Assembly: GCA_015272395.1 (NCBI GenBank)
Contig: JACYLQ010000007.1
Coordinates: 248,001 to 312,000 of the forward strand
DNA: 64,000 nt
Origin: Calothrix sp. C42_A2020_038
GTDB taxonomy: Bacteria; Cyanobacteriota; Cyanobacteriia; Cyanobacteriales; Nostocaceae
Direction: 5' to 3'
Shown here: piece by piece, positions 1 through 64,000 of the stretch
Layout: each line of letters starts with the position of its first letter
How positions within the stretch are numbered: position 1 is the stretch's first letter
Translations under genes and position numbers: made by a program
Notes under the pieces: generated by a model
Told to the model about the DNA's origin: nothing
The model's database searches: none
The model's input: the letters and a program-made list of their open reading frames with translations, nothing else

Positions 1-23
1 ATCATCGAGCGTCGTGTCACTGA

Positions 24-296
24 GTGTATTCACCAGTAGTTTCTCCGTTGCAGCAATACTTAGGCGCCACTGACTTTCCGCTTTTGCAGAGGAAGTACAT
101 GCCACCGGAGCTTGATTGGCAGCTAAAATTTCACTCAGGCTTGGCAGAATCCATTTATACACAAGTTTTCACCCCTTACTCAGAGCGCGATATCAAAATT
201 AATAGACATACACAACTACTACGAGGTTATAAGCATTTGCGTCGTAGTGAAAGTCGTATAACCGAACATGTAAGGGGCAATTTCCACGCTGGTTAA
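24..296 (+). CDS. hypothetical protein, uncertain
   Basis: Open frame of 90 codons from a GTG that directly follows an in-frame stop at 21-23. I recognise no family. It has no signal peptide, membrane segment or clear ribosome-binding site, since only 23 bases lie upstream in the window. It contains a GGCGCC site, as native coding DNA here usually does, and is rich in aromatic and basic residues. It could be a real small gene, the tail of a decayed one, or chance. Confidence 0.25.
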   Translation: MYSPVVSPLQQYLGATDFPLLQRKYMPPELDWQLKFHSGLAESIYTQVFTPYSERDIKINRHTQLLRGYKHLRRSESRITEHVRGNFHAG

Positions 297-852
297 GCTT
301 TTGCTGATGAAAAATATTTTGTTTAAGTTGAACACCAATCCTAATTATTGACTAACAGCTATGTATTGACTAAGTAACTTTTGCGGATAAACAAGTAAAA
401 ATTGTATATTACTCAGGGCTAGAAATTCAATTATGTAGTTTATAATACTTATTTTTGCAATCTCATACTAATTGAATAATAAAAACATTGAAATAAAATA
501 ATGCACAAGTTATTTCAAAGAGGAGGAGATCAGCCAGCATTGCTTAGTCCTGGTGATATCAAATAACTGTTGAAGGATAAAGCATATGACAACAGCAGGA
601 GCTAGGCTTGTAATGCTAACAATTGATAAATCTGTCTTCCATTGTATGTTTTGATTATCAATTATTTACTAGGTTGAAATTGTATTTCAGTTGGTTGCAA
701 CTGAATCTATAGTTTCAATAGTTTTGACATGTAAATAATTGGTTATTCAAGGTTCAATACCATCTCATATTTAATTTTGTTTTAAGATTTACTCCTCAGC
801 ACAACGCATTATAGTAATTAGTCACTACCCATAATTCGATTTGGAAAAAGAC
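297..852. other. AT-rich intergenic stretch
   Basis: No convincing gene. A 22-codon frame at about 585-653 follows a GAAGGA-like sequence but matches nothing I know. The last 60 bases presumably hold the promoter of the downstream lipoprotein gene. I see no clear hairpin or tandem repeat. Confidence 0.4.
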
Positions 853-1290
853 ATGAAAAAAGTCATCCCATTTATAGTTAGCGGTGTTTTGATGGTGGGT
901 GCTGTAGCTTGCCAACAGGATACATCAAAGACTTCTGACGCAGGTACCGCCAATGATACTCCTGTAACCACCGTTAAAGAAGCCACTTCTAAAACTGCTA
1001 ACAATACTAAAACTGTTGCTTCTAAACCAACAACAAATACTAAACTTAACGAAGGTACTAAGACATCAACAAACGCTGGTGGTGTAAAAACAATCGTCAA
1101 AAATCGCCTAGAAGAAAAGTTCCCTGGTAGCAAACTTTCTGTAGAAGAAAAAGATGGTGTGCTAATAGTTAAAGGTACTGTACCTGATGAAGCAACCTTG
1201 AAGAAAATTGAGCCTACTGTCAAAGAATACAAATTCCAGGGCGTTAAAAACGTTAAAGTAGAAGCTAAAGTCGCTGGGAAAAAAGTATAG
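853..1290 (+). CDS. BON-domain lipoprotein
   Basis: Secreted lipoprotein of 145 residues. The N-terminus is basic (MKK), then hydrophobic, ending in a lipobox VGAVAC with the lipidated cysteine near residue 24. A Thr/Lys/Asn-rich low-complexity linker covers roughly residues 25-75. The last 70 residues form a BON domain with the typical 'VEEKDGVLIVKGTV' strand pattern. BON domains are thought to bind phospholipid or hydrophobic ligands at the envelope. ATG at 853 is chosen over the in-frame TTG at 841 because the signal peptide starts there and GGAAAAAG lies just upstream. The gene is single and is followed by a terminator hairpin. Confidence 0.75.
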   Translation: MKKVIPFIVSGVLMVGAVACQQDTSKTSDAGTANDTPVTTVKEATSKTANNTKTVASKPTTNTKLNEGTKTSTNAGGVKTIVKNRLEEKFPGSKLSVEEKDGVLIVKGTVPDEATLKKIEPTVKEYKFQGVKNVKVEAKVAGKKV

Positions 1291-1330
1291 TTTGACGTAG
1301 TAATTTGATGTAGTCAAACAGTAATCTATG

Positions 1331-1361
1331 GGACTTACATACGTAAGTAAGTCCTATTTTT
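1331..1361 (+). terminator. terminator after BON lipoprotein
   Basis: Stem GGACTTAC / GTAAGTCC (1331-1338 with 1347-1354), an 8-base loop and a following TATTTTTAT tract, 40 bases after the lipoprotein stop codon. Confidence 0.65.
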
Positions 1362-1386
1362 ATAAGCGAATAAAAGTGATTAACAG

Positions 1387-1647
1387 CTAGCGAGTTAATT
1401 CACGCCAAGTTAAAGGACCAACTATTCCATCTGCAACTAGACCACGTCGAGTTTGAAATGCTTTAACTGCACTTTCTGTTAAGGCACCGAATAATCCATC
1501 AATAGTAACAGGATAACCGTTAGACCGTAACAGTCTTTGCAGTACTCTAACAGCTTCACCTGAATTACCAAAACGCAAAGTTGGTAGGCTGCTTGTAGAG
1601 GTTGCTAGTAACCGCATAGTTGGCTCTTGATGTTCTGATGTTTCCAT
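1387..1647 (-). CDS. peptidoglycan-binding domain mini-protein
   Basis: An 86-residue protein that is almost entirely one PG_binding_1 domain (about residues 22-84). It has the family pattern 'G.AVRVLQRLL...G....DG.FG..T..AVKAFQ...GL..DGIVGP.TW'. Such domains bind the peptidoglycan stem peptide and usually sit beside a hydrolase domain. Here the domain stands alone and without an obvious signal peptide, which is common for small cyanobacterial members. It is convergent with the BON lipoprotein gene. Function beyond wall binding cannot be inferred. Confidence 0.7.
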   Translation of the reverse strand: METSEHQEPTMRLLATSTSSLPTLRFGNSGEAVRVLQRLLRSNGYPVTIDGLFGALTESAVKAFQTRRGLVADGIVGPLTWRELTR

Positions 1648-1812
1648 ATTAAATCCTTTATAAAATCTTAACTTTGTGATTTCAACCGTATGGGTATGGC
1701 TTTATCGTTTACTTACAATGGTAAAGCTTCTTATAAAAACTACAAATGCAGACGATATAAGTACGGAACCAAAATAAAAAATTAAAAATTTTAATTTGCC
1801 AATATTTTTCAG

Positions 1813-1845
1813 CAAAAAAAATAGGAATGATAGTGTCATTCCTAT
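1813..1845 (-). terminator. ftsH terminator
   Basis: On the minus strand, a perfect 10-bp stem ATAGGAATGA / TCATTCCTAT with a 5-base loop is followed by a run of T (A-run 1814-1820 on the plus strand), 40 bases past the ftsH stop. Confidence 0.75.
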
Positions 1846-1885
1846 GCAATAAATCAAACTTTTAACAGCGAACTGTTAATATACG

Positions 1886-3772
1886 TTACAGTTGAGGTAC
1901 ATACTGTGGTTTTTCTGGTATTGCAGTATACTCAGCTACGATTTGTCGAAATTCCTCACCGTCAATCGTTTCTTTTTCTATAAGTAAATCCACTAAGCGA
2001 TCACATGCGGTACGGTGGTCACGGATTATTTTCTTGGCGTTTTCGTAACATTCTTCGACTATCGCACGGACTTGTGCATCGATTCGGGACGCTATTGATT
2101 CAGAATAATCTGAACGTGTCATCCAGTCTCGACCTAGGAATACCTCACCTTGTTGGCTTTCTAGGGAAACTGGACCTAAATCCGACATTCCGAATCGCGT
2201 TACCATTTGCCTTGCCATTCCAGTTACTTGCTGCAAGTCATTTCCGGCGCCAGTAGTAACTTCTGCGCTACCGAAGATGACATCTTCAGCGGCACGACCT
2301 CCCAATGCTCCTGTAATTCTTGCGCGCAATTGGGCACGAGTTACTAAACCCATTTCCTCATTAGGAGTAAACCAAGTTAAACCTTGAGCTTGTCCACGTG
2401 GAATCAAGGTCACTTTTTGTACAGGGTCATGGTCTTTAAGTAACGTACCAACAAGTGCGTGCCCAATTTCATGGTAACCAATTAATCGCTTGCTCTTACC
2501 GTCAACTAAAGGTGTTCCTTCCATCCCAGCCACCACACGGTCAACAGCGTCATCTATTTCTAGCAGCGTAATTGCTTCTTTACGGCGACGAGCTGTTAGA
2601 ATTGCGGCTTCGTTAAGCAAGTTTGCTAAGTCGGCACCTGTAAATCCAGGGGTTCGACGGGCAATTGTCTCTAATGAAACACTTGGGTCAAGCTTCTTAT
2701 TGCGTGCATGTACTTTTAGTACTTCTAAGCGACCTTTGATATCTGGTGCATCAACTGTGACTTGGCGGTCAAAGCGTCCTGGACGTAATAATGCTGCATC
2801 AAGAACATCAGGGCGGTTGGTTGCAGCAATTATAATTATGCCAGTGTTACCTTCAAAACCATCCATCTCAGTCAATAGTTGGTTGAGGGTTTGTTCGCGT
2901 TCGTCGTTACCACCACCTATTCCTGCACCACGTTGGCGCCCGACTGCATCGATTTCATCGATAAAGATAATACAAGGTGCGTTATCCTTTGCTTTTTTAA
3001 ACAAATCACGAACGCGCGAAGCACCTACACCAACAAACATTTCAACGAATTCTGAACCTGAAATACTGAAGAAAGGTACACCAGCTTCGCCAGCAATTGC
3101 TTTTGCTAACAGTGTCTTACCAGTTCCTGGCGGTCCAACTAATAATACACCTTTAGGAATACGGGCGCCGACAGCAGTAAATTTCTCAGGCTGTTTGAGG
3201 AAAGTAACAACTTCTTGGAGTTCTTCTTTAGCTTCTTCAATACCTGCAACGTCATCAAACTTTACTCCGGTTTTGGCTTCCATCGAAAACCTGGCTCTCG
3301 ATTTACCAAAATTCATTGCTTGACCAGGACCACCTGGAAGGTTACTTGAACGTCGGAACAAAAAGAACAATCCTGTAATCAATAAAACTGGAAAAATTAG
3401 ATTTCCGAGTAATCCCCAAATTGCCCCATCATTCCGCACTGGATGCGCGTCAAAGTTAATGTTTTTATCTTTGAGCTTGCTAATTAACTCAGGTGCGCTT
3501 GCTGGTAAATCAACTCGTACCCTTTGAACGCGATTATCGAGTGCTGGATCAAAAGCCTCAACAATCGCAGTTCTACCACCTTCATAAAAATCAACACTTG
3601 CAACCCGATTTGCATCCAAGTACTCCAGAAAGCGACCGTAAGTCATGCGCGTACTTGCTGTGTTTCGGGTCATCTCAGCAGGAGCTGTCGCAAAAGCTCC
3701 TTGCCAAAAGAAAAAGCCAATAACTAAAGCGGGTAGTGTCCAGAGTAGCAGGACTCTCCAAGAGAATTTCAT
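1886..3772 (-). CDS. ftsH: ATP-dependent zinc metalloprotease FtsH (FtsH2-like)
   Basis: Membrane-anchored AAA+ protease of 628 residues. It closely resembles what I remember of Synechocystis FtsH2 (Slr0228), which removes photodamaged D1 from photosystem II. It starts MKFSWR followed by a first membrane segment, has a lumenal domain and a second membrane segment around residues 112-130. Walker A GPPGTGKT, Walker B IIFIDEID and the SRH follow. The zinc site HEIGH is near residue 425, and the tail is '[13 protein letters not shown]...PQL'. The longer frame adds ten residues from 3802, but the family start MKFSWR is at 3772. A terminator lies downstream. Confidence 0.93.
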
Positions 3773-4194
3773 TCTAAATTGCCGTCCATTATGCAAATAC
3801 AACTTCTCAACTCAGGTAACCGTGAGTTGTACACTCGGTTACGCAATCGCTGTGAAACGGATGTTTATTAATCCATTTTGTTTAACTGGGTGCATGACGA
3901 GATTGGCAACAATGCAATGCGAGCATTACGACATTACCGCAACGTCAGCAATAATCTTAATTAAATTTAACGTAATTCTAATTAATTGTACTAGAGATAA
4001 CCCCAAGATTGCTAGTGGAAGATATCAAACTACTACTAAGGATGAATTTCTTCGCCTGGGTTTGTAGCCAGCCTCAAAGCATGACTGTTTGCTATGAAAC
4101 CTGACTACTCCAAATTTTAGCCTTGTAAACAAACGTTCGTTTTTGTAGATTACTAGTTTTTTATCATGCATTGAGACTTGCTTTTGAGTGTTTA
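3773..4194. other. intergenic region upstream of ftsH
   Basis: About 420 bases between the ftsH start and the stop of the next minus-strand gene. I see no gene, tandem repeat or strong hairpin. It should hold the ftsH promoter, which I could not assign. Confidence 0.35.
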
Positions 4195-4725
4195 CTACTT
4201 GACTTCGGTAATTTGTAATGTATATGGTATGTATTTGGTTTTTTCGTAAGAACCAATCCAGACGTTGTATGTTCCTGGTAGCCACTCACCTACAATGCCA
4301 GGATTTTTTCCGTCCAAATCATCGTTACACCAAGTACCTCCGGGACCTCTAACTATTAATGTTGTGTCAGCAGGACTTTGCACTTGTAATTTCAAATATT
4401 CAAATCGGTTTTTTAGTTCGATAGTATGGTCTGGCTTTTCGTCAAAATAGCCAGTACAAGGACCAGTCGGTGTTTCTGTTACATTTGTTACTTTTTGACC
4501 TGGGATTTCACCACCACTCATTCCCCTTACTGTTATTGGATCCGGAGAAAATTTTGTGCCAATCGTTACATCACCAAATATTGGTGGTGTTTCTTGCGCA
4601 TATACTGTAGTACGAATTGTCGAGATGATGGTAAACGTGATTAATACAAAAGATAATTTTAGAGTTTGATTTAACACGATGGTGACGGTTTGATTGCATA
4701 CTAATTTAAGTATTATAAACGACAT
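4195..4725 (-). CDS. secreted hypothetical protein
   Basis: Exported protein of up to 176 residues with a long hydrophobic N-terminal segment ending at TTVYAQE, a signal-peptidase I site near residue 43. The mature part is a beta-rich domain with 'LKLQVQSPADTTLIVRGPGGTWCNDD' character. Its paired cysteines and 'GTYNVWIGSYE' motif resemble pre-peptidase C-terminal (PPC)-like folds. The true start is uncertain because no clear ribosome-binding site precedes 4725. Similar secreted proteins are common in cyanobacteria, and no enzymatic motif is visible. Confidence 0.6.
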   Translation of the reverse strand: MSFIILKLVCNQTVTIVLNQTLKLSFVLITFTIISTIRTTVYAQETPPIFGDVTIGTKFSPDPITVRGMSGGEIPGQKVTNVTETPTGPCTGYFDEKPDHTIELKNRFEYLKLQVQSPADTTLIVRGPGGTWCNDDLDGKNPGIVGEWLPGTYNVWIGSYEKTKYIPYTLQITEVK

Positions 4726-4838
4726 TTTTCTTACGTAATTTGTTCCTTCCGTAAGAGTAATTTACTACCCAGTATCAATTTTCTTGCCTTTGCTTGCAGT
4801 TAAGTTAAGCAAGCGCTCTATACGCTTGCTTTATAAAG

Positions 4839-6284
4839 TTAAGGTTTAATGAACTCCAGGGCACTTTGTAAGCGTGGTTGATCTAAACTTATTTGGTTGA
4901 GTAATAGCCATGATTGAATCAAGTCTGGTCCATGAGTCTCTCCTGTTAAAGATGCGCGCACAGCTTTCATTACTACTGGCTTCTTGAAGTTGTGTGCTTT
5001 CATGACATGTTTAATTATGTCTTGTGATGAATTTTCATTTAGTTCCTGGGTACTATGTAGTGCTTCTATTACGGCTTCTAAAGCTTTTTTAGATTCTTCC
5101 TGCTTTAATTGAGCTTTAGCTTCGTCGTTGTATTCAATGCTTTCCTTGAAAAAAGGTTTGCTCATTTCTACAGCATCGGTAAACCGCGTTAAACTGGGGC
5201 CGATTAAAGTAACAAGCTTCTCTAACCACTGTTTGTTGCGTCGATTTGGTTGATACCCGGCTTCTTCCCAGTAAGGTATAAGTATATTAGTTAACTTTTC
5301 TACTGACATTGTGTGTATGTACTGGCTATTAATCCAATCTAGTTTTGCCCAGTCAAATTTTGCTCCTGCTTTATTAACTCGTTCAAAACTAAATTGTTTT
5401 GCAGCTTCTTCTAGGGTAAATATTTCTTGTGTCGAGTCGATGGGAGACCAGCCTAGTAATGTCATGTAATTAACTAAGGCTTCTGCTGTAAAACCCATTC
5501 TCTTAAAGTCAGAAATAGATGTTACTCCGTCACGCTTTGATAATTTGCGCCCTTCTTGGTTTAAGATTAAGGGTGTATGAGCAAATTCTGGGACTTCTGC
5601 GCCCAAAGCTTCGTATAACAAAATTTGTTTTGCTGTGTTTGCAATATGGTCTTCACCGCGAATAACGTGTGTAATCTCCATGTCCATGTCATCCACTACT
5701 ACCGCAAAATTGTAAAGTGGTTGTCCGACTCCATCTTCGGCAGCGCGCGCAATCACCATGTCACCCCCTAAATCACTTCCTTTCCATACAACTTGACCAC
5801 GTACTAAATCATTCCAGACGATTTCTCGATCGTCGTCGATTCGGAAGCGAATGACAAAGCTGCGTCCTTCAGCTTTAAATGCAGATTCCTGCTCAGGAGT
5901 CAAATTACGATGACGATTATCATAACGAGGCGCCTCATTTCTAGCTTTTTGAATTTCGCGTAATGCATCGAGTTCGGAAGTACTTGTGTAACAGCGATAT
6001 GCTAAACCTTGGTCTAGTAGTTTTTGCACTGCTTTTTTATACATGTCTAAGCGCTTCGATTGAAAGAAAGGACCTTCGTCCCAGTTCAATCCTAACCAGC
6101 GCAGTCCATCCAATATATTTTCTGTAAATTCATCCCGCGACCTTTCTTCATCAGTATCTTCGATTCTGAGAATAAATTTGCCACCATGATGACGCGCGAA
6201 TAACCAGTTAAATACGGCAGTCCTAGCTGTACCGATGTGTAAATTGCCAGTTGGGCTGGGTGCAATACGGACTCTTACTGTCAC
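4839..6284 (-). CDS. gltX: glutamyl-tRNA synthetase
   Basis: Class I aminoacyl-tRNA synthetase charging tRNA-Glu. In cyanobacteria Glu-tRNA also feeds tetrapyrrole synthesis and, by amidation, Gln-tRNA formation. The class I signature appears as '[14 protein letters not shown]' at the N-terminus and the KMSKS equivalent as KLSKRDG. The length of 481 residues is normal for bacterial GltX. The start is taken at GTG 6284 ([13 protein letters not shown]), because the family begins there and AAAGAGAG lies just upstream. A longer frame to 6320 adds twelve unrelated residues. It lies next to a tRNA-Asp gene in the same orientation. Confidence 0.95.
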
Positions 6285-6466
6285 AGAAAGTTCTCTCTTT
6301 AATCTATTGTGGGAAAGCAAAACTAATTATATTAATTGCTGACTTCAAAGTGTTGAGTTGAGTCGGAAATTCGTATGAGATTAGTCCAATAGCCTTTATT
6401 TTACCAAGAATTTTTGATGCTTTCTTTTACTACCCACTAATAGATATGTAAAAATTAAATTAAAAG

Positions 6467-6540
6467 CGGGGTCGACGAGGCTCGAACTCGCAACTTCCGC
6501 CGTGACAGGGCGGTGCTCTAACCGATTGAACTACGACCCC
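6467..6540 (-). tRNA. tRNA-Asp (GTC)
   Basis: Cloverleaf on the minus strand. Acceptor stem GGGGTCG/CGACCCC, D-stem GTTC/GAGC, anticodon stem CCGCC/GGCGG around the loop CTGTCAC (anticodon GTC), T-stem GCGAG/CTCGT with TTCGAGC loop, discriminator G. The CCA end is not encoded. It is 74 nt long with no intron. Confidence 0.95.
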
Positions 6541-6644
6541 TCGTAGTTTGTTCTGTTGCTGTTGATTGTCAACTTTCTCATTATGCTCAGAAAGAAGAAA
6601 ATTGTCAAGTACTTTTTTTATTAATTTTTTAGATACATCACAAA

Positions 6645-6685
6645 ATATATAGATATATAGATATATAGATATATAGGTATATAGG
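6645..6685. repeat. 8-bp tandem repeat (ATATAGAT)
   Basis: About five head-to-tail copies of the octamer ATATAGAT, the last two drifting to ATATAGGT. They lie in the AT-rich stretch between tRNA-Asp and the metallothionein gene. This is a simple microsatellite, with no spacers and no CRISPR character. The rest of 6541-6938 holds no gene I can support. Confidence 0.8.
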
Positions 6686-6938
6686 CTACTAAGTTTTGAG
6701 ATGAGATTTAAGATAGCTAGAGCAAGATACATACCGATACTTTTTTGCTAACCCATCAGCAATTACTAATCGACAGTCACCGAAAGCTTTTGACAAGTCT
6801 TCCTTGTATCACAACTTGCCTAATATTGTGTGATATATTCCATCCTGTTTTACAGCAGATTTAGGAATACAACTAGATTGTTAGATTGTACAGTTTTTTT
6901 CTAGATCTAAATTTACATTAAATTTTTAATAAAATACT

Positions 6939-6960
6939 TGAATAACTGTTCAATTATGAT
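6939..6960 (+). promoter_or_regulatory. SmtB-like operator and -10 of the metallothionein gene
   Basis: TGAATAACTGTTCA (6939-6952) has the inverted-repeat form TTGAA-N6-TTCAA. Its reverse complement reads TGAACAGTTATTCA, which matches the half-site I remember for SmtB in front of smtA in Synechococcus. A -10-like TATGAT follows at 6955-6960, so a bound repressor would cover the promoter. It lies 45 bases before the metallothionein start. The regulator itself is not in the window. Confidence 0.6.
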
Positions 6961-6997
6961 AAATTAGTATTTGTACACCAAAAGTTGGGTGCTAGCT

Positions 6998-7165
6998 ATG
7001 ACGACCGTTACTCAAATGAAATGTGCATGTGAATCCTGCCTCTGCATAGTTTCCTTATCAAGTGCTGTGATGAAAGATGGTAAGCCTTACTGTGGAGATA
7101 ATTGTGCAAATGGTCATCCAGATGGTAAAGGTTGCGGTCACACAGGTTGTGAATGTAACAAATAG
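6998..7165 (+). CDS. SmtA/BmtA-type metallothionein
   Basis: A 55-residue metal-sequestering protein with nine cysteines (9, 11, 14, 16, 32, 36, 46, 51, 53) and histidines 40 and 48. This is the count and layout expected for cyanobacterial SmtA, which binds four Zn(II) or Cd(II) ions. It contains the family core 'CACESCLC' and the C-terminal 'GCGHTGCECNK'. ATG 6998 is the family start; the open frame extends nine codons upstream without support. The upstream SmtB-like operator suggests zinc/cadmium-responsive repression. Confidence 0.92.
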   Translation: MTTVTQMKCACESCLCIVSLSSAVMKDGKPYCGDNCANGHPDGKGCGHTGCECNK

Positions 7166-7343
7166 TTTTAGCAAAAGGCAATGAACGGACGTAACGGATA
7201 GTTAATAACTCTATCCGTTACATGGGTGGTAACGTTGCCAATATATTACTTTTGTTTGCAATAGTGTTACGACTAGCCAGTTAAAGATTATTATTCTCAC
7301 TAGGTTTTATATAGTGCCTGCACTCAAAATCAAAGGAGAAATA

Positions 7344-7733
7344 ATGTCTTTAAACGTAAGTGTGCATCTGCTCGAACAAGCTCAGTTAGGTAATATTGAT
7401 GAGAGAGAGTTTGTTGAGACGATCAGAGAATCTTTACCATATGCTTGGAGTGTCGTATCCGGTCTTGTTGAACGAGTCGCGAAAGGAGAAGAATGGGCAA
7501 ATCATGCGGTTCCACCGCCAAGTGAACAAGCTCGCGCTCAATTATTGCGGATGATGGGTGGAGATGCAATACGTGGCGCCGTTGAACGTTATTTTGGAGT
7601 TAAGTTAGCTTTTCAAAATTGTCATAATGTAGGAGTTTTTCGTTTGGATAAGTTAAACTCACCACAGTATTTAGATTTCATCTCAATTCGCCGTCAAATT
7701 CTTAACCAAACACCAGAATTAATCGACTGTTAA
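7344..7733 (+). CDS. SCO5389 family protein
   Basis: A 129-residue soluble protein of unknown function. Its opening 'MSLNVSVHLLEQAQLGNIDE', the centre 'PPPSEQAR.QLLR..GGDAIRGA.ER.FGV.LAFQNCH' and the end 'QILNQTPELIDC' match the SCO5389 family as I remember it from Streptomyces. No catalytic motif is known to me. ATG 7344 follows a good AAAGGAGAAATA site, so the frame's ten extra upstream residues are discarded. Family assignment is from memory of the consensus, not a search. Confidence 0.65.
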   Translation: MSLNVSVHLLEQAQLGNIDEREFVETIRESLPYAWSVVSGLVERVAKGEEWANHAVPPPSEQARAQLLRMMGGDAIRGAVERYFGVKLAFQNCHNVGVFRLDKLNSPQYLDFISIRRQILNQTPELIDC

Positions 7734-9090
<1,357 letters not shown>

Positions 9091-9132
9091 TATTGGCTTC
9101 ATCTCTTGTGGAGCGGGCAGAGATGCCCGCAC

Positions 9133-10266
9133 TCAAATTATATTTTCTTGGACATTATTGAGATAGCAGTGGCAGTGAGGCTTTTCAATTACTGATTCAA
9201 TTAATGCATTCAAAGCAACAGTAGCGAGTAACCCTCCTCCATTAATACCCAAAGTGGTTATGTACTCAAAACCAGAACGTATCAGGCGCCGTTTTGCAGC
9301 AGGTGCGTGACTAAAACCAATAGGCATTCCAATAATTAAAGCTGGCTGAAGTTGCTTTTTCTCGACCAAATTACAAATTGAAATCAGAACTGAGGGTGCA
9401 TAACCTATTACTAATATGCATCCTGGATTGACTTGTTTTAATTTTTCCTGCCATTTACTCGACAAAAAAAACTCTTGCTCAATGTCAGTAAAATTGCTTA
9501 TATGCGGGTCATCAATTAAAGTATTGACATTAATTCCTAAATGTGCGGAACGTGTTTGATCAATGCCTGCACAAACTGGTGGCACATCGACAATAATTTG
9601 ACAGTTGTTTTGCAGCGCTTTGCGACCAGTAAAGATTGCCGAGTTACTCCAGCGGACAAAATCTACTATACTCACGTCACCAGAAGCTAGTACTAGTTTT
9701 GAAAGTAAATTAACTTCAATTTCTGAGCGAGTGCTTTTTGGTAGTAAGTTTTGTATTGATTCGTCAAAATCTTCAGGATGAGCATCGGTTGCAGCGTCTA
9801 AACCATCCCAAAGTTGTTCTATTTGTTCCGCATAAACCGTAGTTTCTACTTCTAAATGCTGTAATTGTAATAAAGCTGACTCTTGCACGTTTAAACATGA
9901 ATCGTCTCTACCCAATAACCCTTCAAGTGCGCTTGCTGTTTGTCGCAGTCGGGTTAATTGCTGCATCACTGACCGATACTGTTGTTGCAAACTAGCGAGT
10001 AAATCTTTGTTAGGCGCTGTTTTAGAACTAGGTTGAAGTAGTTTACGAATGTGGTCAAGTTGAAAACCTTGCGATTTAAGAGCTACAATGCGTCGCAAAT
10101 GTTGAATGTCTTTATCTGTGTATAGGCGGTAGTTGCTTTGTGACCTTGTTGCTTCTGGTAATAGCCCTAGTTTGTGATAGTGCCTAACCATGCGTGGTGT
10201 TAAACCACCACCAACTAGTTCTGTTAATTCTTTGATTGTTAATTGTTGTAAGTTGTGCGCGCGCAT
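9133..10266 (-). CDS. coaR: CoaR-type cobalt-responsive MerR regulator
   Basis: 377 residues. A MerR-type DNA-binding domain (about 8-80) begins 'LTIKELTELVGG.LTPRMVRHYHKLGLLP'. A helical linker follows, then a C-terminal domain resembling precorrin-8X methylmutase (CbiC/CobH). The tail holds Cys365-His366-Cys367. This MerR-CbiC fusion with a CHC end is characteristic of Synechocystis CoaR, which activates coaT in response to cobalt. It is transcribed divergently from coaT with a palindromic operator between them. Confidence 0.9.
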   Translation of the reverse strand: MRAHNLQQLTIKELTELVGGGLTPRMVRHYHKLGLLPEATRSQSNYRLYTDKDIQHLRRIVALKSQGFQLDHIRKLLQPSSKTAPNKDLLASLQQQYRSVMQQLTRLRQTASALEGLLGRDDSCLNVQESALLQLQHLEVETTVYAEQIEQLWDGLDAATDAHPEDFDESIQNLLPKSTRSEIEVNLLSKLVLASGDVSIVDFVRWSNSAIFTGRKALQNNCQIIVDVPPVCAGIDQTRSAHLGINVNTLIDDPHISNFTDIEQEFFLSSKWQEKLKQVNPGCILVIGYAPSVLISICNLVEKKQLQPALIIGMPIGFSHAPAAKRRLIRSGFEYITTLGINGGGLLATVALNALIESVIEKPHCHCYLNNVQENII

Positions 10267-10434
10267 TGCAGTTTGGGTAACAACAAGAATTTTTGTAAGC
10301 GTTCAATTGAGTATTTACGTATCTACACCAATATAATTACACGGTTAAGTGCTTTCATCTCATTGTTATAAAAATGTCCCTTAATTAATGATTTAGTTCA
10401 GTGTATTGACGAATTTGAACAAAGTTTGAAAGGC

Positions 10435-10466
10435 TTGACTTTGACATTGATGTCAAGGTTTAGGGT
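10435..10466 (+). promoter_or_regulatory. CoaR-type operator/promoter of coaT
   Basis: A perfect 7-2-7 palindrome TTGACATTGATGTCAA (10441-10456) sits between a -35-like TTGACT (10435-10440) and a -10-like TAGGGT (10461-10466). The spacer is 20 bp. Over-long spacers occupied by a dyad are the hallmark of MerR-family activated promoters, where the regulator untwists the DNA. The -10 is weak and could be shifted, but the palindrome is unambiguous. Confidence 0.7.
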
Positions 10467-10503
10467 AAGGGGAAATGATAGTGTATTTGCCTCTACTACT
10501 CTT

Positions 10504-12432
10504 ATGACTGGCTTTTCTTTGACAAGACTTGATATTAGATGGTTAGTTGCGAACCACCCAGATGCAATTGCAGCAGGTTTGTGCGCTTTATTTTTAGTTC
10601 TTGGTTGGCTGGGACTTGTAAATGGTTCGGTTGGGTTAGCTTTACTACTTTTGCCTGTTGCTTATGTAGTGGGTGGTTACTCCAGTGCAAAGGAAGGGTT
10701 GACAACGCTGCTGGAAGAGAAGGAATTCGATGTTGATTTATTGATGATTATTGCAGCATTAGGCGCCGCTGCGTTGGGGTTATGGCGCCGTGAGTACTAT
10801 CTAATTGTTGATGGTGCTGTATTAATTTTGATTTTTGCCATTAGCGGTGCGTTGGAAGGTTACGCAATTGCTAGAACAAGCCGCTCGATCAACAGTTTAA
10901 TGCGCTTGACTCCTGATACAGCAAAGGTCATTTCTCATGGTCGGGAAGAAGAGACTGCCATCAACAAGTTACAAGTAGGAGATAAGTTATTAGTTAAGCC
11001 GGGTGAATTAGTTCCTACTGACAGTATTATTGTTGAAGGTGCAAGTAGTCTTAACGAAGCATCGATTACAGGTGAATCGTTACCTGTGGAAAAAAGTATC
11101 GGTGACGAAGTTTATGCTGGGACGATTAATGGTACTGGTGCATTAGTCGTTGAAGTACACCAACCACCTGAAAGTAGTTTAATTCAACGAGTAATTCGTT
11201 TGGTTGAACAAGCCCAAAATCAAGCACCTCCCTCACAGTTATTTATTGAGCGTTTTGAGCGTGTGTACGCGAAAGTTGTAATTCTGTGCGGGATAGTGTT
11301 AATGACTGTACCGTCGATATTTTTAAATCAAGATTGGGAAACTACTATTTATCGGGCACTGATTTTTTTAGTGATTGCTTCGCCATGCGCTTTGATGGCT
11401 GCAATTATGCCTACTTTACTATCCGGTATTGCTACAGGCGCTCGTAATGGTATCTTGTTTAAAAGTGGCAGCGATTTAGAAATGATTGGCAAGGTTAAGG
11501 CAGTAGCTTTTGACAAAACTGGTACTTTGACTACAGGACAACCAGAAGTTTTACAAGTAATACCTGTAAATCAGAATGAAAACCATCTTATCCGAGTAGC
11601 AGCAGCAATTGAGAGTTATTCAGAACATCCGATTGGACAAGCAATTGTTAGATACGCACGTGAGAATCAAATAGATATTTTGCCACCAGCAATCAACGTG
11701 TTATCACATACAGGTTTCGGAGTTAGCGGTGAATTAGACTCGAAACAGGTATTAGTTGGTAAAGCAAGTTTTATACAAACGCAAACTTCCATACTGATAA
11801 ACCAATTGATAGAACAAAGCGCGCGTTTAGAAGCAGAAGGTAAAACAACTGTTTGGGTTGCAGAGAATAACCAAGTACTAGGAATTATCGCCGTTGCTGA
11901 CACAGTTCGCACAGAAGCTGCGTTAATGGTAAAGCGTTTAAGAAAATTAGGCACCGAAATTATCATGCTGACTGGTGATAATGAGCGCACTAGTACATGT
12001 ATTGCCCAGCAATTGGGAATAACAAAAGTTCACGCAGAACTTTTACCAGAAGATAAAGTAACGCTTATTAAGCGTTTACAGAGAGAATATAAAACAGTGG
12101 CAATGGTCGGTGATGGAATTAATGATGCACCTGCACTGAAGACAGCATCGGTGGGTGTAGCAATGGGTATGGCAGGTAGTGATGTGGCTTTAGAAACCGC
12201 TGATATTGTTTTAATGGCAGACAAGTTGGAAAAATTAGTCGTCGCAATTGAATTAGGTAAACGCGCGATACAAGTAGTAAAACAAAATATTGCGTTTGCA
12301 CTTGCGTCTGTTTTAATACTCTTAGTTATTAATTTCACCACTGGTATTACTTTACCTTTAGGTGTAATTGGGCATGAAGGCTCTACAGTACTTGTGACAC
12401 TAAGTGGCTTACGATTGTTGAAGCACTCTTAA
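10504..12432 (+). CDS. coaT: CoaT-type cobalt-exporting P1B-4 ATPase
   Basis: Heavy-metal P-type ATPase of 642 residues without an N-terminal metal-binding domain. It shows 'TGESLPVEK', the SPC membrane motif in 'VIASPCALMAA', phosphorylation site DKTGTLT, 'MVGDGINDAPAL' and the C-terminal membrane motif HEGST. SPC plus HEG(G/S)T defines the P1B-4 subgroup that exports Co(II) and related ions. The open frame reaches back to 10426, but that would place the start inside the operator. ATG 10504 lies downstream of the predicted promoter. Next gene: a Lin0512-family protein 60 bases on. Confidence 0.9.
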   Translation: MTGFSLTRLDIRWLVANHPDAIAAGLCALFLVLGWLGLVNGSVGLALLLLPVAYVVGGYSSAKEGLTTLLEEKEFDVDLLMIIAALGAAALGLWRREYYLIVDGAVLILIFAISGALEGYAIARTSRSINSLMRLTPDTAKVISHGREEETAINKLQVGDKLLVKPGELVPTDSIIVEGASSLNEASITGESLPVEKSIGDEVYAGTINGTGALVVEVHQPPESSLIQRVIRLVEQAQNQAPPSQLFIERFERVYAKVVILCGIVLMTVPSIFLNQDWETTIYRALIFLVIASPCALMAAIMPTLLSGIATGARNGILFKSGSDLEMIGKVKAVAFDKTGTLTTGQPEVLQVIPVNQNENHLIRVAAAIESYSEHPIGQAIVRYARENQIDILPPAINVLSHTGFGVSGELDSKQVLVGKASFIQTQTSILINQLIEQSARLEAEGKTTVWVAENNQVLGIIAVADTVRTEAALMVKRLRKLGTEIIMLTGDNERTSTCIAQQLGITKVHAELLPEDKVTLIKRLQREYKTVAMVGDGINDAPALKTASVGVAMGMAGSDVALETADIVLMADKLEKLVVAIELGKRAIQVVKQNIAFALASVLILLVINFTTGITLPLGVIGHEGSTVLVTLSGLRLLKHS

Positions 12433-12492
12433 TTAACCTAAAAGAACCATACAGGCACCTTGAAAAATCTTGTAGCTATATAAGGGGGTATT

Positions 12493-12855
12493 GTGACTCG
12501 TAAGCGCTTGATTATTGAAATGGGAATGGGTATTGACCAACACGGTCAAGAACCAACGGTAGCAGCAGCTAGAGCAGTACGAAACGCGATAGCGCACAAT
12601 GCTTTACCTGGAATATGGGAAGTTGCTGGCTTAAGTGACCCCAATCAGATGATAGTTGAAGTCAAGGTTGCTGTTCCTTATCCTGAAAAAGTTCGAGAAG
12701 AAGAAGTTTTGGCAGTGTTACCATTTGGCCAAAAGTCATTAAGTCTTGAAACAGGCGGAATGGTAGTTCAAGGTCGAGCAATTCCTGCTCTGAACGATAA
12801 GAACGATGACATGTTGGTTGCTGTAGCAGCAGTTACAGTTTATGTTGATAGTTAA
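12493..12855 (+). CDS. Lin0512 family protein
   Basis: A 120-residue protein matching the Lin0512 family. It opens 'RLIIEMGMGIDQHGQ' followed by 'PTVAAARAVRNAI.HNALPG', and has a C-terminal 'LETGGMVVQGRAIPALNDKND'. The family's function is not established. GTG 12493 is supported by AAGGGGGT directly upstream. The 60-base gap after coaT, the same orientation and the lack of a visible terminator suggest co-transcription and thus possible cobalt control, which is inference. Confidence 0.75.
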   Translation: MTRKRLIIEMGMGIDQHGQEPTVAAARAVRNAIAHNALPGIWEVAGLSDPNQMIVEVKVAVPYPEKVREEEVLAVLPFGQKSLSLETGGMVVQGRAIPALNDKNDDMLVAVAAVTVYVDS

Positions 12856-12866
12856 GAGTAAATAAC

Positions 12867-13010
12867 GATAAAGACGCGACCTTGACGGGTGTCGTCACTC
12901 CCGACACGGGGTGGTACACATGTTGCGTCTCTTAGAAATTAATTAAAGTTTATTAGTCGTCCCCTGGAATCGGCGCCGAGGGTGGTTTTAAACCAGGGGT
13001 TTCCAAACTC
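12867..13010. repeat. hairpin repeats in intergenic DNA
   Basis: Two inverted repeats fill the gap after the Lin0512 gene. AAAGACGCGAC...GTTGCGTCTC (12871-12931) is a member of the 'GACGCG' repeats also seen near 39764 and 51335. CCCCTGG...CCAGGGG (12962-13000) encloses a 25-base loop. Either could stop transcription. The remaining bases to 13240 show no gene. Confidence 0.5.
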
Positions 13011-13251
13011 CCGCAAGGTTTTTAAGAAAAGAGATTACAGTATATTTCTCGTTAATCAGGTACAGTTGGACAAGCGAGGAAGCTCATCCCACAATAATTA
13101 TATTTATTTTTGTACTTTATCTAACTCAAAAGCGCTGTAATTAAAATATTTATTATCTTTGACGACTAGTATCAAATAATCGTTTTCCTCCTAATCAAAG
13201 AGATGCTCTAATCGTAGCTGGTGTTTCCATATTTTTTTACAGGAGGCTAGG

Positions 13252-13686
13252 TTGAGAGTCTTTTTTCTAGCGTTAGGATTTTTTTTAGTAACATTTGCAA
13301 AAGTTAGCACTATTAATTGTGAACGTTCGCTAGCAACAGAAGATAGTTGTAAGATTGTCAAACATGGTTTTTTATGGCGTGAAGAGCAATTAATTCCTAT
13401 TAATAACTTAAAAGGCGCGAGAATGATAGTTAGTGGAAGTGATTTTGATTCACACACATATCAAGTTGTTATTGTTACAAATAAAGAAAATATCCTCTTT
13501 TCTCCTAATACAACTTTTCGCGACAAAAAACAGCAACAAGAGGCAGCATCTCGTATCAATAATTTTGCACGTTCTTCAAATAAAGACTCTTTAAATATTA
13601 GTCTGGATGATAGATGGTGGATAATTGTTGGGGTAATTAGTTTGACAATTGGTATGTATCCTCATTTTGTCAAAAAAGAAGCTTAA
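13252..13686 (+). CDS. hypothetical membrane protein with PH-like middle
   Basis: A 144-residue protein with an N-terminal hydrophobic helix (about 2-16) and a C-terminal one (about 122-138). Between them is a stretch with 'INCER....EDSCKIVKHGFLWREEQLIPINNLKGA', resembling cyanobacterial proteins with a bacterial PH-like fold. The start is an unusual TTG (13252), fixed by a perfect AGGAGG at 13241-13246 and by an upstream region that does not read as protein. It ends shortly before a terminator shared with convergent comB. Confidence 0.65.
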   Translation: MRVFFLALGFFLVTFAKVSTINCERSLATEDSCKIVKHGFLWREEQLIPINNLKGARMIVSGSDFDSHTYQVVIVTNKENILFSPNTTFRDKKQQQEAASRINNFARSSNKDSLNISLDDRWWIIVGVISLTIGMYPHFVKKEA

Positions 13687-13701
13687 GCAATTCAATAAAT
13701 A

Positions 13702-13731
13702 AACCCCTTGTAAGATAAACTTAGGAGGGGT
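13702..13731. terminator. bidirectional terminator
   Basis: AACCCC (13702-13707) pairs with GGGGTT (13726-13731) in the 66-base gap between two convergent genes. The loop contains AGGAGG-like bases by coincidence. No long T-run follows, so its strength is uncertain. Confidence 0.45.
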
Positions 13732-13752
13732 TATATTCATAGTTAATAAAAA

Positions 13753-14490
13753 CTAGTTAAACTTTTTCAACACTCCTGGCTCCTGCTGCATTGGTAGAAC
13801 ATCCAAAATGTCTGTTTGAGAACAGTACTTAAGATCTTCATAACCATCAAGACGTAATAAACGTTGTCCGTGACTAGCATGGTGTAATAATCCCAGAAGG
13901 TTTCCTTGCCATTGTAAATACAGCGAAATTGCACTAATTAACTCATCGTTACCAGCAATTTGGTCTATGGGTAAGTTAGTATGCTGGCATACACTGTGGG
14001 CAATGGCGCCAGCACACACTGTATCTTCAAGAGAATAATTTCCCTCCCAACCTGAACCAACAATCCATACATTGTCAGGTTTTTTTTCCACTAAATACTT
14101 TACAACCGCAGCACGATTAATAAGGGCCCCTGCTATAACAGCACTAGCATTTTGAATTCTTTGTAAAGTACGGGTTCCGTTAGTAGTACTAATAAACAAG
14201 CGTCTACCATGTACAACTTCGGGAGTACAGTCGAGAGGTGAGTTACCTAGCTCAAAGCCAGAAACTTTCGAGCCACCCCGTTCTCCGGCGCGCAGCCGTT
14301 TATCGGGATGCCAGTTTTCGCTCTCCTGCATTAATTTATCTAAATCACTAAAGACTTGAACTGCTTCGCCCCCAGCGGCTAAAACTGTGGCGATAGTACT
14401 TGTTGCTCTTAATACATCAACCGCGACAGCACATTCGGGTACTTCGCAGCTAGGAGTTTGTTCTGGAGTGTGATAAACAAATAGCTTCAC
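13753..14490 (-). CDS. comB: 2-phosphosulfolactate phosphatase family protein
   Basis: ComB family, 245 residues. In methanogens ComB removes phosphate from 2-phosphosulfolactate in coenzyme M synthesis. Cyanobacterial homologues have an unknown substrate. Family motifs present are '[21 protein letters not shown]', '[17 protein letters not shown]' and 'STTNGTRTL'. GTG 14490 ([11 protein letters not shown]) matches the family start; the frame to 14556 adds 22 residues with no homology pattern. It is convergent with the preceding gene. Confidence 0.85.
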
Positions 14491-14762
14491 GCTCTGTATA
14501 CACCTGATTTTACATTTTTTACTGAAATTACATTTTAAGCTAGTTGATGTGACCAACTATAATCGCAGCATCTCAAAAAATTACTTTACAAAGGTACCAC
14601 TCATGTATGCACATTATCTCCGTCCCTGCCTGATGCAACAGCTTTTCTGCGTACTAGCTCATAATCTAGAAAAAGCTGAGATCGGTTATATATACGTTTG
14701 AGGTTAATTTGAATCAAATGATAGTAATTTCAAATAGTATGTATCAATAAGGTGCCGAGTCA

Positions 14763-14805
14763 AATTCAAAACCCATTCATTTTCGCACGACAAATCCAAA
14801 ATCCT
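14763..14805 (+). repeat. CGCGACAAATCC interspersed repeat, copy 1
   Basis: Reads like the units at 20670-20720 and, inverted, 48820-48856. The common core is ATTCATT-N-TCGCGCGACAAATCC; this copy has TTCGCACGACAAATCC. It abuts the ATG of the BlaI-type gene, so an upstream GTG start would translate repeat DNA. Function unknown. Confidence 0.6.
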
Positions 14806-15222
14806 ATGCCCCCTTTACCTGAATATCGCCCAAAACAGCTTTCGGTTGGCCCACTAGAAGCAGAAATATTAAATATCGTATGGGAACTCGGTTCCGTTAC
14901 TGTTAAAGATGTACATGATCGTATCTTGTCTGATCCCAATCGGGAATTGGCATATACTTCTGTAACTACTGTGTTGCGTCGTCTAACTGATAAGGGATGG
15001 CTCAAATGCGACAAGTGTGGACGCGCGTTTTGCTGGCGCCCATTACTAACAAAGCAACAAGCAGAAGTTATAAAAGCACATGAACAGCTACAGAGATTTC
15101 TGGCAATTGGCAATCCTGATGTAATTGCAGCATTTGCTGATAGCCTTGATGAAGCTGCCAGCACACAAATTCAAGCAATCGCACAGCGTATACAAGATGC
15201 CCGTAAAGCAAGGGAGGAATAA
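14806..15222 (+). CDS. BlaI/MecI/CopY-type transcriptional repressor
   Basis: A 138-residue winged-helix repressor with the family pattern 'LGPLEAEI..IVWELG.VTVKDVHDRI' and 'AYTSVTTVLRRLTDKGWL'. A short cysteine pair CDKCGRAFCW replaces the plain wing seen in BlaI and could bind metal. BlaI proteins repress until a membrane M56 protease triggers their cleavage. Here the M56 gene begins two bases after the stop. ATG 14806 is chosen over GTG 14752 because the intervening DNA is a dispersed repeat. Confidence 0.85.
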   Translation: MPPLPEYRPKQLSVGPLEAEILNIVWELGSVTVKDVHDRILSDPNRELAYTSVTTVLRRLTDKGWLKCDKCGRAFCWRPLLTKQQAEVIKAHEQLQRFLAIGNPDVIAAFADSLDEAASTQIQAIAQRIQDARKAREE

Positions 15223-15224
15223 TA

Positions 15225-16067
15225 ATGCATTTCATAATCATTTTTGCATCATTAATTATTGCTTGGTCAATACGGCGCACTGCTTATTTTCGTATCCGTT
15301 TCTCTGGACGCTGGCGACAAACACTATTTTTATTTCTTTTCCCACCCTTATTGGTTTTTACAACTGCCCTAGCATTGCTATGTATGGGTACCCAAGGTCA
15401 AATGGGCAATTGGCAAACAGATTCAAAAAGCTACACTTTCGCAATCGGCAGCTTGACATTTTTTACTCTATTGCTTGTTAAATTAGCATTTAAAGGATGG
15501 CAATCAATAAATTCGTTAAGACAATGCCCTCAAACTCAAATTGGTACTCAAAAAGTGCGACTCTTAGATACACAAGCGCTTTTTGCTGGACAAATTGGCT
15601 TTTGGAAATCTGAGCTTGTCATTAGTAAAGGTTTATTAAAAACTCTTGACCCAGCCCATTTAGAAACTGTCATTGCTCATGAACAGGGCCATTACCATTA
15701 CCGTGACACATTCTGGTTTTTCTGGCTTGGTTGGGTTCGCGAATGTACTGCTTGGTTGCCTAATACAAATATATTATGGGAAGAGTTACTATTATTGCGT
15801 GAACTGCGCGCGGATGCTTACGCTGCTTCCCGAGTAGATAATTTACTACTAGCTGAATCTTTACTGATGGTCGTTTCTGGACAGACACCGCAAGAAATTG
15901 AAGTTTTTTGTGCAGCTTTGGGTTCTTCAAGCCAGGGTGAACGCTTAGAGAGACGTATTGAAGCTCTGCTCAACCAAGCAGAAGTTGTTGATGTACAGTC
16001 TTCACATTACTGGCACCATTTCTTGTTAGCATTTCTACCACTTATCACCGTATTATTTCACCAGTAG
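15225..16067 (+). CDS. M56 family metallopeptidase (BlaR1-like)
   Basis: A 280-residue membrane protease with hydrophobic helices near residues 1-20, 28-50 and 70-90. The zinc site HEQGH lies in 'VIAHEQGHYHYRD', with the third-ligand region 'LRELRADAYAA'. A C-terminal membrane helix follows. It lacks the penicillin-sensor domain of BlaR1/MecR1, so the signal is not a beta-lactam bound there. Two-base spacing with the BlaI-type repressor indicates an operon in which it would inactivate the repressor. The target genes are unknown. Confidence 0.88.
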   Translation: MHFIIIFASLIIAWSIRRTAYFRIRFSGRWRQTLFLFLFPPLLVFTTALALLCMGTQGQMGNWQTDSKSYTFAIGSLTFFTLLLVKLAFKGWQSINSLRQCPQTQIGTQKVRLLDTQALFAGQIGFWKSELVISKGLLKTLDPAHLETVIAHEQGHYHYRDTFWFFWLGWVRECTAWLPNTNILWEELLLLRELRADAYAASRVDNLLLAESLLMVVSGQTPQEIEVFCAALGSSSQGERLERRIEALLNQAEVVDVQSSHYWHHFLLAFLPLITVLFHQ

Positions 16068-16085
16068 CAGTGTATCTGGAGATGC

Positions 16086-16110
16086 AAAGGGAAACATCAA
16101 AATTCCCTTT
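16086..16110 (+). terminator. terminator after BlaI-M56 operon
   Basis: AAAGGGAA (16086-16093) pairs with TTCCCTTT (16103-16110), and a T-rich tract follows within 20 bases. Confidence 0.5.
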
Positions 16111-16148
16111 ACATAAATATATTTTTTAATACTTTTGTTTTAACAAAG

Positions 16149-16430
16149 TCAGTGATTGATTTTAGAAGCGTCCATTTTCCAAATACGCTCAAGAATTTCG
16201 ACATCGGAGTATTGCTTTGATTTTGCTTTGAACCGGGAGTAAAATACAATCCGTGTAATTGCTATAAATATCAGCATCACTGATAACCCTCCTAAATAAT
16301 CACATACAGTTAGCGATGTCATGGTTTGCATTACCTTAGTAGTTGGCGCCGCTTCAATTTGCTGCTGGCTGACTGATGCGACCAGATAAATCTGAGAATT
16401 GACTGAAACAGAAGTATCGAAAGAGTCCAT
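16149..16430 (-). CDS. hypothetical membrane protein
   Basis: A 93-residue protein with one clear transmembrane helix (about residues 46-65, 'LGGLSVMLIFIAITRIVFY') followed by a basic stretch RFKAKSK, indicating the C-terminus lies in the cytoplasm. The N-terminal half is polar, Ser/Gln/Thr-rich. No family recognised. It carries one GGCGCC site like its neighbours. Confidence 0.5.
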   Translation of the reverse strand: MDSFDTSVSVNSQIYLVASVSQQQIEAAPTTKVMQTMTSLTVCDYLGGLSVMLIFIAITRIVFYSRFKAKSKQYSDVEILERIWKMDASKINH

Positions 16431-16650
16431 ATCAATTACCTTTTATCAAGTTGATTCATGCGGGGTAGCAGTTGATACCATTTAGTTTTGTGAGTAAAAA
16501 CAATGACTTGTAGATCAGACATTCTGCTCAACACTGCACGGGCGTAATCATACAGCCTGTCTATGCTTGTGCCATAAACCCCTACTTAATTCAATAGAGG
16601 ATACATGTCGGTTTTTATGCAATTGTTCAAGAAAATTTAGATTTATTTTC

Positions 16651-16977
16651 TTATCTCTTTCCTCGATTGGATTGGAACTTAAATGTATTCCAAAAACCTT
16701 GGCGCCTTTGTTTCTGCTGCACCCTTAGTCTTCGCTGTGTACTGCGTCTAATCTTGAATCGCTCAAAAAGCACTTTACTTTTTGGCTCAAATGGGGATGT
16801 TCTTGATTTAAACCCCAATCCCTTACGCTGCTGTTTCTGAGGATTTCTCAGTGAATTAGAATTGGTACTTGGATTTTGCGTTTCTACTTTAGGTTCGTTA
16901 AGTGTTGCCAATGTTGGATAACAAGCTAAAGAAAATATTAAGAAAATAATTAACGAAACTCGGCTTTTTAACTTCAT
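16651..16977 (-). CDS. secreted basic hypothetical protein
   Basis: A 108-residue protein with a signal peptide (MKLKSRVSLIIFLIFSLACYPTLA) and a very basic, Gln/Arg-rich mature part ('KQQRKGLGFKSR', 'RRSTQRRLRVQQKQRRQGFW'). Such composition suits electrostatic binding to envelope polysaccharide or nucleic acid, but no family is recognised. ATG 16977 is preferred over the upstream in-frame start at 17040 because the signal peptide begins there. Confidence 0.5.
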   Translation of the reverse strand: MKLKSRVSLIIFLIFSLACYPTLATLNEPKVETQNPSTNSNSLRNPQKQQRKGLGFKSRTSPFEPKSKVLFERFKIRRSTQRRLRVQQKQRRQGFWNTFKFQSNRGKR

Positions 16978-17148
16978 TTTCTGTTCTTTGATGTAGAATT
17001 TACCAGGTACAGTACTTACATACTTAAGATGCAAAATCATAAATATACGGATATGTATAGTTCTAAAAACAACAATATTACATAGTAACCCGGAGAGTTT
17101 ACTAATCGCTTCAAAATTAGAAATGTTATCTTACTTACAACCAAGCAT

Positions 17149-18375
17149 ATGAAAATACTAGTATTAAATGCAGGCTCGAGCAGTCAGAAAAGTTGTTTAT
17201 ACGAAATAGAAGATGATATTCCACAACAGCCGCTAAAACCAATTTGGGAAGCAAAAGTTGATGTACGCTACCAAAATTCATTAGCCGAAATTGAAGTTAA
17301 AACAGAAACAGCAAAGTTACAAGAAGAAATATCGACTTTATCGCGTCCTGAAATTCTTGCCCACCTACTTGATACCATGTGTCAAGGTTCAACTAAGGTC
17401 ATAAATCAATTGTCAGAAATAGATATCGTTGGCCACAGGGTTGTACATGGTGGTCAAGAATACCAAAAAAGTGTACTAATCACACAAGATGTAATTAATA
17501 CAATTGAACGACTTGCCACTCTTGCTCCAGCACACAATCCAGCCAATTTAGAAGGGATTAAAGCTGTCCAAGAACGCTTAGGCAGTGTTCCACAAATTGC
17601 AGTATTTGATACAGCCTTTCACAGTCAAATACCTGATGTCGCTGCAATTTTCTCTGGTCCCTATGAATGGATATCCCAAGGTATTCGTCGCTATGGATTC
17701 CACGGTATCAGTCATCAGTACTGCGCTGGGCGTGCAGCTCAAATCCTTGGTCAAGACTTAGCATCACTGCGAATTATTAACTGTCATCTTGGTAATGGTT
17801 GTTCACTCGCAGCAATCAAAAATGGATTGAGTATCAATACTACCATGAGTTTTACCCCTCTTGACGGTTTAATGATGGGCAGTCGTTCCGGTGCTATCGA
17901 CCCAGGTCTTCTCATTCATCTGTTACGTCAAAACAATTACACTCTTGAGGAACTTGATCACATTCTTAATAAATCATCTGGTTTGCTGGGAATTTCTGGT
18001 ATATCCAGTGATATGCGAGAAATACGCAATTCTATTTCTGAAGGTAACGAACGTGCGCAGCTAGCATATGATATTTATATACATCGTCTCAGATACTACA
18101 TTGGCGCCATGATTGCCGACCTACAAGGTTTAGATGTGTTAGTGTTTACTGCCGGAGTTGGCGAAAATTCAGCCGATGTACGTGAAAATGTCTGTGAAGC
18201 TTTTGATTTTTTAGGAGTGAAAATAGATAAGACTAAAAATCACCATCAACCAGTTGATGTTGATATTGCGGTGCCTGAAAGCCAAGTTCGAGTTTTGGTC
18301 ATACATACCCAAGAAGACTGGCAGATCGCTTGTGAGTGCTGGACTCACTACCTATCTAATCAAAATAAAACATAA
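17149..18375 (+). CDS. ackA: acetate kinase
   Basis: Interconverts acetyl phosphate plus ADP with acetate plus ATP. 408 residues, normal for the ASKHA-fold family. Signatures seen: 'MKILVLNAGSSSQKSCLYE' at the start, 'HRVVHGG', 'FDTAFH', 'RRYGFHGISH', 'NCHLGNGCS', 'DGLMMGSRSGAIDPG' and 'VFTAGVGENS'. The usual partner phosphotransacetylase gene is not adjacent. Confidence 0.95.
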   Translation: MKILVLNAGSSSQKSCLYEIEDDIPQQPLKPIWEAKVDVRYQNSLAEIEVKTETAKLQEEISTLSRPEILAHLLDTMCQGSTKVINQLSEIDIVGHRVVHGGQEYQKSVLITQDVINTIERLATLAPAHNPANLEGIKAVQERLGSVPQIAVFDTAFHSQIPDVAAIFSGPYEWISQGIRRYGFHGISHQYCAGRAAQILGQDLASLRIINCHLGNGCSLAAIKNGLSINTTMSFTPLDGLMMGSRSGAIDPGLLIHLLRQNNYTLEELDHILNKSSGLLGISGISSDMREIRNSISEGNERAQLAYDIYIHRLRYYIGAMIADLQGLDVLVFTAGVGENSADVRENVCEAFDFLGVKIDKTKNHHQPVDVDIAVPESQVRVLVIHTQEDWQIACECWTHYLSNQNKT

Positions 18376-18740
18376 TCATCTAATATAAATAAATGTAAAT
18401 ATAATTGTAAAACTTATTATTGTGCTAAGGTACTTATGTTTAATAGTGACAAGTAAATGTAAAGATAAAGTTAAATTTTTCGCTTACAAGCAATTACTAA
18501 TCATAGTTAACTTTCAACCAGTTCATTGATACAGATACTTTTTGTGATATTTGTGACATCAGTAGATAGACACATGAGCATAAAAGTTCTACAATTTGAA
18601 CTGATTCTGGTAACTTCACTCATTGATTAATCTGTATAACCATAGTAAACATTTAATAAAGATTTTCGAGTAATCATCTTTAAACTAGGGTTACTTATTT
18701 ATAAATCTCAAAACCAAGAAGTAAAAAGGATACAAAACAA
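18376..18740. other. AT-rich intergenic stretch
   Basis: No gene or clear repeat. A short direct repeat 'TTTGTGATATTTGTGACAT' occurs at about 18541-18559. The promoter of the following 40-codon gene should be here. Confidence 0.3.
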
Positions 18741-18863
18741 ATGGATGTCAAGCTGATTTTAGTTGTTCTAACAGTTGTTTTTACATTTGCCTGTCTATTC
18801 TTCGGTACGAAGAATGGATTTTATGATTCCGACAATTATCACGGTAACGGTTCCGCACACTAA
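18741..18863 (+). CDS. small single-helix membrane protein (NdhP-like, tentative)
   Basis: A 40-codon gene: N-terminal 'MDVKLILVVLTVVFTFACL' forms one membrane helix, followed by a polar tail 'FFGTKNGFYDSDNYHGNGSAH'. AAAAGGA lies 12 bases upstream. The size and tail motif are the kind seen for tiny subunits of thylakoid complexes. I recall the NDH-1 subunit NdhP as similar, but this is memory only. The conserved-looking hydrophilic tail argues against a chance frame. Confidence 0.6.
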   Translation: MDVKLILVVLTVVFTFACLFFGTKNGFYDSDNYHGNGSAH

Positions 18864-18957
18864 CAAGAAAAAATTAGGATACACAACTCCCCTAACCCAC
18901 TCTTTTGCAGTGGAAAGGGTTTTAAGGAAAATATAATTCTTTGGCTGGGAGGGAAGG

Positions 18958-20634
18958 ATGAGCGAACGCATTTCGGTACCCTCTATGTATGATACAGGGG
19001 AACCGATATGTGAGTTAGAATGCTTACCGTATGGTGTTCACCATCACGGTGAAGGTGTTTGCTTATTGGTTCGACTTGGACAGTATCGCGTTTTACTAGA
19101 CTGCGGTTTGAATGATATTTCATCATTAGTCAAAGAATTGAAAAAACCTGCACGTCAAGGTATGTCCCCGTTACCAGCAGATTTTGTTCTAGTCAGCCAT
19201 GCTCACTCCGACCATGCCAAAGGATTATTACAGTTACACGAAACATATCCAATTTTGCCAATTTATGCCAGTGAAGTAACGAGTAAACTACTTCCTTTGA
19301 ACTGGTTAGAGCGTGAGGATAGAGAAAATTTATTTTTCTGTCAAGCTTTGCCACTGCGTACTCCAATTGAACTTAAAGATGGATTAGTCGTAGAATTATT
19401 TCCTGCTGGCCATTTACCTGGCGCCGTGGCAACTTTAATTACCTACACCACACCGCAACGAACTTATAAACTTTTATACACTGGCGATTTTTTCCTATCT
19501 AATTCGCGTCTAGTCGAAGGTTTAAGATTAGAAGAATTACGGGGATTAGAACTTGATGTTTTGATTATTGAAGGTTCATATGGTACTGCCCGTCATTCTC
19601 ACCGTCGTAATCAAGAAAATCAACTTGCGGAACGAGTTAACCGTGCCATTGCAGATGGTTACTCAGTATTAATTTTGACTACCGCTTTAGGTTTAGGGCA
19701 AGAAATGCTAATGCTACTTCGTAGCCATCATCATTTCACAGGACGTGATTTGGACATTTGGGTTGATGATACCGTTGCCATTGGTTGTGATGCATATCTT
19801 GAACTTTTACCACACCTACCTCCATCTGTCCAAAATTTTGCCCGACATCAACCACTTTTCTGGGATGAGCGAGTGCGTCCACGTGTTCGACGCTTGCATC
19901 CTGATTCACGTTCAGTTGTTGGCAAATCTTCTTGTATTGTGTTAACCGATTTTGAACAAGTTGATATTAATGAATATTGCCAATTGGATACTGGACCGTG
20001 GTTAATTTTGGCGCCTGAAAAAATTGACATCACAATTAACAGTAATTTGTCGCGATTTGTGCAGTTAGAATCCTATCTTCTTGCCCAGCATAGTGATGGT
20101 CCGGGTACAACTCAATTAATTCACAATCTTAGACCGCAACACGTTATATTTATTCACGGTTCACCTACTTATCTTGCTGATTTAACCAGCCTCGAAGAAT
20201 TACAAAACCGCTATCATGTACACTCCCCTGTAACAGGTGTATTAGTTGAACTACCTATTGGTGATACCTTTTTACAACCCGCTGCCCCAGAAACTAATTA
20301 TGAAGGAGAGCTTACTGAGTTAGGCTCAGTAGTATCAATCACATTACCCGATGCAATTGCTGCCGACCCACGATGGCGCCAATTTGCAGATACGGGATTA
20401 ATCGAAGCACGATGGCAAGGTGAAGAGTTGGTATTAAGAGGATTATCACAACGTGAGTTGCGGTTAGCAAATAGTGAAAAATTTCTTTGGCATGACGTTG
20501 ACAGTTGTAGAACGTGCCGACATCAGCGAGGGGGTCGATGCTGGAACCCCGCTTCCCCATTGTATAACTTTCGAGTTACACTTGAAGGTTATTGTCCTGC
20601 CTTTGAAAGTTTGAATAAAGAAAATGGACAATAG
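18958..20634 (+). CDS. MBL-fold beta-CASP-like hydrolase with Cys C-terminus
   Basis: A 558-residue metallo-beta-lactamase-fold protein. Zinc motif HAHSDH is near residue 81, 'AGHLPGA' near 150 and 'YTGDFF' near 172. A beta-CASP-like middle and the late motif 'HVIFIHGSP' follow, so it probably acts on RNA or another phosphodiester substrate. After the catalytic part there is an extension ending in four cysteines (CRTC...CW...GYC, about residues 521-548), a likely metal site. ATG 18958 follows GGGAGGGAAGG. No operon partner. Confidence 0.8.
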   Translation: MSERISVPSMYDTGEPICELECLPYGVHHHGEGVCLLVRLGQYRVLLDCGLNDISSLVKELKKPARQGMSPLPADFVLVSHAHSDHAKGLLQLHETYPILPIYASEVTSKLLPLNWLEREDRENLFFCQALPLRTPIELKDGLVVELFPAGHLPGAVATLITYTTPQRTYKLLYTGDFFLSNSRLVEGLRLEELRGLELDVLIIEGSYGTARHSHRRNQENQLAERVNRAIADGYSVLILTTALGLGQEMLMLLRSHHHFTGRDLDIWVDDTVAIGCDAYLELLPHLPPSVQNFARHQPLFWDERVRPRVRRLHPDSRSVVGKSSCIVLTDFEQVDINEYCQLDTGPWLILAPEKIDITINSNLSRFVQLESYLLAQHSDGPGTTQLIHNLRPQHVIFIHGSPTYLADLTSLEELQNRYHVHSPVTGVLVELPIGDTFLQPAAPETNYEGELTELGSVVSITLPDAIAADPRWRQFADTGLIEARWQGEELVLRGLSQRELRLANSEKFLWHDVDSCRTCRHQRGGRCWNPASPLYNFRVTLEGYCPAFESLNKENGQ

Positions 20635-20669
20635 TGAGCGCCATGTTAGCCACGCAAATAAAAAACTCA

Positions 20670-20758
20670 GAATCCATTCTTTGTCGCGCGACAAATCCAA
20701 AATCTAAACCAAAATCTAAAATAGTATAACCCCTCTCAAAAGATATTAAAGAGGGGTT
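20670..20758. repeat. CGCGACAAATCC repeat copy 2 and terminator hairpin
   Basis: 20670-20720 carries TTTGTCGCGCGACAAATCC plus 'AAAATCTAAA' repeats. It is followed by AACCCCTCT (20728-20736) pairing with AGAGGGGTT (20750-20758), a likely terminator for the upstream hydrolase gene. Confidence 0.6.
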
Positions 20759-20864
20759 ACTGCTGCGATTGCGAGGTTATTGTAAATTGTAGAAATTTAA
20801 CCCAGAAGTTAGTAAGTACGCACTTTTACAACGGTAACTCATAAACAGTGCGCAGTTTGCTAAT

Positions 20865-21176
20865 CTACTCTGGATTTGAGTCAGTATAACGGTTACGGAT
20901 ACGCTCGGCTTCAGGACAGTCTTCTGTCAAAAGTGGCTCAACATTACCACGCGGTACAGAAGCCAATTTTTGCGTTACAGCACCTATACTCTCAAGCCGA
21001 ACCATTTCTTCCCAAGAACAAATTTCGTCTTCTTCGTCTGTTTCATATCGCAGGGTGACTAAATCTCCTTCGATGTCTATAATGCGGGCGCGCTCTATCC
21101 AGCGTTGCTGGTCCCGCAAGAAAACACAAACCTCACGCCCATCGCAGCACAATTGATAAATCTTGCGGTGTAGCAT
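20865..21176 (-). CDS. conserved cyanobacterial protein (possibly DUF6679)
   Basis: A 103-residue soluble acidic protein opening 'MLHRKIYQLCCDGREVCVFL', with a small beta-barrel-like segment 'RARIIDIEGDLVTLRYETDEEDEICSWEEMVRLESI'. I remember near-identical proteins across cyanobacteria, probably labelled DUF6679, with no known function. It reads as strongly conserved, structured sequence and carries no membrane or signal segment. Confidence 0.7.
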   Translation of the reverse strand: MLHRKIYQLCCDGREVCVFLRDQQRWIERARIIDIEGDLVTLRYETDEEDEICSWEEMVRLESIGAVTQKLASVPRGNVEPLLTEDCPEAERIRNRYTDSNPE

Positions 21177-21360
21177 CTACTGCTTCTGCCTTTCTAAACG
21201 AAGTTAAATCTTTTTGAAAATCTGGGTATTACCCCCAGTAGATAGCAATTCGAGGTCCGAAAAACTGACACATCGAAAATGCTTTTACTCGACCCAAGTC
21301 AAAGACTTGCTTGTTTTCGCGGTTTCGTGAAATTGAAGACAATTGCCGAAAAGCGCCTGT

Positions 21361-21549
21361 CTACTCACTCCATCTTTTCACCGGGTCTTCAGTAAGAATA
21401 TCTACCTCATAGAAATCGTATAATTCAGGATTTTCCCTTACCAGATTGACCATTACTGGTGAGTCCTTACTTTTATTATGTACTAAATTATACTCTAAAA
21501 CAAGAGCAAATTTCGGTTGCGTGAGTTGCCGACTTGTGGTTTTTGGCAT
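21361..21549 (-). CDS. small hypothetical protein
   Basis: A 62-residue frame with amphipathic, protein-like sequence ('QPKFALVLEYNLVHNKSKDSPVMVNLVRENPELYDFYEVDILTEDP'-type composition, split across two predicted strands). No family recognised and no strong ribosome-binding site. It is probably real because it overlaps nothing and codon use looks ordinary. Confidence 0.45.
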   Translation of the reverse strand: MPKTTSRQLTQPKFALVLEYNLVHNKSKDSPVMVNLVRENPELYDFYEVDILTEDPVKRWSE

Positions 21550-21902
21550 CGTTGGGAACTCTGGGGACTAGGCTTTAGTTAAACCCCTATGTATTTGATC
21601 TTAGCTCATTCTCTGGCAGTCCTGGCTAGTTTTGAGCAATATAAATACAATAGTTTTTGGAAATCTGACATTTTTATGTAAAAAATGTGTGAAGAATTAG
21701 TGTAAATACAAGTAATTAACGAAAAAATTTGGATAATTTCAGAAAAATAGCCTGGAGTATTACCTTACAAATTTTATAGATAAATGGCTGGTAAGTTACA
21801 ACATCCAACTGACGAGGGTAAAAATTTTTTATATAACTGTATCTCAAGCAGGAAGTACAAAATCTAACTTGATGTAGGTTATGAGAATCATTCTCTACAA
21901 AG
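21550..21902. other. AT-rich intergenic stretch
   Basis: No gene, strong hairpin or tandem repeat found between two small minus-strand genes. Confidence 0.3.
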
Positions 21903-22112
21903 TTATTTATACTGTGATATTAACTCAAATAAGAGATTTGACGATGCTTCTCGTTTGATTTCACCTGTCTGTACAGCACCGCACAATCTAACTACAGCTT
22001 TTAAATCCTCTACCTGATAGCTCTTGGCTGCAAGTACTTGATGGAGAAGTCCTTCGGACTCAACACTCAGATATCCAGTCTGAAAAGCAGACTCAACTAG
22101 GGCGCGAATCAT
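21903..22112 (-). CDS. conserved small cyanobacterial protein
   Basis: A 69-residue, mostly helical protein beginning 'MIRALVESAFQTGYLSVESE' and then 'LLHQVLAAKSYQVEDLKAVVRLCGAV'. Very similar short proteins occur widely in filamentous cyanobacteria. No function known. No signal peptide or membrane segment. Confidence 0.6.
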   Translation of the reverse strand: MIRALVESAFQTGYLSVESEGLLHQVLAAKSYQVEDLKAVVRLCGAVQTGEIKREASSNLLFELISQYK

Positions 22113-22410
22113 TTCGATACTGCATGGTAAGGGTTAATAACCTCTACTGTGGAATATTTTTAGCTGTATTAAGTTGATACAAGTCAGTTAATAGTAGTGA
22201 TTGAATTTGATAAATATATGTGATTAAAATCACATACAATTTTCAAAAGCGTAATTTGACTAAAAAGACTGTAGGATAAGCATTACTTTGTTAACAAATG
22301 TGATCTAGTTACCTGTATCATACAATATAATGTATTGATTATTACTTTGTTCTAATTATATATGCTTAAATAAATTTTCCTCGATTCTGATTGATATGGA
22401 AAGTAACTTA

Positions 22411-23205
22411 TCAATAAAACAAGCGAAAGTCCTCATCAAGCTTGCTTAACTGCGAAAAGGCGCCAATCATCTGAAATTTTTCCACCAAACGGTTACAAGC
22501 TGGGCGCTCAGTTGCGTAATGTCCAGCATCAATTAGGATTAGATTCAAATCGCGACTTTCTTGAAAAGAATGGAATTTACAGTCAGAAGTTAAATAAGCT
22601 GTGGCGCCAGATTTGGCAACATCCGCAATAAAACTGGCGCCCGAACCTCCCAAAACAGCCACTCGTTCTATAACCTGACCAAAATCGGAAGGCGAATACA
22701 TTAAATTTGGAGGCGAAAGACGAGCTTTAATAGTCGCGAGTAACTCATTTAAAGTCGCATTTGGAACTAATGTCCCAACTCGCCCATATCCCAAACCGCT
22801 CTGAGTTGGTACTATCGGTCTAGTCTCTTTAAGTTCGAGAATTTGAGCTAAAACATCAGCAGTACCATCTTCCACTTGGTCAAAGTTTGTATGTGCGGAA
22901 TAAATACCGATATTATGGATGAACGCTAACCGCACCATTTCACCAATTGAGTCCCCAGCAACCAACGACTTAGTGGCATGGAAAATCAAAGGATGATGGG
23001 CAAAAATTAAATTGATGTGAGTTCCTGTATTACAAAGCGTGATGGCTTCCTGCATTACAGCTAGAGTTGGAGTCAAACAAACTAATACTCTCGCTTTTTG
23101 ATCTAACACTCCCGGTTCAACCTGCCAACCACAGTTATCCCATTTTTCTTGCCAAGCGGGATTTGCCCAAGCTTCAAACCAATTGATTAATTCAGAAATT
23201 TTCAT
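22411..23205 (-). CDS. Nif3-like dinuclear metal centre protein
   Basis: A 264-residue member of the Nif3/YbgI (DUF34) family, which forms toroidal hexamers with a two-metal site; some are annotated as GTP cyclohydrolase I type 2 without firm proof. Motifs visible: 'KWDNCGWQVEPG' at the start, metal motif 'FAHHPLIFH', 'SAHTNFD', 'VLGGSGASFI' and late 'DAGHYATE'. The second in-frame Met (23205) is taken as start; 23211 is possible. It lies 21 bases downstream of the next minus-strand gene and could be co-transcribed. Confidence 0.88.
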   Translation of the reverse strand: MKISELINWFEAWANPAWQEKWDNCGWQVEPGVLDQKARVLVCLTPTLAVMQEAITLCNTGTHINLIFAHHPLIFHATKSLVAGDSIGEMVRLAFIHNIGIYSAHTNFDQVEDGTADVLAQILELKETRPIVPTQSGLGYGRVGTLVPNATLNELLATIKARLSPPNLMYSPSDFGQVIERVAVLGGSGASFIADVAKSGATAYLTSDCKFHSFQESRDLNLILIDAGHYATERPACNRLVEKFQMIGAFSQLSKLDEDFRLFY

Positions 23206-23226
23206 ATTCATATAGATATATATTTT

Positions 23227-23967
23227 TTAATTAACAAATAATTTCATAGACGCTTGCTCGCGAAGCTGGTCAAAAGGTTTATCCCATACAGCGCCACCAT
23301 TCCAGTTCCAAGTCGCTACTGGTATAAGCTGATATCCAGCAAGATATGTTAATAGTCGATACTCGTCTTTTGGATCGCGCGGAAAACGAAAAGGATTACG
23401 ATAGCTACGCTCCGAAATATGGCGATAGCGTATATCATCTACACTAATCTTTTGTAATATTTCTTTACCTTTATTAAGTAAATAATCTAAAAAAATCACA
23501 TTAAAGGGTCGAATATTTGCTCGATTTACTGGGTCTTTTTTTACCCAACGCGCCCAGTCAAAACCATAAGTAAAATCATGTACATAACGAAATCTAATTT
23601 CATTAGAACAACCAAACATTTCCATTAGTTCTACAAGTTTTTTGGCAAATGATTCTAGAAATGTTATTGCCTCTTCTTTTGCACTGATAGCTTGTTCGAT
23701 TATCTCATGTATCATGAAATCATAGTCCCAAAAAATATTTTCTGGAAAATTACTCAATTGTGCGTTCAGTATATATTCTAGAGTTTTAAAAATACATTCT
23801 ACAAGATCTGAATCATTAACTCTTTCTAACACAATATTGCCCAGTTCTCGAAAACTTGTGATGAGATTTTTGTTCGGATTCAGAGAAAGTGGTGTAATAC
23901 CCTGCTGGAGTATCATTTGGTCAAGAAGTCCAAAATTATAAACTGACATTAGATATTGCTTTGTCAT
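23227..23967 (-). CDS. hypothetical protein
   Basis: A 246-residue soluble protein with many aromatic residues and a C-terminal 'YRLLTYLAGYQLIPVATWNWNGGAVWD' segment. No catalytic motif, signal peptide or membrane segment is visible. It lies immediately upstream of the Nif3-like gene on the same strand, so the two may be co-transcribed. Similar proteins may exist in other cyanobacteria, but I cannot name a family. Confidence 0.6.
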   Translation of the reverse strand: MTKQYLMSVYNFGLLDQMILQQGITPLSLNPNKNLITSFRELGNIVLERVNDSDLVECIFKTLEYILNAQLSNFPENIFWDYDFMIHEIIEQAISAKEEAITFLESFAKKLVELMEMFGCSNEIRFRYVHDFTYGFDWARWVKKDPVNRANIRPFNVIFLDYLLNKGKEILQKISVDDIRYRHISERSYRNPFRFPRDPKDEYRLLTYLAGYQLIPVATWNWNGGAVWDKPFDQLREQASMKLFVN

Positions 23968-24214
23968 ATTTTAAACAACCCAAGCAGATTTAATTTATAC
24001 TATTTTGCTTTAAAACATGGCATAAAAATTATCATAATGTCAAAACAAATGTAATTATGTGAATATTTTTATAAACATATTTATATTTGTTTATATTAAC
24101 TAATTGTAAGTAGCTTTAATTTTGATTTGGGATTGTAGGGTGGACAGTACTTACGTAAACCTCCTGGGAGTTTGAAACCCTTTAAAATAGAGTTGACGTT
24201 TTTAGCTCTTGGCA

Positions 24215-24814
24215 GTGTTGTCTTCACAATTACCAACAATTAATGCTCTCAAGCAACCTACAAGTTTTGCCTGGGTTGAACAAGCCATCACTAATCTAGA
24301 CATTATATTGCTCGATCACTCCCACTGCGAGCGTAAAGCAGCTGGTGTCGCGTTAAATTTCATGTTCCGTTATCCATCTAACACCAAGATGGTAAGGGAG
24401 TTAACTAAGATTGCCCAAGAAGAATTAGAACACTTCGAGCTAGTTAACCAGTGGCTCGAACACCGAAATATCCCTTTGGCGCCTCTACCCCCACCTCCTT
24501 ATGGTGCAGGGTTAAAAGCCCAAGTCCGTCCCAAAGAACCCGATCGTTTTTTAGATTCGCTACTTGTCACTGGTTTAATCGAAGCACGTAGTCATGAGCG
24601 TTTAGGGTTACTCGCAACACATTGTCCAGAACCCGAATTAGCTAAGTTTTATAAAGGTTTAATGGCTTCAGAAGCACGACACTTTGGTATGTATTGGGTA
24701 CTGGCTGATACTTATTTTGACCGTAAAGTTGTCATGCAGCGACTTGATGAATTAGCAGTGGTTGAAAGTCAATTACTTGCTACTTTGCATCCAGAGCCAA
24801 GAATTCATAGTTAG
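24215..24814 (+). CDS. miaE: tRNA-(ms2io6A)-hydroxylase
   Basis: MiaE hydroxylates the isopentenyl group of 2-methylthio-N6-isopentenyl-adenosine at position 37 of tRNAs. It is a di-iron ferritin-like protein; 199 residues fits. Iron ligands are visible as 'HCERKAAG', 'EELEHFELV' (E..H), 'EARSHERL' and 'SEARHFGMYW'. The open frame starts at TTG 24209; GTG 24215, giving MLSSQLPTINALKQ, fits homologues better. A GNAT gene follows 21 bases later. Confidence 0.9.
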   Translation: MLSSQLPTINALKQPTSFAWVEQAITNLDIILLDHSHCERKAAGVALNFMFRYPSNTKMVRELTKIAQEELEHFELVNQWLEHRNIPLAPLPPPPYGAGLKAQVRPKEPDRFLDSLLVTGLIEARSHERLGLLATHCPEPELAKFYKGLMASEARHFGMYWVLADTYFDRKVVMQRLDELAVVESQLLATLHPEPRIHS

Positions 24815-24835
24815 ATTAACAACGTACGATTAATT

Positions 24836-25336
24836 ATGAATAAATATTACAAAAATTTTTTAATTCGCTCTTGGCAAGAGTGTCATCGTATTCCTGCATC
24901 TGAAGTTATCAGGTCTGTGTTAGCAGAATACGGTTTAGGTTGGGAGCCAAACGGCGCCGATCGAGATGTGTTACACGTTGAAGAGTGCTACTTAGCCACT
25001 GGTGGTGAATTTTGGGTAATTGAACACCAAAAATCCGTAGTTGGGACAGGTGCCTATTACCCTATTGAGCGTGGCAAAAATGCCGTTGAAATCAGAAAAA
25101 TGTATCTTTTACCGCAGGTTCGCGGATTTGGTTTGGGAAAATATTTGTTACAACACCTAGAAGAAACAATCGCATCCCACGGTTTTGAGGAAATTTGGAT
25201 CGAAACAGCTAGTGTGCTTGCTGAAGCAGTAAAACTTTACGAGCGTAGTGGTTACGAACCAGCAACAGGAGTTGAAACCGCAAGATGCGATCGAGTCTAT
25301 GTTAAACAGTTAAGAAGTAACGTGCGTAAAGGCTAA
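24836..25336 (+). CDS. GNAT family N-acetyltransferase
   Basis: A 166-residue acetyltransferase with the acetyl-CoA loop 'LLPQVRGFGLGKYLLQHLEE' (the R/Q-x-x-G-x-G/A motif A) and 'LYERSGYEPATGVE' (motif B). The substrate is unknown. The N-terminus 'NFLIRSWQECHRIPASEVIRSVLAEYGLGWEP'-type layout (helical, split by Pro) is typical of cyanobacterial members. It follows miaE closely in the same direction and may share its transcript. Confidence 0.82.
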   Translation: MNKYYKNFLIRSWQECHRIPASEVIRSVLAEYGLGWEPNGADRDVLHVEECYLATGGEFWVIEHQKSVVGTGAYYPIERGKNAVEIRKMYLLPQVRGFGLGKYLLQHLEETIASHGFEEIWIETASVLAEAVKLYERSGYEPATGVETARCDRVYVKQLRSNVRKG

Positions 25337-25399
25337 CAAAGACATCAGTAGCTTTCACCTACCTTACCGACCCCTCACCCAGTCCCTACCCCTTTTTCT

Positions 25400-26074
25400 G
25401 TGTTTTTAAAAAATTTCCTTAACTTATTTCTTCAGTCAAATTGTTTATTTTGCCAGCGTGCGACATCGAACGAAATGTGTCCCAATTGCACGAGACAACT
25501 GCAAAAATGTCAGTTAAATAATTCTTGTGTTTTGTGGAAGCAGCCAATACCTGTTTTTGCTTGGGGCGCCTACGGTGGTATGCTCAAACGCAGTATTGCC
25601 CTGATGAAGTACGAAAAACATCCAGAAGTCGCACGTCTTCTAGGTACTTGGTTAGGACAGGAGTGGCTAGTAAGCGCACCACCACAAGTTCAACAATTGA
25701 AACTGCTTGTTGTCCCAATACCTCTTCACCCTCAAAAATTAAAACAGCGAGGTTTTAACCAAGCAGCACTAATCGGTAAAAGCTTTTGCTACGTTACAGG
25801 ATTTACTCTCAAGCAAAATGGACTAAAAAGAGTACAAAATACTCAAGCCTTATATGCTCTATCTTCAAACGAACGAAAGAAAAACTTAGCTGGCGCCTTT
25901 ATGTTAGGAAAAGATTTACACCAAATTAATCAGCTAAATAATACAAAAGTATTAATCATTGATGATATATATACAACAGGTACTACAGTGACAGAAGCAG
26001 TCATGACATTGAGTCAAGCTGGGGTAGAAGTTATTGGTGTCGCTGTAACAGCAACATCACTTAGATATGGTTAA
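25400..26074 (+). CDS. ComF family phosphoribosyltransferase-like protein
   Basis: A 224-residue ComF/GntX protein. The N-terminal zinc-finger pattern is CLFCQ...CPNC, and the C-terminal type I phosphoribosyltransferase fold has the PRPP loop 'VLIIDDIYTTGTTVTEA'. The middle has 'VPIPLHPQKLKQRGFNQAALI'. Homologues act in DNA uptake in naturally competent bacteria. Whether this one does is not shown here. GTG start; no clear ribosome-binding site. Confidence 0.88.
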   Translation: MFLKNFLNLFLQSNCLFCQRATSNEMCPNCTRQLQKCQLNNSCVLWKQPIPVFAWGAYGGMLKRSIALMKYEKHPEVARLLGTWLGQEWLVSAPPQVQQLKLLVVPIPLHPQKLKQRGFNQAALIGKSFCYVTGFTLKQNGLKRVQNTQALYALSSNERKKNLAGAFMLGKDLHQINQLNNTKVLIIDDIYTTGTTVTEAVMTLSQAGVEVIGVAVTATSLRYG

Positions 26075-26158
26075 ATTACATAGACATCAAAGTAATCTAA
26101 ATATCAAATTTCTGGGCAATCCAGGTTAGGAAAAATTATAATTAACAAAAATATATGT

Positions 26159-26647
26159 ATGTCGCTTGTTGTGAAAAGAAGTGTTGACATGATTAGTAAA
26201 ACTTTGGCGGTGTTGAAAAATTTAGCTGCGCTCCCTGCAACTGTGCTGGCAATGATTATGAGTACAACCGCAAGTTTTGCTCAAGTCAATAAAATATATA
26301 ATCCTTTACCTTTGCCATCAACTTACGAAGTCTCAGATTCACTTACAGATAAAGATATACCTACTGGTCAAGGAGGTTTTGCTCGCGATTACATGGTGAA
26401 GTTAAACAAGGGAGAGAATTTAGCAATAGACCTCTCTTCTGACAGTTTTGATAGTATTATTACCTTACTCGGACCAAGCGGCACTACTGTTGCAGAAAAC
26501 GACGATGGTCCGGATGGCAGCAGTAATTCGCTACTATTTACTAGGATTAACGAGACAGGAACTTATATTGTTCGCGTGCGTTCATTTGGAGAAACCGGAG
26601 TCGGCGCATTCAAATTAAAGGTAACACGATTGCAGCCAGTTAAGTAG
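26159..26647 (+). CDS. secreted PPC-domain protein
   Basis: A 162-residue exported protein. The signal peptide runs to about residue 42 (ends 'ASFAQ'). The mature part is a single pre-peptidase C-terminal (PPC) domain with 'GENLAIDLSSDSFDSIITLLGP' then 'AENDDG..GSSNSLL' and 'TGTYIVRVRSF..TGVGAFKL'. PPC domains are usually accessory to secreted enzymes; here one occurs alone. It starts at ATG 26159 or the second Met at 26189. Confidence 0.78.
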   Translation: MSLVVKRSVDMISKTLAVLKNLAALPATVLAMIMSTTASFAQVNKIYNPLPLPSTYEVSDSLTDKDIPTGQGGFARDYMVKLNKGENLAIDLSSDSFDSIITLLGPSGTTVAENDDGPDGSSNSLLFTRINETGTYIVRVRSFGETGVGAFKLKVTRLQPVK

Positions 26648-26675
26648 GATGTCAACAATCTCACAGCAAAGCGCT

Positions 26676-27452
26676 TTATGAGTTAGTAGTCATTACACAC
26701 AAAAACAGTGCTTCTGTCCACTCAACTACTGCCCCATAGGTATCCCCCGTATGGCCACCTAGTTTGTGATTTAACCAGGCACCTGTTGATATAGACACGA
26801 TAATACCTACTAGTACGGTAAATGATGCAAAAATAACTAAAGCCGGATTTACGATAACTTGAAGCATACTTATCCCTAAAAGCAATGACAGCCCTAGTAG
26901 CAAATCTAATGGTGAACGTATCGCTTCTTTGTGAAAAGCCCCTTTTCCACAAGGTTTAAGGTACGGGTAACGCCAAATTGCCATTACTTGTCCCCATCTT
27001 CCCCAACCGCACGATACTATAAGTAGAAACCAGCGATTTTGCTCGATATCATGAAGCGCTGCAACTTTCAGAAATAGAATTAGTATTGCGGTTATTGCTC
27101 CAAAGGCACCAGTTCTACTATCAGCCATTACCTCTAACCGTCTTTCTGCGTTTGTTACCGCTAACCCATCGGCTGTATCCATTGCACCATCTAAATGTAA
27201 CCCACCTGTAATCACAACCCAAACGCATACAAGCAATACACTGCGCGTTAGTATCGGCACATTCATCCAAATTAAACTAGTCTCTAATAATGCCAGAATT
27301 GTACCTAGCATCAACCCCACTGCTGGGGCAAAACGTGCAACTTTTCTAAAATCCAATCCTTCTACATACGGCAGTGGGATGGAAGTATAAAATAGAACAC
27401 TTGATACAAAACTTAATGATAAGCCTTTACAATACAGCCAGATATTTGTCAT
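26676..27452 (-). CDS. cobS: adenosylcobinamide-GDP ribazoletransferase (cobalamin synthase)
   Basis: Joins adenosylcobinamide-GDP and alpha-ribazole(-phosphate) to complete the cobalamin lower loop, in the membrane. 258 residues with about six hydrophobic helices. Family motifs: '[14 protein letters not shown]', '[15 protein letters not shown]' and 'GCGW.R'. The frame extends to 27521, but the hydrophobic N-terminal extension has no family match, so ATG 27452 is used. No cobalamin riboswitch is visible upstream. It shares the corrin theme with hemB and coaR but is 17 kb away. Confidence 0.92.
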
Positions 27453-27843
27453 ATTAGTTACATGATTTATCTTGTCAATGACTATTACAAACATTAAAAA
27501 GCAAAAGCTTAATTTATACATAGGGAATCAGATGTTTATTTAAAGCTTTTGATAAGATTGATTCCTGAAAGGAACTCATTTCGGAAAAGTTTGTTATGCT
27601 AATGTCATAAACATAAAGCAAGCCTTATAGTATAAATCATCACTTAAAAAAAAAGAAACTTAATGATGATTCAGTTCTGTATTACCGATTTCGGCTAATA
27701 ATAAATTACTATTTATTAGGTGAAAACCCTACATTTGACCAATTGATATTGATAATATTTAAAGTGCAGGGGGTCAACAAAGCTGTAACATCATTTTTAA
27801 TTAGCATTGTTGTAAATTATCTTCTCGCATTTGCTGTTCTACT
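27453..27843. other. divergent intergenic region
   Basis: Separates cobS from the next plus-strand gene and should carry both promoters. I looked for the B12-box/riboswitch pattern and did not find it. No repeats. Confidence 0.35.
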
Positions 27844-28296
27844 ATGACTCATCATCTACCTGATACAAAAGTGCCAGCACCGTGTATCGTAAACACGGGC
27901 ATAATAGTCAACAAGTTGGATATGCGACGATTGCTAACTGATTTAGGTCGTGTTCAATACGTTTACATCTTAGATGGAGAAGTACATAGTCAGGGTGAGG
28001 GGGATGTAATGGAAGTATTTGCTAGTCCACAGCGTTCAACCTTGGTAGCAAATCAAGCGCTTTATTTAAATGTTCATAGTTTTGACTATCTTGAACTTAA
28101 GCAAACCCCTGAAAAAGAAACTCACTTTGACTTGGTGCAAGAAGGATGGCGCCTACGTTTAACTCCTCTTTCTACACCTTTACAAGAACGACGTGAGCGC
28201 AACATAAATGTGACTGTGATCGAAGCAATGATGGAGCAGGTTATGAGCGCGCGTTGGGATGCAGAGTTTGATGATGATTGCTCTGATATGTTTTGA
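27844..28296 (+). CDS. conserved hypothetical protein
   Basis: A 150-residue soluble protein with an N-terminal beta-rich part ('LGRVQYVYILDGEVHSQGEG') and an acidic C-terminus ('WDAEFDDDCSDMF'). It looks like a conserved cyanobacterial protein of unknown function. No signal peptide, membrane segment or catalytic motif. ATG 27844; no strong Shine-Dalgarno site. Confidence 0.6.
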   Translation: MTHHLPDTKVPAPCIVNTGIIVNKLDMRRLLTDLGRVQYVYILDGEVHSQGEGDVMEVFASPQRSTLVANQALYLNVHSFDYLELKQTPEKETHFDLVQEGWRLRLTPLSTPLQERRERNINVTVIEAMMEQVMSARWDAEFDDDCSDMF

Positions 28297-28479
28297 TCAC
28301 AAGTTAATTACAAATGTTTAGTGGCTCGTATTTAGTCGAACATTGAGCTTAATGCTTTAATGCTAATTATTTTATACATTTAATTTTTTTGAAAATTCTC
28401 ATAAAATGACCTTTGTATGACTTCTTAACAAAGAGGTCAGTTATAAAGTGCTTCTGGTGATAGCTCATATAAAGGTTGA

Positions 28480-29619
<1,140 letters not shown>

Positions 29620-29746
29620 TTGATTTCTGAAACCAATTCTTAACTTTTGCAAACTCCACACTAATTATGAGCGCACTCATCACCAATTGCATGTTAAGAT
29701 ACATCTCAAATATTAAAGCTGTGTTGGATAGGTGGATTTTATTATC

Positions 29747-29881
29747 ATGGCTACATTGTTGTTGGCAAAATTGCCTGAAGCATACCAGATTTTTGACCCA
29801 TTGGTAGATGTTCTACCAATTATTCCTGTATTTTTCTTACTTCTGGCTTTTGTCTGGCAAGCAGCCGTAGGCTTTAGGTAA
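29747..29881 (+). CDS. psbK: photosystem II protein PsbK
   Basis: A 44-residue single-helix subunit of the photosystem II core. The sequence has a short precursor segment, then the conserved mature start '[20 protein letters not shown]' and the membrane helix '[17 protein letters not shown]', a near-perfect match to PsbK. A strong terminator follows at once. Confidence 0.96.
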
Positions 29882-29910
29882 GTTGATTTTGAATTATTAT
29901 TAATTGCTAC

Positions 29911-29940
29911 AGACAGGTAAATGGCCTGTCTTCTTTTTTC
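29911..29940 (+). terminator. psbK terminator
   Basis: AGACAGG (29911-29917) pairs with CCTGTCT (29925-29931) and is followed by TCTTTTTTC. Confidence 0.85.
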
Positions 29941-29963
29941 TTTACTAATCTTTACACAAATTA

Positions 29964-29969
29964 TTATAT
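29964..29969. other. left copy of 6-bp target-site duplication
   Basis: TTATAT directly before the outer end of the left IS remnant. The same TTATAT is found at 37517-37522 directly after the outer end of the right remnant. Confidence 0.65.
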
Positions 29970-30295
29970 CCCACATTCCGCAGGTAAGAGAGGAGATCAA
30001 TGGTATTTTTGATTAATGACACCATCATTATCAGAAATCAGAGTACAAGATATTGATCACTGCGGCATAGCGGCAGGGATAATAGACCAAATGTGTTTGG
30101 TAGAACAAATCAAGCTTCTTGGAATCCTTGTCCAACCCCCTTGGGGTTGGACAAGGTAGTTCAATCATCTGGTAACTGTCGCTGGCTTTCAACACATTAC
30201 CAATCTGACTGACGAGCGGCGATGGATTCTCCAATTTTTTGGTGCGCCTTGCCGAAAATATTATCTTCTTACCTGATTCACCTGCGGAATGTGGG
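29970..30295 (+). mobile_element. internally deleted IS1634-type element (left)
   Basis: A 326-bp mini-element with both terminal inverted repeats (CCCACATTCCGCAGGT at 29970; ACCTGCGGAATGTGGG at 30280-30295). Inside, ATG 30016 opens the DUF4277-type N-terminus 'SEIRVQDIDHCGIAAGIIDQ' up to about 30111. A perfect 14-bp hairpin CCTTGTCCAACCCC (30126-30156) marks the deletion junction. The frame resumes at about 30163 with the transposase C-terminus 'NLTDERRWILQFFGAP...KYYLLT' and stop at 30274. The catalytic DDE centre is gone, making it MITE-like. Its inner end truncates an ABC-transporter gene. Confidence 0.8.
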
Positions 30296-30454
30296 TTCGA
30301 CTACCACATCTACGGCAATACCCATCAGATAAGGTGGTGCTAGGTCTAATAGGGTACGTAGAATCGAACAAATAATTGCACCCCAAATTTGAGTTTGATC
30401 GGGTTTAGTATAGCGCAGTAGACACGAGAGGGGGTGAGATGGAGGTTTTGACAT
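30296..30454 (-). pseudogene. ABC transporter permease/ATPase, 5' stump
   Basis: Only the first ~50 codons remain: 'MSKPPSHPLSCLLRYTKP' then 'LLDLAPPYLMGIAVDVVVE', the start of the first membrane helix of a fused permease/ATP-binding exporter. The frame runs straight into the IS terminus at 30295 and stops within it. The rest of the gene is absent on the other side, where psbK lies. A start at 30472 is also possible. Such exporters sit in siderophore clusters, which fits the neighbouring genes. Confidence 0.7.
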
Positions 30455-30568
30455 GGTGATGGGCAGGTTCATAAAGGGAGCAAACTAAAAACTAAGCTTT
30501 TTTATAAAAATTGACTTTCTGCAATTAAATCGAATGAGATAATTTCCAGATGTGCATCTAGTCTAGAT

Positions 30569-31414
30569 ATGGCAAAATCTTCCGATATTAGTAGCAAAAA
30601 AATTATTAATCTTGCCCCCGATAAATGGGTAAAGTGGGTGACTAATATTCCCGACACCATAGTTAAAGAAATTCTGAATTCTGAGTATCAATGGATTAGT
30701 TGAGAAAATGATGTATTAATTTGTGCGGAGAGTCGTGAATATGGAAAATTTCCGGTTCTCAACGAAGTACAAATACGCTATAAATCAGATATGCTATTGC
30801 GTATTAATGCTTATATTGCTTTAGCCAGGGAAAAATATAAGTTACCAATTTATTCAGTATTGATTAATATTCTCCCAGATGGAAATGTCAACATACCTAA
30901 CTGCTACGAGTCAAATTTTGCTGGGTTACAAACGCGTCAAGATTATCGGGTGATTAATTTCTGGGAAGTTGATGTCAACGTTGCTTTTCAACAAGAAATT
31001 TTATCGTTGCTTCCCTTTGTACCTATACTCAAAGGAGGAGATGACGAGTCAACAATTCGAGAAGCATTAAGATTGCTGCGTGCTGATGAGCAGTTAAATC
31101 AGTTGGAGACGGTTTTAGCATTTTTTGCTACCTTTGTGTTAGAGAGTGAATTAGTTCAACAAATCATGAGGTGGGATATGGCAATTTTACGTGAGTCTCC
31201 TTGGTATCAGGAAATTGATAAACGTGGGGAAGTACGGGGACGACGAAAAGAAATTTTGTCTAGCATAGAAATGAGCTTAGAGGCGAAATTTGGCAGCGAT
31301 GGGTTAAAGTTATTTTCTCAAGTTTCCCCAATTTCTGATGTCGATAGATTAAGAGAGATTTTACGTAGCATTGTTGTTGCAAATAGGATTGAAGAAGTCC
31401 GAGGAATTTTGTGA
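30569..31414 (+). pseudogene. Rpn family PD-(D/E)XK nuclease-like gene with nonsense codon
   Basis: The full frame starts 'MAKSSDISSKKIINLAPDKW' at 30569 and matches a large cyanobacterial Rpn-like family to its end. It is broken by TGA at 30701-30703 after '...SEYQWIS', where relatives as I remember them have Arg; one CGA-to-TGA change explains it. Downstream 'LNEVQIRYKSDM' and 'NFAGLQTRQDYRVINFWEVDV' carry the nuclease-fold elements. A shorter product could start at ATG 30791 but would lack the N-terminal part of the fold. Such genes are often multicopy and linked to mobile DNA. Confidence 0.75.
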
Positions 31415-31525
31415 TTTGATTTTGTAGTTAGTAAGTAATTACGAATTACGAATTACGTCGCAGTCGATATTTACGAAATGATTGTGTCGATAGTATGAGG
31501 AAAACCCCCGTTGATAATTACTAAT

Positions 31526-31906
31526 TTACGAATTATTTTGTGGGGGAATTTGTGCGAAAATAGCAGGCTGCAATATTTCGGGAGTTTTTTTCCAAACTAC
31601 ATTTCCTTTATTACTGTTGATGTACAGTTGCATAAAGTCTAGTAAGGCTGTGGCAATTTCTCCAGGGGTGACATTGACGAAGAGATAGGTGGGTTTATCT
31701 GGACTGGCGACGGATACAACACAGCCATGATTGCACGCCCATAAGCAGCCTACTGGTTGAATTTCAATTTCATTATTTGGGAATTTTTCGGCGCATAAAG
31801 TGTTTAGTTGGTCAAGTAAAATAGTGCCATCAAATGGGGGATTATCTGGTCGTTTTTCAGATGAACGGTGGCAGGATTTACATACGAATACGGTGTGTTT
31901 GGGCAT
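31526..31906 (-). CDS. DUF1636 metal-binding protein
   Basis: A 126-residue protein with cysteine motifs 'FVCKSCHRS' and 'VGCLWACNHGCVVSV', the DUF1636 pattern, resembling thioredoxin-like 2Fe-2S ferredoxins. Genes of this family often accompany iron or metallophore transport genes in cyanobacteria and proteobacteria, but the function is unproven. It starts three bases after the fecB-type stop, as the last gene of the TonB receptor-fecB-DUF1636 operon. Confidence 0.82.
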   Translation of the reverse strand: MPKHTVFVCKSCHRSSEKRPDNPPFDGTILLDQLNTLCAEKFPNNEIEIQPVGCLWACNHGCVVSVASPDKPTYLFVNVTPGEIATALLDFMQLYINSNKGNVVWKKTPEILQPAIFAQIPPQNNS

Positions 31907-31909
31907 GGT

Positions 31910-32902
31910 TTAAGGTGTGTTGATGAGGTATTTTTCCAGATCATCAAGGATGACATCTGCGGCTAAGGGAGTTCGACCTCGCCAAGCAGTAGGATCAACA
32001 GAGTACACGCGCTTTTGCTGTACAACTTTGAGCTTTGCCCAGAGGGGATTTTTCTGAAGTCGCTTGAAATCTCGCTCACCAGTTTCTCGACCACCGTACA
32101 CGGCAACAAACATCACATCCCCATCTACCATGTCCAGACTTTCCTCCGAGAAGCGAAATCCTACCCTTGACTTGCCTTGTTGGGAGGGGGGACCCTGAAG
32201 TCCGACATCACTTAACACAGAGCCTGCGAAAGACTGTTCACTAAGAATTCCTCCACAACAAAAGAAGATAAATGAGATGGTTTTATGCCTATAGCGATCG
32301 CCTAATGCGGTTTTCAATTTCTCAACCCGTTGCTGGTAATGCTGCCAAACTTTTGCTGCTGCTTCCTGGCGATTTAAAACTTTAGCCATAAAATTGAAAT
32401 ACCACTTCCAATTTTGCTGGTCATCACGACGGTTGCCATCGAGCCAGTCATAAAAGACAGTTGGTGCGATCGCAGAGAGTTGAGGATAAATAGCTTGGTG
32501 ATTATGCTGCCATCCAATCATCACATCCGGTTTGAGTAAAATCATCCGCTCAATACTTGGCTCTGCCCATATTCCTAATAGTTCTATTCCTTTTGTTTTG
32601 TCTTGTAAATAATTGGGAAATGGAAAACGATGGTCATATTCAAAGACACTGGCAATGGGTTTGATCCCCAGTGCAATTGCATTGCCCAAAGCAGATGGAT
32701 TCAATGCCACAACTCGCTGAGGATCTTTGGGGATACAGGCTTTCCCTAGACTATGCTGCATGATATAACAGTCACTACCAGAAGAAATACTTCTCCTGAC
32801 ATCTTTCGGACTGGAAGGATGACAAGCAACCATCAACCAAGCCATAAGGAATCCTAGCAGGAGCAGCAATATGGGATAACCGAATGGTTTGCCCTTGATC
32901 AT
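31910..32902 (-). CDS. iron-siderophore ABC transporter substrate-binding lipoprotein
   Basis: A 330-residue periplasmic binding protein of the FecB/FhuD class. Signal peptide with lipobox LMVAC near residue 27, then 'PQRVVALNPSALGNAIALG' and 'LLKPDVMIGWQ', typical of cluster A-II siderophore binders. It captures ferric siderophore imported by the TonB receptor encoded 20 bases upstream and hands it to an inner-membrane permease, which is not in this window. Contains both GCGATCGC sites found in the window. Confidence 0.88.
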   Translation of the reverse strand: MIKGKPFGYPILLLLLGFLMAWLMVACHPSSPKDVRRSISSGSDCYIMQHSLGKACIPKDPQRVVALNPSALGNAIALGIKPIASVFEYDHRFPFPNYLQDKTKGIELLGIWAEPSIERMILLKPDVMIGWQHNHQAIYPQLSAIAPTVFYDWLDGNRRDDQQNWKWYFNFMAKVLNRQEAAAKVWQHYQQRVEKLKTALGDRYRHKTISFIFFCCGGILSEQSFAGSVLSDVGLQGPPSQQGKSRVGFRFSEESLDMVDGDVMFVAVYGGRETGERDFKRLQKNPLWAKLKVVQQKRVYSVDPTAWRGRTPLAADVILDDLEKYLINTP

Positions 32903-32922
32903 GTCTTAAACTCCTTAATGCC

Positions 32923-35673
32923 TTAAAACGTCCAAGAAACCGTGCCTTGAAGCGTAAACGGCTCACCATAGGAGATACGGTTGCGGCTGAACGCTCCATC
33001 AAAGTAAGTTATGTCAAAGAGGTTACGGATGTTAATTGCGGCTCGGAACCGATCCTGCTTATAAAAAACTGCCAAATCCGTCGTCAGGTAACTTGGCAAT
33101 TCAAAGGTGTTGGTATTGTCCCCTGCGCGATCACCCACATAAAACAGTCCCAATCCCAACCCTACACCTCGCAAATCTCCCTGTTGAATTTCGTAGGTTG
33201 TCCATAAGCTAACCGTGTGGGGAGTCGTCCTTTGAAAGCGTTTACCCACTTCGGCGGGGATGTTACTTCGAGTAATGCGAGAATCGTTATAGGCATAGCC
33301 TGCGAAGATATTCCAACCCGGTAAAATCTCCCCTGCAAGACTCAGTTCAATACCACGGCTATTTTGCTCTCCGGTCTGCACCGAGAACCCAGGATTGTCC
33401 GGATCGCTGGTCAATACATTCGAGCGAGTAACGTCATATAATGCGAGGGTTGTAGTAAGTCGATCACTTAAGTCTGATTTTATACCAAATTCGTACTGTG
33501 TTCCTCTACTGGGCTGAAAGGGGTTTCGTGTAAAGGATAAGCCAATAGTTGGCTCAAAGGATCTACTGTAGTTGGCATAGAAAGAGATAGGCGGAATCGG
33601 TTGATAGACAATTCCTACACGCGGACTGAAGGCATTACCCGATTGAACGGGTGCAGGATTCCCAAAATCTCCCGTTTGGGTGAAGGTATCAAAACGACCA
33701 CTTAACAACACTTTTAGGTTATCTGTTAAGTCAATTCGATTTTGCAGCAAGATACCCAGTTCATCAGTGGTAATGCTGTCGTCGGTAGCAGGGGTAAGTG
33801 ATCCTAAGGCTTGACCATAAATTGGATTAAATATATCGATCGAGGGTACAGTTCTTCTGCCAGCAGGATTGGCGCGATAAGTGTTTCTGCTCAGATCAAA
33901 ACCAAAAAGCAGTTCATGCTTAATAGAACCCGTCGAAAACTTACCAACGACATTGTTTGCTAACCTGTATTCACGAAATTGGTCATTAAGACCAAAGAAA
34001 GATCTAGGTAGTGTCCGATTATCTGCTGCCAGCGTGCCTGGTACTATCGAAACCCCATCGACATCTAGGCTGTCATACCTGAATTTAGTATTGAATGACC
34101 AACTGTTACTAAATCGATGGTCTAATGTAGTGGTAATCCGGAATTGAGTGTTATTTTCAACTCCTTCATTGACGTTGACATTACGAGGAATCTGACCATT
34201 CGGATTCGGCAGTACTGTTCCCACTGCAGGCAAGCCCAGAGGTACTCGCTCATTGGTCAAGTCTTTGTAAACCCCCTCAATGCTAAGGTTTGTATTTTTG
34301 CCCAAGGCAGCACTGATCACAGGTGCAATGACAAAGTTTCTCAGGTTATTTCCATCCAGAAAAGAACCTTGGTCTCGATAGGACGCATTGACTCGATAGA
34401 GGACTCTTTTGTTTGGATCAAGTGGCCCTGAAAAATCGACTTCACCTCGGTAGAGATTAAAACTACCGATGGTTGCTTCTGCAAAGTAGTAAGGCTCACT
34501 CAGAGGTTGCTTGGTGATATAGTTGACAGTACCACCTGGAGATAAAGAACCAAACAGGACTGCATTAGGACCCTGAAGCACCTCGATTCTATCAATTCCC
34601 GTGAGATCTGGGCCAATATTCGCACCAACGCCATTGAAGACGCGATTTACGAAGCCATCGAGGGCAGTTGAACTAAAGAAACCTCTGACCAAGATACGCG
34701 GTGCAGTAAAGTTGGAGGGGGCAGCGTTACGCACACTAGGAGCATTCCGCAAGGCAGTTGGGACATCTGCTCGTTGATCCCGTAAAACCTGCTGTGGAAT
34801 AACTTGAATCGATTGGGGAATATCCCGCAATGGTGTATCAGTTCGCGTCGCCGTACTTGCATTGGGTACACGATACCCTGTATCTTGCTGTCCGGTAACT
34901 ATTAACTCAATCGAGTCATCCTGTTGTGTTACTGGTTCATCTGGCGGTGTTTCACTCGTCGTCGGCTGTTCAACTTCAGGCTGCATTGCAGTTGTCGTCG
35001 CAGGTATCAAAGCAAAAATAAACCCTTCATCGCTATCAAATAACTCAATGGTTGGCAATCCTGTTTCCCCTGCTACTGTCACCCGAATCGTATTAGCATC
35101 CAGGTTTATCACTGTTATCTCCGTAATTCCTTCAACTGGTTTTTGAGAACGGAATGTAAACCCATCGCCATTGGGTAAACGCAGTTGAGCATTAGGAATA
35201 TCAGCGATAAAATTATTCTCAGCACTGCGATTAGTGATTTGTAGCTGTTCCCCTTTAGTCGTCTGTAAAATCACCTCCACACCTTGTTCAGTGGGATTAG
35301 CTTGTACTCCTGTTACCTGTATTACCTCTGAGGAAACTGGCGACTGCACAAGTAGTTCTGCACTCTGGGAAATCTGCTCAATCTCACTCAGTTGAATAGT
35401 ATTTCTGTTTGATTGATCAGACTTTTCTCTCTGCAAAGAGCTTGCCACTTGCGACTGAAAATATCGGTGCTTTCTATTACTAAGAGTCAATACTGGAGAT
35501 TTACTGTTGACAAACTCCTGAAATCTAGCTCCAACTGTGTCTTTGAATGTCGATTCCCCTACCGTTGCAGTGGAAGATTCACCTTGATTTGTCTCACTTC
35601 TAGCAGGAGTGCTAATCAACACCACAACTGCACCCGTCAGCAACAGACTTTGAAACAATTTATCTAACTTCAT
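32923..35673 (-). CDS. TonB-dependent siderophore receptor with AMIN domain
   Basis: A 916-residue outer-membrane receptor. Signal peptide (about 1-26), an AMIN-like domain at about 115-225 as in cyanobacterial receptors, then a TonB-box-like IELIVTG near 252. The plug domain follows ('DIPQSIQVIPQQVL', 'RILVRGF', 'IDRIEVLQGPNAVLFG.L.PGGTVNY'). A 22-strand barrel ends in the aromatic C-terminus 'TLQGTVSWTF'. First gene of the receptor-fecB-DUF1636 operon. The AraC-type regulator upstream probably controls it with its ferric siderophore as co-inducer. No convincing Fur box seen. Confidence 0.93.
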   Translation of the reverse strand: MKLDKLFQSLLLTGAVVVLISTPARSETNQGESSTATVGESTFKDTVGARFQEFVNSKSPVLTLSNRKHRYFQSQVASSLQREKSDQSNRNTIQLSEIEQISQSAELLVQSPVSSEVIQVTGVQANPTEQGVEVILQTTKGEQLQITNRSAENNFIADIPNAQLRLPNGDGFTFRSQKPVEGITEITVINLDANTIRVTVAGETGLPTIELFDSDEGFIFALIPATTTAMQPEVEQPTTSETPPDEPVTQQDDSIELIVTGQQDTGYRVPNASTATRTDTPLRDIPQSIQVIPQQVLRDQRADVPTALRNAPSVRNAAPSNFTAPRILVRGFFSSTALDGFVNRVFNGVGANIGPDLTGIDRIEVLQGPNAVLFGSLSPGGTVNYITKQPLSEPYYFAEATIGSFNLYRGEVDFSGPLDPNKRVLYRVNASYRDQGSFLDGNNLRNFVIAPVISAALGKNTNLSIEGVYKDLTNERVPLGLPAVGTVLPNPNGQIPRNVNVNEGVENNTQFRITTTLDHRFSNSWSFNTKFRYDSLDVDGVSIVPGTLAADNRTLPRSFFGLNDQFREYRLANNVVGKFSTGSIKHELLFGFDLSRNTYRANPAGRRTVPSIDIFNPIYGQALGSLTPATDDSITTDELGILLQNRIDLTDNLKVLLSGRFDTFTQTGDFGNPAPVQSGNAFSPRVGIVYQPIPPISFYANYSRSFEPTIGLSFTRNPFQPSRGTQYEFGIKSDLSDRLTTTLALYDVTRSNVLTSDPDNPGFSVQTGEQNSRGIELSLAGEILPGWNIFAGYAYNDSRITRSNIPAEVGKRFQRTTPHTVSLWTTYEIQQGDLRGVGLGLGLFYVGDRAGDNTNTFELPSYLTTDLAVFYKQDRFRAAINIRNLFDITYFDGAFSRNRISYGEPFTLQGTVSWTF

Positions 35674-35771
35674 TTATTTACCTACACTCCCTGACACCAC
35701 TTGGCACTATTTAATAAATCTTCTTAACTAAACTGGCAGTGTATATATAATAAGGAATTCGTATTTTTAAT

Positions 35772-35815
35772 TTGAACGCTAGAGGGATTTTTTTTGAACG
35801 CTAGAGGGATTTTTG
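35772..35815. repeat. tandem duplication at the 3' end of the araC-type gene
   Basis: The segment TTGAACGCTAGAGGGATTTT occurs twice head to tail. The inner copy contains the last codons and stop of the regulator gene, and the outer copy lies beyond the stop. This is a recent small duplication with no effect on the protein. Confidence 0.7.
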
Positions 35816-36820
35816 ACAATGCTGAAAGTATTGTTTGGGATTCAAGCCGAACTTTTTGCGGAAAGCCAAGGCAAAGTAACTACGACTATCAAAACCTACC
35901 CTAGATGCTACTTCTTCGACCTTCATTTCTCCTAATGCTAAAAGTTGCTTGGCTTTTTCCAGTTTATAGTCGTGTAAATATTTAAATGCAGATGTGCCAA
36001 AAATTTGACGAAAACCACACTTTAATTTGAATTCATTTAACCCTACCTGCCGTGCTAATTCTATTAAACTGGGTGGATTCTCTAAATTATTAAGTAAAAT
36101 CTCTTTTGCTTGATATATTTTATCAATATCGCTCAAATTTTTGCTGGGAGAGCGATAATTATCAACATTATCTTTCTGGAATTGCTGACAATAAAGCGTA
36201 ATCAATTCTATCGTCTTACTTTCCAAATACATCTGCTTCATTAAGCCTTGATGAGGACACTTGAGAATATGAGACAATACCAGCCACATTTGCTGTGTAA
36301 TTTCCCCTTGCTGATAATAAGGCTGTACTTTACCACCAATCACAGCTTGATGCAGATAAATTGGTATTTGTTCTAAATCTTCTTCCTCAAAACTTTGAAA
36401 AAATTGCTGCGGTTCAATTTCTAGATAAATTCGTGAAAACTTCTCTCCGGCTTTCCAGTATTCAGTTTCTTTGAGATCACAATTACATTCTGAATAATAT
36501 TTTCCTATTGATTCGTCAGTTATATCCGTTAAACCGTGGCGTTCAATTTTCACTTTTCCTGAGAGAAAAAAACTCAACCCAAATCGAGATTCATCTAAAC
36601 TATCTCTAATCCACACAAGGTCATCAGTAAAATTTACCTCAATTATCTCAACAGATAATCCATTGCGTAACGTTGTCCAGCATCGATGGATATTACAGAC
36701 ATCAAGGACTTTTCCTTGGTGGATAGTTTCAACCCCCTTTGATTGTCTGAAAAATGTACCCTCTTGCTCACTTTCTGCCCACAGTTCTTGCCAGTCTATC
36801 TCTGTAACAATTTTTGTCAT
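35801..36820 (-). CDS. AraC family regulator (PchR-like)
   Basis: A 339-residue regulator. The C-terminal ~95 residues form the double helix-turn-helix ('LIELARQVGLNEFKLKCGFR' and 'VEEVASRVGFDSRSYFALAF' then 'KKFGLNPKQY'). The N-terminal domain resembles PchR-type sensors that bind ferric siderophore. It lies 127 bases upstream of the TonB receptor gene in the same orientation, an arrangement typical of autoregulated siderophore-uptake loci. Confidence 0.9.
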   Translation of the reverse strand: MTKIVTEIDWQELWAESEQEGTFFRQSKGVETIHQGKVLDVCNIHRCWTTLRNGLSVEIIEVNFTDDLVWIRDSLDESRFGLSFFLSGKVKIERHGLTDITDESIGKYYSECNCDLKETEYWKAGEKFSRIYLEIEPQQFFQSFEEEDLEQIPIYLHQAVIGGKVQPYYQQGEITQQMWLVLSHILKCPHQGLMKQMYLESKTIELITLYCQQFQKDNVDNYRSPSKNLSDIDKIYQAKEILLNNLENPPSLIELARQVGLNEFKLKCGFRQIFGTSAFKYLHDYKLEKAKQLLALGEMKVEEVASRVGFDSRSYFALAFRKKFGLNPKQYFQHCQKSL

Positions 36821-36974
36821 GGTTTAATAATAATTCCTCTCATCGTCAAGCTGATATATGATTAGTGCTAGACACTTCACAGATTTACTTGTGTATGCGT
36901 GAAGATGTTTAGATGGTTAGGGTCTGAGTTGGTATTTTTCTGAAGTATATTAATAATTATTAGCAATAACTAGG
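36821..36974. other. intergenic between araC and IS remnant
   Basis: AT-rich, no gene. It should hold the araC-type promoter. No IS terminus is found here, so the right IS copy has lost its inner end. Confidence 0.4.
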
Positions 36975-37516
36975 TAAAAATATTAACATAAAATGTCTTT
37001 AAACGCTACTGGTAAAAAATAAAGGGTCTTTGAGAAAACGAAAACCGCGCTCAGTGTACATGAAACGAGCTTGAGTCTAGGTGTAAACTTTCCTGGTTAA
37101 CTCCAAACTTCTCTGCTGCTGCCAATGCTACTGTCACAAATACTTGTGTTAACCCGGCCTCATACAGTTTGTCCAAAACTCTACCTAATCGGTCATCATT
37201 TAAGTGTTCTGGTTTTATCCCTTCACCTAGTAAATGTTCTGTGGCTTTGCCCGCAAAAAACTTCTCAAATAGGTATAATGGCGCACTTAACAGCCCCAAA
37301 CCATTGAGAGTCATCGCTTTGATGGCTTGACCTGGACTGACTATTTCTTGCTGGTGTGTTCCTAGTATTTGGTTGATTTGTTCTACCAAACACATTTGGT
37401 CTATTATCCCTGCCACTATGCCGCAGTGATCAATATCTTGTACTCTGATTTCTGATAATGATGATGTTATTCATCAAAAATACTATTGTTCTCCTCTCTT
37501 ACCTGCGGAATGTGGG
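36975..37516 (-). mobile_element. IS1634-type element remnant (right)
   Basis: The intact outer terminus ends at 37516, inverted relative to the left copy. Minus-strand frame 37416-37051 encodes the DUF4277 N-terminal domain ('AGIIDQMCLVEQINQI', 'EGIKPEHLNDDRLGRVLD', 'LHLDSSSFHVH'). Next to it, in another frame (37058-37002), lies the C-terminal motif 'TERGFRFLKDPLFFTSSV'. An internal deletion thus fused the ends and shifted the frame. The upstream start is also out of frame compared with the left copy. No inner inverted repeat. Confidence 0.8.
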
Positions 37517-37522
37517 TTATAT
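37517..37522. other. right copy of 6-bp target-site duplication
   Basis: TTATAT directly after the right IS terminus; pairs with 29964-29969. Confidence 0.65.
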
Positions 37523-37633
37523 TTACATCAATTAATAAATTTTAATATTTGTTAACATTTGCCTATAATAGTGGGCAAAGGAATTAGTTTCCATAGTTGA
37601 AATCACAAATAGAGCGTTCGTGAGGTATGTGTA

Positions 37634-37930
37634 ATGGGTAACATGAATTTTGTGAAGGAGAACAAAGAAGTCATCGCAGCAAACGGCGCCAATCTGCGGC
37701 TATCAGCAATGCAAAATGGAATTGATATATACAAAGTGTGGGGCAAAATGATGAATTGCGGTGGTTATGGTCAATGCGGTACTTGCATTGTCGAAATTGC
37801 CGAAGGTATGGCAAATCTTTCACCCCGTACAGATGCCGAAAACCGTATTTTGAAGAAAAAGCCAGAAAACTACCGTCTTGCCTGCCAAACTCTAGTTCAT
37901 GGTCAAGTCAGCATAGTAACCAAGCCTTAA
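37634..37930 (+). CDS. 2Fe-2S ferredoxin
   Basis: A 98-residue [2Fe-2S] protein with cysteines 42, 48, 51 and 84 (C-X5-C-X2-C-X32-C). This is the adrenodoxin/Isc-like spacing rather than the C-X4-C-X2-C of plant-type PetF. It ends '[14 protein letters not shown]'. It probably transfers electrons in a pathway I cannot name. ATG 37634; psbM follows 119 bases downstream on the same strand. It is the first native gene after the foreign block and carries the first GGCGCC site in 8.8 kb. Confidence 0.88.
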
Positions 37931-38049
37931 TCGATACGATTTATCGATTGTCAAAGCTTTACTTGCAAAAACATATTTTTTACCACCAATCTTGTAGATA
38001 ATGGTATCCTAAAATTGTTGACTGGATAAGCTAGAGAGGGTTTCTTGCT

Positions 38050-38169
38050 ATGCAAACTAATGACTTGGGATTCATAGCGAGCATTTTGTTCGTACTAGTC
38101 CCCGCCGTTTTTTTAATCCTTCTTTACACCGTCACAGCTAGCCGTGAAGGTAGTAATAAAGATACTTAA
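38050..38169 (+). CDS. psbM: photosystem II protein PsbM
   Basis: A 39-residue one-helix subunit at the photosystem II dimer interface. 'MQTNDLGFIASILFVLVPA' followed by 'VFLILLYTVTASREG' matches PsbM across its full length. No other candidate frame nearby. Confidence 0.95.
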   Translation: MQTNDLGFIASILFVLVPAVFLILLYTVTASREGSNKDT

Positions 38170-38302
38170 GAAGATTGTATCAAAATGACAACATAGGAAC
38201 TGGGTATAGAGTGCAGGGGTATTGGCAAAAACTCAATATATTATAGAAATACTATTGTTTTCCGATCTCCTGTTCTCTATTCCCCATTCCCTATTTGTTT
38301 AT

Positions 38303-39190
38303 TTAAGTAGCATCTGTGCGCGCGAGTAATACAGGACAGGTAGCGTTAACGCGAACATAATCAGAAAGTGAAGCACCTAACAAACGGTCTAGGTCAACAA
38401 AGCTTTTAGCGATTGAAGGACGACGATCGGGCGAACCCATCAACAGCAAATCGATATTATGCTCGTCTGCCAAGCGACAAATTTCTTGTCCGGCTCGACC
38501 ACTGCTTGTAATAATCGCATCTTGGCCAGAACTACCACTACTCAAAAGACAACGAGCTTGTATACCATACTTTTTGGCTTCGGCAGCAGCAGCAGCTAAA
38601 ACAGGATTGTCTGCCGGATTTGGTTCAGGTTTATTTGATTTATTCAGCCATTCGGTATTAACATTGGCCAAAAATAACTCGGCGCCTTTTAGATCTTGCA
38701 TTAAGAACAAAGCTAGCTTCAAGCAGTGTTTTGCTGCATCCGAGTTGTCCATTGCGACCATAATTCGGTTAATCTTTTTGACATAAATGTCATCTTTAAC
38801 CAGTAGCATTGGACGTGAAGATAATTGAAAGACGTATTGACTAACAGAGTTAGATAAAATCGATTGTAATCGTTTGAGTCCACGTGAACCCATAATAATT
38901 AAATCTGCTTCGATTTCATCTGCTACTTGACAAACTACATCTTTTGGCTCACCTTGACGCAAAATTGAAGAAACTTGACTTGGGTCTAAGTTCAAATATT
39001 GAATTGCGTTTGCTAATATTTTGCCACCTTCTTCCCATTTAGCGGTCATTCCTTCCGCGCTAGTTTGAGGAGGTACTACGTGTAAAACGGTTACTTTCGC
39101 GCGCTTTGCAGCTGGTAAATCAACGAAAGTTTTGAGCATTTCTTCAGCGTGTCCCAATCCGGAGACAGCTAGCAATATTCTCTCGATCAT
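38303..39190 (-). CDS. tandem universal stress protein
   Basis: 295 residues forming two UspA domains (about 1-132 and 139-295). Each has the ATP-binding pattern: 'IIMGSRGLKRLQSILSNSVS' in the first and 'LLMGSPDRRPSIAKSF' in the second, where the glycine motif is less regular. Each begins with the short strand of the fold ('RILLAVSG', 'NRIMVAMDNS'). Usp proteins bind ATP or AMP and aid stress survival; the specific role is unknown. Single gene. Confidence 0.88.
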   Translation of the reverse strand: MIERILLAVSGLGHAEEMLKTFVDLPAAKRAKVTVLHVVPPQTSAEGMTAKWEEGGKILANAIQYLNLDPSQVSSILRQGEPKDVVCQVADEIEADLIIMGSRGLKRLQSILSNSVSQYVFQLSSRPMLLVKDDIYVKKINRIMVAMDNSDAAKHCLKLALFLMQDLKGAELFLANVNTEWLNKSNKPEPNPADNPVLAAAAAEAKKYGIQARCLLSSGSSGQDAIITSSGRAGQEICRLADEHNIDLLLMGSPDRRPSIAKSFVDLDRLLGASLSDYVRVNATCPVLLARTDAT

Positions 39191-39856
39191 TTTACTTGTC
39201 CACGTTCAGGTTTGGGAGCTAATAGTTATTAAAATACTTGGGTTTTACTTTGAGTAATTAACTTTGAATATCCCAAGTACTTTAGCAAGTTGGTTCGCGT
39301 AAATAGGCACTATCAATCAACAGTCAAAATCAAAATATTTTTAACTGTTAACCAATATCCATAGTTTATTATGTTAAATTTACGCAGGATGATTGTTGAT
39401 TTTGTTTAGTTCTAAGTCGATAGACCAGTCTAATTAGAGCAGTAAAGAGTGCTTTGTAAATACACTGTTATATCTATCTACTTACTTCTGAGTATACTCT
39501 ATTATTTTCTACTAATAAGTTTAACAATTGTTATCTAAGTTATTAGTCTTAATCTATATTTACCAATTTTAATTAATCAAAATTATATAATTTGTTGCAA
39601 TCTACGCGAAAAAATACATAAAATTAAATTTTGTAAAAAATAAACAGTAATTTTTCTATTTCTTAGTTACGACAATATTAACTTTTTTATAGATGGTTTT
39701 AATCTACAGCTATATTAATAATAATTAACGATACGATTGGATTCGTTTTTGTAAAATGTTGTAGAGACGTGTAAAACATCGCGTCTCTAAATCCAAACAT
39801 TTGACTTTTGATGTTACGCACGTAAAGCCTAACCTCCTTTCCTACGAGGAAAAAGA
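39191..39856. other. long AT-rich intergenic stretch
   Basis: No gene seen. A hairpin AGAGACG...CGTCTCT (39764-39788) belongs to the 'GACGCG/GAGACG' repeat type also seen at 12871 and 51335. The Usp promoter is presumably near 39200. Confidence 0.4.
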
Positions 39857-39924
39857 GTGGTTCATGCCATTAATTTTGGGGTGTTGGCTGGCAACACCCC
39901 AAAATTAATGATACAGACCAGTAG
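39857..39924. repeat. foldback MITE-like repeat, copy C (short form)
   Basis: A perfect 19-bp stem (39868-39886 with 39892-39910) with a 5-base loop; total element about 68 bp. Its ends GTGGTTCATGCCATTAATTT and the inverse of ATTAATGATACAGACCAGTAG match the termini of the longer copy at 43708-43837. It lies just after prlC (minus strand) and may serve as terminator. Confidence 0.7.
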
Positions 39925-39933
39925 GGCAGGCAA

Positions 39934-42039
39934 TTAGGCTGCTGCGGGTATTAAACCGTTGTGGCGTAGTAAAGGTTCGGTGCTAGGTTCGCGTCCTCGG
40001 AAGTTTTTGAATACTTCCATTGGGTGTTTGCTTCCACCTAATGCAAGTACGGTTTCGCGGTAGCGTTTTCCGGTGTTTTTTACGGCTTCTTCGTTTTCTA
40101 GACCAGCTTCTTCAAATGCAGCAAAAGCGTCTGCACTTAATACTTCTGCCCATTTGTAACTGTAGTAACCGGATGCATATCCACCAGCAAATATGTGACT
40201 AAAGGCACATAAAAAAGCATCTTCAGGTAAAGGTGGAATAACAGTGGTTGTTTTGGCTATACGGGCGCGAACATCTTTCGCTTTTTCCTGACCACCAGGG
40301 CGATAGCTGTTGTGAAGTTCTAAATCTACCAAGCTAAAGTGGACTTGGCGAAGTGTTGCAGTACCGCTCATGTAGTTCTTGGCGGCCAGTAGCTTTTGGT
40401 AGTAATGTTCTGGTAAAGTTTCGCCTGTTTCGTAGTGTTTAGCCATGCCGAACAAAGTTGGACGTTCGTAACACCAGTTTTCCATAAATTGGCTAGGTAA
40501 TTCTACAGCATCCCATTCAACGTTATTAATACCTGCCGCGCTTACGTAATCGACTTTAGTAAGCATGTGGTGTAACCCGTGTCCAAACTCGTGGAATAAA
40601 GTTTCGACTTCGTTGAATGTCATTAGACTGGGTTTACCGTCGATGGGTGGAGTTTGGTTACAAACCAGATATGCCACAGGTAAACGAGTTGTGGTTGTAC
40701 CATTTTGATTTAACTTTGCTCGATTAATACAAGTATCCATCCAGGCGCCACCGCGTTTTTCAGCAGGACGACTATATGGGTCAAGGTAGAAGTAGGCAAT
40801 GGGAGTACCTGTATCATCAGCAATTTGGAAGTAACGGACATCAGGATGCCAAACAGGTGCTTGTCCATCTGCTGGAGTGACAGTTACACTAAACAATCGT
40901 TTTACTAACCCAAATAAACCATCGAGAACTTGAGGAAGTGGGAAGTAAGGACGCAGTTCTTCAGCAGTAAAGTTGAACTTAGCTTCGCGCTGACGTTCTG
41001 CCCAAAAGCCAATATCCCAATGTTTTAAGTCTGATGCTTCTACGGCGCCTTTTGATGCTGCAAATGCTTTGAGTTCTTCAAGTTCTTTAACTGCTGCATC
41101 GTAACTAGCTGCACGCAATTCTTCGAGTAATTTTTCTACCGCTTCAACATTCGGCGCCATCTTACTCTTTAAACTAACTTCAGCATAGTTCTTATAAGCG
41201 AGTAACTGTGCTTGCTCTTGACGTAATTCTAAAATACGCTCAATAAGGGGATTATTATCTAACTCACCTGAAGACGCGCGCGTCACAAAAGCTTTGTATA
41301 CTTTTTCACGCAAATCACGACGAGTACTATGCTGTAAAAATGGTCCATAACTAGGAAAATCTAGTGTGATCACCCAAGGACCATCTTCTGGTGTCGCATT
41401 GTCATCACCACCTGCACGCGCAGCTTGGGCAGCAAGACTTACCAAACTAGCAGGTAAACCATCGATTTCATCTTTAGTTGTTAGTTTTAAGCTAAAAGCT
41501 TTGGTCGCATCGAGAACATGGTTAGAGAACTTTGTCGATAGTTCTGCTAACTCCATCTGATTTGTGTTGAAACGCTCGCGTGCTTCACCTTCCAAACCAA
41601 TACCAGATAGTTCTGCATCACGAATCGCTGACTCAACAATACGTTTTTGTGCAAGTTCCAGCTTTGACCAAGTGTCACTGTCACGAAGCGCTTTGAATGC
41701 ATTATATATAGGTTGACTTTGGCTAAGTTTGTTTGAAAACTGAACCACTTGGGGTTGAACGCTTTCGTAAGCTTCACGCAATTCATTACTATTTTTCACA
41801 CCCATAAGGTGACTTACGGCGCCCCAAGTCCAGTACAAACGTTCAGTAATCTTTTCCAACGGTTCAACCAAACCACTCCAAGTTGGCTCAACATTTTTTT
41901 CCAACTTGGTCAGTTCTGTATCAAGTTCGGTTATCAACTCAGTTACTGCTGGTACGACATGTTCGGGTTTAATTTCTGCAAATGGAGGTAAACCAGAACC
42001 TTTCAGTAAAGGATTATTCGGTATGGTTACTGCACTCAT
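39934..42039 (-). CDS. M3 family oligopeptidase (oligopeptidase A-like)
   Basis: A 701-residue zinc peptidase that trims short peptides in the cytoplasm, such as released signal peptides. The active site is 'LFHEFGHGLHHMLTKV' (HEXXH) with the third-ligand Glu downstream in 'GINNVEWDAVELPSQFMENW'. The N-terminus 'NPLLKGSGLPPFAEIKPEHV' and the length fit the PrlC/OpdA branch. It starts at ATG 42039, 141 bases from the next gene. Confidence 0.93.
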   Translation of the reverse strand: MSAVTIPNNPLLKGSGLPPFAEIKPEHVVPAVTELITELDTELTKLEKNVEPTWSGLVEPLEKITERLYWTWGAVSHLMGVKNSNELREAYESVQPQVVQFSNKLSQSQPIYNAFKALRDSDTWSKLELAQKRIVESAIRDAELSGIGLEGEARERFNTNQMELAELSTKFSNHVLDATKAFSLKLTTKDEIDGLPASLVSLAAQAARAGGDDNATPEDGPWVITLDFPSYGPFLQHSTRRDLREKVYKAFVTRASSGELDNNPLIERILELRQEQAQLLAYKNYAEVSLKSKMAPNVEAVEKLLEELRAASYDAAVKELEELKAFAASKGAVEASDLKHWDIGFWAERQREAKFNFTAEELRPYFPLPQVLDGLFGLVKRLFSVTVTPADGQAPVWHPDVRYFQIADDTGTPIAYFYLDPYSRPAEKRGGAWMDTCINRAKLNQNGTTTTRLPVAYLVCNQTPPIDGKPSLMTFNEVETLFHEFGHGLHHMLTKVDYVSAAGINNVEWDAVELPSQFMENWCYERPTLFGMAKHYETGETLPEHYYQKLLAAKNYMSGTATLRQVHFSLVDLELHNSYRPGGQEKAKDVRARIAKTTTVIPPLPEDAFLCAFSHIFAGGYASGYYSYKWAEVLSADAFAAFEEAGLENEEAVKNTGKRYRETVLALGGSKHPMEVFKNFRGREPSTEPLLRHNGLIPAAA

Positions 42040-42179
42040 AAGTTTTGTGTGAGACGCTGTTGAAGCTGAAAATCAATTATTCTTATAATGTAACGATTGC
42101 GTCAGCTTTTTTGAATCACCAGATATCCGAACTAAGTTTCGTACCAGCATTAGAACTTTGCACTCACGTAATTATTCTA

Positions 42180-43313
42180 TTACTTAGAACTATTTTTACG
42201 AGCAACACCTTCCCCAAAAATATTAATCTCCCCTTTTTGGTTAATGCTGATCTTACTGTTAGGCAAATTGCGTTTTGTCAAAGTCCTAACTAAATTAACT
42301 GTCTGTCCCGACTTATCAACTTGAGGAATTCCGGTTTTATCTAATCGAATAGAAGTAATTTTACCCGATATAAAATCACCATCTTGGTTTAGCTTCGCGT
42401 CTAAAATCAGTGAATCCCCTTTTGCACCAGTTGTTGAGAATGTTTTGTATCCTAGAAAGTTGCCAAGTGAATAAGCAATAAGTTTACCTTTGTATACTTC
42501 CATCGCACGGGGGACATGTGGACCGTGACCCAAAATTAAGTCAGCACCTGCATCTACCATGCTGCGTGCAAATAAAATTGAGTTACCTCGATTTTCTCCG
42601 TAGAAGTACTCGGTTTGGTTACGAATATTAAGCGCATCATTACCTTCAGCCCCGACATGCATTGAGACAATAACTATCTTAGCTTTTTGTTGTGCTTGCT
42701 TGACGAGTGCTTTACCTTTTTCAATATCCTGAACTGTATTGCAATAACTGTAAAAACAAAACCCGATCCAAGCAACAGGAATGTTTTTGACTTTAGTATA
42801 AAGAATCTGGTTTTTGGCGCCAACCGTTTTCACCCCAACAGCGTTCAAATTCTTAATTGTATCTTGAAACCCAACCTGACCAAAATCCATAGAGTGATTG
42901 TTTGCTACACTCATCACATCAAAGCCAACCTGTGAAAAAAGCTTTGCATATTCTGGTGGAGAACGAAACGCAAACACCATTCCTCGACTTGTGTCTTTAG
43001 TACTGTAAGGGTGGTTAGTTAAAGTACTTTCATAATTACCAAATAGGATATCTGAATTTTTCAGTTGATCTCGAACAGCTTGAGGAAAAAGCTGATTTGG
43101 GTTTCTGGGAAGACGATAATCTGGAAAATTGGTTCCAGCAACAATATCTCCAACAGCCTTGATAGTAATATACTCTGGTTTATTGTTTGAATTGTTTGAT
43201 ACTTTGACGCTTGAACTTACATTGGGATTAGCCAGATATAATGATGAAGGCTGTAATGCTAAAAATAATGTTCCTACCAAACTAATTAAGATTTGATATT
43301 TTAAATATTTCAT
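42180..43313 (-). CDS. CapA family protein
   Basis: A 377-residue exported protein with an N-terminal hydrophobic segment (about 7-28) and a CapA-type metallophosphatase-like domain: 'IKAVGDIVAG', 'ILFGNYESTL', 'SVANNHSMDFG', 'GHGPHVPRAMEVYKGKLI', 'YSLGNFLGY'. The family is named for poly-gamma-glutamate capsule synthesis, but in cyanobacteria the role is not established. No other capsule genes adjoin. Confidence 0.85.
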   Translation of the reverse strand: MKYLKYQILISLVGTLFLALQPSSLYLANPNVSSSVKVSNNSNNKPEYITIKAVGDIVAGTNFPDYRLPRNPNQLFPQAVRDQLKNSDILFGNYESTLTNHPYSTKDTSRGMVFAFRSPPEYAKLFSQVGFDVMSVANNHSMDFGQVGFQDTIKNLNAVGVKTVGAKNQILYTKVKNIPVAWIGFCFYSYCNTVQDIEKGKALVKQAQQKAKIVIVSMHVGAEGNDALNIRNQTEYFYGENRGNSILFARSMVDAGADLILGHGPHVPRAMEVYKGKLIAYSLGNFLGYKTFSTTGAKGDSLILDAKLNQDGDFISGKITSIRLDKTGIPQVDKSGQTVNLVRTLTKRNLPNSKISINQKGEINIFGEGVARKNSSK

Positions 43314-43707
43314 AAATACATTTAATTTTTATAGCCTTTATTTTAGAAAACACTCATAACTTGTTACTTTCCGGAATCACTATTAGTAGATAACCAAAAT
43401 TTATAATCTTCATCAACTGCTTTCCCTCTTCTATACTTGGAAGAGGAGAAAATTTTTGCATATTGTGAACAGATAATTAGTCAGTTTTACTTCTAAACGA
43501 ATTGAATCTTGATTAAGATTTTATTTAACTAATTTGCAATACGGCTGAGTAAAGATACGTATATTCGCTACATTGAATAAAATTCCCGACAAGTTTTATT
43601 CTTTAGAATTTATTAGTGGCGCTTACCCTGCAAGCTCAACTTGATGAAACCTTTCGTTATCGTCACCAAGTAACTAAACGAGAATGTAAAGCAAACTTAA
43701 GTTGAGA
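43314..43707. other. intergenic with possible gene scrap
   Basis: Mostly AT-rich. A 29-codon frame from GTG 43616 to 43705 reads protein-like ('LTLQAQLDETFRYRHQVTKR') and ends at the border of the MITE-like element. It may be a truncated gene remnant; I cannot name it. Confidence 0.3.
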
Positions 43708-43837
43708 CTAGTGGTTCATGTCATTAATTTTGGATTGTTGTGAACCAGGCAGGAAAGCCTGTTCTATTGTTCAAGCAGGGATGCCTAAACCACAAGAAAT
43801 TATTCATACCACCAAAACTGATGACACAAACCACTAG
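43708..43837. repeat. MITE-like repeat, copy A (130 bp)
   Basis: The termini CTAGTGGTTCATGTCATTAA and the inverse of GATGACACAAACCACTAG agree at about 22 of 26 positions as inverted repeats. The interior (CAGGCAGGAAAGCCTGTTCTA and 'ATTATTCATACCAC') is shared, inverted, with copy B at 55528-55668. No coding capacity. Confidence 0.72.
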
Positions 43838-43921
43838 AGTAGATGGAGAAAAGTGTTCTGTGTTTTTTGTGACAGAATAGAAATAGTCTTTATCGTAAAA
43901 ATAACTAAATAAAAATATTAG

Positions 43922-45268
43922 TTGAATACACAAGCAATGTTAAGTATATCTGTTAGTAGAAATTTACCACATTCACCAAGATTATTAACTTCATTACCAG
44001 GACCACGCGCAAAAGCTTTGGTAGAGCGTGACCATGCTGTGACATCACCTTCATATACCCGTGACTATCCGCTCGTAGTTGCACGAGGTGAAGGCTGTAT
44101 GGTCGAAGATGTTGACGGTAATGTGTTTCTTGATATGACGGCAGGTATTGCAGTTACTTCAACTGGTCATTGTCATCCAGAGGTTGTACGCGCGATTCAA
44201 GACCAATCAGCAAATTTACTACATATGTCAGGTACTGATTTTTACTATCAGCCAATGATTGAGTTGGCTGAAATGTTAGCAGAACTGTCACCCTTACCTC
44301 ATTCTCTGCTTGGTGGAGAAGGGATAAGATATAAAGCAAAGGTGTTTTTTAGTAATTCCGGCACCGAGTCGAATGAAGGCGCCATCAAACTCGCACGTTA
44401 TTATACAAAACGTAATTCAGTAGTAGCATTTTTAGGTGCCTTTCATGGACGCACTTATGGGGCAATGTCACTAACTGCTTCTAAAACAGTACAGAGAGCA
44501 AAATTTGGTTCTTTACTTCCCGGAGTCACTCATATACCCTACGGTACCCATGCCAGTTTAGATTATTTAGAAAACCAACTATTTACAACAATGCTACCAC
44601 CCGATGAAGTGGCAGCAATAATAGTAGAACCGATACAAGGGGAAGGTGGTTATATAGTTCCAGAAGATGGGTTTTTACAGCGCATTCGTGAGATATGTGA
44701 TCAACACAATATTTTGATGGTTGTTGATGAAGTTCAGTCAGGAATGGGACGAACTGGTAAGTTATTTGCTATCGAACATTGGAATGTGGCACCGGATATT
44801 ATTACAACAGCAAAAGGTATTGCTAGCGGTTTGCCTTTGGGTGCAATTATCGCCCGCGCAGAAATTATGACATGGAAACCAGGTTCTCACGCTACTACAT
44901 TTGGAGGCAACCCGGTTGCATGTGCAGCTGGTATTGCTACGCTACGATTACTTGTTAGAGAGTTAATGGATAATGCGACTCAAATGGGAGAATTATTACA
45001 AGCTGGTTTATTAAAATTACATCAGCGCTACGGTCGAATTTCCAAACCGCGCGGCAAAGGATTAATGGTAGCAGTAGATGTATTAGATACAGAAGGCAAT
45101 CTCAGTAAACAAGCGCGCGATAGCATTGTGAATCAAGCGTTTCATCGCGGATTGTTATTACTAGGTTGCGGTCAGGCTGCAATTCGCTTCTGTCCACCAT
45201 TGGTTATTGATAGCGAACAAATTCAAGTCGCTCTTGATATCATTGATGATATTGTAGCATCTTACTAA
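43922..45268 (+). CDS. class III aminotransferase (acetylornithine/GABA type)
   Basis: A 448-residue PLP enzyme of fold type I. Motifs: 'DVDGNVFLDMTAGIAVTSTG', 'SNSGTESNEGAIKLARYYT', 'AFHGRTYGAMSLTASK', 'PIQGEGGY', 'VVDEVQSGMGRTGK' and the PLP lysine in 'TTAKGIASGLPLGAI'. It belongs to the omega-amino-acid group, so it could act on GABA, ornithine, 5-aminovalerate or 2-aminoadipate. The DUF1338 gene begins 16 bases later, suggesting lysine-type catabolism. It starts with TTG 43922 or the ATG at 43937. Confidence 0.88.
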   Translation: MNTQAMLSISVSRNLPHSPRLLTSLPGPRAKALVERDHAVTSPSYTRDYPLVVARGEGCMVEDVDGNVFLDMTAGIAVTSTGHCHPEVVRAIQDQSANLLHMSGTDFYYQPMIELAEMLAELSPLPHSLLGGEGIRYKAKVFFSNSGTESNEGAIKLARYYTKRNSVVAFLGAFHGRTYGAMSLTASKTVQRAKFGSLLPGVTHIPYGTHASLDYLENQLFTTMLPPDEVAAIIVEPIQGEGGYIVPEDGFLQRIREICDQHNILMVVDEVQSGMGRTGKLFAIEHWNVAPDIITTAKGIASGLPLGAIIARAEIMTWKPGSHATTFGGNPVACAAGIATLRLLVRELMDNATQMGELLQAGLLKLHQRYGRISKPRGKGLMVAVDVLDTEGNLSKQARDSIVNQAFHRGLLLLGCGQAAIRFCPPLVIDSEQIQVALDIIDDIVASY

Positions 45269-45284
45269 GTATTATTACTTGCTT

Positions 45285-46199
45285 ATGATCTACCCCATAG
45301 AAATTAGCAATTTTTGGAACACGCTTTGGCAAGAATACTTAACTAGAGTTAGCTATGCGCGTGTATATCAAGATATGGTAACAAAAGCACATGGAACAGT
45401 CGCAAATGACCATATTGCATTTCGTTCTCTTCGCCTAGATATTGATACTAATAAAGGAAAAGTTAATCTAGGTATTAAGTTATTTGAACCCATATTACAT
45501 CTATTGAGTTACGAAGCAGTAGATGAATACTTTTTTGCCAATCATCTTTATGCCCGTTACTATCGTCATCCTCAGCAAGAAGAATATGATTTGCCTAAGC
45601 TATTTATTAGTGAATTAATTGTAGAAGAATTACCAACAGATATTGCTGGATTGATTACTCGTACAGTTCAAAATGCTAACTTCGATTATTTTCTTAACTT
45701 TGGATTTGAGCCAGTAACCAATCAGAACATTTTTACTAATCCAACAAAAATATTTACCCGTCCCTGGCAACCTCCTTACCGTTCAGTGGTGGAAACAGTA
45801 AATCAAGTTAGTCAATATGGCGCCTGGGTACTTCTGCACGGATATAGTGTTAATCACTTCACTGGATATGTTAACCGTCAAAATACTCCACTGTATAGAG
45901 ATATTGAGTCAACAGCGGACGCTTTGGCTAATTTAGGTGTTCCAATGAAAGCTGAAATTGAAGGTGAGCGTAGTGTTGGTTTACGACAAACAGCAACCCA
46001 AGCTGTAACAGAACTTGTCAAAGTCCGAGATGATGAAAGCAACCAAGAGATTTTAATACCTTGGACTTACGCTTACTATGAAATCGCCGAGCGTTTTACT
46101 ATAGAAATTGAAGGTAAACAATTACTGTTCGATGGTTTCCTTGGCGCTAATGCCAAACAGTTATTTGAAATGACGCGGGTTAATTCCACCACTAGGTAA
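45285..46199 (+). CDS. DUF1338 protein, 2-oxoadipate dioxygenase/decarboxylase-like
   Basis: A 304-residue member of DUF1338, the family of HglS (YdcJ), which converts 2-oxoadipate to D-2-hydroxyglutarate using Fe(II) and O2 in Pseudomonas lysine degradation. Candidate metal ligands are His43 in 'NDHIAFRSLRLD', His in 'LHGYSVNHFTGY' and a late Glu. ATG 45285 is chosen; TTG 45279 is in frame. It is tightly linked to an aminotransferase that could supply 2-oxoadipate. The pathway is inference. Confidence 0.85.
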   Translation: MIYPIEISNFWNTLWQEYLTRVSYARVYQDMVTKAHGTVANDHIAFRSLRLDIDTNKGKVNLGIKLFEPILHLLSYEAVDEYFFANHLYARYYRHPQQEEYDLPKLFISELIVEELPTDIAGLITRTVQNANFDYFLNFGFEPVTNQNIFTNPTKIFTRPWQPPYRSVVETVNQVSQYGAWVLLHGYSVNHFTGYVNRQNTPLYRDIESTADALANLGVPMKAEIEGERSVGLRQTATQAVTELVKVRDDESNQEILIPWTYAYYEIAERFTIEIEGKQLLFDGFLGANAKQLFEMTRVNSTTR

Positions 46200-46290
46200 C
46201 ACACTACTCTCCTACCGATAAAGGGGAGATGGCGCCAAAAAACGTTAATATAGGAGAGAGCTATTTTGCTAAAACAAGGATGCTACTAAC

Positions 46291-47079
46291 GTGTTATCTA
46301 CACTCCTAGCCGACTTTCGCATTATATTCGAGCGTGACCCAGCAGCACGCAACTGGTTAGAAGTTTTATTTTGTTACCCTGGTTTACAAGCACTGCTCTT
46401 TCATCGAATTGCACATAGATTATATCTAATTAATCTTCCTTTCATTCCGCGCTTTATTTCACACATTGCTCGATTTTTAACTGGCATTGAGATTCATCCA
46501 GGTGCCACCATCGGACAAGGTGTATTTATTGATCACGGTATGGGTGTAGTCATTGGAGAGACAGCAATCATAGGTAATTACGCACTAATTTATCAGGGTG
46601 TTACCCTTGGTGGTACTGGTAAGCAAAGCGGGAAACGTCACCCCACTTTAGGCGAAAACGTTGTTGTCGGTACAGGCGCCAAAGTTTTAGGTAATATCGA
46701 GATAGGTAGCAATGTCCGTATCGGTGCCGGTTCGGTTGTACTGCGTGATGTTCCCTCTGATTGTACTGTAGTAGGTATTCCCGGACGTATTGTTTATCGC
46801 TCCGGTGTGCGTGTAGACCCACTAGAACATGCTAGTTTGCCAGACGCTGAAGCTCAAGTAATTCGAGCATTGGTAGACAAAATAGAGCAATTAGAGCAAC
46901 AAGTAAATGAGTTGCGCCAAGCACAGCAAAAAGATTTAGTGCCAGATAGAATTCCTGCATTTGCATTCGCAGGTAGAATTAATCATCAAAATTTTGATGA
47001 TTCTATCACTGAGATTGGTGATTACTGTCATCTAAAGAATAAAGTAATCGAAGAATTTCTCGACGGCTCAGGAATTTAA
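46291..47079 (+). CDS. cysE: serine O-acetyltransferase
   Basis: Forms O-acetylserine for cysteine synthesis. 262 residues: an N-terminal helical part ('[20 protein letters not shown]') and a left-handed beta-helix of hexapeptide repeats with the catalytic '[17 protein letters not shown]' and '[14 protein letters not shown]'. A C-terminal coiled-coil-like extension after about residue 185 ([15 protein letters not shown]) is usual in cyanobacterial CysE. The start is GTG 46291. Confidence 0.93.
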
Positions 47080-47147
47080 TTTTACTATCTTGTTTTCGAG
47101 CAAAGTGCTTTGCTTGGAAACACATATTTAAATTTAGCTTTATTGCC

Positions 47148-47187
47148 TTAACTTCTCCCAAGTGCTTCTAGCCGTGGGAGAAGTTAA
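47148..47187 (+). terminator. terminator-like hairpin after cysE
   Basis: Perfect 13-bp stem TTAACTTCTCCCA (47148-47160) / TGGGAGAAGTTAA (47175-47187), 14-base loop. It lacks a T-run. The rest of 47080-47428 holds no gene; GGTGGTGAGACTGGTGGTGAG (47240s) is a short direct repeat. Confidence 0.55.
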
Positions 47188-47428
47188 CTCATTTATTAAA
47201 GCTACCTTTGATGTGGAATAGAAGCTACTTTTGTGGCACTGGTGGTGAGACTGGTGGTGAGAATATTATACAGCATTGTTACCAAAATCATATACCATTG
47301 CCTATAGACTTTTTTGGCAAAGCGAGTTACTAATATTACTCAACTGAGTTATAACCACTTTTGACCTGTTGACCATCAGGGAAAAACACATTCGCAACTT
47401 ACTCAAAATCCTCTTAACCCTTACTCCC

Positions 47429-48178
47429 ATGAAACCATTTTTGTTTGTTACTGACTTAGATAACACCCTCGTGGGTGACGATGCTCAACTAGTACTATTG
47501 AACCAAATATTAGCCCAACATCGTCAAAATTATGGTAGTAAGATAGTTTATGCCACAGGGCGTTCACCTGTACTATACAGAGAACTAAAAGAAGAGAAAA
47601 ATCTGATTGATCCTGATGCATTGGTTGTTTCTGTAGGAACAGAAATTTATTTTGATAATAGCGAAAGTCCTGATGCGTCTTGGTCTGAGGTGCTTTCACG
47701 TGGTTGGAATCGTGACTTAGTGGTGAAAGCAGCAGAAAAATTTCCGGAGTTAGTTCCTCAACCTCAGACAGAGCAGCGCCCATTCAAGGTAAGTTTTTTT
47801 TTGAAAGAGGAACTATCAGAAAAAATTTTGCCACAACTTGATTCAGAGTTGCAAAAATATGCTTTAAATATAAAGTTAATCTATAGTAGTGGGATTGACC
47901 TTGACATTGTGCCGAGCGACAGCGATAAAGGTCAAGCAGTACAGTTTCTACGTCAAAAGTGGGAATTTGTATCTGAACAAACTATTGTATGTGGAGATTC
48001 GGGTAACGATATATCCTTATTTGCTGCTGGAAAGGAACGGGGAATTCTTGTAGGGAATGCGCGCCCGGAGTTGCTACAGTGGTACAGTCAAAATCGCACT
48101 GATTATCGTTATTTGGCTTCTAGTTATTGTGCTGGTGGAATTATTGAAGGCTTGAAACATTTTGGTTTCTTAGAATGA
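47429..48178 (+). CDS. sucrose-phosphate phosphatase
   Basis: Removes phosphate from sucrose-6F-phosphate, the last step of sucrose synthesis. 249 residues, HAD superfamily. Motif I '[12 protein letters not shown]', motif II 'YATGRSP', motif III Lys in the 'DSDKGQAV' region and motif IV '[12 protein letters not shown]'. ATG 47429 fits the family ('[14 protein letters not shown]'); the frame's 20 extra residues do not. It overlaps ruvA by four bases (ATGA), a translationally coupled pair with no obvious metabolic link. Confidence 0.92.
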
Positions 48179-48804
48179 TTAGTTATCTTAAAGGTCTCGT
48201 TGCTAATATTCAAAGCAGTGGTAATCGTCATGTTCTCACCCTAGAGGTGAATTGCATGGGATATGATTTGCTTGTTCCGGGAAAGTTAGCGAAACAGTTA
48301 CCCGGTTCAGGTGAAAGTGTTCAAATTTTCACTCATTATCAAGTTCGTGAAGAAGTACCACTGCTTTATGGGTTTGGTTCTCCAGCAGAACGCGATTTAT
48401 TTCGGCATTTGTTGAGTGTAAGTGGGATAGGCGCCGCATTAGCAATAGCATTAATTGATACTTTAGAAGTACCTGAGTTAGTGCAGGCAATTGTTACAGC
48501 AAATGTACAATTGATTATTCAGGCACCTGGTGTTGGTAAGAAAACAGCAGAAAGGATTTGCTTGGAACTCAAAAGTAAATTAATTGAGTGGCGCAAAACC
48601 GCAGGCTTTTTCGTTGCTACCGAAGGTCCAGCACCGAGTATTCTTGAAGAAGTGCAAAGTACACTACTAGCACTTGGTTATACGGCAGGTGAGGTTAGCC
48701 ATGCTTTACATTATGTGAGCGAAGATATTGGACTTCCTAAAGATGCATTTGTAGAAGACTGGATACGACAAGCGATAGCACATCTTAGTAGTACTGAAGT
48801 TTAA
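48175..48804 (+). CDS. ruvA: Holliday junction helicase subunit RuvA
   Basis: Binds Holliday junctions as tetramers and loads RuvB. 209 residues: an OB-fold N-domain ('[20 protein letters not shown]'), a helix-hairpin-helix domain ('[15 protein letters not shown]' and '[17 protein letters not shown]') and the C-terminal RuvB-contacting domain after about 150 ('[16 protein letters not shown]'). It begins within the stop of the spp gene. Confidence 0.96.
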
Positions 48805-48817
48805 GGATTTTAGATTA

Positions 48818-48858
48818 TAGATTTGTCGCGCGACAATGAATGGATTTTGGGATTAATT
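48818..48858 (-). repeat. CGCGACAAATCC repeat copy 3
   Basis: On the minus strand reads CCAAAATCCATTCATTGTCG then CGCGACAAATC, matching the copies at 14763 and 20670. It sits 14 bases after ruvA. Confidence 0.65.
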
Positions 48859-49087
48859 CTCTTGGGTCATCTACTTCATCTCACTAACTAAGTTTTATTT
48901 ACTGTGTAAGTTTTTGTCCTATTTTAATTATTCTCTAATTTAAAACTCCAAACCTTACAATTAAATTTATCGAGCATTAGCTTTATTAATCTAAAATCTT
49001 AATACTTACACGCATAGCAGGCAAGAATACCCACTCCACAAGAAATATACTAATAAAATTTGTATTTAACTTGACTAAGGAACTGCT

Positions 49088-49170
49088 AAAATCCAAAATC
49101 CAAATTTCAAAATCTAAATTTCAAAATCCAAATTTCAAAATCTAAATTTCAAAATCCAAATTTCAAAATC
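49088..49170. repeat. 14-bp tandem repeat abutting bioF start
   Basis: About five units of 14 bases, alternating TCCAAATTTCAAAA and TCTAAATTTCAAAA (so a 28-bp period). They end two bases before the bioF ATG. They occupy the place of the leader and leave no Shine-Dalgarno sequence. No spacers, so not CRISPR. Confidence 0.85.
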
Positions 49171-49172
49171 AT

Positions 49173-50330
49173 ATGTCCCCATACGCTTGGATAGAAACGT
49201 CTCTAAAAACAATTCGGCGTGCAAATTGGTATCGTTCGACACAAACAATCTACAGTTGTTCAGGGGCGGTTGTTGTCTTGGAGGGACAGGAAGTTATTAA
49301 TTTTGCTAGTAATGATTATTTGGGTTTAGCTAGTGATCAACGTCTAATTGCGGCAGCTGTTAATGCCGCGAGAGAGTTTGGTACTGGTTCTACAGGTTCA
49401 CGCTTACTTAGCGGACAGCGTTTGTTACACAAAGAATTAGAACAGGCAATAGCATCTTTTAAGCAAACTCAAGATGCTATCGTTTTCAGTTCTGGCTATC
49501 TTGCAAATATCGGCGCCATTGTAGCACTTGTTGGTAAACGTGATTTAATATTGTCTGACCAATATAACCATTCCTGTCTCAAAAATGGGGCTATTCTCAG
49601 CGGTGCAAGTATTATTGAGTACCCACACTGCGATATTGAATTTTTAAGAAACCAACTGAGCATACAGCGTCAAAACTACCGTCGCTGTCTAATTATTACT
49701 GATAGTGTTTTTAGTATGGACGGTGATTTATGCCCATTACCTGAACTATTAGATTTGGCTGATGAGTTTAGCTGTATGCTACTCGTTGATGAAGCACATG
49801 CTACAGGAGTATTTGGAGAAAGTGGCGCCGGATGTGTAGAGCATTTTGGATGTACAGGTAGAGAATTAATTCAAATGGGTACTCTTAGCAAAGCTTTGGG
49901 TAGTTTGGGAGGATACATTACAGGGAGTACCGCTTTAATCGATTTTCTTCGCAATCGGGCGCCGAGTTGGATTTATACTACTGCATTGTCACCCGCAGAT
50001 ACAGCTGCCGCACATGCTGCGATCGAAATAGTACGCAACGAACCACAGCGAAGAATGCAACTATGGCAAAACGTTGAATATTTAAAACAATTAACACAAA
50101 AATATTTGCCTAATTTCAAAATCTTACCTTGTTCTTCGCCAATACTATGTATCCAATTAGCAAATGTAACTGATGCATTAAAAGTAGGTAAACATCTGAA
50201 AGCGGCAGGTATTTTTGCCCCCGCAATTCGTCCACCGACAGTACCTACAAGTCGTATTCGCATAACACTAATGGCTACACATAAAGATGTTCATATTGAG
50301 AAACTAGTAGAAGTATTGAGAAATATGTAG
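49173..50330 (+). CDS. bioF: 8-amino-7-oxononanoate synthase
   Basis: PLP enzyme condensing pimeloyl thioester with alanine in biotin synthesis. 385 residues. Motifs: '[13 protein letters not shown]', '[12 protein letters not shown]', '[13 protein letters not shown]', '[16 protein letters not shown]', '[13 protein letters not shown]' and the PLP lysine in '[16 protein letters not shown]'. Other alpha-oxoamine synthases are possible, but the closest pattern is BioF. No other bio genes adjoin. Tandem repeats run up to the start codon. Confidence 0.9.
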
Positions 50331-50477
50331 TTTGGATGTTTAGAAATTTATCATCTAAACTCAGCGAAATGCTAAAAAATCGCTTAATTATTAGTTAATT
50401 TAATTAACTCAAATAACCATATATTTGTTTATACACCATTGGTTAATAAAACATTATGAATAAATTAACTATAAGGT

Positions 50478-50825
50478 CAAGGAATGCACGGCAGTTTTAG
50501 CCGCGCCGACACCTACAATATGATGGGCGCCATTGGACCTGACTTCAAAAAAGGATTTAAAGACTTTGCACCTGTAAGTAATGCAGACGTACCACTTACC
50601 ATCGCCAAAGTTCTAAACTTACAACTCAAACCACTGGGTAAACTCAGAGGACGAGTGATAACCGAAGCATTAGTAGGTCAACCTGATACAGTTGGTGCCA
50701 AATCTTTTAAGCTCGAATCAAAACCTGCAGGGAATGGCTTAAAAACCGTTCTGAAATATCAAACTGTTGGTAAAACCCGTTATTTTGACGTAGCGGGATT
50801 TCCTGGCAGAACATTAGGACTGTAA
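50478..50825 (+). pseudogene. alkaline phosphatase/phosphodiesterase family, 3' remnant
   Basis: About 115 codons matching only the C-terminal end of a large secreted phosphodiesterase/alkaline phosphatase-type protein: 'GMHGSFSRADTYNMMGAIGP' then 'DFAPVSNADVPLTIAKVLNL' and 'GRVITEAL'. The homologous reading starts right after an in-frame TAA near 50475 and lacks the metal-binding catalytic part. ATG 50484 could start translation but the product would be inert. The 5' deletion probably removed the gene between bioF and this point. Confidence 0.65.
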
Positions 50826-50851
50826 AGTTAGTTATTGACACGTTCCCAGGT

Positions 50852-50880
50852 TCAGCACGTTTGCCACGAAGGCGTGCTGA
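50852..50880. terminator. hairpin between convergent genes
   Basis: TCAGCACG (50852-50859) pairs with CGTGCTGA (50873-50880), followed by TTTCTCCTT. Confidence 0.5.
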
Positions 50881-50922
50881 TTTCTCCTTACAATTTTTCG
50901 GGCGTTTAAGTTCCGAGGACAC

Positions 50923-51306
50923 CTACTTTTCGTATATCTCTAATGGTAAGCCGTCGGGGTCTTGGAAAAAGGTATACTTTTTATCTGTAAGTTCGTCAAT
51001 TCTAATATGTTCAACTTCGATACCTTGAGATTGTAAATATGAAACGCTTTCTTCGATGTTCTCAACCTCGAAGGCAAGATGTCTCAAACCGCACGCTTCA
51101 GGTTTATTGACTCTTTGTGGAGGGTTGGGAAATGAGAATAACTCAATTTGGTTTTCTCCAACTTGTAAATCCAATTTATACGAATTACGCGGCGCCCGGT
51201 ATGTTTCTTGAATTATTTTGAAGCCAAGGATTTCTACATAGAATTTTTTGGATAGCTCATAATTTGAACAAATTATTGCCGCATGATGTATTTTATTAGT
51301 CTTCAT
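50923..51306 (-). CDS. VOC family (glyoxalase-like) protein
   Basis: A 127-residue vicinal-oxygen-chelate protein with two beta-alpha-beta-beta-beta modules: 'HHAAIICSNYELSKKFYVEILGFKI', 'LDLQVGENQIELFSFPNPP', 'GLRHLAFEVENIEESVSYL' and 'FFQDPDGLPLEIYEK'. His8/His9, Glu57, His76 and Glu124 are at likely metal-ligand positions. It resembles the SMU1112c/YaeR group; the substrate is unknown. Confidence 0.87.
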   Translation of the reverse strand: MKTNKIHHAAIICSNYELSKKFYVEILGFKIIQETYRAPRNSYKLDLQVGENQIELFSFPNPPQRVNKPEACGLRHLAFEVENIEESVSYLQSQGIEVEHIRIDELTDKKYTFFQDPDGLPLEIYEK

Positions 51307-51334
51307 AAAGAAAGGATTTACGCATAAAAATATA

Positions 51335-51389
51335 AAATGTAAAGACGCGATACATGGTGTTGGTAACTTTTTACCGCGTCTTCACATTT
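51335..51389. repeat. GACGCG inverted repeat
   Basis: AAATGTAAAGACGCG (51335-51349) is inversely repeated as CGCGTCTTCACATTT (51375-51389), an imperfect 15-bp stem. It lies between the vWA gene stop and the VOC gene start, so it may end vWA transcription. Confidence 0.6.
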
Positions 51390-51390
51390 G

Positions 51391-52638
51391 TTACGAGTCT
51401 TGTAATATTGTTTTTGATACAATCCTGGTTTTTTTGCGGTCAGCTTCTGATAAATCTTGACCTGCCTGAAGTTGAGTTGCAGAAGTTTGCAACACTGTTG
51501 CAGCACTCATGTCACCCATTTGTAAAGCTGTTTTAGCCGCAGTTTGCAGCATTGTTGCGGCGCCAGCACGGTCACCCATTTGCAGTTTTGTTTCCGCAAG
51601 TTGGGTTTGTCGATATTTTGCTAGTGCTAAAACATACTGTTGTACTTTTGGGTCGGTCTGTTGTTGATAAGAGGTGGTGACATTTGCCTCAACAAAGAAA
51701 ATTTCGGAAAGCAACCCTGTAACATTTTGGCTTGGGTCATCGTAACGCACTTGTAGTTGGGCGATCGGTTGCCTACCAACTGGTAGTTGCGAAATATACA
51801 AATTTGCTAGGATTACCCGTTCAACATCACGCATCAAGTCACCTATACGTACAGATAACCGACCATCAGGGTCTTGCTGTACAGGTAATTCAATTGTCTC
51901 AGGCGCCACTTGCGCGACAGGTTTAAGTTCGGCTAGCCGTACTTTTGGAACTAGTGAGAACAAGAGATAAGCATTTGTTAAACTTACTGTTTGAATGCGG
52001 GTAAATAGTTGGTTAAACTTAGCTTCCGCATCATCGGGCTGTTGAATGTGAGATAATGAGCCACCACCAGCATCAGCAATCTGTTCAAGAACATCTTGGT
52101 TCCAGTTATCACCAAAACCCAACGTGTTCAAGGTTAAATTATAACTAGCGGCTAATTTGGCAAATTCTAAACAGCGCTTATTACTACCGTGTTCGTTCTC
52201 ACCATCAGTTAACAAAAAGGCTTGCGATATAGACTCTTTACTACCTTTAGTTAGTTCTTTAATACCTAACTGCAAACCTTCATCAATAGCAGTACCTCCA
52301 TCAGCAGAAAGCTTATTGATTTGCTGTTTGATGCGTTCAGGGTCATCTACTGTTTGGTTAGATACTAACACCTTGGCACGATGGTCAAAAACAACAACAC
52401 TAAGGCGATCACCAGGATTTAATCTGTCAACAATACGGCAAGCCGCCTTTTTGACAGTTTCCAACGGGCGCCCACTCATTGAACCACTGTGGTCAAGAAT
52501 AAGACACAAATTCAGCGGTACATTGCGATTGAGATTATCCGCAATGGCTGAAATTGATATCGCCAACTGTCGTTGACTATTCGGCTGGCTCCCATCTAAG
52601 TTGCCATCATTTAGAGCAGGCTGCAAGCTAACCTTCAT
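51391..52638 (-). CDS. von Willebrand factor A domain protein
   Basis: A 415-residue protein with a vWA domain (about 38-215). Complete MIDAS motif: 'DHSGSMSGRP' (DxSxS), the Thr in 'GGTAIDEG' and the Asp in 'LLTDGENEHGS'. Then a beta-rich region and a C-terminal helical part with 'MGDRAGAATMLQTA' repeats. No signal peptide, so it is likely cytoplasmic. Cyanobacteria carry several such proteins of unknown role. Confidence 0.85.
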   Translation of the reverse strand: MKVSLQPALNDGNLDGSQPNSQRQLAISISAIADNLNRNVPLNLCLILDHSGSMSGRPLETVKKAACRIVDRLNPGDRLSVVVFDHRAKVLVSNQTVDDPERIKQQINKLSADGGTAIDEGLQLGIKELTKGSKESISQAFLLTDGENEHGSNKRCLEFAKLAASYNLTLNTLGFGDNWNQDVLEQIADAGGGSLSHIQQPDDAEAKFNQLFTRIQTVSLTNAYLLFSLVPKVRLAELKPVAQVAPETIELPVQQDPDGRLSVRIGDLMRDVERVILANLYISQLPVGRQPIAQLQVRYDDPSQNVTGLLSEIFFVEANVTTSYQQQTDPKVQQYVLALAKYRQTQLAETKLQMGDRAGAATMLQTAAKTALQMGDMSAATVLQTSATQLQAGQDLSEADRKKTRIVSKTILQDS

Positions 52639-52944
52639 AAAACCTTTATCCCGGCGACACGTGTTTATAATTAACTTCAGTAGACAGTGTAACTGCTACG
52701 GAAAAGTTAGAACTGTTAATGGTCAAGATTTAATAGCTAATGAATAATACTTAGTAATTAGTCAAAAATAGTACTAAAGTTCTGTATTTTTCCAAAAACT
52801 AGTAAAAATTGACCAGATAACCAAAGACTATCTATAGATTAGCGAGAGATTAGCAAGATTATCGAGAAATCCACACCTCCAGTTAACCTGTCGAAGCGTT
52901 AGTATGTATTACAGTTAACGGCATTATCTCAGGCAACAGTTGCT
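52639..52944. other. divergent promoter region of vWA and clpR genes
   Basis: No gene or marked repeat. Direct repeat 'GATTAGCGAGAGATTAGCAAGATTATCG'-like motif (three 'GATTA' units) at about 52836-52864. Confidence 0.3.
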
Positions 52945-53607
52945 ATGGACATCGACCCCATCAAGGCTGTGCAAGCCCCTTACTACGGCGATAACTTTTA
53001 CCGCACACCGCCACCAGATTTACCTTCTCTTTTACTCAAGGAGCGAATTGTCTATCTCGGGATGCCGCTGGTACCTGCTGTCACGGAACTAATTGTTGCC
53101 GAACTGCTATTTTTGCAATCAGACGACCCCGAAAAGCCAATTAAAATTTACATCAATTCGACTGGCACCTCTGGTTATAGTGGCGAACCAGTTGGCTTTG
53201 AAACCGAAGCCTTTGCCATTTATGACACAATGAAGTACATCAAGCCACCTATCCATACCATTTGTATTGGTTCTGCGATGGGTATGTCGGCTATGCTCCT
53301 CAGTGCAGGTACAAAAGGCTGTCGTGCCTCGTTGCCCCACGCTACGATTATACTCCACCAGCCTAAGAGTTACGCCCAAGGTCAAGCCACAGATATTCAA
53401 ATTCGCGCCAAAGAAGTCCTGGCTAATAAAGCCACTATGGTTGATATCCTCTCGAATACAACTGGACAAACCAAACAAAGAATCGAGAAGGACATGGATC
53501 GTCTTTTCTACATGACACCTCATCAAGCTGTGGAATATGGATTGATTGACCGAGTATTCGAGAAAGAAGAACTCGCTAATCCCCCAATTCCTGCTAGCGT
53601 CCTCTAA
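52945..53607 (+). CDS. clpR: ClpR, inactive ClpP-like subunit
   Basis: A 220-residue ClpP paralogue lacking the catalytic triad. Where ClpP has 'AASMGAF' this protein has 'SAMGMSAM' (Ser to Gly), and the Asp of 'DRDFFMS' is Leu in 'DRLFYMT'. The His region 'LPHATIILHQP' is kept. In cyanobacteria ClpR pairs with ClpP3 in the essential mixed core that works with ClpC. The next gene is clpP3, 180 bases on. Confidence 0.92.
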   Translation: MDIDPIKAVQAPYYGDNFYRTPPPDLPSLLLKERIVYLGMPLVPAVTELIVAELLFLQSDDPEKPIKIYINSTGTSGYSGEPVGFETEAFAIYDTMKYIKPPIHTICIGSAMGMSAMLLSAGTKGCRASLPHATIILHQPKSYAQGQATDIQIRAKEVLANKATMVDILSNTTGQTKQRIEKDMDRLFYMTPHQAVEYGLIDRVFEKEELANPPIPASVL

Positions 53608-53624
53608 TAAAAGTTAGGAGTTAT

Positions 53625-53765
53625 GAGTTAATAGCTAGGAGTTAAATTTGCTATATAAACTTAGATACTTTTAATTCCAATTTCTAGCTCCTAATTTCTA
53701 ACTCTGTACAGACCTGATTTATCGTGTCTGTATAACTCCTAACTCCTAACTTCTAACTCATAAAT
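53625..53765. repeat. AGGAGTTA repeat cluster between clpR and clpP3
   Basis: Many copies of AGGAGTTA/GAGTTA on the left (53627-53655) and their complements on the right (53729-53763), so the spacer can fold. A nested hairpin TACAGAC/GTCTGTA lies at 53706-53731. Similar units occur at 59641-59703. Confidence 0.65.
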
Positions 53766-53787
53766 ATTTACATTGGAGTTACACAAA

Positions 53788-54381
53788 ATGCCTATAGGTG
53801 TCCCAAAAGTTCCTTATCGAATGCCAGGGGAACAGTATACACAGTGGGTTGATATTTACAATCGTCTTTACCGTGAACGAGTAATTTTTTTACCTCGGGA
53901 TATTGACGATGAAATTGCCAACCAAATTGTGGCTGTTATGCTTTATCTGGACTCAGAAGACCCTGGTAAAGATATTTCTTTGTATATAAATTCTCCGGGT
54001 GGAATGGTGACATCGGGGCTAATGATTTATGACACCATGCAACACATCAAATCTGATGTTGTAACCATTTGTGTCGGTTTAGCAGCCTCGATGGGTTCAT
54101 TCTTATTAGCCGGTGGCGCCAAAGGTAAGCGTTTAGCTTTACCTCACTCGCGTATCATGATTCACCAACCTTCAGGTGGCACTCGCGGACAAGCAACCGA
54201 TATTGAAATTGAAGCGCGCGAAATTCTACGAATTCGCCATCAGCTCAACAGTATCTACGCTGCCAATACAGGACAACCGATAGAAAAAATAGAAAGAGAC
54301 ATGGATCGTGACTTTTTCATGTCCGCACAAGAAGCTAAAGAATATGGGTTGATTGATAAAGTTATTGAAGAACGTCCCTAA
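53788..54381 (+). CDS. clpP: ATP-dependent Clp protease proteolytic subunit ClpP3
   Basis: A 197-residue serine protease subunit with the complete triad: Ser in '[14 protein letters not shown]', His in '[14 protein letters not shown]' and Asp in 'MDRDFFMS'. It forms the ClpP3/R barrel with ClpR. ATG 53788 is chosen (GGAG ten bases upstream). A perfect hairpin follows the stop. Confidence 0.94.
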
Positions 54382-54393
54382 TTAACCTATTTG

Positions 54394-54430
54394 CAAGATT
54401 CCCGGCTTTTACATAAAGCCGGGAATCTTG
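54394..54430 (+). terminator. clpP3 terminator hairpin
   Basis: Perfect 16-bp stem CAAGATTCCCGGCTTT / AAAGCCGGGAATCTTG with a 5-base loop, 12 bases after the clpP3 stop. There is no T-run after it, so it may act as a pause or 3' stabiliser. Confidence 0.7.
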
Positions 54431-54879
54431 TATATATAAATACATTTGAATACTAGACTTTTACAATTTCTCTTTGCAAACACTCGCTCTAGGCGATAGG
54501 ATATGTAGCGTAATTTTGCTCTCATACGTATATAATAATGACTTGTATTTGAGATCAAGTAGAAAAGGGCGGGTGCAAAGTTTCCGGAAAGGGAAATCAC
54601 GTTTGCGTAGAAATTGTCAAGATCAACTTGATGAAGTAAGCAACAAGTCTTTTGGAATAGAGCTTCCAGGTTCTAAGCTTAGTCATGTAAGTGCCACAAC
54701 AGGTGTTTACATACTGCCCCTGAAATAGCTATTGCCCAACAAAGGCATAAGAAAGTCAAAAGTCAAAAGTCAGGAGTTAAGTAATAAATACTCAGCCACA
54801 CCTCTTTTAACTCAGCACTTTCAAATCACTATTCTCAGGTCATGTCAACTATATATTCATGCTTGTGATTGGTTTAAAG
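54431..54879. other. intergenic with unassigned open frame
   Basis: An 84-codon frame from TTG 54474 to 54728 has a protein-like second half ('NKSFGIELPGSKLSHVSATT') but no ribosome-binding site or known family. It might be a decayed gene or a structured RNA. 'AGTCAAA' repeats at about 54757-54775 follow. Confidence 0.3.
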
Positions 54880-55509
54880 ATGGATGTAGTAGATTGCTAC
54901 CGCGTATTGGGTTTAAGGTCGGGTGCCTCGTTTTCCGACATCAAAGCTTCATATCGCAAACTCGCACAGCAATATCACCCTGATATCAATCCGAATGACA
55001 ATAAAGCTAAAGAGAAATTTATTGCGCTGACGGAAGCATATAAATTTCTTTTGAAGGTAGCAGCACCCACAGCAACTCCAAGTTCGTCACCTCATCCGAC
55101 ACAAACATCTATACCAACTAAACCCACTCCAAAAACCACTACACAAAAAGTACCGCCAAAACCGCCACAACCACAGGAGCAAACACAACCAAAACCACCT
55201 AATACGCAGGAAATAGAACGGCGCCTTAAATGGAAAACATACGAACAATTGCAGGGTTTTATCCGTGAACGACGTTTTCCTCAAGCGATTGCCCTAGCGG
55301 AAGCACTAGCAGAACGCTTGCCTAAAGATCCAGAAGTAAAACAGTGGCAAGCTATCTCATACCAAGTATGGGGACGCGCGCTTATTGATGAAAAACAGTG
55401 GTTAAAAGCTCGTATTTACCTAAAAAAAGCCCTCAAAACTGACCCTAACAATAAATCACTGTTTTACGAAGTACAACGTGACTTTCAAAAACTAGAGCAA
55501 ATTTTCTAA
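54880..55509 (+). CDS. J-domain protein with TPR-like C-terminus
   Basis: A 209-residue DnaJ-type co-chaperone. The J domain spans about 1-60 with HPD intact ('YRKLAQQYHPDINPND'). A Pro/Thr/Gln-rich linker (about 65-115) follows, then a helical segment with TPR character ('RRFPQAIALAEALAERLPKD', 'QWLKARIYLKKALKTDPNN'). No zinc fingers, so type III. ATG 54880 is preferred to 54859 because the J domain begins there. Client unknown. Confidence 0.85.
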   Translation: MDVVDCYRVLGLRSGASFSDIKASYRKLAQQYHPDINPNDNKAKEKFIALTEAYKFLLKVAAPTATPSSSPHPTQTSIPTKPTPKTTTQKVPPKPPQPQEQTQPKPPNTQEIERRLKWKTYEQLQGFIRERRFPQAIALAEALAERLPKDPEVKQWQAISYQVWGRALIDEKQWLKARIYLKKALKTDPNNKSLFYEVQRDFQKLEQIF

Positions 55510-55527
55510 TTGAATCTGCTAGAGCCA

Positions 55528-55668
55528 AAATTCATGGCACAGACAACTACTCGTCTGTGTCAAAAGTTTTTGTGGTATGAATAATGTCCTGTGGGTCAGG
55601 CAGAAATGCTTGAGCAATAGAACAGGCGCCCCCGCCTGTTCTACAACACCCCAAAAATGACAAGCTAC
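55528..55668. repeat. MITE-like repeat, copy B (inverted)
   Basis: Reverse complement of copy A through most of its length: 'GGGGTGTTGTAGAACAGGC', 'GCCTGTTCTATTG.TCAAGCA' and 'ATTATTCATACCAC'. The left end carries an extra hairpin ACAGAC..GTCTGT. It ends at the GST gene stop. Confidence 0.68.
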
Positions 55669-56219
55669 CGGGCACCAATACTTTTTTTAAACCCATCGCG
55701 TTCGCTGATACGCTTCATATAATCCAACACTGCTGGATATGCGCTCAGGTCTAGCTTTAGCATGATTGGAATATAAGATAAGATTGAGCCAACAGCAACA
55801 TCAGCAACTGTGAATTCATCCCCTGTAATGAAAGGCTGTTTTTGAAACATCTCATTCAGCGGCGCCATCAAGCGCGGTAGTTCTTTTTCTCTAGCGCTCT
55901 CGATAAAAACTCCTGATGTCAAAGTTGAGTTTGCAAATAATATCCACTGGTTAAGCTTTGCGCGCGTTTCAACTGAGAGTTGGATCTTTGCATATTTTTC
56001 TGCCAGGTACATCAAAATGGCACCTGACTCCCATAGTACAAAGTCTCCATCAACGATTGCAGGAACTTTGCCAAACGGGTTTATATCTAAAAATGCTTCT
56101 TGCCGATGTTCACCTGCTTTCATGTCAAGCATTACTAGCTCATAAGGAACACCAAGTTCCTCAAGATACCATTGAACAATTGAAGCGCGACTACGGGCGC
56201 CAGCATAAAGTTTCAGCAT
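55665..56219 (-). CDS. glutathione S-transferase family protein
   Basis: A 184-residue GST: thioredoxin-like N-domain ('MLKLYAGARSRASIVQWYLE', with Ser/Arg near the usual catalytic Ser, then 'NPFGKVPAIVDGDFVLWESGAI') and an all-helical C-domain with the N-capping motif 'FTVADVAVGSIL'. Substrate unknown. Met 56219 is taken; Met 56228 is three codons upstream. Confidence 0.88.
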   Translation of the reverse strand: MLKLYAGARSRASIVQWYLEELGVPYELVMLDMKAGEHRQEAFLDINPFGKVPAIVDGDFVLWESGAILMYLAEKYAKIQLSVETRAKLNQWILFANSTLTSGVFIESAREKELPRLMAPLNEMFQKQPFITGDEFTVADVAVGSILSYIPIMLKLDLSAYPAVLDYMKRISERDGFKKSIGAR

Positions 56220-56276
56220 AGGAGTCATGAGTAAGATGAGGTTAAGCTACCAACAATCTTAAAACGAAGCATAAGT

Positions 56277-56738
56277 TTATAGAACTTTGTGCGTATTTGG
56301 ATGCTGTTTAATATTATCTTCTTTTGTCACAACACGCGCGGCGTTTAAAATGCGCTTACGGTCAATGGAGTATTTAAAATCTTTGTAACATGTTCCTTGA
56401 GGAATAAGAGATTTAGCTGTTTCGTGACGCTTGTAAGTACGCGCGGCAGAAAAAACCTGCTGTTCAAATTCCTCGCTGAACTGAGCAGTTGTGGGAAATT
56501 CCGAAGGAATTTGGAAATCATTACCATTAACAACACTTCCTAATGAGGTAGCGTAGGCAAATTGATATGAAGTAGGGATTCCTTTCAGAAGCGCTTCTAA
56601 TGCAGCTGAAGGTATTGGTTCGATCACTTCAACTTGATGAACTTCACCATCTTCTCTCACAAAGCATGTTGCTAAACCTAAAACAATGTAATCATCTGTA
56701 CTCAAATCGGGCGCCTTTGGGTAAGAAGTTGCTGTCAT
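56277..56738 (-). CDS. conserved hypothetical protein
   Basis: A 153-residue soluble protein, 'STDDYIVLGLATCFVREDGE' and 'VEVIEPIPSAALEALLKGIP'. It looks like a conserved cyanobacterial protein with no known domain. No signal peptide or membrane helix. It lies 48 bases upstream of the GST gene on the same strand and may be co-transcribed. Confidence 0.6.
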   Translation of the reverse strand: MTATSYPKAPDLSTDDYIVLGLATCFVREDGEVHQVEVIEPIPSAALEALLKGIPTSYQFAYATSLGSVVNGNDFQIPSEFPTTAQFSEEFEQQVFSAARTYKRHETAKSLIPQGTCYKDFKYSIDRKRILNAARVVTKEDNIKQHPNTHKVL

Positions 56739-57174
56739 AAGAAAAGATTATCAAAAATTAATTAACAAATAGAAACTATTTAACTGAAAACTGAGACTAC
56801 AAGTTGAAAGGTGGGAATCATAAAGTCAACAGGTCGAAAATATAAATTTGAACCTGTGATTTCAAAACCCCTGTAGCAAAGTCGCTAATTCCACCCTTGG
56901 GATGAATTCTAGCAAGTTGTGACTCCTACTACTTGCCTACTCTGGCAGATTGAGGTTTACTTTTTCTGGAATTGAACTTGGGGACGAAGTATCTATTAAT
57001 AGATTCAATCATTAATTGAATTAGAGCAGCAACGAGCGTTAATTCACATTTACTAGTGAAGCTATCAGATACTTCCTCCCCGTACTCACGACCAGACAAC
57101 TCTTGATACAGGGGCAGTACCAACACTTAAACCAACATAAAGTCAAAGCAGCGTTTCCCCGCAGGCAGGAGGAT
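56739..57174. other. intergenic stretch
   Basis: No gene I can support; a 65-codon minus frame at 56929-57126 has no ribosome-binding site or known family. A likely promoter for the TPR gene lies near its end. Confidence 0.3.
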
Positions 57175-57885
57175 ATGAATACTCACACTTTTCTCGCATC
57201 TGACGATGAGCAACACTACTCGGACAAATGTATCGCTAACACCAAAGATAATGTTCGGCATCAAGAAGCTAGCATTAATAACGATTGTATAGTGGGAGAT
57301 GGCAACTTGCGTTCTTGTGCGCTGCGTTTTGCTAGGCTTGGAGACTATCGTGAAGCGATATCGCTTTTGAATCAGCTTCTAAAGCGCAATCCCGAAAATG
57401 CAATCGATTATAATAACCGAGGACTTATTTATTATCAGTGCGGTGAAAGACAAAAGGCTTTTCACGACTACAATACAGCTATTGAGCTTAACCCCAAATT
57501 GGCTAGTGCCTATAACAATCGCGCCAACTATTATGCTGCTTATGGTAATTTAGCAGCAGCGCTTGATGACTATGATGAGGCATTGAATTTAAACCCTACC
57601 TATACACGAGCTTGGATTAATCGTGGAATTACGTTGCGTGATTTGGGAAGATATGAAGAATCTATAGATAATTTTGAAGTTGCACAATTATTCGACCAAT
57701 ACGAAGGACATATCTTAGCAGAACGTGGACGAACTTACCATCTTTGGGGAGATTGGAACTGGGCTATTGCTGATTATCGTCGTGCTTTAGCTTTGCTGCC
57801 AATGTCACAAAACCATAGTGATGCTGCTGGTTGGCGTTTGCGTTTGCAAGTCGAGAATTGGTTAGGTGAACTTTTATGTAGTTAA
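57175..57885 (+). CDS. TPR repeat protein
   Basis: A 236-residue protein. An N-terminal ~60 residues without repeats are followed by about five tetratricopeptide repeats ('GDYREAISLLNQLLKRNPEN', 'GERQKAFHDYNTAIELNPKL', 'GNLAAALDDYDEALNLNPTY', 'GRYEESIDNFEVAQLFDQYE', 'GDWNWAIADYRRALALLP'). It probably scaffolds protein contacts. The start at 57175 is fixed by AGGAGG at 57167-57172; the longer frame from 57103 is not needed. Confidence 0.88.
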   Translation: MNTHTFLASDDEQHYSDKCIANTKDNVRHQEASINNDCIVGDGNLRSCALRFARLGDYREAISLLNQLLKRNPENAIDYNNRGLIYYQCGERQKAFHDYNTAIELNPKLASAYNNRANYYAAYGNLAAALDDYDEALNLNPTYTRAWINRGITLRDLGRYEESIDNFEVAQLFDQYEGHILAERGRTYHLWGDWNWAIADYRRALALLPMSQNHSDAAGWRLRLQVENWLGELLCS

Positions 57886-57985
57886 TCGGCGCCCAATTTC
57901 AAACTTGTGCATAAGCCGAGTTTAAAACTGGGATACCATAGAACTTTGCTTTAAACAATCAAATATAAGTTGCAAAAACTTATAT

Positions 57986-58402
57986 CTATCGTCGATTTAC
58001 TTCTTGCAACCAAGTGTTTAAATCTTTAGTTCGCTCGTTAGTCATACGCGCGTAGCAATTGATTCGCGTCAATGGTTCCAACGTGCCACCTTCATACATT
58101 CCCGTTTCAAACGCGCAAAATGTATCGCGATACTTTAGCCAAGTTTGATGCGATGCAGCTAAACGCTTTTTTTGATTAGGGTTCATCTTCTCTTGCAATT
58201 GTTTGTAAACCAAACTCAGCTTTTTGCTTGCCTGTTTATACGTGCGCTCACCGCACTCAATCATATCCCTAGTTGTTTGAGGATCTGTACAGTTTGGTGG
58301 TGGTAGCTGGCTTATATTCTGGGCCCAAATGGGTGCAATACCAACTCCCAACAAAAGCAATCCGACTTGAAACAATAAGCTCCTGCAATCTGGCAATTTC
58401 AT
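57986..58402 (-). CDS. LprI/DUF1311 family secreted protein
   Basis: A 138-residue exported protein with a signal peptide to about residue 28 ('GIAPIWAQ') and a DUF1311 (LprI) domain: 'CTDPQTTRDMIECGERTYKQ', 'LAASHQTWLKYRDTFC', 'ARMTNERTKDLNTWL'. Four cysteines can form two disulfides. LprI in Mycobacterium inhibits lysozyme; here only the fold is supported. Met 58402 starts the signal peptide. Confidence 0.82.
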   Translation of the reverse strand: MKLPDCRSLLFQVGLLLLGVGIAPIWAQNISQLPPPNCTDPQTTRDMIECGERTYKQASKKLSLVYKQLQEKMNPNQKKRLAASHQTWLKYRDTFCAFETGMYEGGTLEPLTRINCYARMTNERTKDLNTWLQEVNRR

Positions 58403-58423
58403 CGTCCACTCCTTACCAAGCAC

Positions 58424-58902
58424 AGCGCTATTAAACGTACTAACAATCGTACTGATAAATTTCTAATCAATATTATTGATACCAAAGTAATATTTCTTAC
58501 TCTTATTATTTAAATATTTTTGCGTTGGACTATTGAATATAGCTTGTTTTTAATATAATAACTATTAATCAGACTACAAATATTTCTGAAAATTATGAGT
58601 AATTTTATACATTAGCCTTTGCTAAATAGCTCTAAAAAAGGTCAAAGAAGAGTAATTATTTAAGAAAGATTTAATTATTGGCAACATAGCAGAAAGCCGC
58701 TTATATGACTGTAGTATAAGAGAGAAGTTTGAATACGAGTGTATTTTATACCAAATGCTCTCAAGCACCCTCATGGTAGAAATCCGTATGTCATAATTCT
58801 GCAAGCACGGGTTAAGCTGGATTAAAGTAGCAAATTTGAATGCTATCTATATAAATTTTGCTATTGTTGTTGGTTTTTTATTTTAAGTTCAAGAAAAAAG
58901 TA
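58424..58902. other. AT-rich intergenic stretch
   Basis: No gene or distinct repeat seen between the LprI-like gene and terC (divergent). It must hold both promoters. Confidence 0.3.
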
Positions 58903-59640
58903 ATGCTAGATCGTATTTTTGAGAACCTCCAATTTCATTTCAGCATCGAAGCATTTATTGTGCTGTCGCTGCTGATATTTTTAGAGGCAGTGCTTTCTGC
59001 TGATAACGCTATCGCACTTGCTGCCATAGCTCAAGGGCTTGAGGATAAAGAAAAGGAGACAAAAGCTCTCAATTTTGGCCTAGTAATCGCTTACTTATTT
59101 CGGATTGTTTTGCTACTGACTGCAACTTGGGTGCAAAAGTACTGGCAGTTTGAGTTAATTGGCGCCGCTTACTTGCTTTGGTTAGTCTTTCAGCATTTCA
59201 CATCTGAAGAAGACGAAGAACATCAGCATCACGGTCCAAGATTTAGTTCTCTTTTGCAAGTAATTCCTGTAATTGCGCTTACCGATTTAGCTTTTTCATT
59301 GGATAGCGTTACAACAGCCATTGCCATTAGTCAGGAAACTTGGTTGGTGTTAACAGGTACTACGATTGGCATTATTACTCTACGTTTCATGGCGGGTTTA
59401 TTTATCCGTTGGTTAGATGAATTTGTGCATTTAGAAGATGCTGGCTATATCACTGTCGCATTTGTTGGCTTGCGCTTACTCCTGAAAGTTGTCAACGATG
59501 CACTTGTTCCTCCGGAGTGGCTAGTAATAAGCGCAATTGCAATTATTTTCATTTGGGGTTTTTCCAAACGTCATCAACCCGAAGAGGCTTTACCAAACTC
59601 TGAATTCAGCGAATTGGAAAAGCAGGAAGTCACGGAATAA
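58903..59640 (+). CDS. TerC family membrane protein
   Basis: A 245-residue integral membrane protein with about seven helices and the TerC signature acidic residues: 'FLEAVLSADNAIALAAIAQG' and 'ALTDLAFSLDSVTTAIAIS'. The family includes Mn2+ exporters and, in plants, a thylakoid biogenesis factor. Met 58903 fits the family; the frame's 15 upstream residues do not. Confidence 0.88.
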   Translation: MLDRIFENLQFHFSIEAFIVLSLLIFLEAVLSADNAIALAAIAQGLEDKEKETKALNFGLVIAYLFRIVLLLTATWVQKYWQFELIGAAYLLWLVFQHFTSEEDEEHQHHGPRFSSLLQVIPVIALTDLAFSLDSVTTAIAISQETWLVLTGTTIGIITLRFMAGLFIRWLDEFVHLEDAGYITVAFVGLRLLLKVVNDALVPPEWLVISAIAIIFIWGFSKRHQPEEALPNSEFSELEKQEVTE

Positions 59641-59703
59641 AAGTTATGGGTTATGAGTTATGAGTTATTCTCCTCACTTCTAACTCATAACTCCTAACTC
59701 TTC
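59641..59703. repeat. GAGTTATGAGTTA repeat hairpin
   Basis: 'GGGTTATGAGTTATGAGTTA' is followed by its complement 'CTAACTCATAACTCCTAACTC', so it folds into a stem between the convergent terC and ndk genes and may terminate both. Same family as 53625-53765. Confidence 0.65.
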
Positions 59704-59704
59704 T

Positions 59705-60154
59705 TTATTCGTACAACCAACTCTTAATATCAGGCGCCCAGTTGACTAGTTCATGGTCTTTAAACCATAAAGATATTTCACGTTGAGCGGTTTCAACAGC
59801 ATCGGAGCCGTGAATAAGATTGCGACCAATATTTACACCAAAGTCGCCCCTGATAGTACCAGGTTCGGAGTTGAGCGGATTTGTGGCACCGATAATTTTA
59901 CGAGCAGAGGCAACTACACCATCACCTTCCCATACCATCGCCACAACCGGACCAGAGGTAATAAAATCCACAAGTCCGGCAAAAAAGGGGCGCTCACGGT
60001 GAACATCGTAATGAGCTTGCGCTAACTCCCGGCTAACATTCATAAATTTCAAGCCAACAAGGATGAAACCCTTGGTTTCAAATCGGCGGATAATTTCGCC
60101 TACAAGTCCACGTTGTACACCATCGGGTTTAATTGCTAAAAATGTGCGCTCCAA
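59705..60154 (-). CDS. ndk: nucleoside diphosphate kinase
   Basis: Transfers gamma-phosphate between nucleotides. 149 residues, the normal size. '[20 protein letters not shown]', the catalytic His in '[11 protein letters not shown]' and the C-terminal '..[12 protein letters not shown]'. The start is TTG 60154, giving the family N-terminus; the open frame adds five residues from 60169. Confidence 0.95.
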
Positions 60155-60447
60155 AGCTATACTCCTCAAATTTTACTTGCATTGTGAATCTTGAATGGCA
60201 ACCAGCTTGTCATTGACTCACAAGCGTTAATCATGCCACAACCCCAAGCGAGTATGGCAACTGGTTGACCAATAAAAGTTTATTATGAGAAAGTATCTTC
60301 TGGTACATTTTTAAAGCTTCATAAGTGCAGTTCATAACTTACCCTTAATCTAATTAACCTACTATTAATATTCTGTATGGTGCAGGACTTATAGTGGAAT
60401 TTTGCTAAATTGTAGATTCGTGGGTGAATATTGAGGTTTAGTAAAAA

Positions 60448-62472
60448 ATGGGTGTTGAGTCAACTGCTACAACTGATGAGGTGGTGAAATCTTCCTCCAA
60501 CGGTAAAAAAGCTACCCTAAGTAATTTGAATAATCATAAGCACAAACAGTTACTTTTACCAAGTAGTACACCAAATACCCCTCGCCACTGGACTATTGAA
60601 GACAGCGAAGATTTGTATCGAATTGACGGATGGGGACAGCCTTATTTTTCGATCAACGCTGCCGGTCATATTACGGTTTCCCCGAAAGGTGATAGAGGTG
60701 GTTCGTTAGACCTGTATGATTTGGTCAATGCGCTCAAGCAGCGCAATCTTGGTTTGCCACTATTAATCAGATTTTCCGATATTTTGGAAGACCGAATCGA
60801 GCGCCTTAATGCTTGTTTTGCCAAAGCGATTGCTCGCTACAATTATTCAGGTGTATACCGTGGTGTATTTCCAGTTAAATGTAACCAGCAGCGTCATCTC
60901 ATTGAAGATTTAGTCAAGTTTGGCAAACCCCATCAATTTGGTTTAGAAGCTGGTTCTAAACCTGAGTTAATGATTGCCCTTGCATTACTTGATACTCCAG
61001 GTGCCTTGCTAGTATGTAATGGTTACAAAGACCGAGAGTATGTTGAAACGGCAATGCTGGCAATCAAACTTGGGCAAACACCAATAATTGTTCTTGAACA
61101 AGTTGAAGAGGTTGACCTGGTAATTGAAGCCAACCGTCAGTTAGGTATCAAACCGATTTTAGGTGTACGTGCGAAACTGAGTACTCAAGGGATGGGACGG
61201 TGGGGTACCTCATCAGGAGACCGCGCTAAATTTGGCTTGAGTATCCCCGAAATTATCCAAGCTGTTGATAAACTGCGCGCAGCAGATTTATTAGATTCTT
61301 TACAACTCTTACACTTCCATATTGGTTCGCAAATTTCCGCAATTCATGTCATCAAAGATGCCATCCAAGAAGCTAGCCAAATTTACGTAGAGCTAGCGGC
61401 ACTAGGGGCAGATATGAAGTATCTTGATGTTGGAGGTGGCTTAGGTGTTGACTATGATGGCTCCCAAACCAACTTCTACGCCTCCAAAAACTACAATATG
61501 CAGAATTATGCGAATGATATTGTGGCAGAGTTAAAAGATACTTGTAGCGAGCGTGGTATCTCAGTACCGACTCTGATTAGTGAAAGTGGACGCGCGATTG
61601 CATCGCATCAGTCAGTACTAATTTTCGATGTTCTTAGTACTTGTGAAGTTCCTCTCGAACAACCTGAACCTCCAAAAGAAGGTGAGTCCCACATTATTAA
61701 CTACCTTTGGGAAACTTACCAATCGATTAATAACGAAAATTACCAAGAACTTTACCACGACGCTACCCAGTTCAAGGATGAAGCGATTAGTCGCTTCAAG
61801 TTAGGAATTTTTAGTTTGACTGAACGAGCCAAAGCCGAACGTTTGTTCTGGGCGTGTTGTCATAAGATTCTTTACTTGACGCGGCAGCAAGAGTACGTAC
61901 CTGATGAATTGGAAGACCTCGAACAAATTATGGCTTCCATTTATTATGTCAATTTCTCTGTGTTTCAGTCGGCGCCAGATTGTTGGGCTATTGACCAACT
62001 ATTTCCAATTATGCCTATCCACCGTTTAGGAGAAGAACCAACTCGACGGGGAATTTTGGCAGATTTAACTTGCGATAGCGATGGAAAAATCGATAACTTT
62101 ATCGACTTGCGTGATGTTAAGCCAGTCTTGGAGTTACATCAATTTAAACCAGGTGAACCTTATTATCTGGGCATGTTCCTTAACGGCGCCTATCAAGAAA
62201 TTATGGGTAACCTACACAACTTGTTCGGTGACACGAACACAGTTCACATCCAACTCACACCTAAAGGCTACCAAATCGAACACGTTGTCAAAGGTGACAC
62301 CATGAGTGAGGTAGTAAGCTATGTGCAGTACGATGCCGAAGACATGGTAGAAAATATTCGTCAGCGCTGCGAACAAGCGCTTGAAGAAAAACGTATCACG
62401 CTAGCCGAATCTCAAAGGTTACTACAAACCTATGAGCAAAGTTTAAGTCGATACACTTACTTGACTTCGTAG
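60448..62472 (+). CDS. speA: biosynthetic arginine decarboxylase
   Basis: PLP-dependent alanine-racemase-fold decarboxylase making agmatine for polyamine synthesis. 674 residues, typical of SpeA. 'YRGVFPVKCNQQRHLIEDLV' contains the PLP lysine, with 'HFHIGSQISA', 'DVGGGLGVDYDG' and 'ISESGRAIASHQSVLIFDV' following. The first 45 residues are a poorly conserved Ser/Asn/Lys-rich leader. ATG 60448 is preceded by a 290-base promoter region. Confidence 0.95.
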   Translation: MGVESTATTDEVVKSSSNGKKATLSNLNNHKHKQLLLPSSTPNTPRHWTIEDSEDLYRIDGWGQPYFSINAAGHITVSPKGDRGGSLDLYDLVNALKQRNLGLPLLIRFSDILEDRIERLNACFAKAIARYNYSGVYRGVFPVKCNQQRHLIEDLVKFGKPHQFGLEAGSKPELMIALALLDTPGALLVCNGYKDREYVETAMLAIKLGQTPIIVLEQVEEVDLVIEANRQLGIKPILGVRAKLSTQGMGRWGTSSGDRAKFGLSIPEIIQAVDKLRAADLLDSLQLLHFHIGSQISAIHVIKDAIQEASQIYVELAALGADMKYLDVGGGLGVDYDGSQTNFYASKNYNMQNYANDIVAELKDTCSERGISVPTLISESGRAIASHQSVLIFDVLSTCEVPLEQPEPPKEGESHIINYLWETYQSINNENYQELYHDATQFKDEAISRFKLGIFSLTERAKAERLFWACCHKILYLTRQQEYVPDELEDLEQIMASIYYVNFSVFQSAPDCWAIDQLFPIMPIHRLGEEPTRRGILADLTCDSDGKIDNFIDLRDVKPVLELHQFKPGEPYYLGMFLNGAYQEIMGNLHNLFGDTNTVHIQLTPKGYQIEHVVKGDTMSEVVSYVQYDAEDMVENIRQRCEQALEEKRITLAESQRLLQTYEQSLSRYTYLTS

Positions 62473-62551
62473 CGGATGTCATTGATTCCCATGTGTTCAG
62501 TTTATTTAGCCTTGATCCTGATAAACCCCTGAAGTTTCCATAAGAACCTAA

Positions 62552-62574
62552 CCCCTTCCCTTAAAGGGAAGGGG
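62552..62574 (+). terminator. hairpin after speA
   Basis: CCCCTTCCCTT (62552-62562) pairs with AAGGGAAGGGG (62564-62574), an 11-bp stem. No T-run follows. The rest of 62473-63039 holds no gene I can support. Confidence 0.55.
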
Positions 62575-63039
62575 AACGAGAAAATAGAGATTTCCTTCCT
62601 TGTTTCTGGATTTTGACGTGGGCTGAAACGAGGAAAAAACGACCAAATCAAAAACATCTAACTTTATACCAATTTGAACAATGGTTGCGACAGATGTCTA
62701 TGTGAAAAGCTTATACGGCAAATATTTCACAATCCAAAATCCCAAATGATATTAAGGCAGTTGAAAGTCATATAAATTTTACGAAATTTATCAAAATATT
62801 TTAATGTATACAAAACTTTAAATTTTTTATGAACAAAAATTTTAGAGGTTCACGCTAAATTCCTATTATTGCTATTTATTGTTGAAAATCAAGCTATTAA
62901 ACTTAAAATTTTCAAAAAAGCAATACTTTAACACTTATAAAGAATTGTTTTTATTTACTATCAGAATAACTCTGTATTCGATAATCTCCATATACTGGAT
63001 TTATTCCAGCTTTCCATCACATATCGTGGAGAAAGAAAA

Positions 63040-63240
63040 ATGGTTCACACTTACGAAGTATTCGTTGACATCAAAACATTCGCCGACTATGCTAGCAGCG
63101 ACGCGCGTTTGGGAACAACACGTTACGAGATTGATGCAGAATCCAAAACTAAAGCTGACGGGATGGCATTTATGAAAGCTAAATCTGACTATCCCACAGG
63201 TACAGAATATGACATTAGAGTAACTCGGTTGCTAAAATAA
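63040..63240 (+). CDS. small conserved cyanobacterial protein
   Basis: A 66-residue protein, 'MVHTYEVFVDIKTFADYASS' and 'PTGTEYDIRVTRLLK', with alternating strand and helix suggesting one small alpha/beta domain. GGAGAAAG lies eight bases before the ATG. Similar short proteins recur in filamentous cyanobacteria; no function known. A perfect hairpin follows 38 bases downstream. Confidence 0.65.
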   Translation: MVHTYEVFVDIKTFADYASSDARLGTTRYEIDAESKTKADGMAFMKAKSDYPTGTEYDIRVTRLLK

Positions 63241-63277
63241 GACAGCAATCTTTTATACAAGTAAATAATTATCTCCC

Positions 63278-63304
63278 CGTAAGGTGGGTAGTACCCACCT
63301 TACG
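63278..63304. terminator. hairpin after small protein gene
   Basis: CGTAAGGTGGGTA / TACCCACCTTACG, perfect 13-bp arms with a 1-base centre. Confidence 0.6.
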
Positions 63305-63328
63305 TATTAGTTGTAATTGACATTTTCC

Positions 63329-63354
63329 GCCCCTGCTTGAAAAGACAGGGGCGT
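63329..63354 (-). terminator. hairpin after nucleotidyltransferase gene
   Basis: CGCCCCTG / CAGGGGCG with a 10-base loop, 38 bases past the minus-strand gene's stop. Confidence 0.5.
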
Positions 63355-63391
63355 GACCTTTGTCTCTGTATATTTACGTGTTAACGATAAG

Positions 63392-64000
63392 CTAACTTGT
63401 CGAAGAATTACTGCCTAAAAGTTCTGCAATAGCTTGTCGTTCAAGTGGAGTTTGGGTCGGAGGGTCTTGACGTGCATCGGTAATTAACCAGTCAAGAGCT
63501 GCTTCTTGAACATCAATGGTAGCACCTGTTTTATCAACGCAGTAGCGACCGAACACAAGCTTATCGACTAAGCGAACACCAGGACCCAAGCGCGACCATT
63601 CAAAAATAACGCTATTTTCGACTGTGGCGCCACTGCAAATCCAACAGTTGGGACCAATCATCGCAGGGCCGACGATTTTGGCGCCGTCTTCAATTTTGGT
63701 CATCCCACCAATATAGACTGGACCTGTGATATCTACTTTGTCCCAGTTCACGGCAACGTTTAACCCAGTATATATACCAGGAGCAACTTCATGACCAGGA
63801 ATTTGGACGTTTTTGATTTCTCCTAACAATACCCCGCGAATTGCCCGCCAGTAGTCAGGAACTTTACCAATATCGACCCATTCAAAATCCATTGGTTTAG
63901 CATAGAAGGGGGCGCCTATTTCCACTAATTTCGGAAATAGTTGACTACCGATATCATATTCAACACCAGATGGAATATAATTTAATACCTCTGGTTCAAA
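63392..64000 (-). CDS. NDP-sugar pyrophosphorylase-like protein, 3' part
   Basis: The C-terminal ~200 residues of a gene that continues beyond the window. The end of a nucleotidyltransferase domain ('FEPEVLNYIP', 'DIGSQLFPKLVE', 'DFEWVDIGKVPDYWRAIRGV') is followed by a left-handed beta-helix of hexapeptides ('PVYIGGMTKIEDGAKIVGPA', 'MIGPNCWICSGATVENSVIF'). This layout fits mannose-1-phosphate guanylyl- or glucose-1-phosphate-type transferases. The nucleotide-binding start is outside the window, so the sugar cannot be told. Confidence 0.85.
   Translation of the reverse strand, partial: FEPEVLNYIPSGVEYDIGSQLFPKLVEIGAPFYAKPMDFEWVDIGKVPDYWRAIRGVLLGEIKNVQIPGHEVAPGIYTGLNVAVNWDKVDITGPVYIGGMTKIEDGAKIVGPAMIGPNCWICSGATVENSVIFEWSRLGPGVRLVDKLVFGRYCVDKTGATIDVQEAALDWLITDARQDPPTQTPLERQAIAELLGSNSSTS

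What the first reader, a model, noticed from the sequence alone, without database searches (positions are those of the whole stretch)
29964..37522. Composite transposon carrying a siderophore-uptake operon between psbK and the fdx-psbM locus
Two inverted, internally deleted IS1634-type elements have matching outer termini (CCCACATTCCGCAGGT at 29970 and its complement ending at 37516). The outer flanks are the same 6-mer TTATAT, as expected for a single insertion of the whole unit. The cargo is an AraC regulator, AMIN/TonB receptor, FecB-type lipoprotein and DUF1636 protein. An ABC-transporter stump is cut exactly at the inner IS end, showing that the IS landed in a larger siderophore cluster before the block moved. 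Removing the block would leave psbK directly before the ferredoxin gene.
Basis: partly seen in the sequence, partly recalled or inferred. Interest (0 to 1): 0.8.

Follow-up and report, generated by a model that had tools for sequence, protein, structure and literature searches.

The report
IS1634 composite transposon carrying iron-uptake genes
Two broken copies of a common jumping gene flank a set of iron-uptake genes that most likely jumped as one piece into the gap between two photosynthesis-related genes of a cyanobacterium: a clear, apparently no longer mobile example of a well-known way in which bacteria move genes around.

Summary
A 7,547-bp block (29970-37516) lies between psbK and a ferredoxin gene, bounded by two inverted relics of one IS1634-family element, 5' ends outward, and flanked by identical TTATAT hexamers. 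A full-length relative is 1,691 bp with a 541-aa IS1634 transposase, 16-bp ends and a 6-bp target duplication. In all 6 same-genus genomes, and 22 of 29 relatives' loci overall, psbK and fdx are 154-312 bp apart without the block; removing block plus one TTATAT from the window leaves 199 bp. At the left inner end, 94% homology to another genus' cluster stops exactly at the IS edge, where the ABC-exporter gene continues in the relative. Two cargo segments are 94% identical to that genome, four host genes only 77-87%: the cargo is foreign. No intact DUF4277-type transposase was found in the genome. IS1634 composite transposons are known (Tn6097): new member of a known kind.

The parts
29964..29969 (.). 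left outer target-site duplication TTATAT
   Evidence: sequence; 6-bp duplications of the full IS
29970..30295 (+). left IS1634-family relic, both 16-bp ends present: IS positions 1-144, 51 bp with a 14-bp palindrome (30126-30156), IS positions 1561-1691; a miniature, internally deleted derivative
   Evidence: blastn to full element L110; palindrome; two other miniature derivatives with other deletion points, L205 and L206
30296..30472 (-). 5' stump of an exporter-type ABC transporter gene, cut at the inner IS end; TTCGAC at 30296-30301 is the expected old target site (inferred)
   Evidence: 94% DNA match to L140 starts at 30295/30296 and the gene continues there
30569..31414 (+). Rpn-like (name recalled) reading frame broken by in-frame TGA at 30701-30703
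   Evidence: ORFs; open 281-aa homologue in L140 and open 277-aa copy elsewhere in the genome; no Pfam or NCBIfam match for these
31526..31906 (-). DUF1636 protein, 126 aa
   Evidence: PF07845 E 2.2e-36
31910..32902 (-). FecB-type periplasmic binding protein, 330 aa; lipoprotein by its N-terminal lipobox-like sequence (inferred)
   Evidence: PF01497 E 1.4e-18; NF008501 below cut-off
32923..35673 (-). AMIN-domain TonB-dependent siderophore receptor, 916 aa
   Evidence: PF00593, PF07715, PF11741; TIGR01783 above cut-off
35801..36820 (-). AraC-family regulator, 339 aa
   Evidence: PF12833 E 2e-20
36870..37000 (.). about 130 bp of unassigned sequence between the araC upstream region and the right relic
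   Evidence: only short weak matches in 5 other of 217 genomes, best E 1.8e-4, at most 3 candidates scored per genome
37001..37516 (-). right IS1634-family relic: IS positions 1-462 and 1319-1373, inner end missing, catalytic part deleted
   Evidence: blastn to L110; DUF4277 E 4e-36
37517..37522 (.). right outer target-site duplication TTATAT
   Evidence: sequence
29732..29881 (+). psbK (left neighbour), followed by a terminator-like hairpin at 29911-29931
   Evidence: PF02533 E 1.6e-26; hairpin stems kept in the 9 relatives aligned
37634..37930 (+). 2Fe-2S ferredoxin gene (right neighbour); promoter-like TTAATA-16-TATAAT at 37542-37569 lies outside the block
   Evidence: PF00111; (number of promoter-like sites equals that of shuffles)

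Best explanation
The block is a decayed IS1634-family composite transposon. One IS copy inserted into an ABC-exporter gene of an iron-uptake cluster in another lineage (TTCGAC site; inferred). A second inverted copy lay upstream of araC. Transposase acting on the two outermost ends moved the whole segment, probably by cut-and-paste, into the psbK-fdx gap and made one 6-bp duplication, TTATAT (ends, orientation, duplication and empty site shown; the jump itself inferred). The landing point lies after a psbK terminator-like hairpin and before an fdx promoter-like site, so it is probably harmless (inferred). Both IS copies lost their catalytic parts, before or after the jump, and no intact transposase with DUF4277 was found in the genome, so the unit is most likely fixed now. 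The cargo still has open frames for a siderophore receptor, binding protein, DUF1636 protein and AraC regulator, and probably adds a siderophore specificity that feeds FecCD permeases encoded elsewhere in the genome (inferred).
For: Inverted relics of one element with 5' ends outward, outer arms 95% alike. Identical TTATAT flanks, matching the element's own duplication: of 17 copies with both ends found (among 25 loci looked at), 9 have 6 bp, one 7, one 5, and 6 none; all 13 hexamers used for the matrix have T at position 2, as do TTATAT and TTCGAC. Empty site in 6 of 6 same-genus genomes; 22 of 29 loci had psbK within the 3.3-kb stretch, with 154-312 bp gaps, and none of the 29 had cargo or IS matches; window minus block and one TTATAT = 199 bp. 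Exact cut of the ABC gene at 30295/30296 against L140. Cargo foreign: 94.5% over 1,136 bp and 93.7% over 1,061 bp to G016, while tgt, psbK, fdx and usp are 78.8, 86.5, 78.5 and 76.7%; best same-genus FecB is 44%. A cluster ABC-DUF1636-FecB-TonB-AraC in the same order and strand, without the Rpn-like gene, with an open 600-aa ABC gene is in G031 (L142). IS1634 composite precedent Tn6097. FecCD: 5 matches over cut-off, 4 of them strong.
Against: The right relic has no inner end and about 130 bp beside it are unassigned, so it cannot be shown that it was once a complete copy next to this cargo. The two relics have different internal deletions, and the left relic's 3' piece is only 88% like L110. 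The joined site is 23-45 bp longer than the same-genus gaps (199 vs 154-176 bp) and both flanks carry a TTTACA motif, so the target was not exactly like the relatives'; two IS1634-family elements are reported to make long, variable duplications (PMC2266710), which could matter here. No genome examined showed the whole unit, but the family and order DNA searches scored only the best 2 candidates per genome. 6 of 17 full copies lack a matching duplication. In G016 the two 94% segments lie on different contigs, and the FecB and TonB genes beside the ABC-Rpn segment are only 37% and 67% identical to the window's.
Confidence: 0.87

Rival explanations
1. The cargo entered by homologous recombination or another route, and the two IS copies inserted independently on either side; the identical hexamers are chance or target preference.
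For: The IS prefers AT-rich sites with T at position 2, which raises chance identity; 6 of 17 full copies lack a matching duplication; the two relics have different deletions.
Against: Chance about 0.4-0.8% (small sample); the left IS abuts foreign ABC sequence directly on its inner side and host sequence on its outer side, with different inner and outer hexamers (TTCGAC, TTATAT), so it did not insert alone into this site; the outer edges of the inserted DNA coincide exactly with IS ends on both sides.
Confidence: 0.06
2. A single IS inserted at TTATAT and later recombined with IS copies next to a siderophore cluster elsewhere in the same genome (insertion or inversion by homologous recombination).
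For: Recombination between copies does seem to happen: in G160, L111 and L159 have exchanged flanks ATATAA/TTGTGC and L161/L162 share CTACAT.
Against: A single insertion has one 5' and one 3' outer end; here both outer ends are 5' ends (144 and 462 bp of 5' sequence). Inversion between two inverted copies leaves unlike outer flanks (reasoning). No second closely alike FecB gene in the genome, next best 36%.
Confidence: 0.05
3. The block is a plain genomic island or decayed plasmid/phage insertion in which IS relics are bystanders.
For: Cargo is foreign and slightly richer in G+C (41.3% vs 38.7-39.0% in the 10-kb flanks).
Against: The stretch between the two TTATAT copies is bounded on both sides by IS ends; no tRNA in 28400-39300 and no integrase or other mobility gene among the block's proteins scanned.
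Confidence: 0.02

Closest known systems
Tn6097 (Paracoccus ferrooxidans), composite transposon of two ISPfe2 copies, IS1634 family (PMC3281130, passages seen)
   Same: IS1634-family composite transposon; ISPfe2 has 6-bp direct repeats; carries accessory genes
   Different: 17,759 bp, two identical IS copies, captured in a trap plasmid; here 7,547 bp, unlike broken copies, other cargo, no movement shown
IS1634 family of insertion sequences (PMC2266710, passages seen)
   Same: 1500-2000 bp, ends of the pattern C-----YT, 5-6 bp direct repeats; the full relative here is 1,691 bp, starts CCCACATT, NF033559 413 bits
   Different: the window copies are deletion relics without a catalytic domain; IS1634 and IS1549 themselves are reported to make long variable duplications
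AraC-TonB receptor-FecB modules of Anabaena PCC 7120 alr2587-alr2597 (as tabulated in PMC3610870, passages seen)
   Same: AraC regulator, receptor and iron(III)-dicitrate-type binding protein side by side
   Different: there resident gene arrays, here an IS-bounded single module with DUF1636; orthology to those genes was not tested
IutR AraC-type activators upstream of TonB receptor genes in Synechocystis PCC 6803 (PMC11221513, passages seen)
   Same: AraC-family regulator next to a TonB-dependent receptor
   Different: regulation by the window AraC is inferred only

Membership tests
composite transposon | two copies of one IS flanking non-IS cargo | tested here: met
   (relics, not intact copies)
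composite transposon | outermost ends intact and flanked by one direct target duplication of the length the IS makes | tested here: met
   perfect 16-bp ends, TTATAT x2; the IS mostly makes 6 bp
composite transposon | empty target site in relatives | tested here: met
   22 loci with psbK and fdx both in reach, of 29 examined, all without the block; a TTATAT at the homologous base could not be shown because the spacers diverge
composite transposon | transposition of the unit as a whole | not testable with these tools
   no second copy of the unit found; needs a transposition assay with an intact transposase
IS1634 family | IS1634-type DDE transposase | tested here: met
   full relative L110: NF033559 413 bits, PF14104, PF01609; the window relic has DUF4277 only
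IS1634 family | 5-6 bp direct repeats, ends starting with C, 1500-2000 bp | tested here: met
   criteria
siderophore-uptake operon | outer-membrane receptor and periplasmic binding protein | tested here: met
   TIGR01783 above cut-off, PF01497
siderophore-uptake operon | inner-membrane permease (FecCD) and ATPase in the same operon | tested here: not met
   none in the block; FecCD genes lie elsewhere in the genome
siderophore-uptake operon | co-transcription and siderophore transport | not testable with these tools
   needs expression and uptake experiments

The most novel reading that the evidence does not exclude
IS1634 composite transposons act as carriers that spread xenosiderophore receptor modules between cyanobacterial genera; this unit arrived already packaged from a G016-like or unsampled donor, with a miniature IS derivative as one of its two ends, and landed in a tolerated slot between photosystem genes.
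Probability: 0.3. Interest if true: 0.45.

Novelty: new member of a known kind. Interest (0 to 1): 0.3.

Why it matters
It is a readable case (not seen in 6 sampled congeners) of an iron-uptake module gained by a cyanobacterium through an IS-bounded unit, with one donor-side junction, the target site and the duplication all visible. It shows how receptor repertoires could be passed on, but the mechanism is textbook.

Tried and rejected
Donor of the whole unit: not found. DNA searches of 217 family genomes and 388 order genomes (only matches of E 1e-150 or better asked for) gave only parts: 94% ABC-Rpn and araC in G016, mostly 80-84% araC-TonB in others. Both scored only the best 2 candidates per genome, so a weaker or fragmentary copy could be missed. 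The genome-contig scan gave one locus, Myxacorys almedinensis L139, FecB 68% and TonB 67% aa.

Miniature-element (MITE) idea for the left relic: not rejected. (217 genomes, at most 3 candidates scored each) pointed to two other miniature derivatives, which I then fetched: L205 in G084 (294 bp, IS 1-157 and 1592-1691, perfect ends) and L206 in G193 (264 bp, IS about 1-127 and 1554-1691, one end degraded); neither has a clear target duplication, and their deletion points differ from the left relic's. So the left relic is one of a recurring kind of deletion derivative, but not a copy of a shared family. Its 51-bp insert resembles a stretch in congener G002 that is not part of an IS (79.7% over 59 bp, L207); the meaning is open.

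More composites: the exact 5'-end pattern occurs in 11 of 217 genomes, 12 copies in G160 alone; the listed places have no inverted pair closer than about 60 kb. This exact pattern misses diverged copies (also the right relic of the window itself), so it does not exclude others.

Right inner junction: 36866-37003 has only short weak matches (5 other genomes of 217).

A DUF4277 transposase in trans in the same genome: PF14104 has 3 matches; L203 also lacks the catalytic part, one is a 29-position fragment, the third is the right relic. An intact one was not found, within the 50-contig assembly; IS1634-like transposases without DUF4277 were not searched for.

Literature: no paper held all of 'composite transposon', 'siderophore', 'cyanobacteri', 'TonB-dependent'. 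IS1634 with composite transposon: 9 listed, two opened at passages. DUF1636: 2 listed, one opened at passages; it relates DUF1636 to thioredoxin-like [2Fe-2S] ferredoxins. Cyanobacteria with FecB and AraC: 2 listed, both opened at passages. One search listed 12 IS1634/cyanobacteria papers and one search listed 12 of 20 on horizontal transfer and siderophores; none of these was opened. No paper was read whole.
Full report
What is there. The window belongs to a 6.5-Mb genome in 50 contigs whose six sampled congeners are 8.7-12.4 Mb. Between psbK (29732-29881, PF02533) and a 2Fe-2S ferredoxin gene (37634-37930), which is followed by psbM (38050-38169, PF05151), lies a block of 7,547 bp (29970-37516). 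It begins and ends with the same perfect 16-bp sequence in inverted orientation, and the hexamer TTATAT directly abuts it on both sides. A third copy of the 16-mer, at 30280-30295, closes the left relic.

The element. The outer 149-bp arms of the two sides are 95% complementary. DNA search of 217 family genomes found full relatives; the best, L110 from G237, is 1,691 bp with perfect 16-bp ends and a 541-aa transposase that matches NF033559 (IS1634 family) with 413 bits, PF14104 and PF01609. On it, the left relic is positions 1-144 plus 51 extra bp plus 1561-1691, and the right relic is 1-462 plus 1319-1373. Both have their 5' end outward. Both lack the catalytic region; the right one lacks its inner end. 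Miniature derivatives like the left relic, with other deletion points, exist in G084 and G193. Only these two places in the genome match the right relic's DNA.

Target duplication. Of 12 loci and 13, 8 and 9 had both ends. Among these 17 copies, 9 have a 6-bp duplication, one 7 bp, one 5 bp, and 6 none. Two of the six (L111, L159) carry each other's hexamers and two (L161, L162) share one, as expected from recombination between copies. The tabulated range for the family is 5-6 bp, with two members reported to make long variable ones (PMC2266710, passages). With 13 hexamers as a matrix (the nine 6-bp cases, the 7-bp one cut to six, the two exchanged ones and the shared one; the 5-bp case left out), TTATAT has probability 0.0036, and two independent insertions agree with probability about 0.008 (small sample).

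Empty site. In one search, 59 of 60 genomes have the ferredoxin; 30 loci were fetched, one being the window's own. Of the other 29, 22 hold psbK within the 3.3-kb stretch, at 154-312 bp from fdx, and none of the 29 has cargo or transposase matches; in 7 psbK lies elsewhere or out of reach. The six congeners have 154-176 bp. The window's gap without block and one TTATAT is 199 bp. Alignment with 9 relatives places the junction in the spacer, after a terminator-like hairpin whose stems are kept in all nine, and upstream of a TATAAT-like site of fdx (the scan finds no more promoter- or terminator-like sites than in shuffles, so the hairpin rests on its conservation and the promoter is only a guess). 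The window's spacer is longer than in congeners, and TTTACA occurs on both flanks; a small earlier duplication, or a longer target duplication since worn down, is possible.

Inner left junction. Window 30295-31429 matches G016 (L140) at 94.5% over 1,136 bp; the match begins exactly at the IS edge, and in L140 the ABC gene goes on as ABC_membrane and ABC_tran pieces in two reading frames, probably by a frameshift there. An open 600-aa ABC gene next to DUF1636, FecB, TonB and AraC in the same order and strand, without the Rpn-like gene, is in L142 of G031; there araC is 79%, DUF1636 83%, TonB 59% and FecB 41% identical.

Foreign cargo. araC matches G016 at 93.7% over 1,061 bp on another contig. 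Host genes compared with G016 give tgt 78.8, psbK 86.5, fdx 78.5 and usp 76.7%. The best same-genus FecB is 44%, best in the family 59%, and Myxacorys almedinensis has 68%. The cargo is therefore a mosaic with mixed nearest relatives, and transfer from outside the genus is well supported; the donor of the whole is unknown.

Function. The receptor passes TIGR01783 (TonB-dependent siderophore receptor); the binding protein matches PF01497 and, below cut-offs, several ferric-siderophore proteins. AraC-receptor-FecB sets are known in Anabaena (PMC3610870, passages), and AraC-type IutR regulators act on receptor genes in Synechocystis (PMC11221513, passages). No importer permease or ATPase is in the block; the genome has FecCD genes elsewhere, 5 matches over the cut-off. 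So the block supplies receptor, binding protein and regulator, and would rely on resident inner-membrane machinery (inferred).

Fate. The Rpn-like frame has a TGA at 30701-30703 where L140 and a second copy in the same genome are open. The only three DUF4277 matches in the genome are relics or fragments. The unit is most likely immobile today.

Verdict. The composite-transposon reading is well supported, in an ordinary class: Tn6097 is an experimentally captured IS1634 composite (PMC3281130, passages). New here are the host group, the cargo and the site (as far as the searches show), not the mechanism.

Noticed in passing
L203 (G000:C31:123000-126000), 646-1409: Another IS1634-family relic in the same genome has lost the catalytic part at nearly the same place as the right relic (about aa 124 joined to aa 410; right relic aa 139 to 425).
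   Followed up: partly
L111, L159, L161, L162 (G160): IS copies in one genome have exchanged or shared target duplications, a trace of recombination between distant copies.
   Followed up: partly
L205 (G084), 340-633; L206 (G193), 386-649: Miniature, internally deleted derivatives of the same kind of IS (294 and 264 bp) with deletion points unlike the left relic's.
   Followed up: partly
window 30126-30156; L207 (G002) 266-324: 14-bp perfect palindrome in the 51-bp insert at the deletion point of the left relic; 79.7% match over 59 bp to a congener stretch that is not part of an IS.
   Followed up: partly
window 29941-29969 and 37517-37545: Both outer flanks carry an alike stretch around TTTACA, so the joined site looks duplicated by about 20 bp relative to congeners, beyond the 6-bp duplication.
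   Followed up: partly
window 30569-31414; L204 982-1815; L140 14497-15342; L146: Rpn-like gene family without a Pfam or NCBIfam match, next to DUF1636-FecB-TonB modules in G016 and G008 and 94% alike in DNA between genera.
   Followed up: partly
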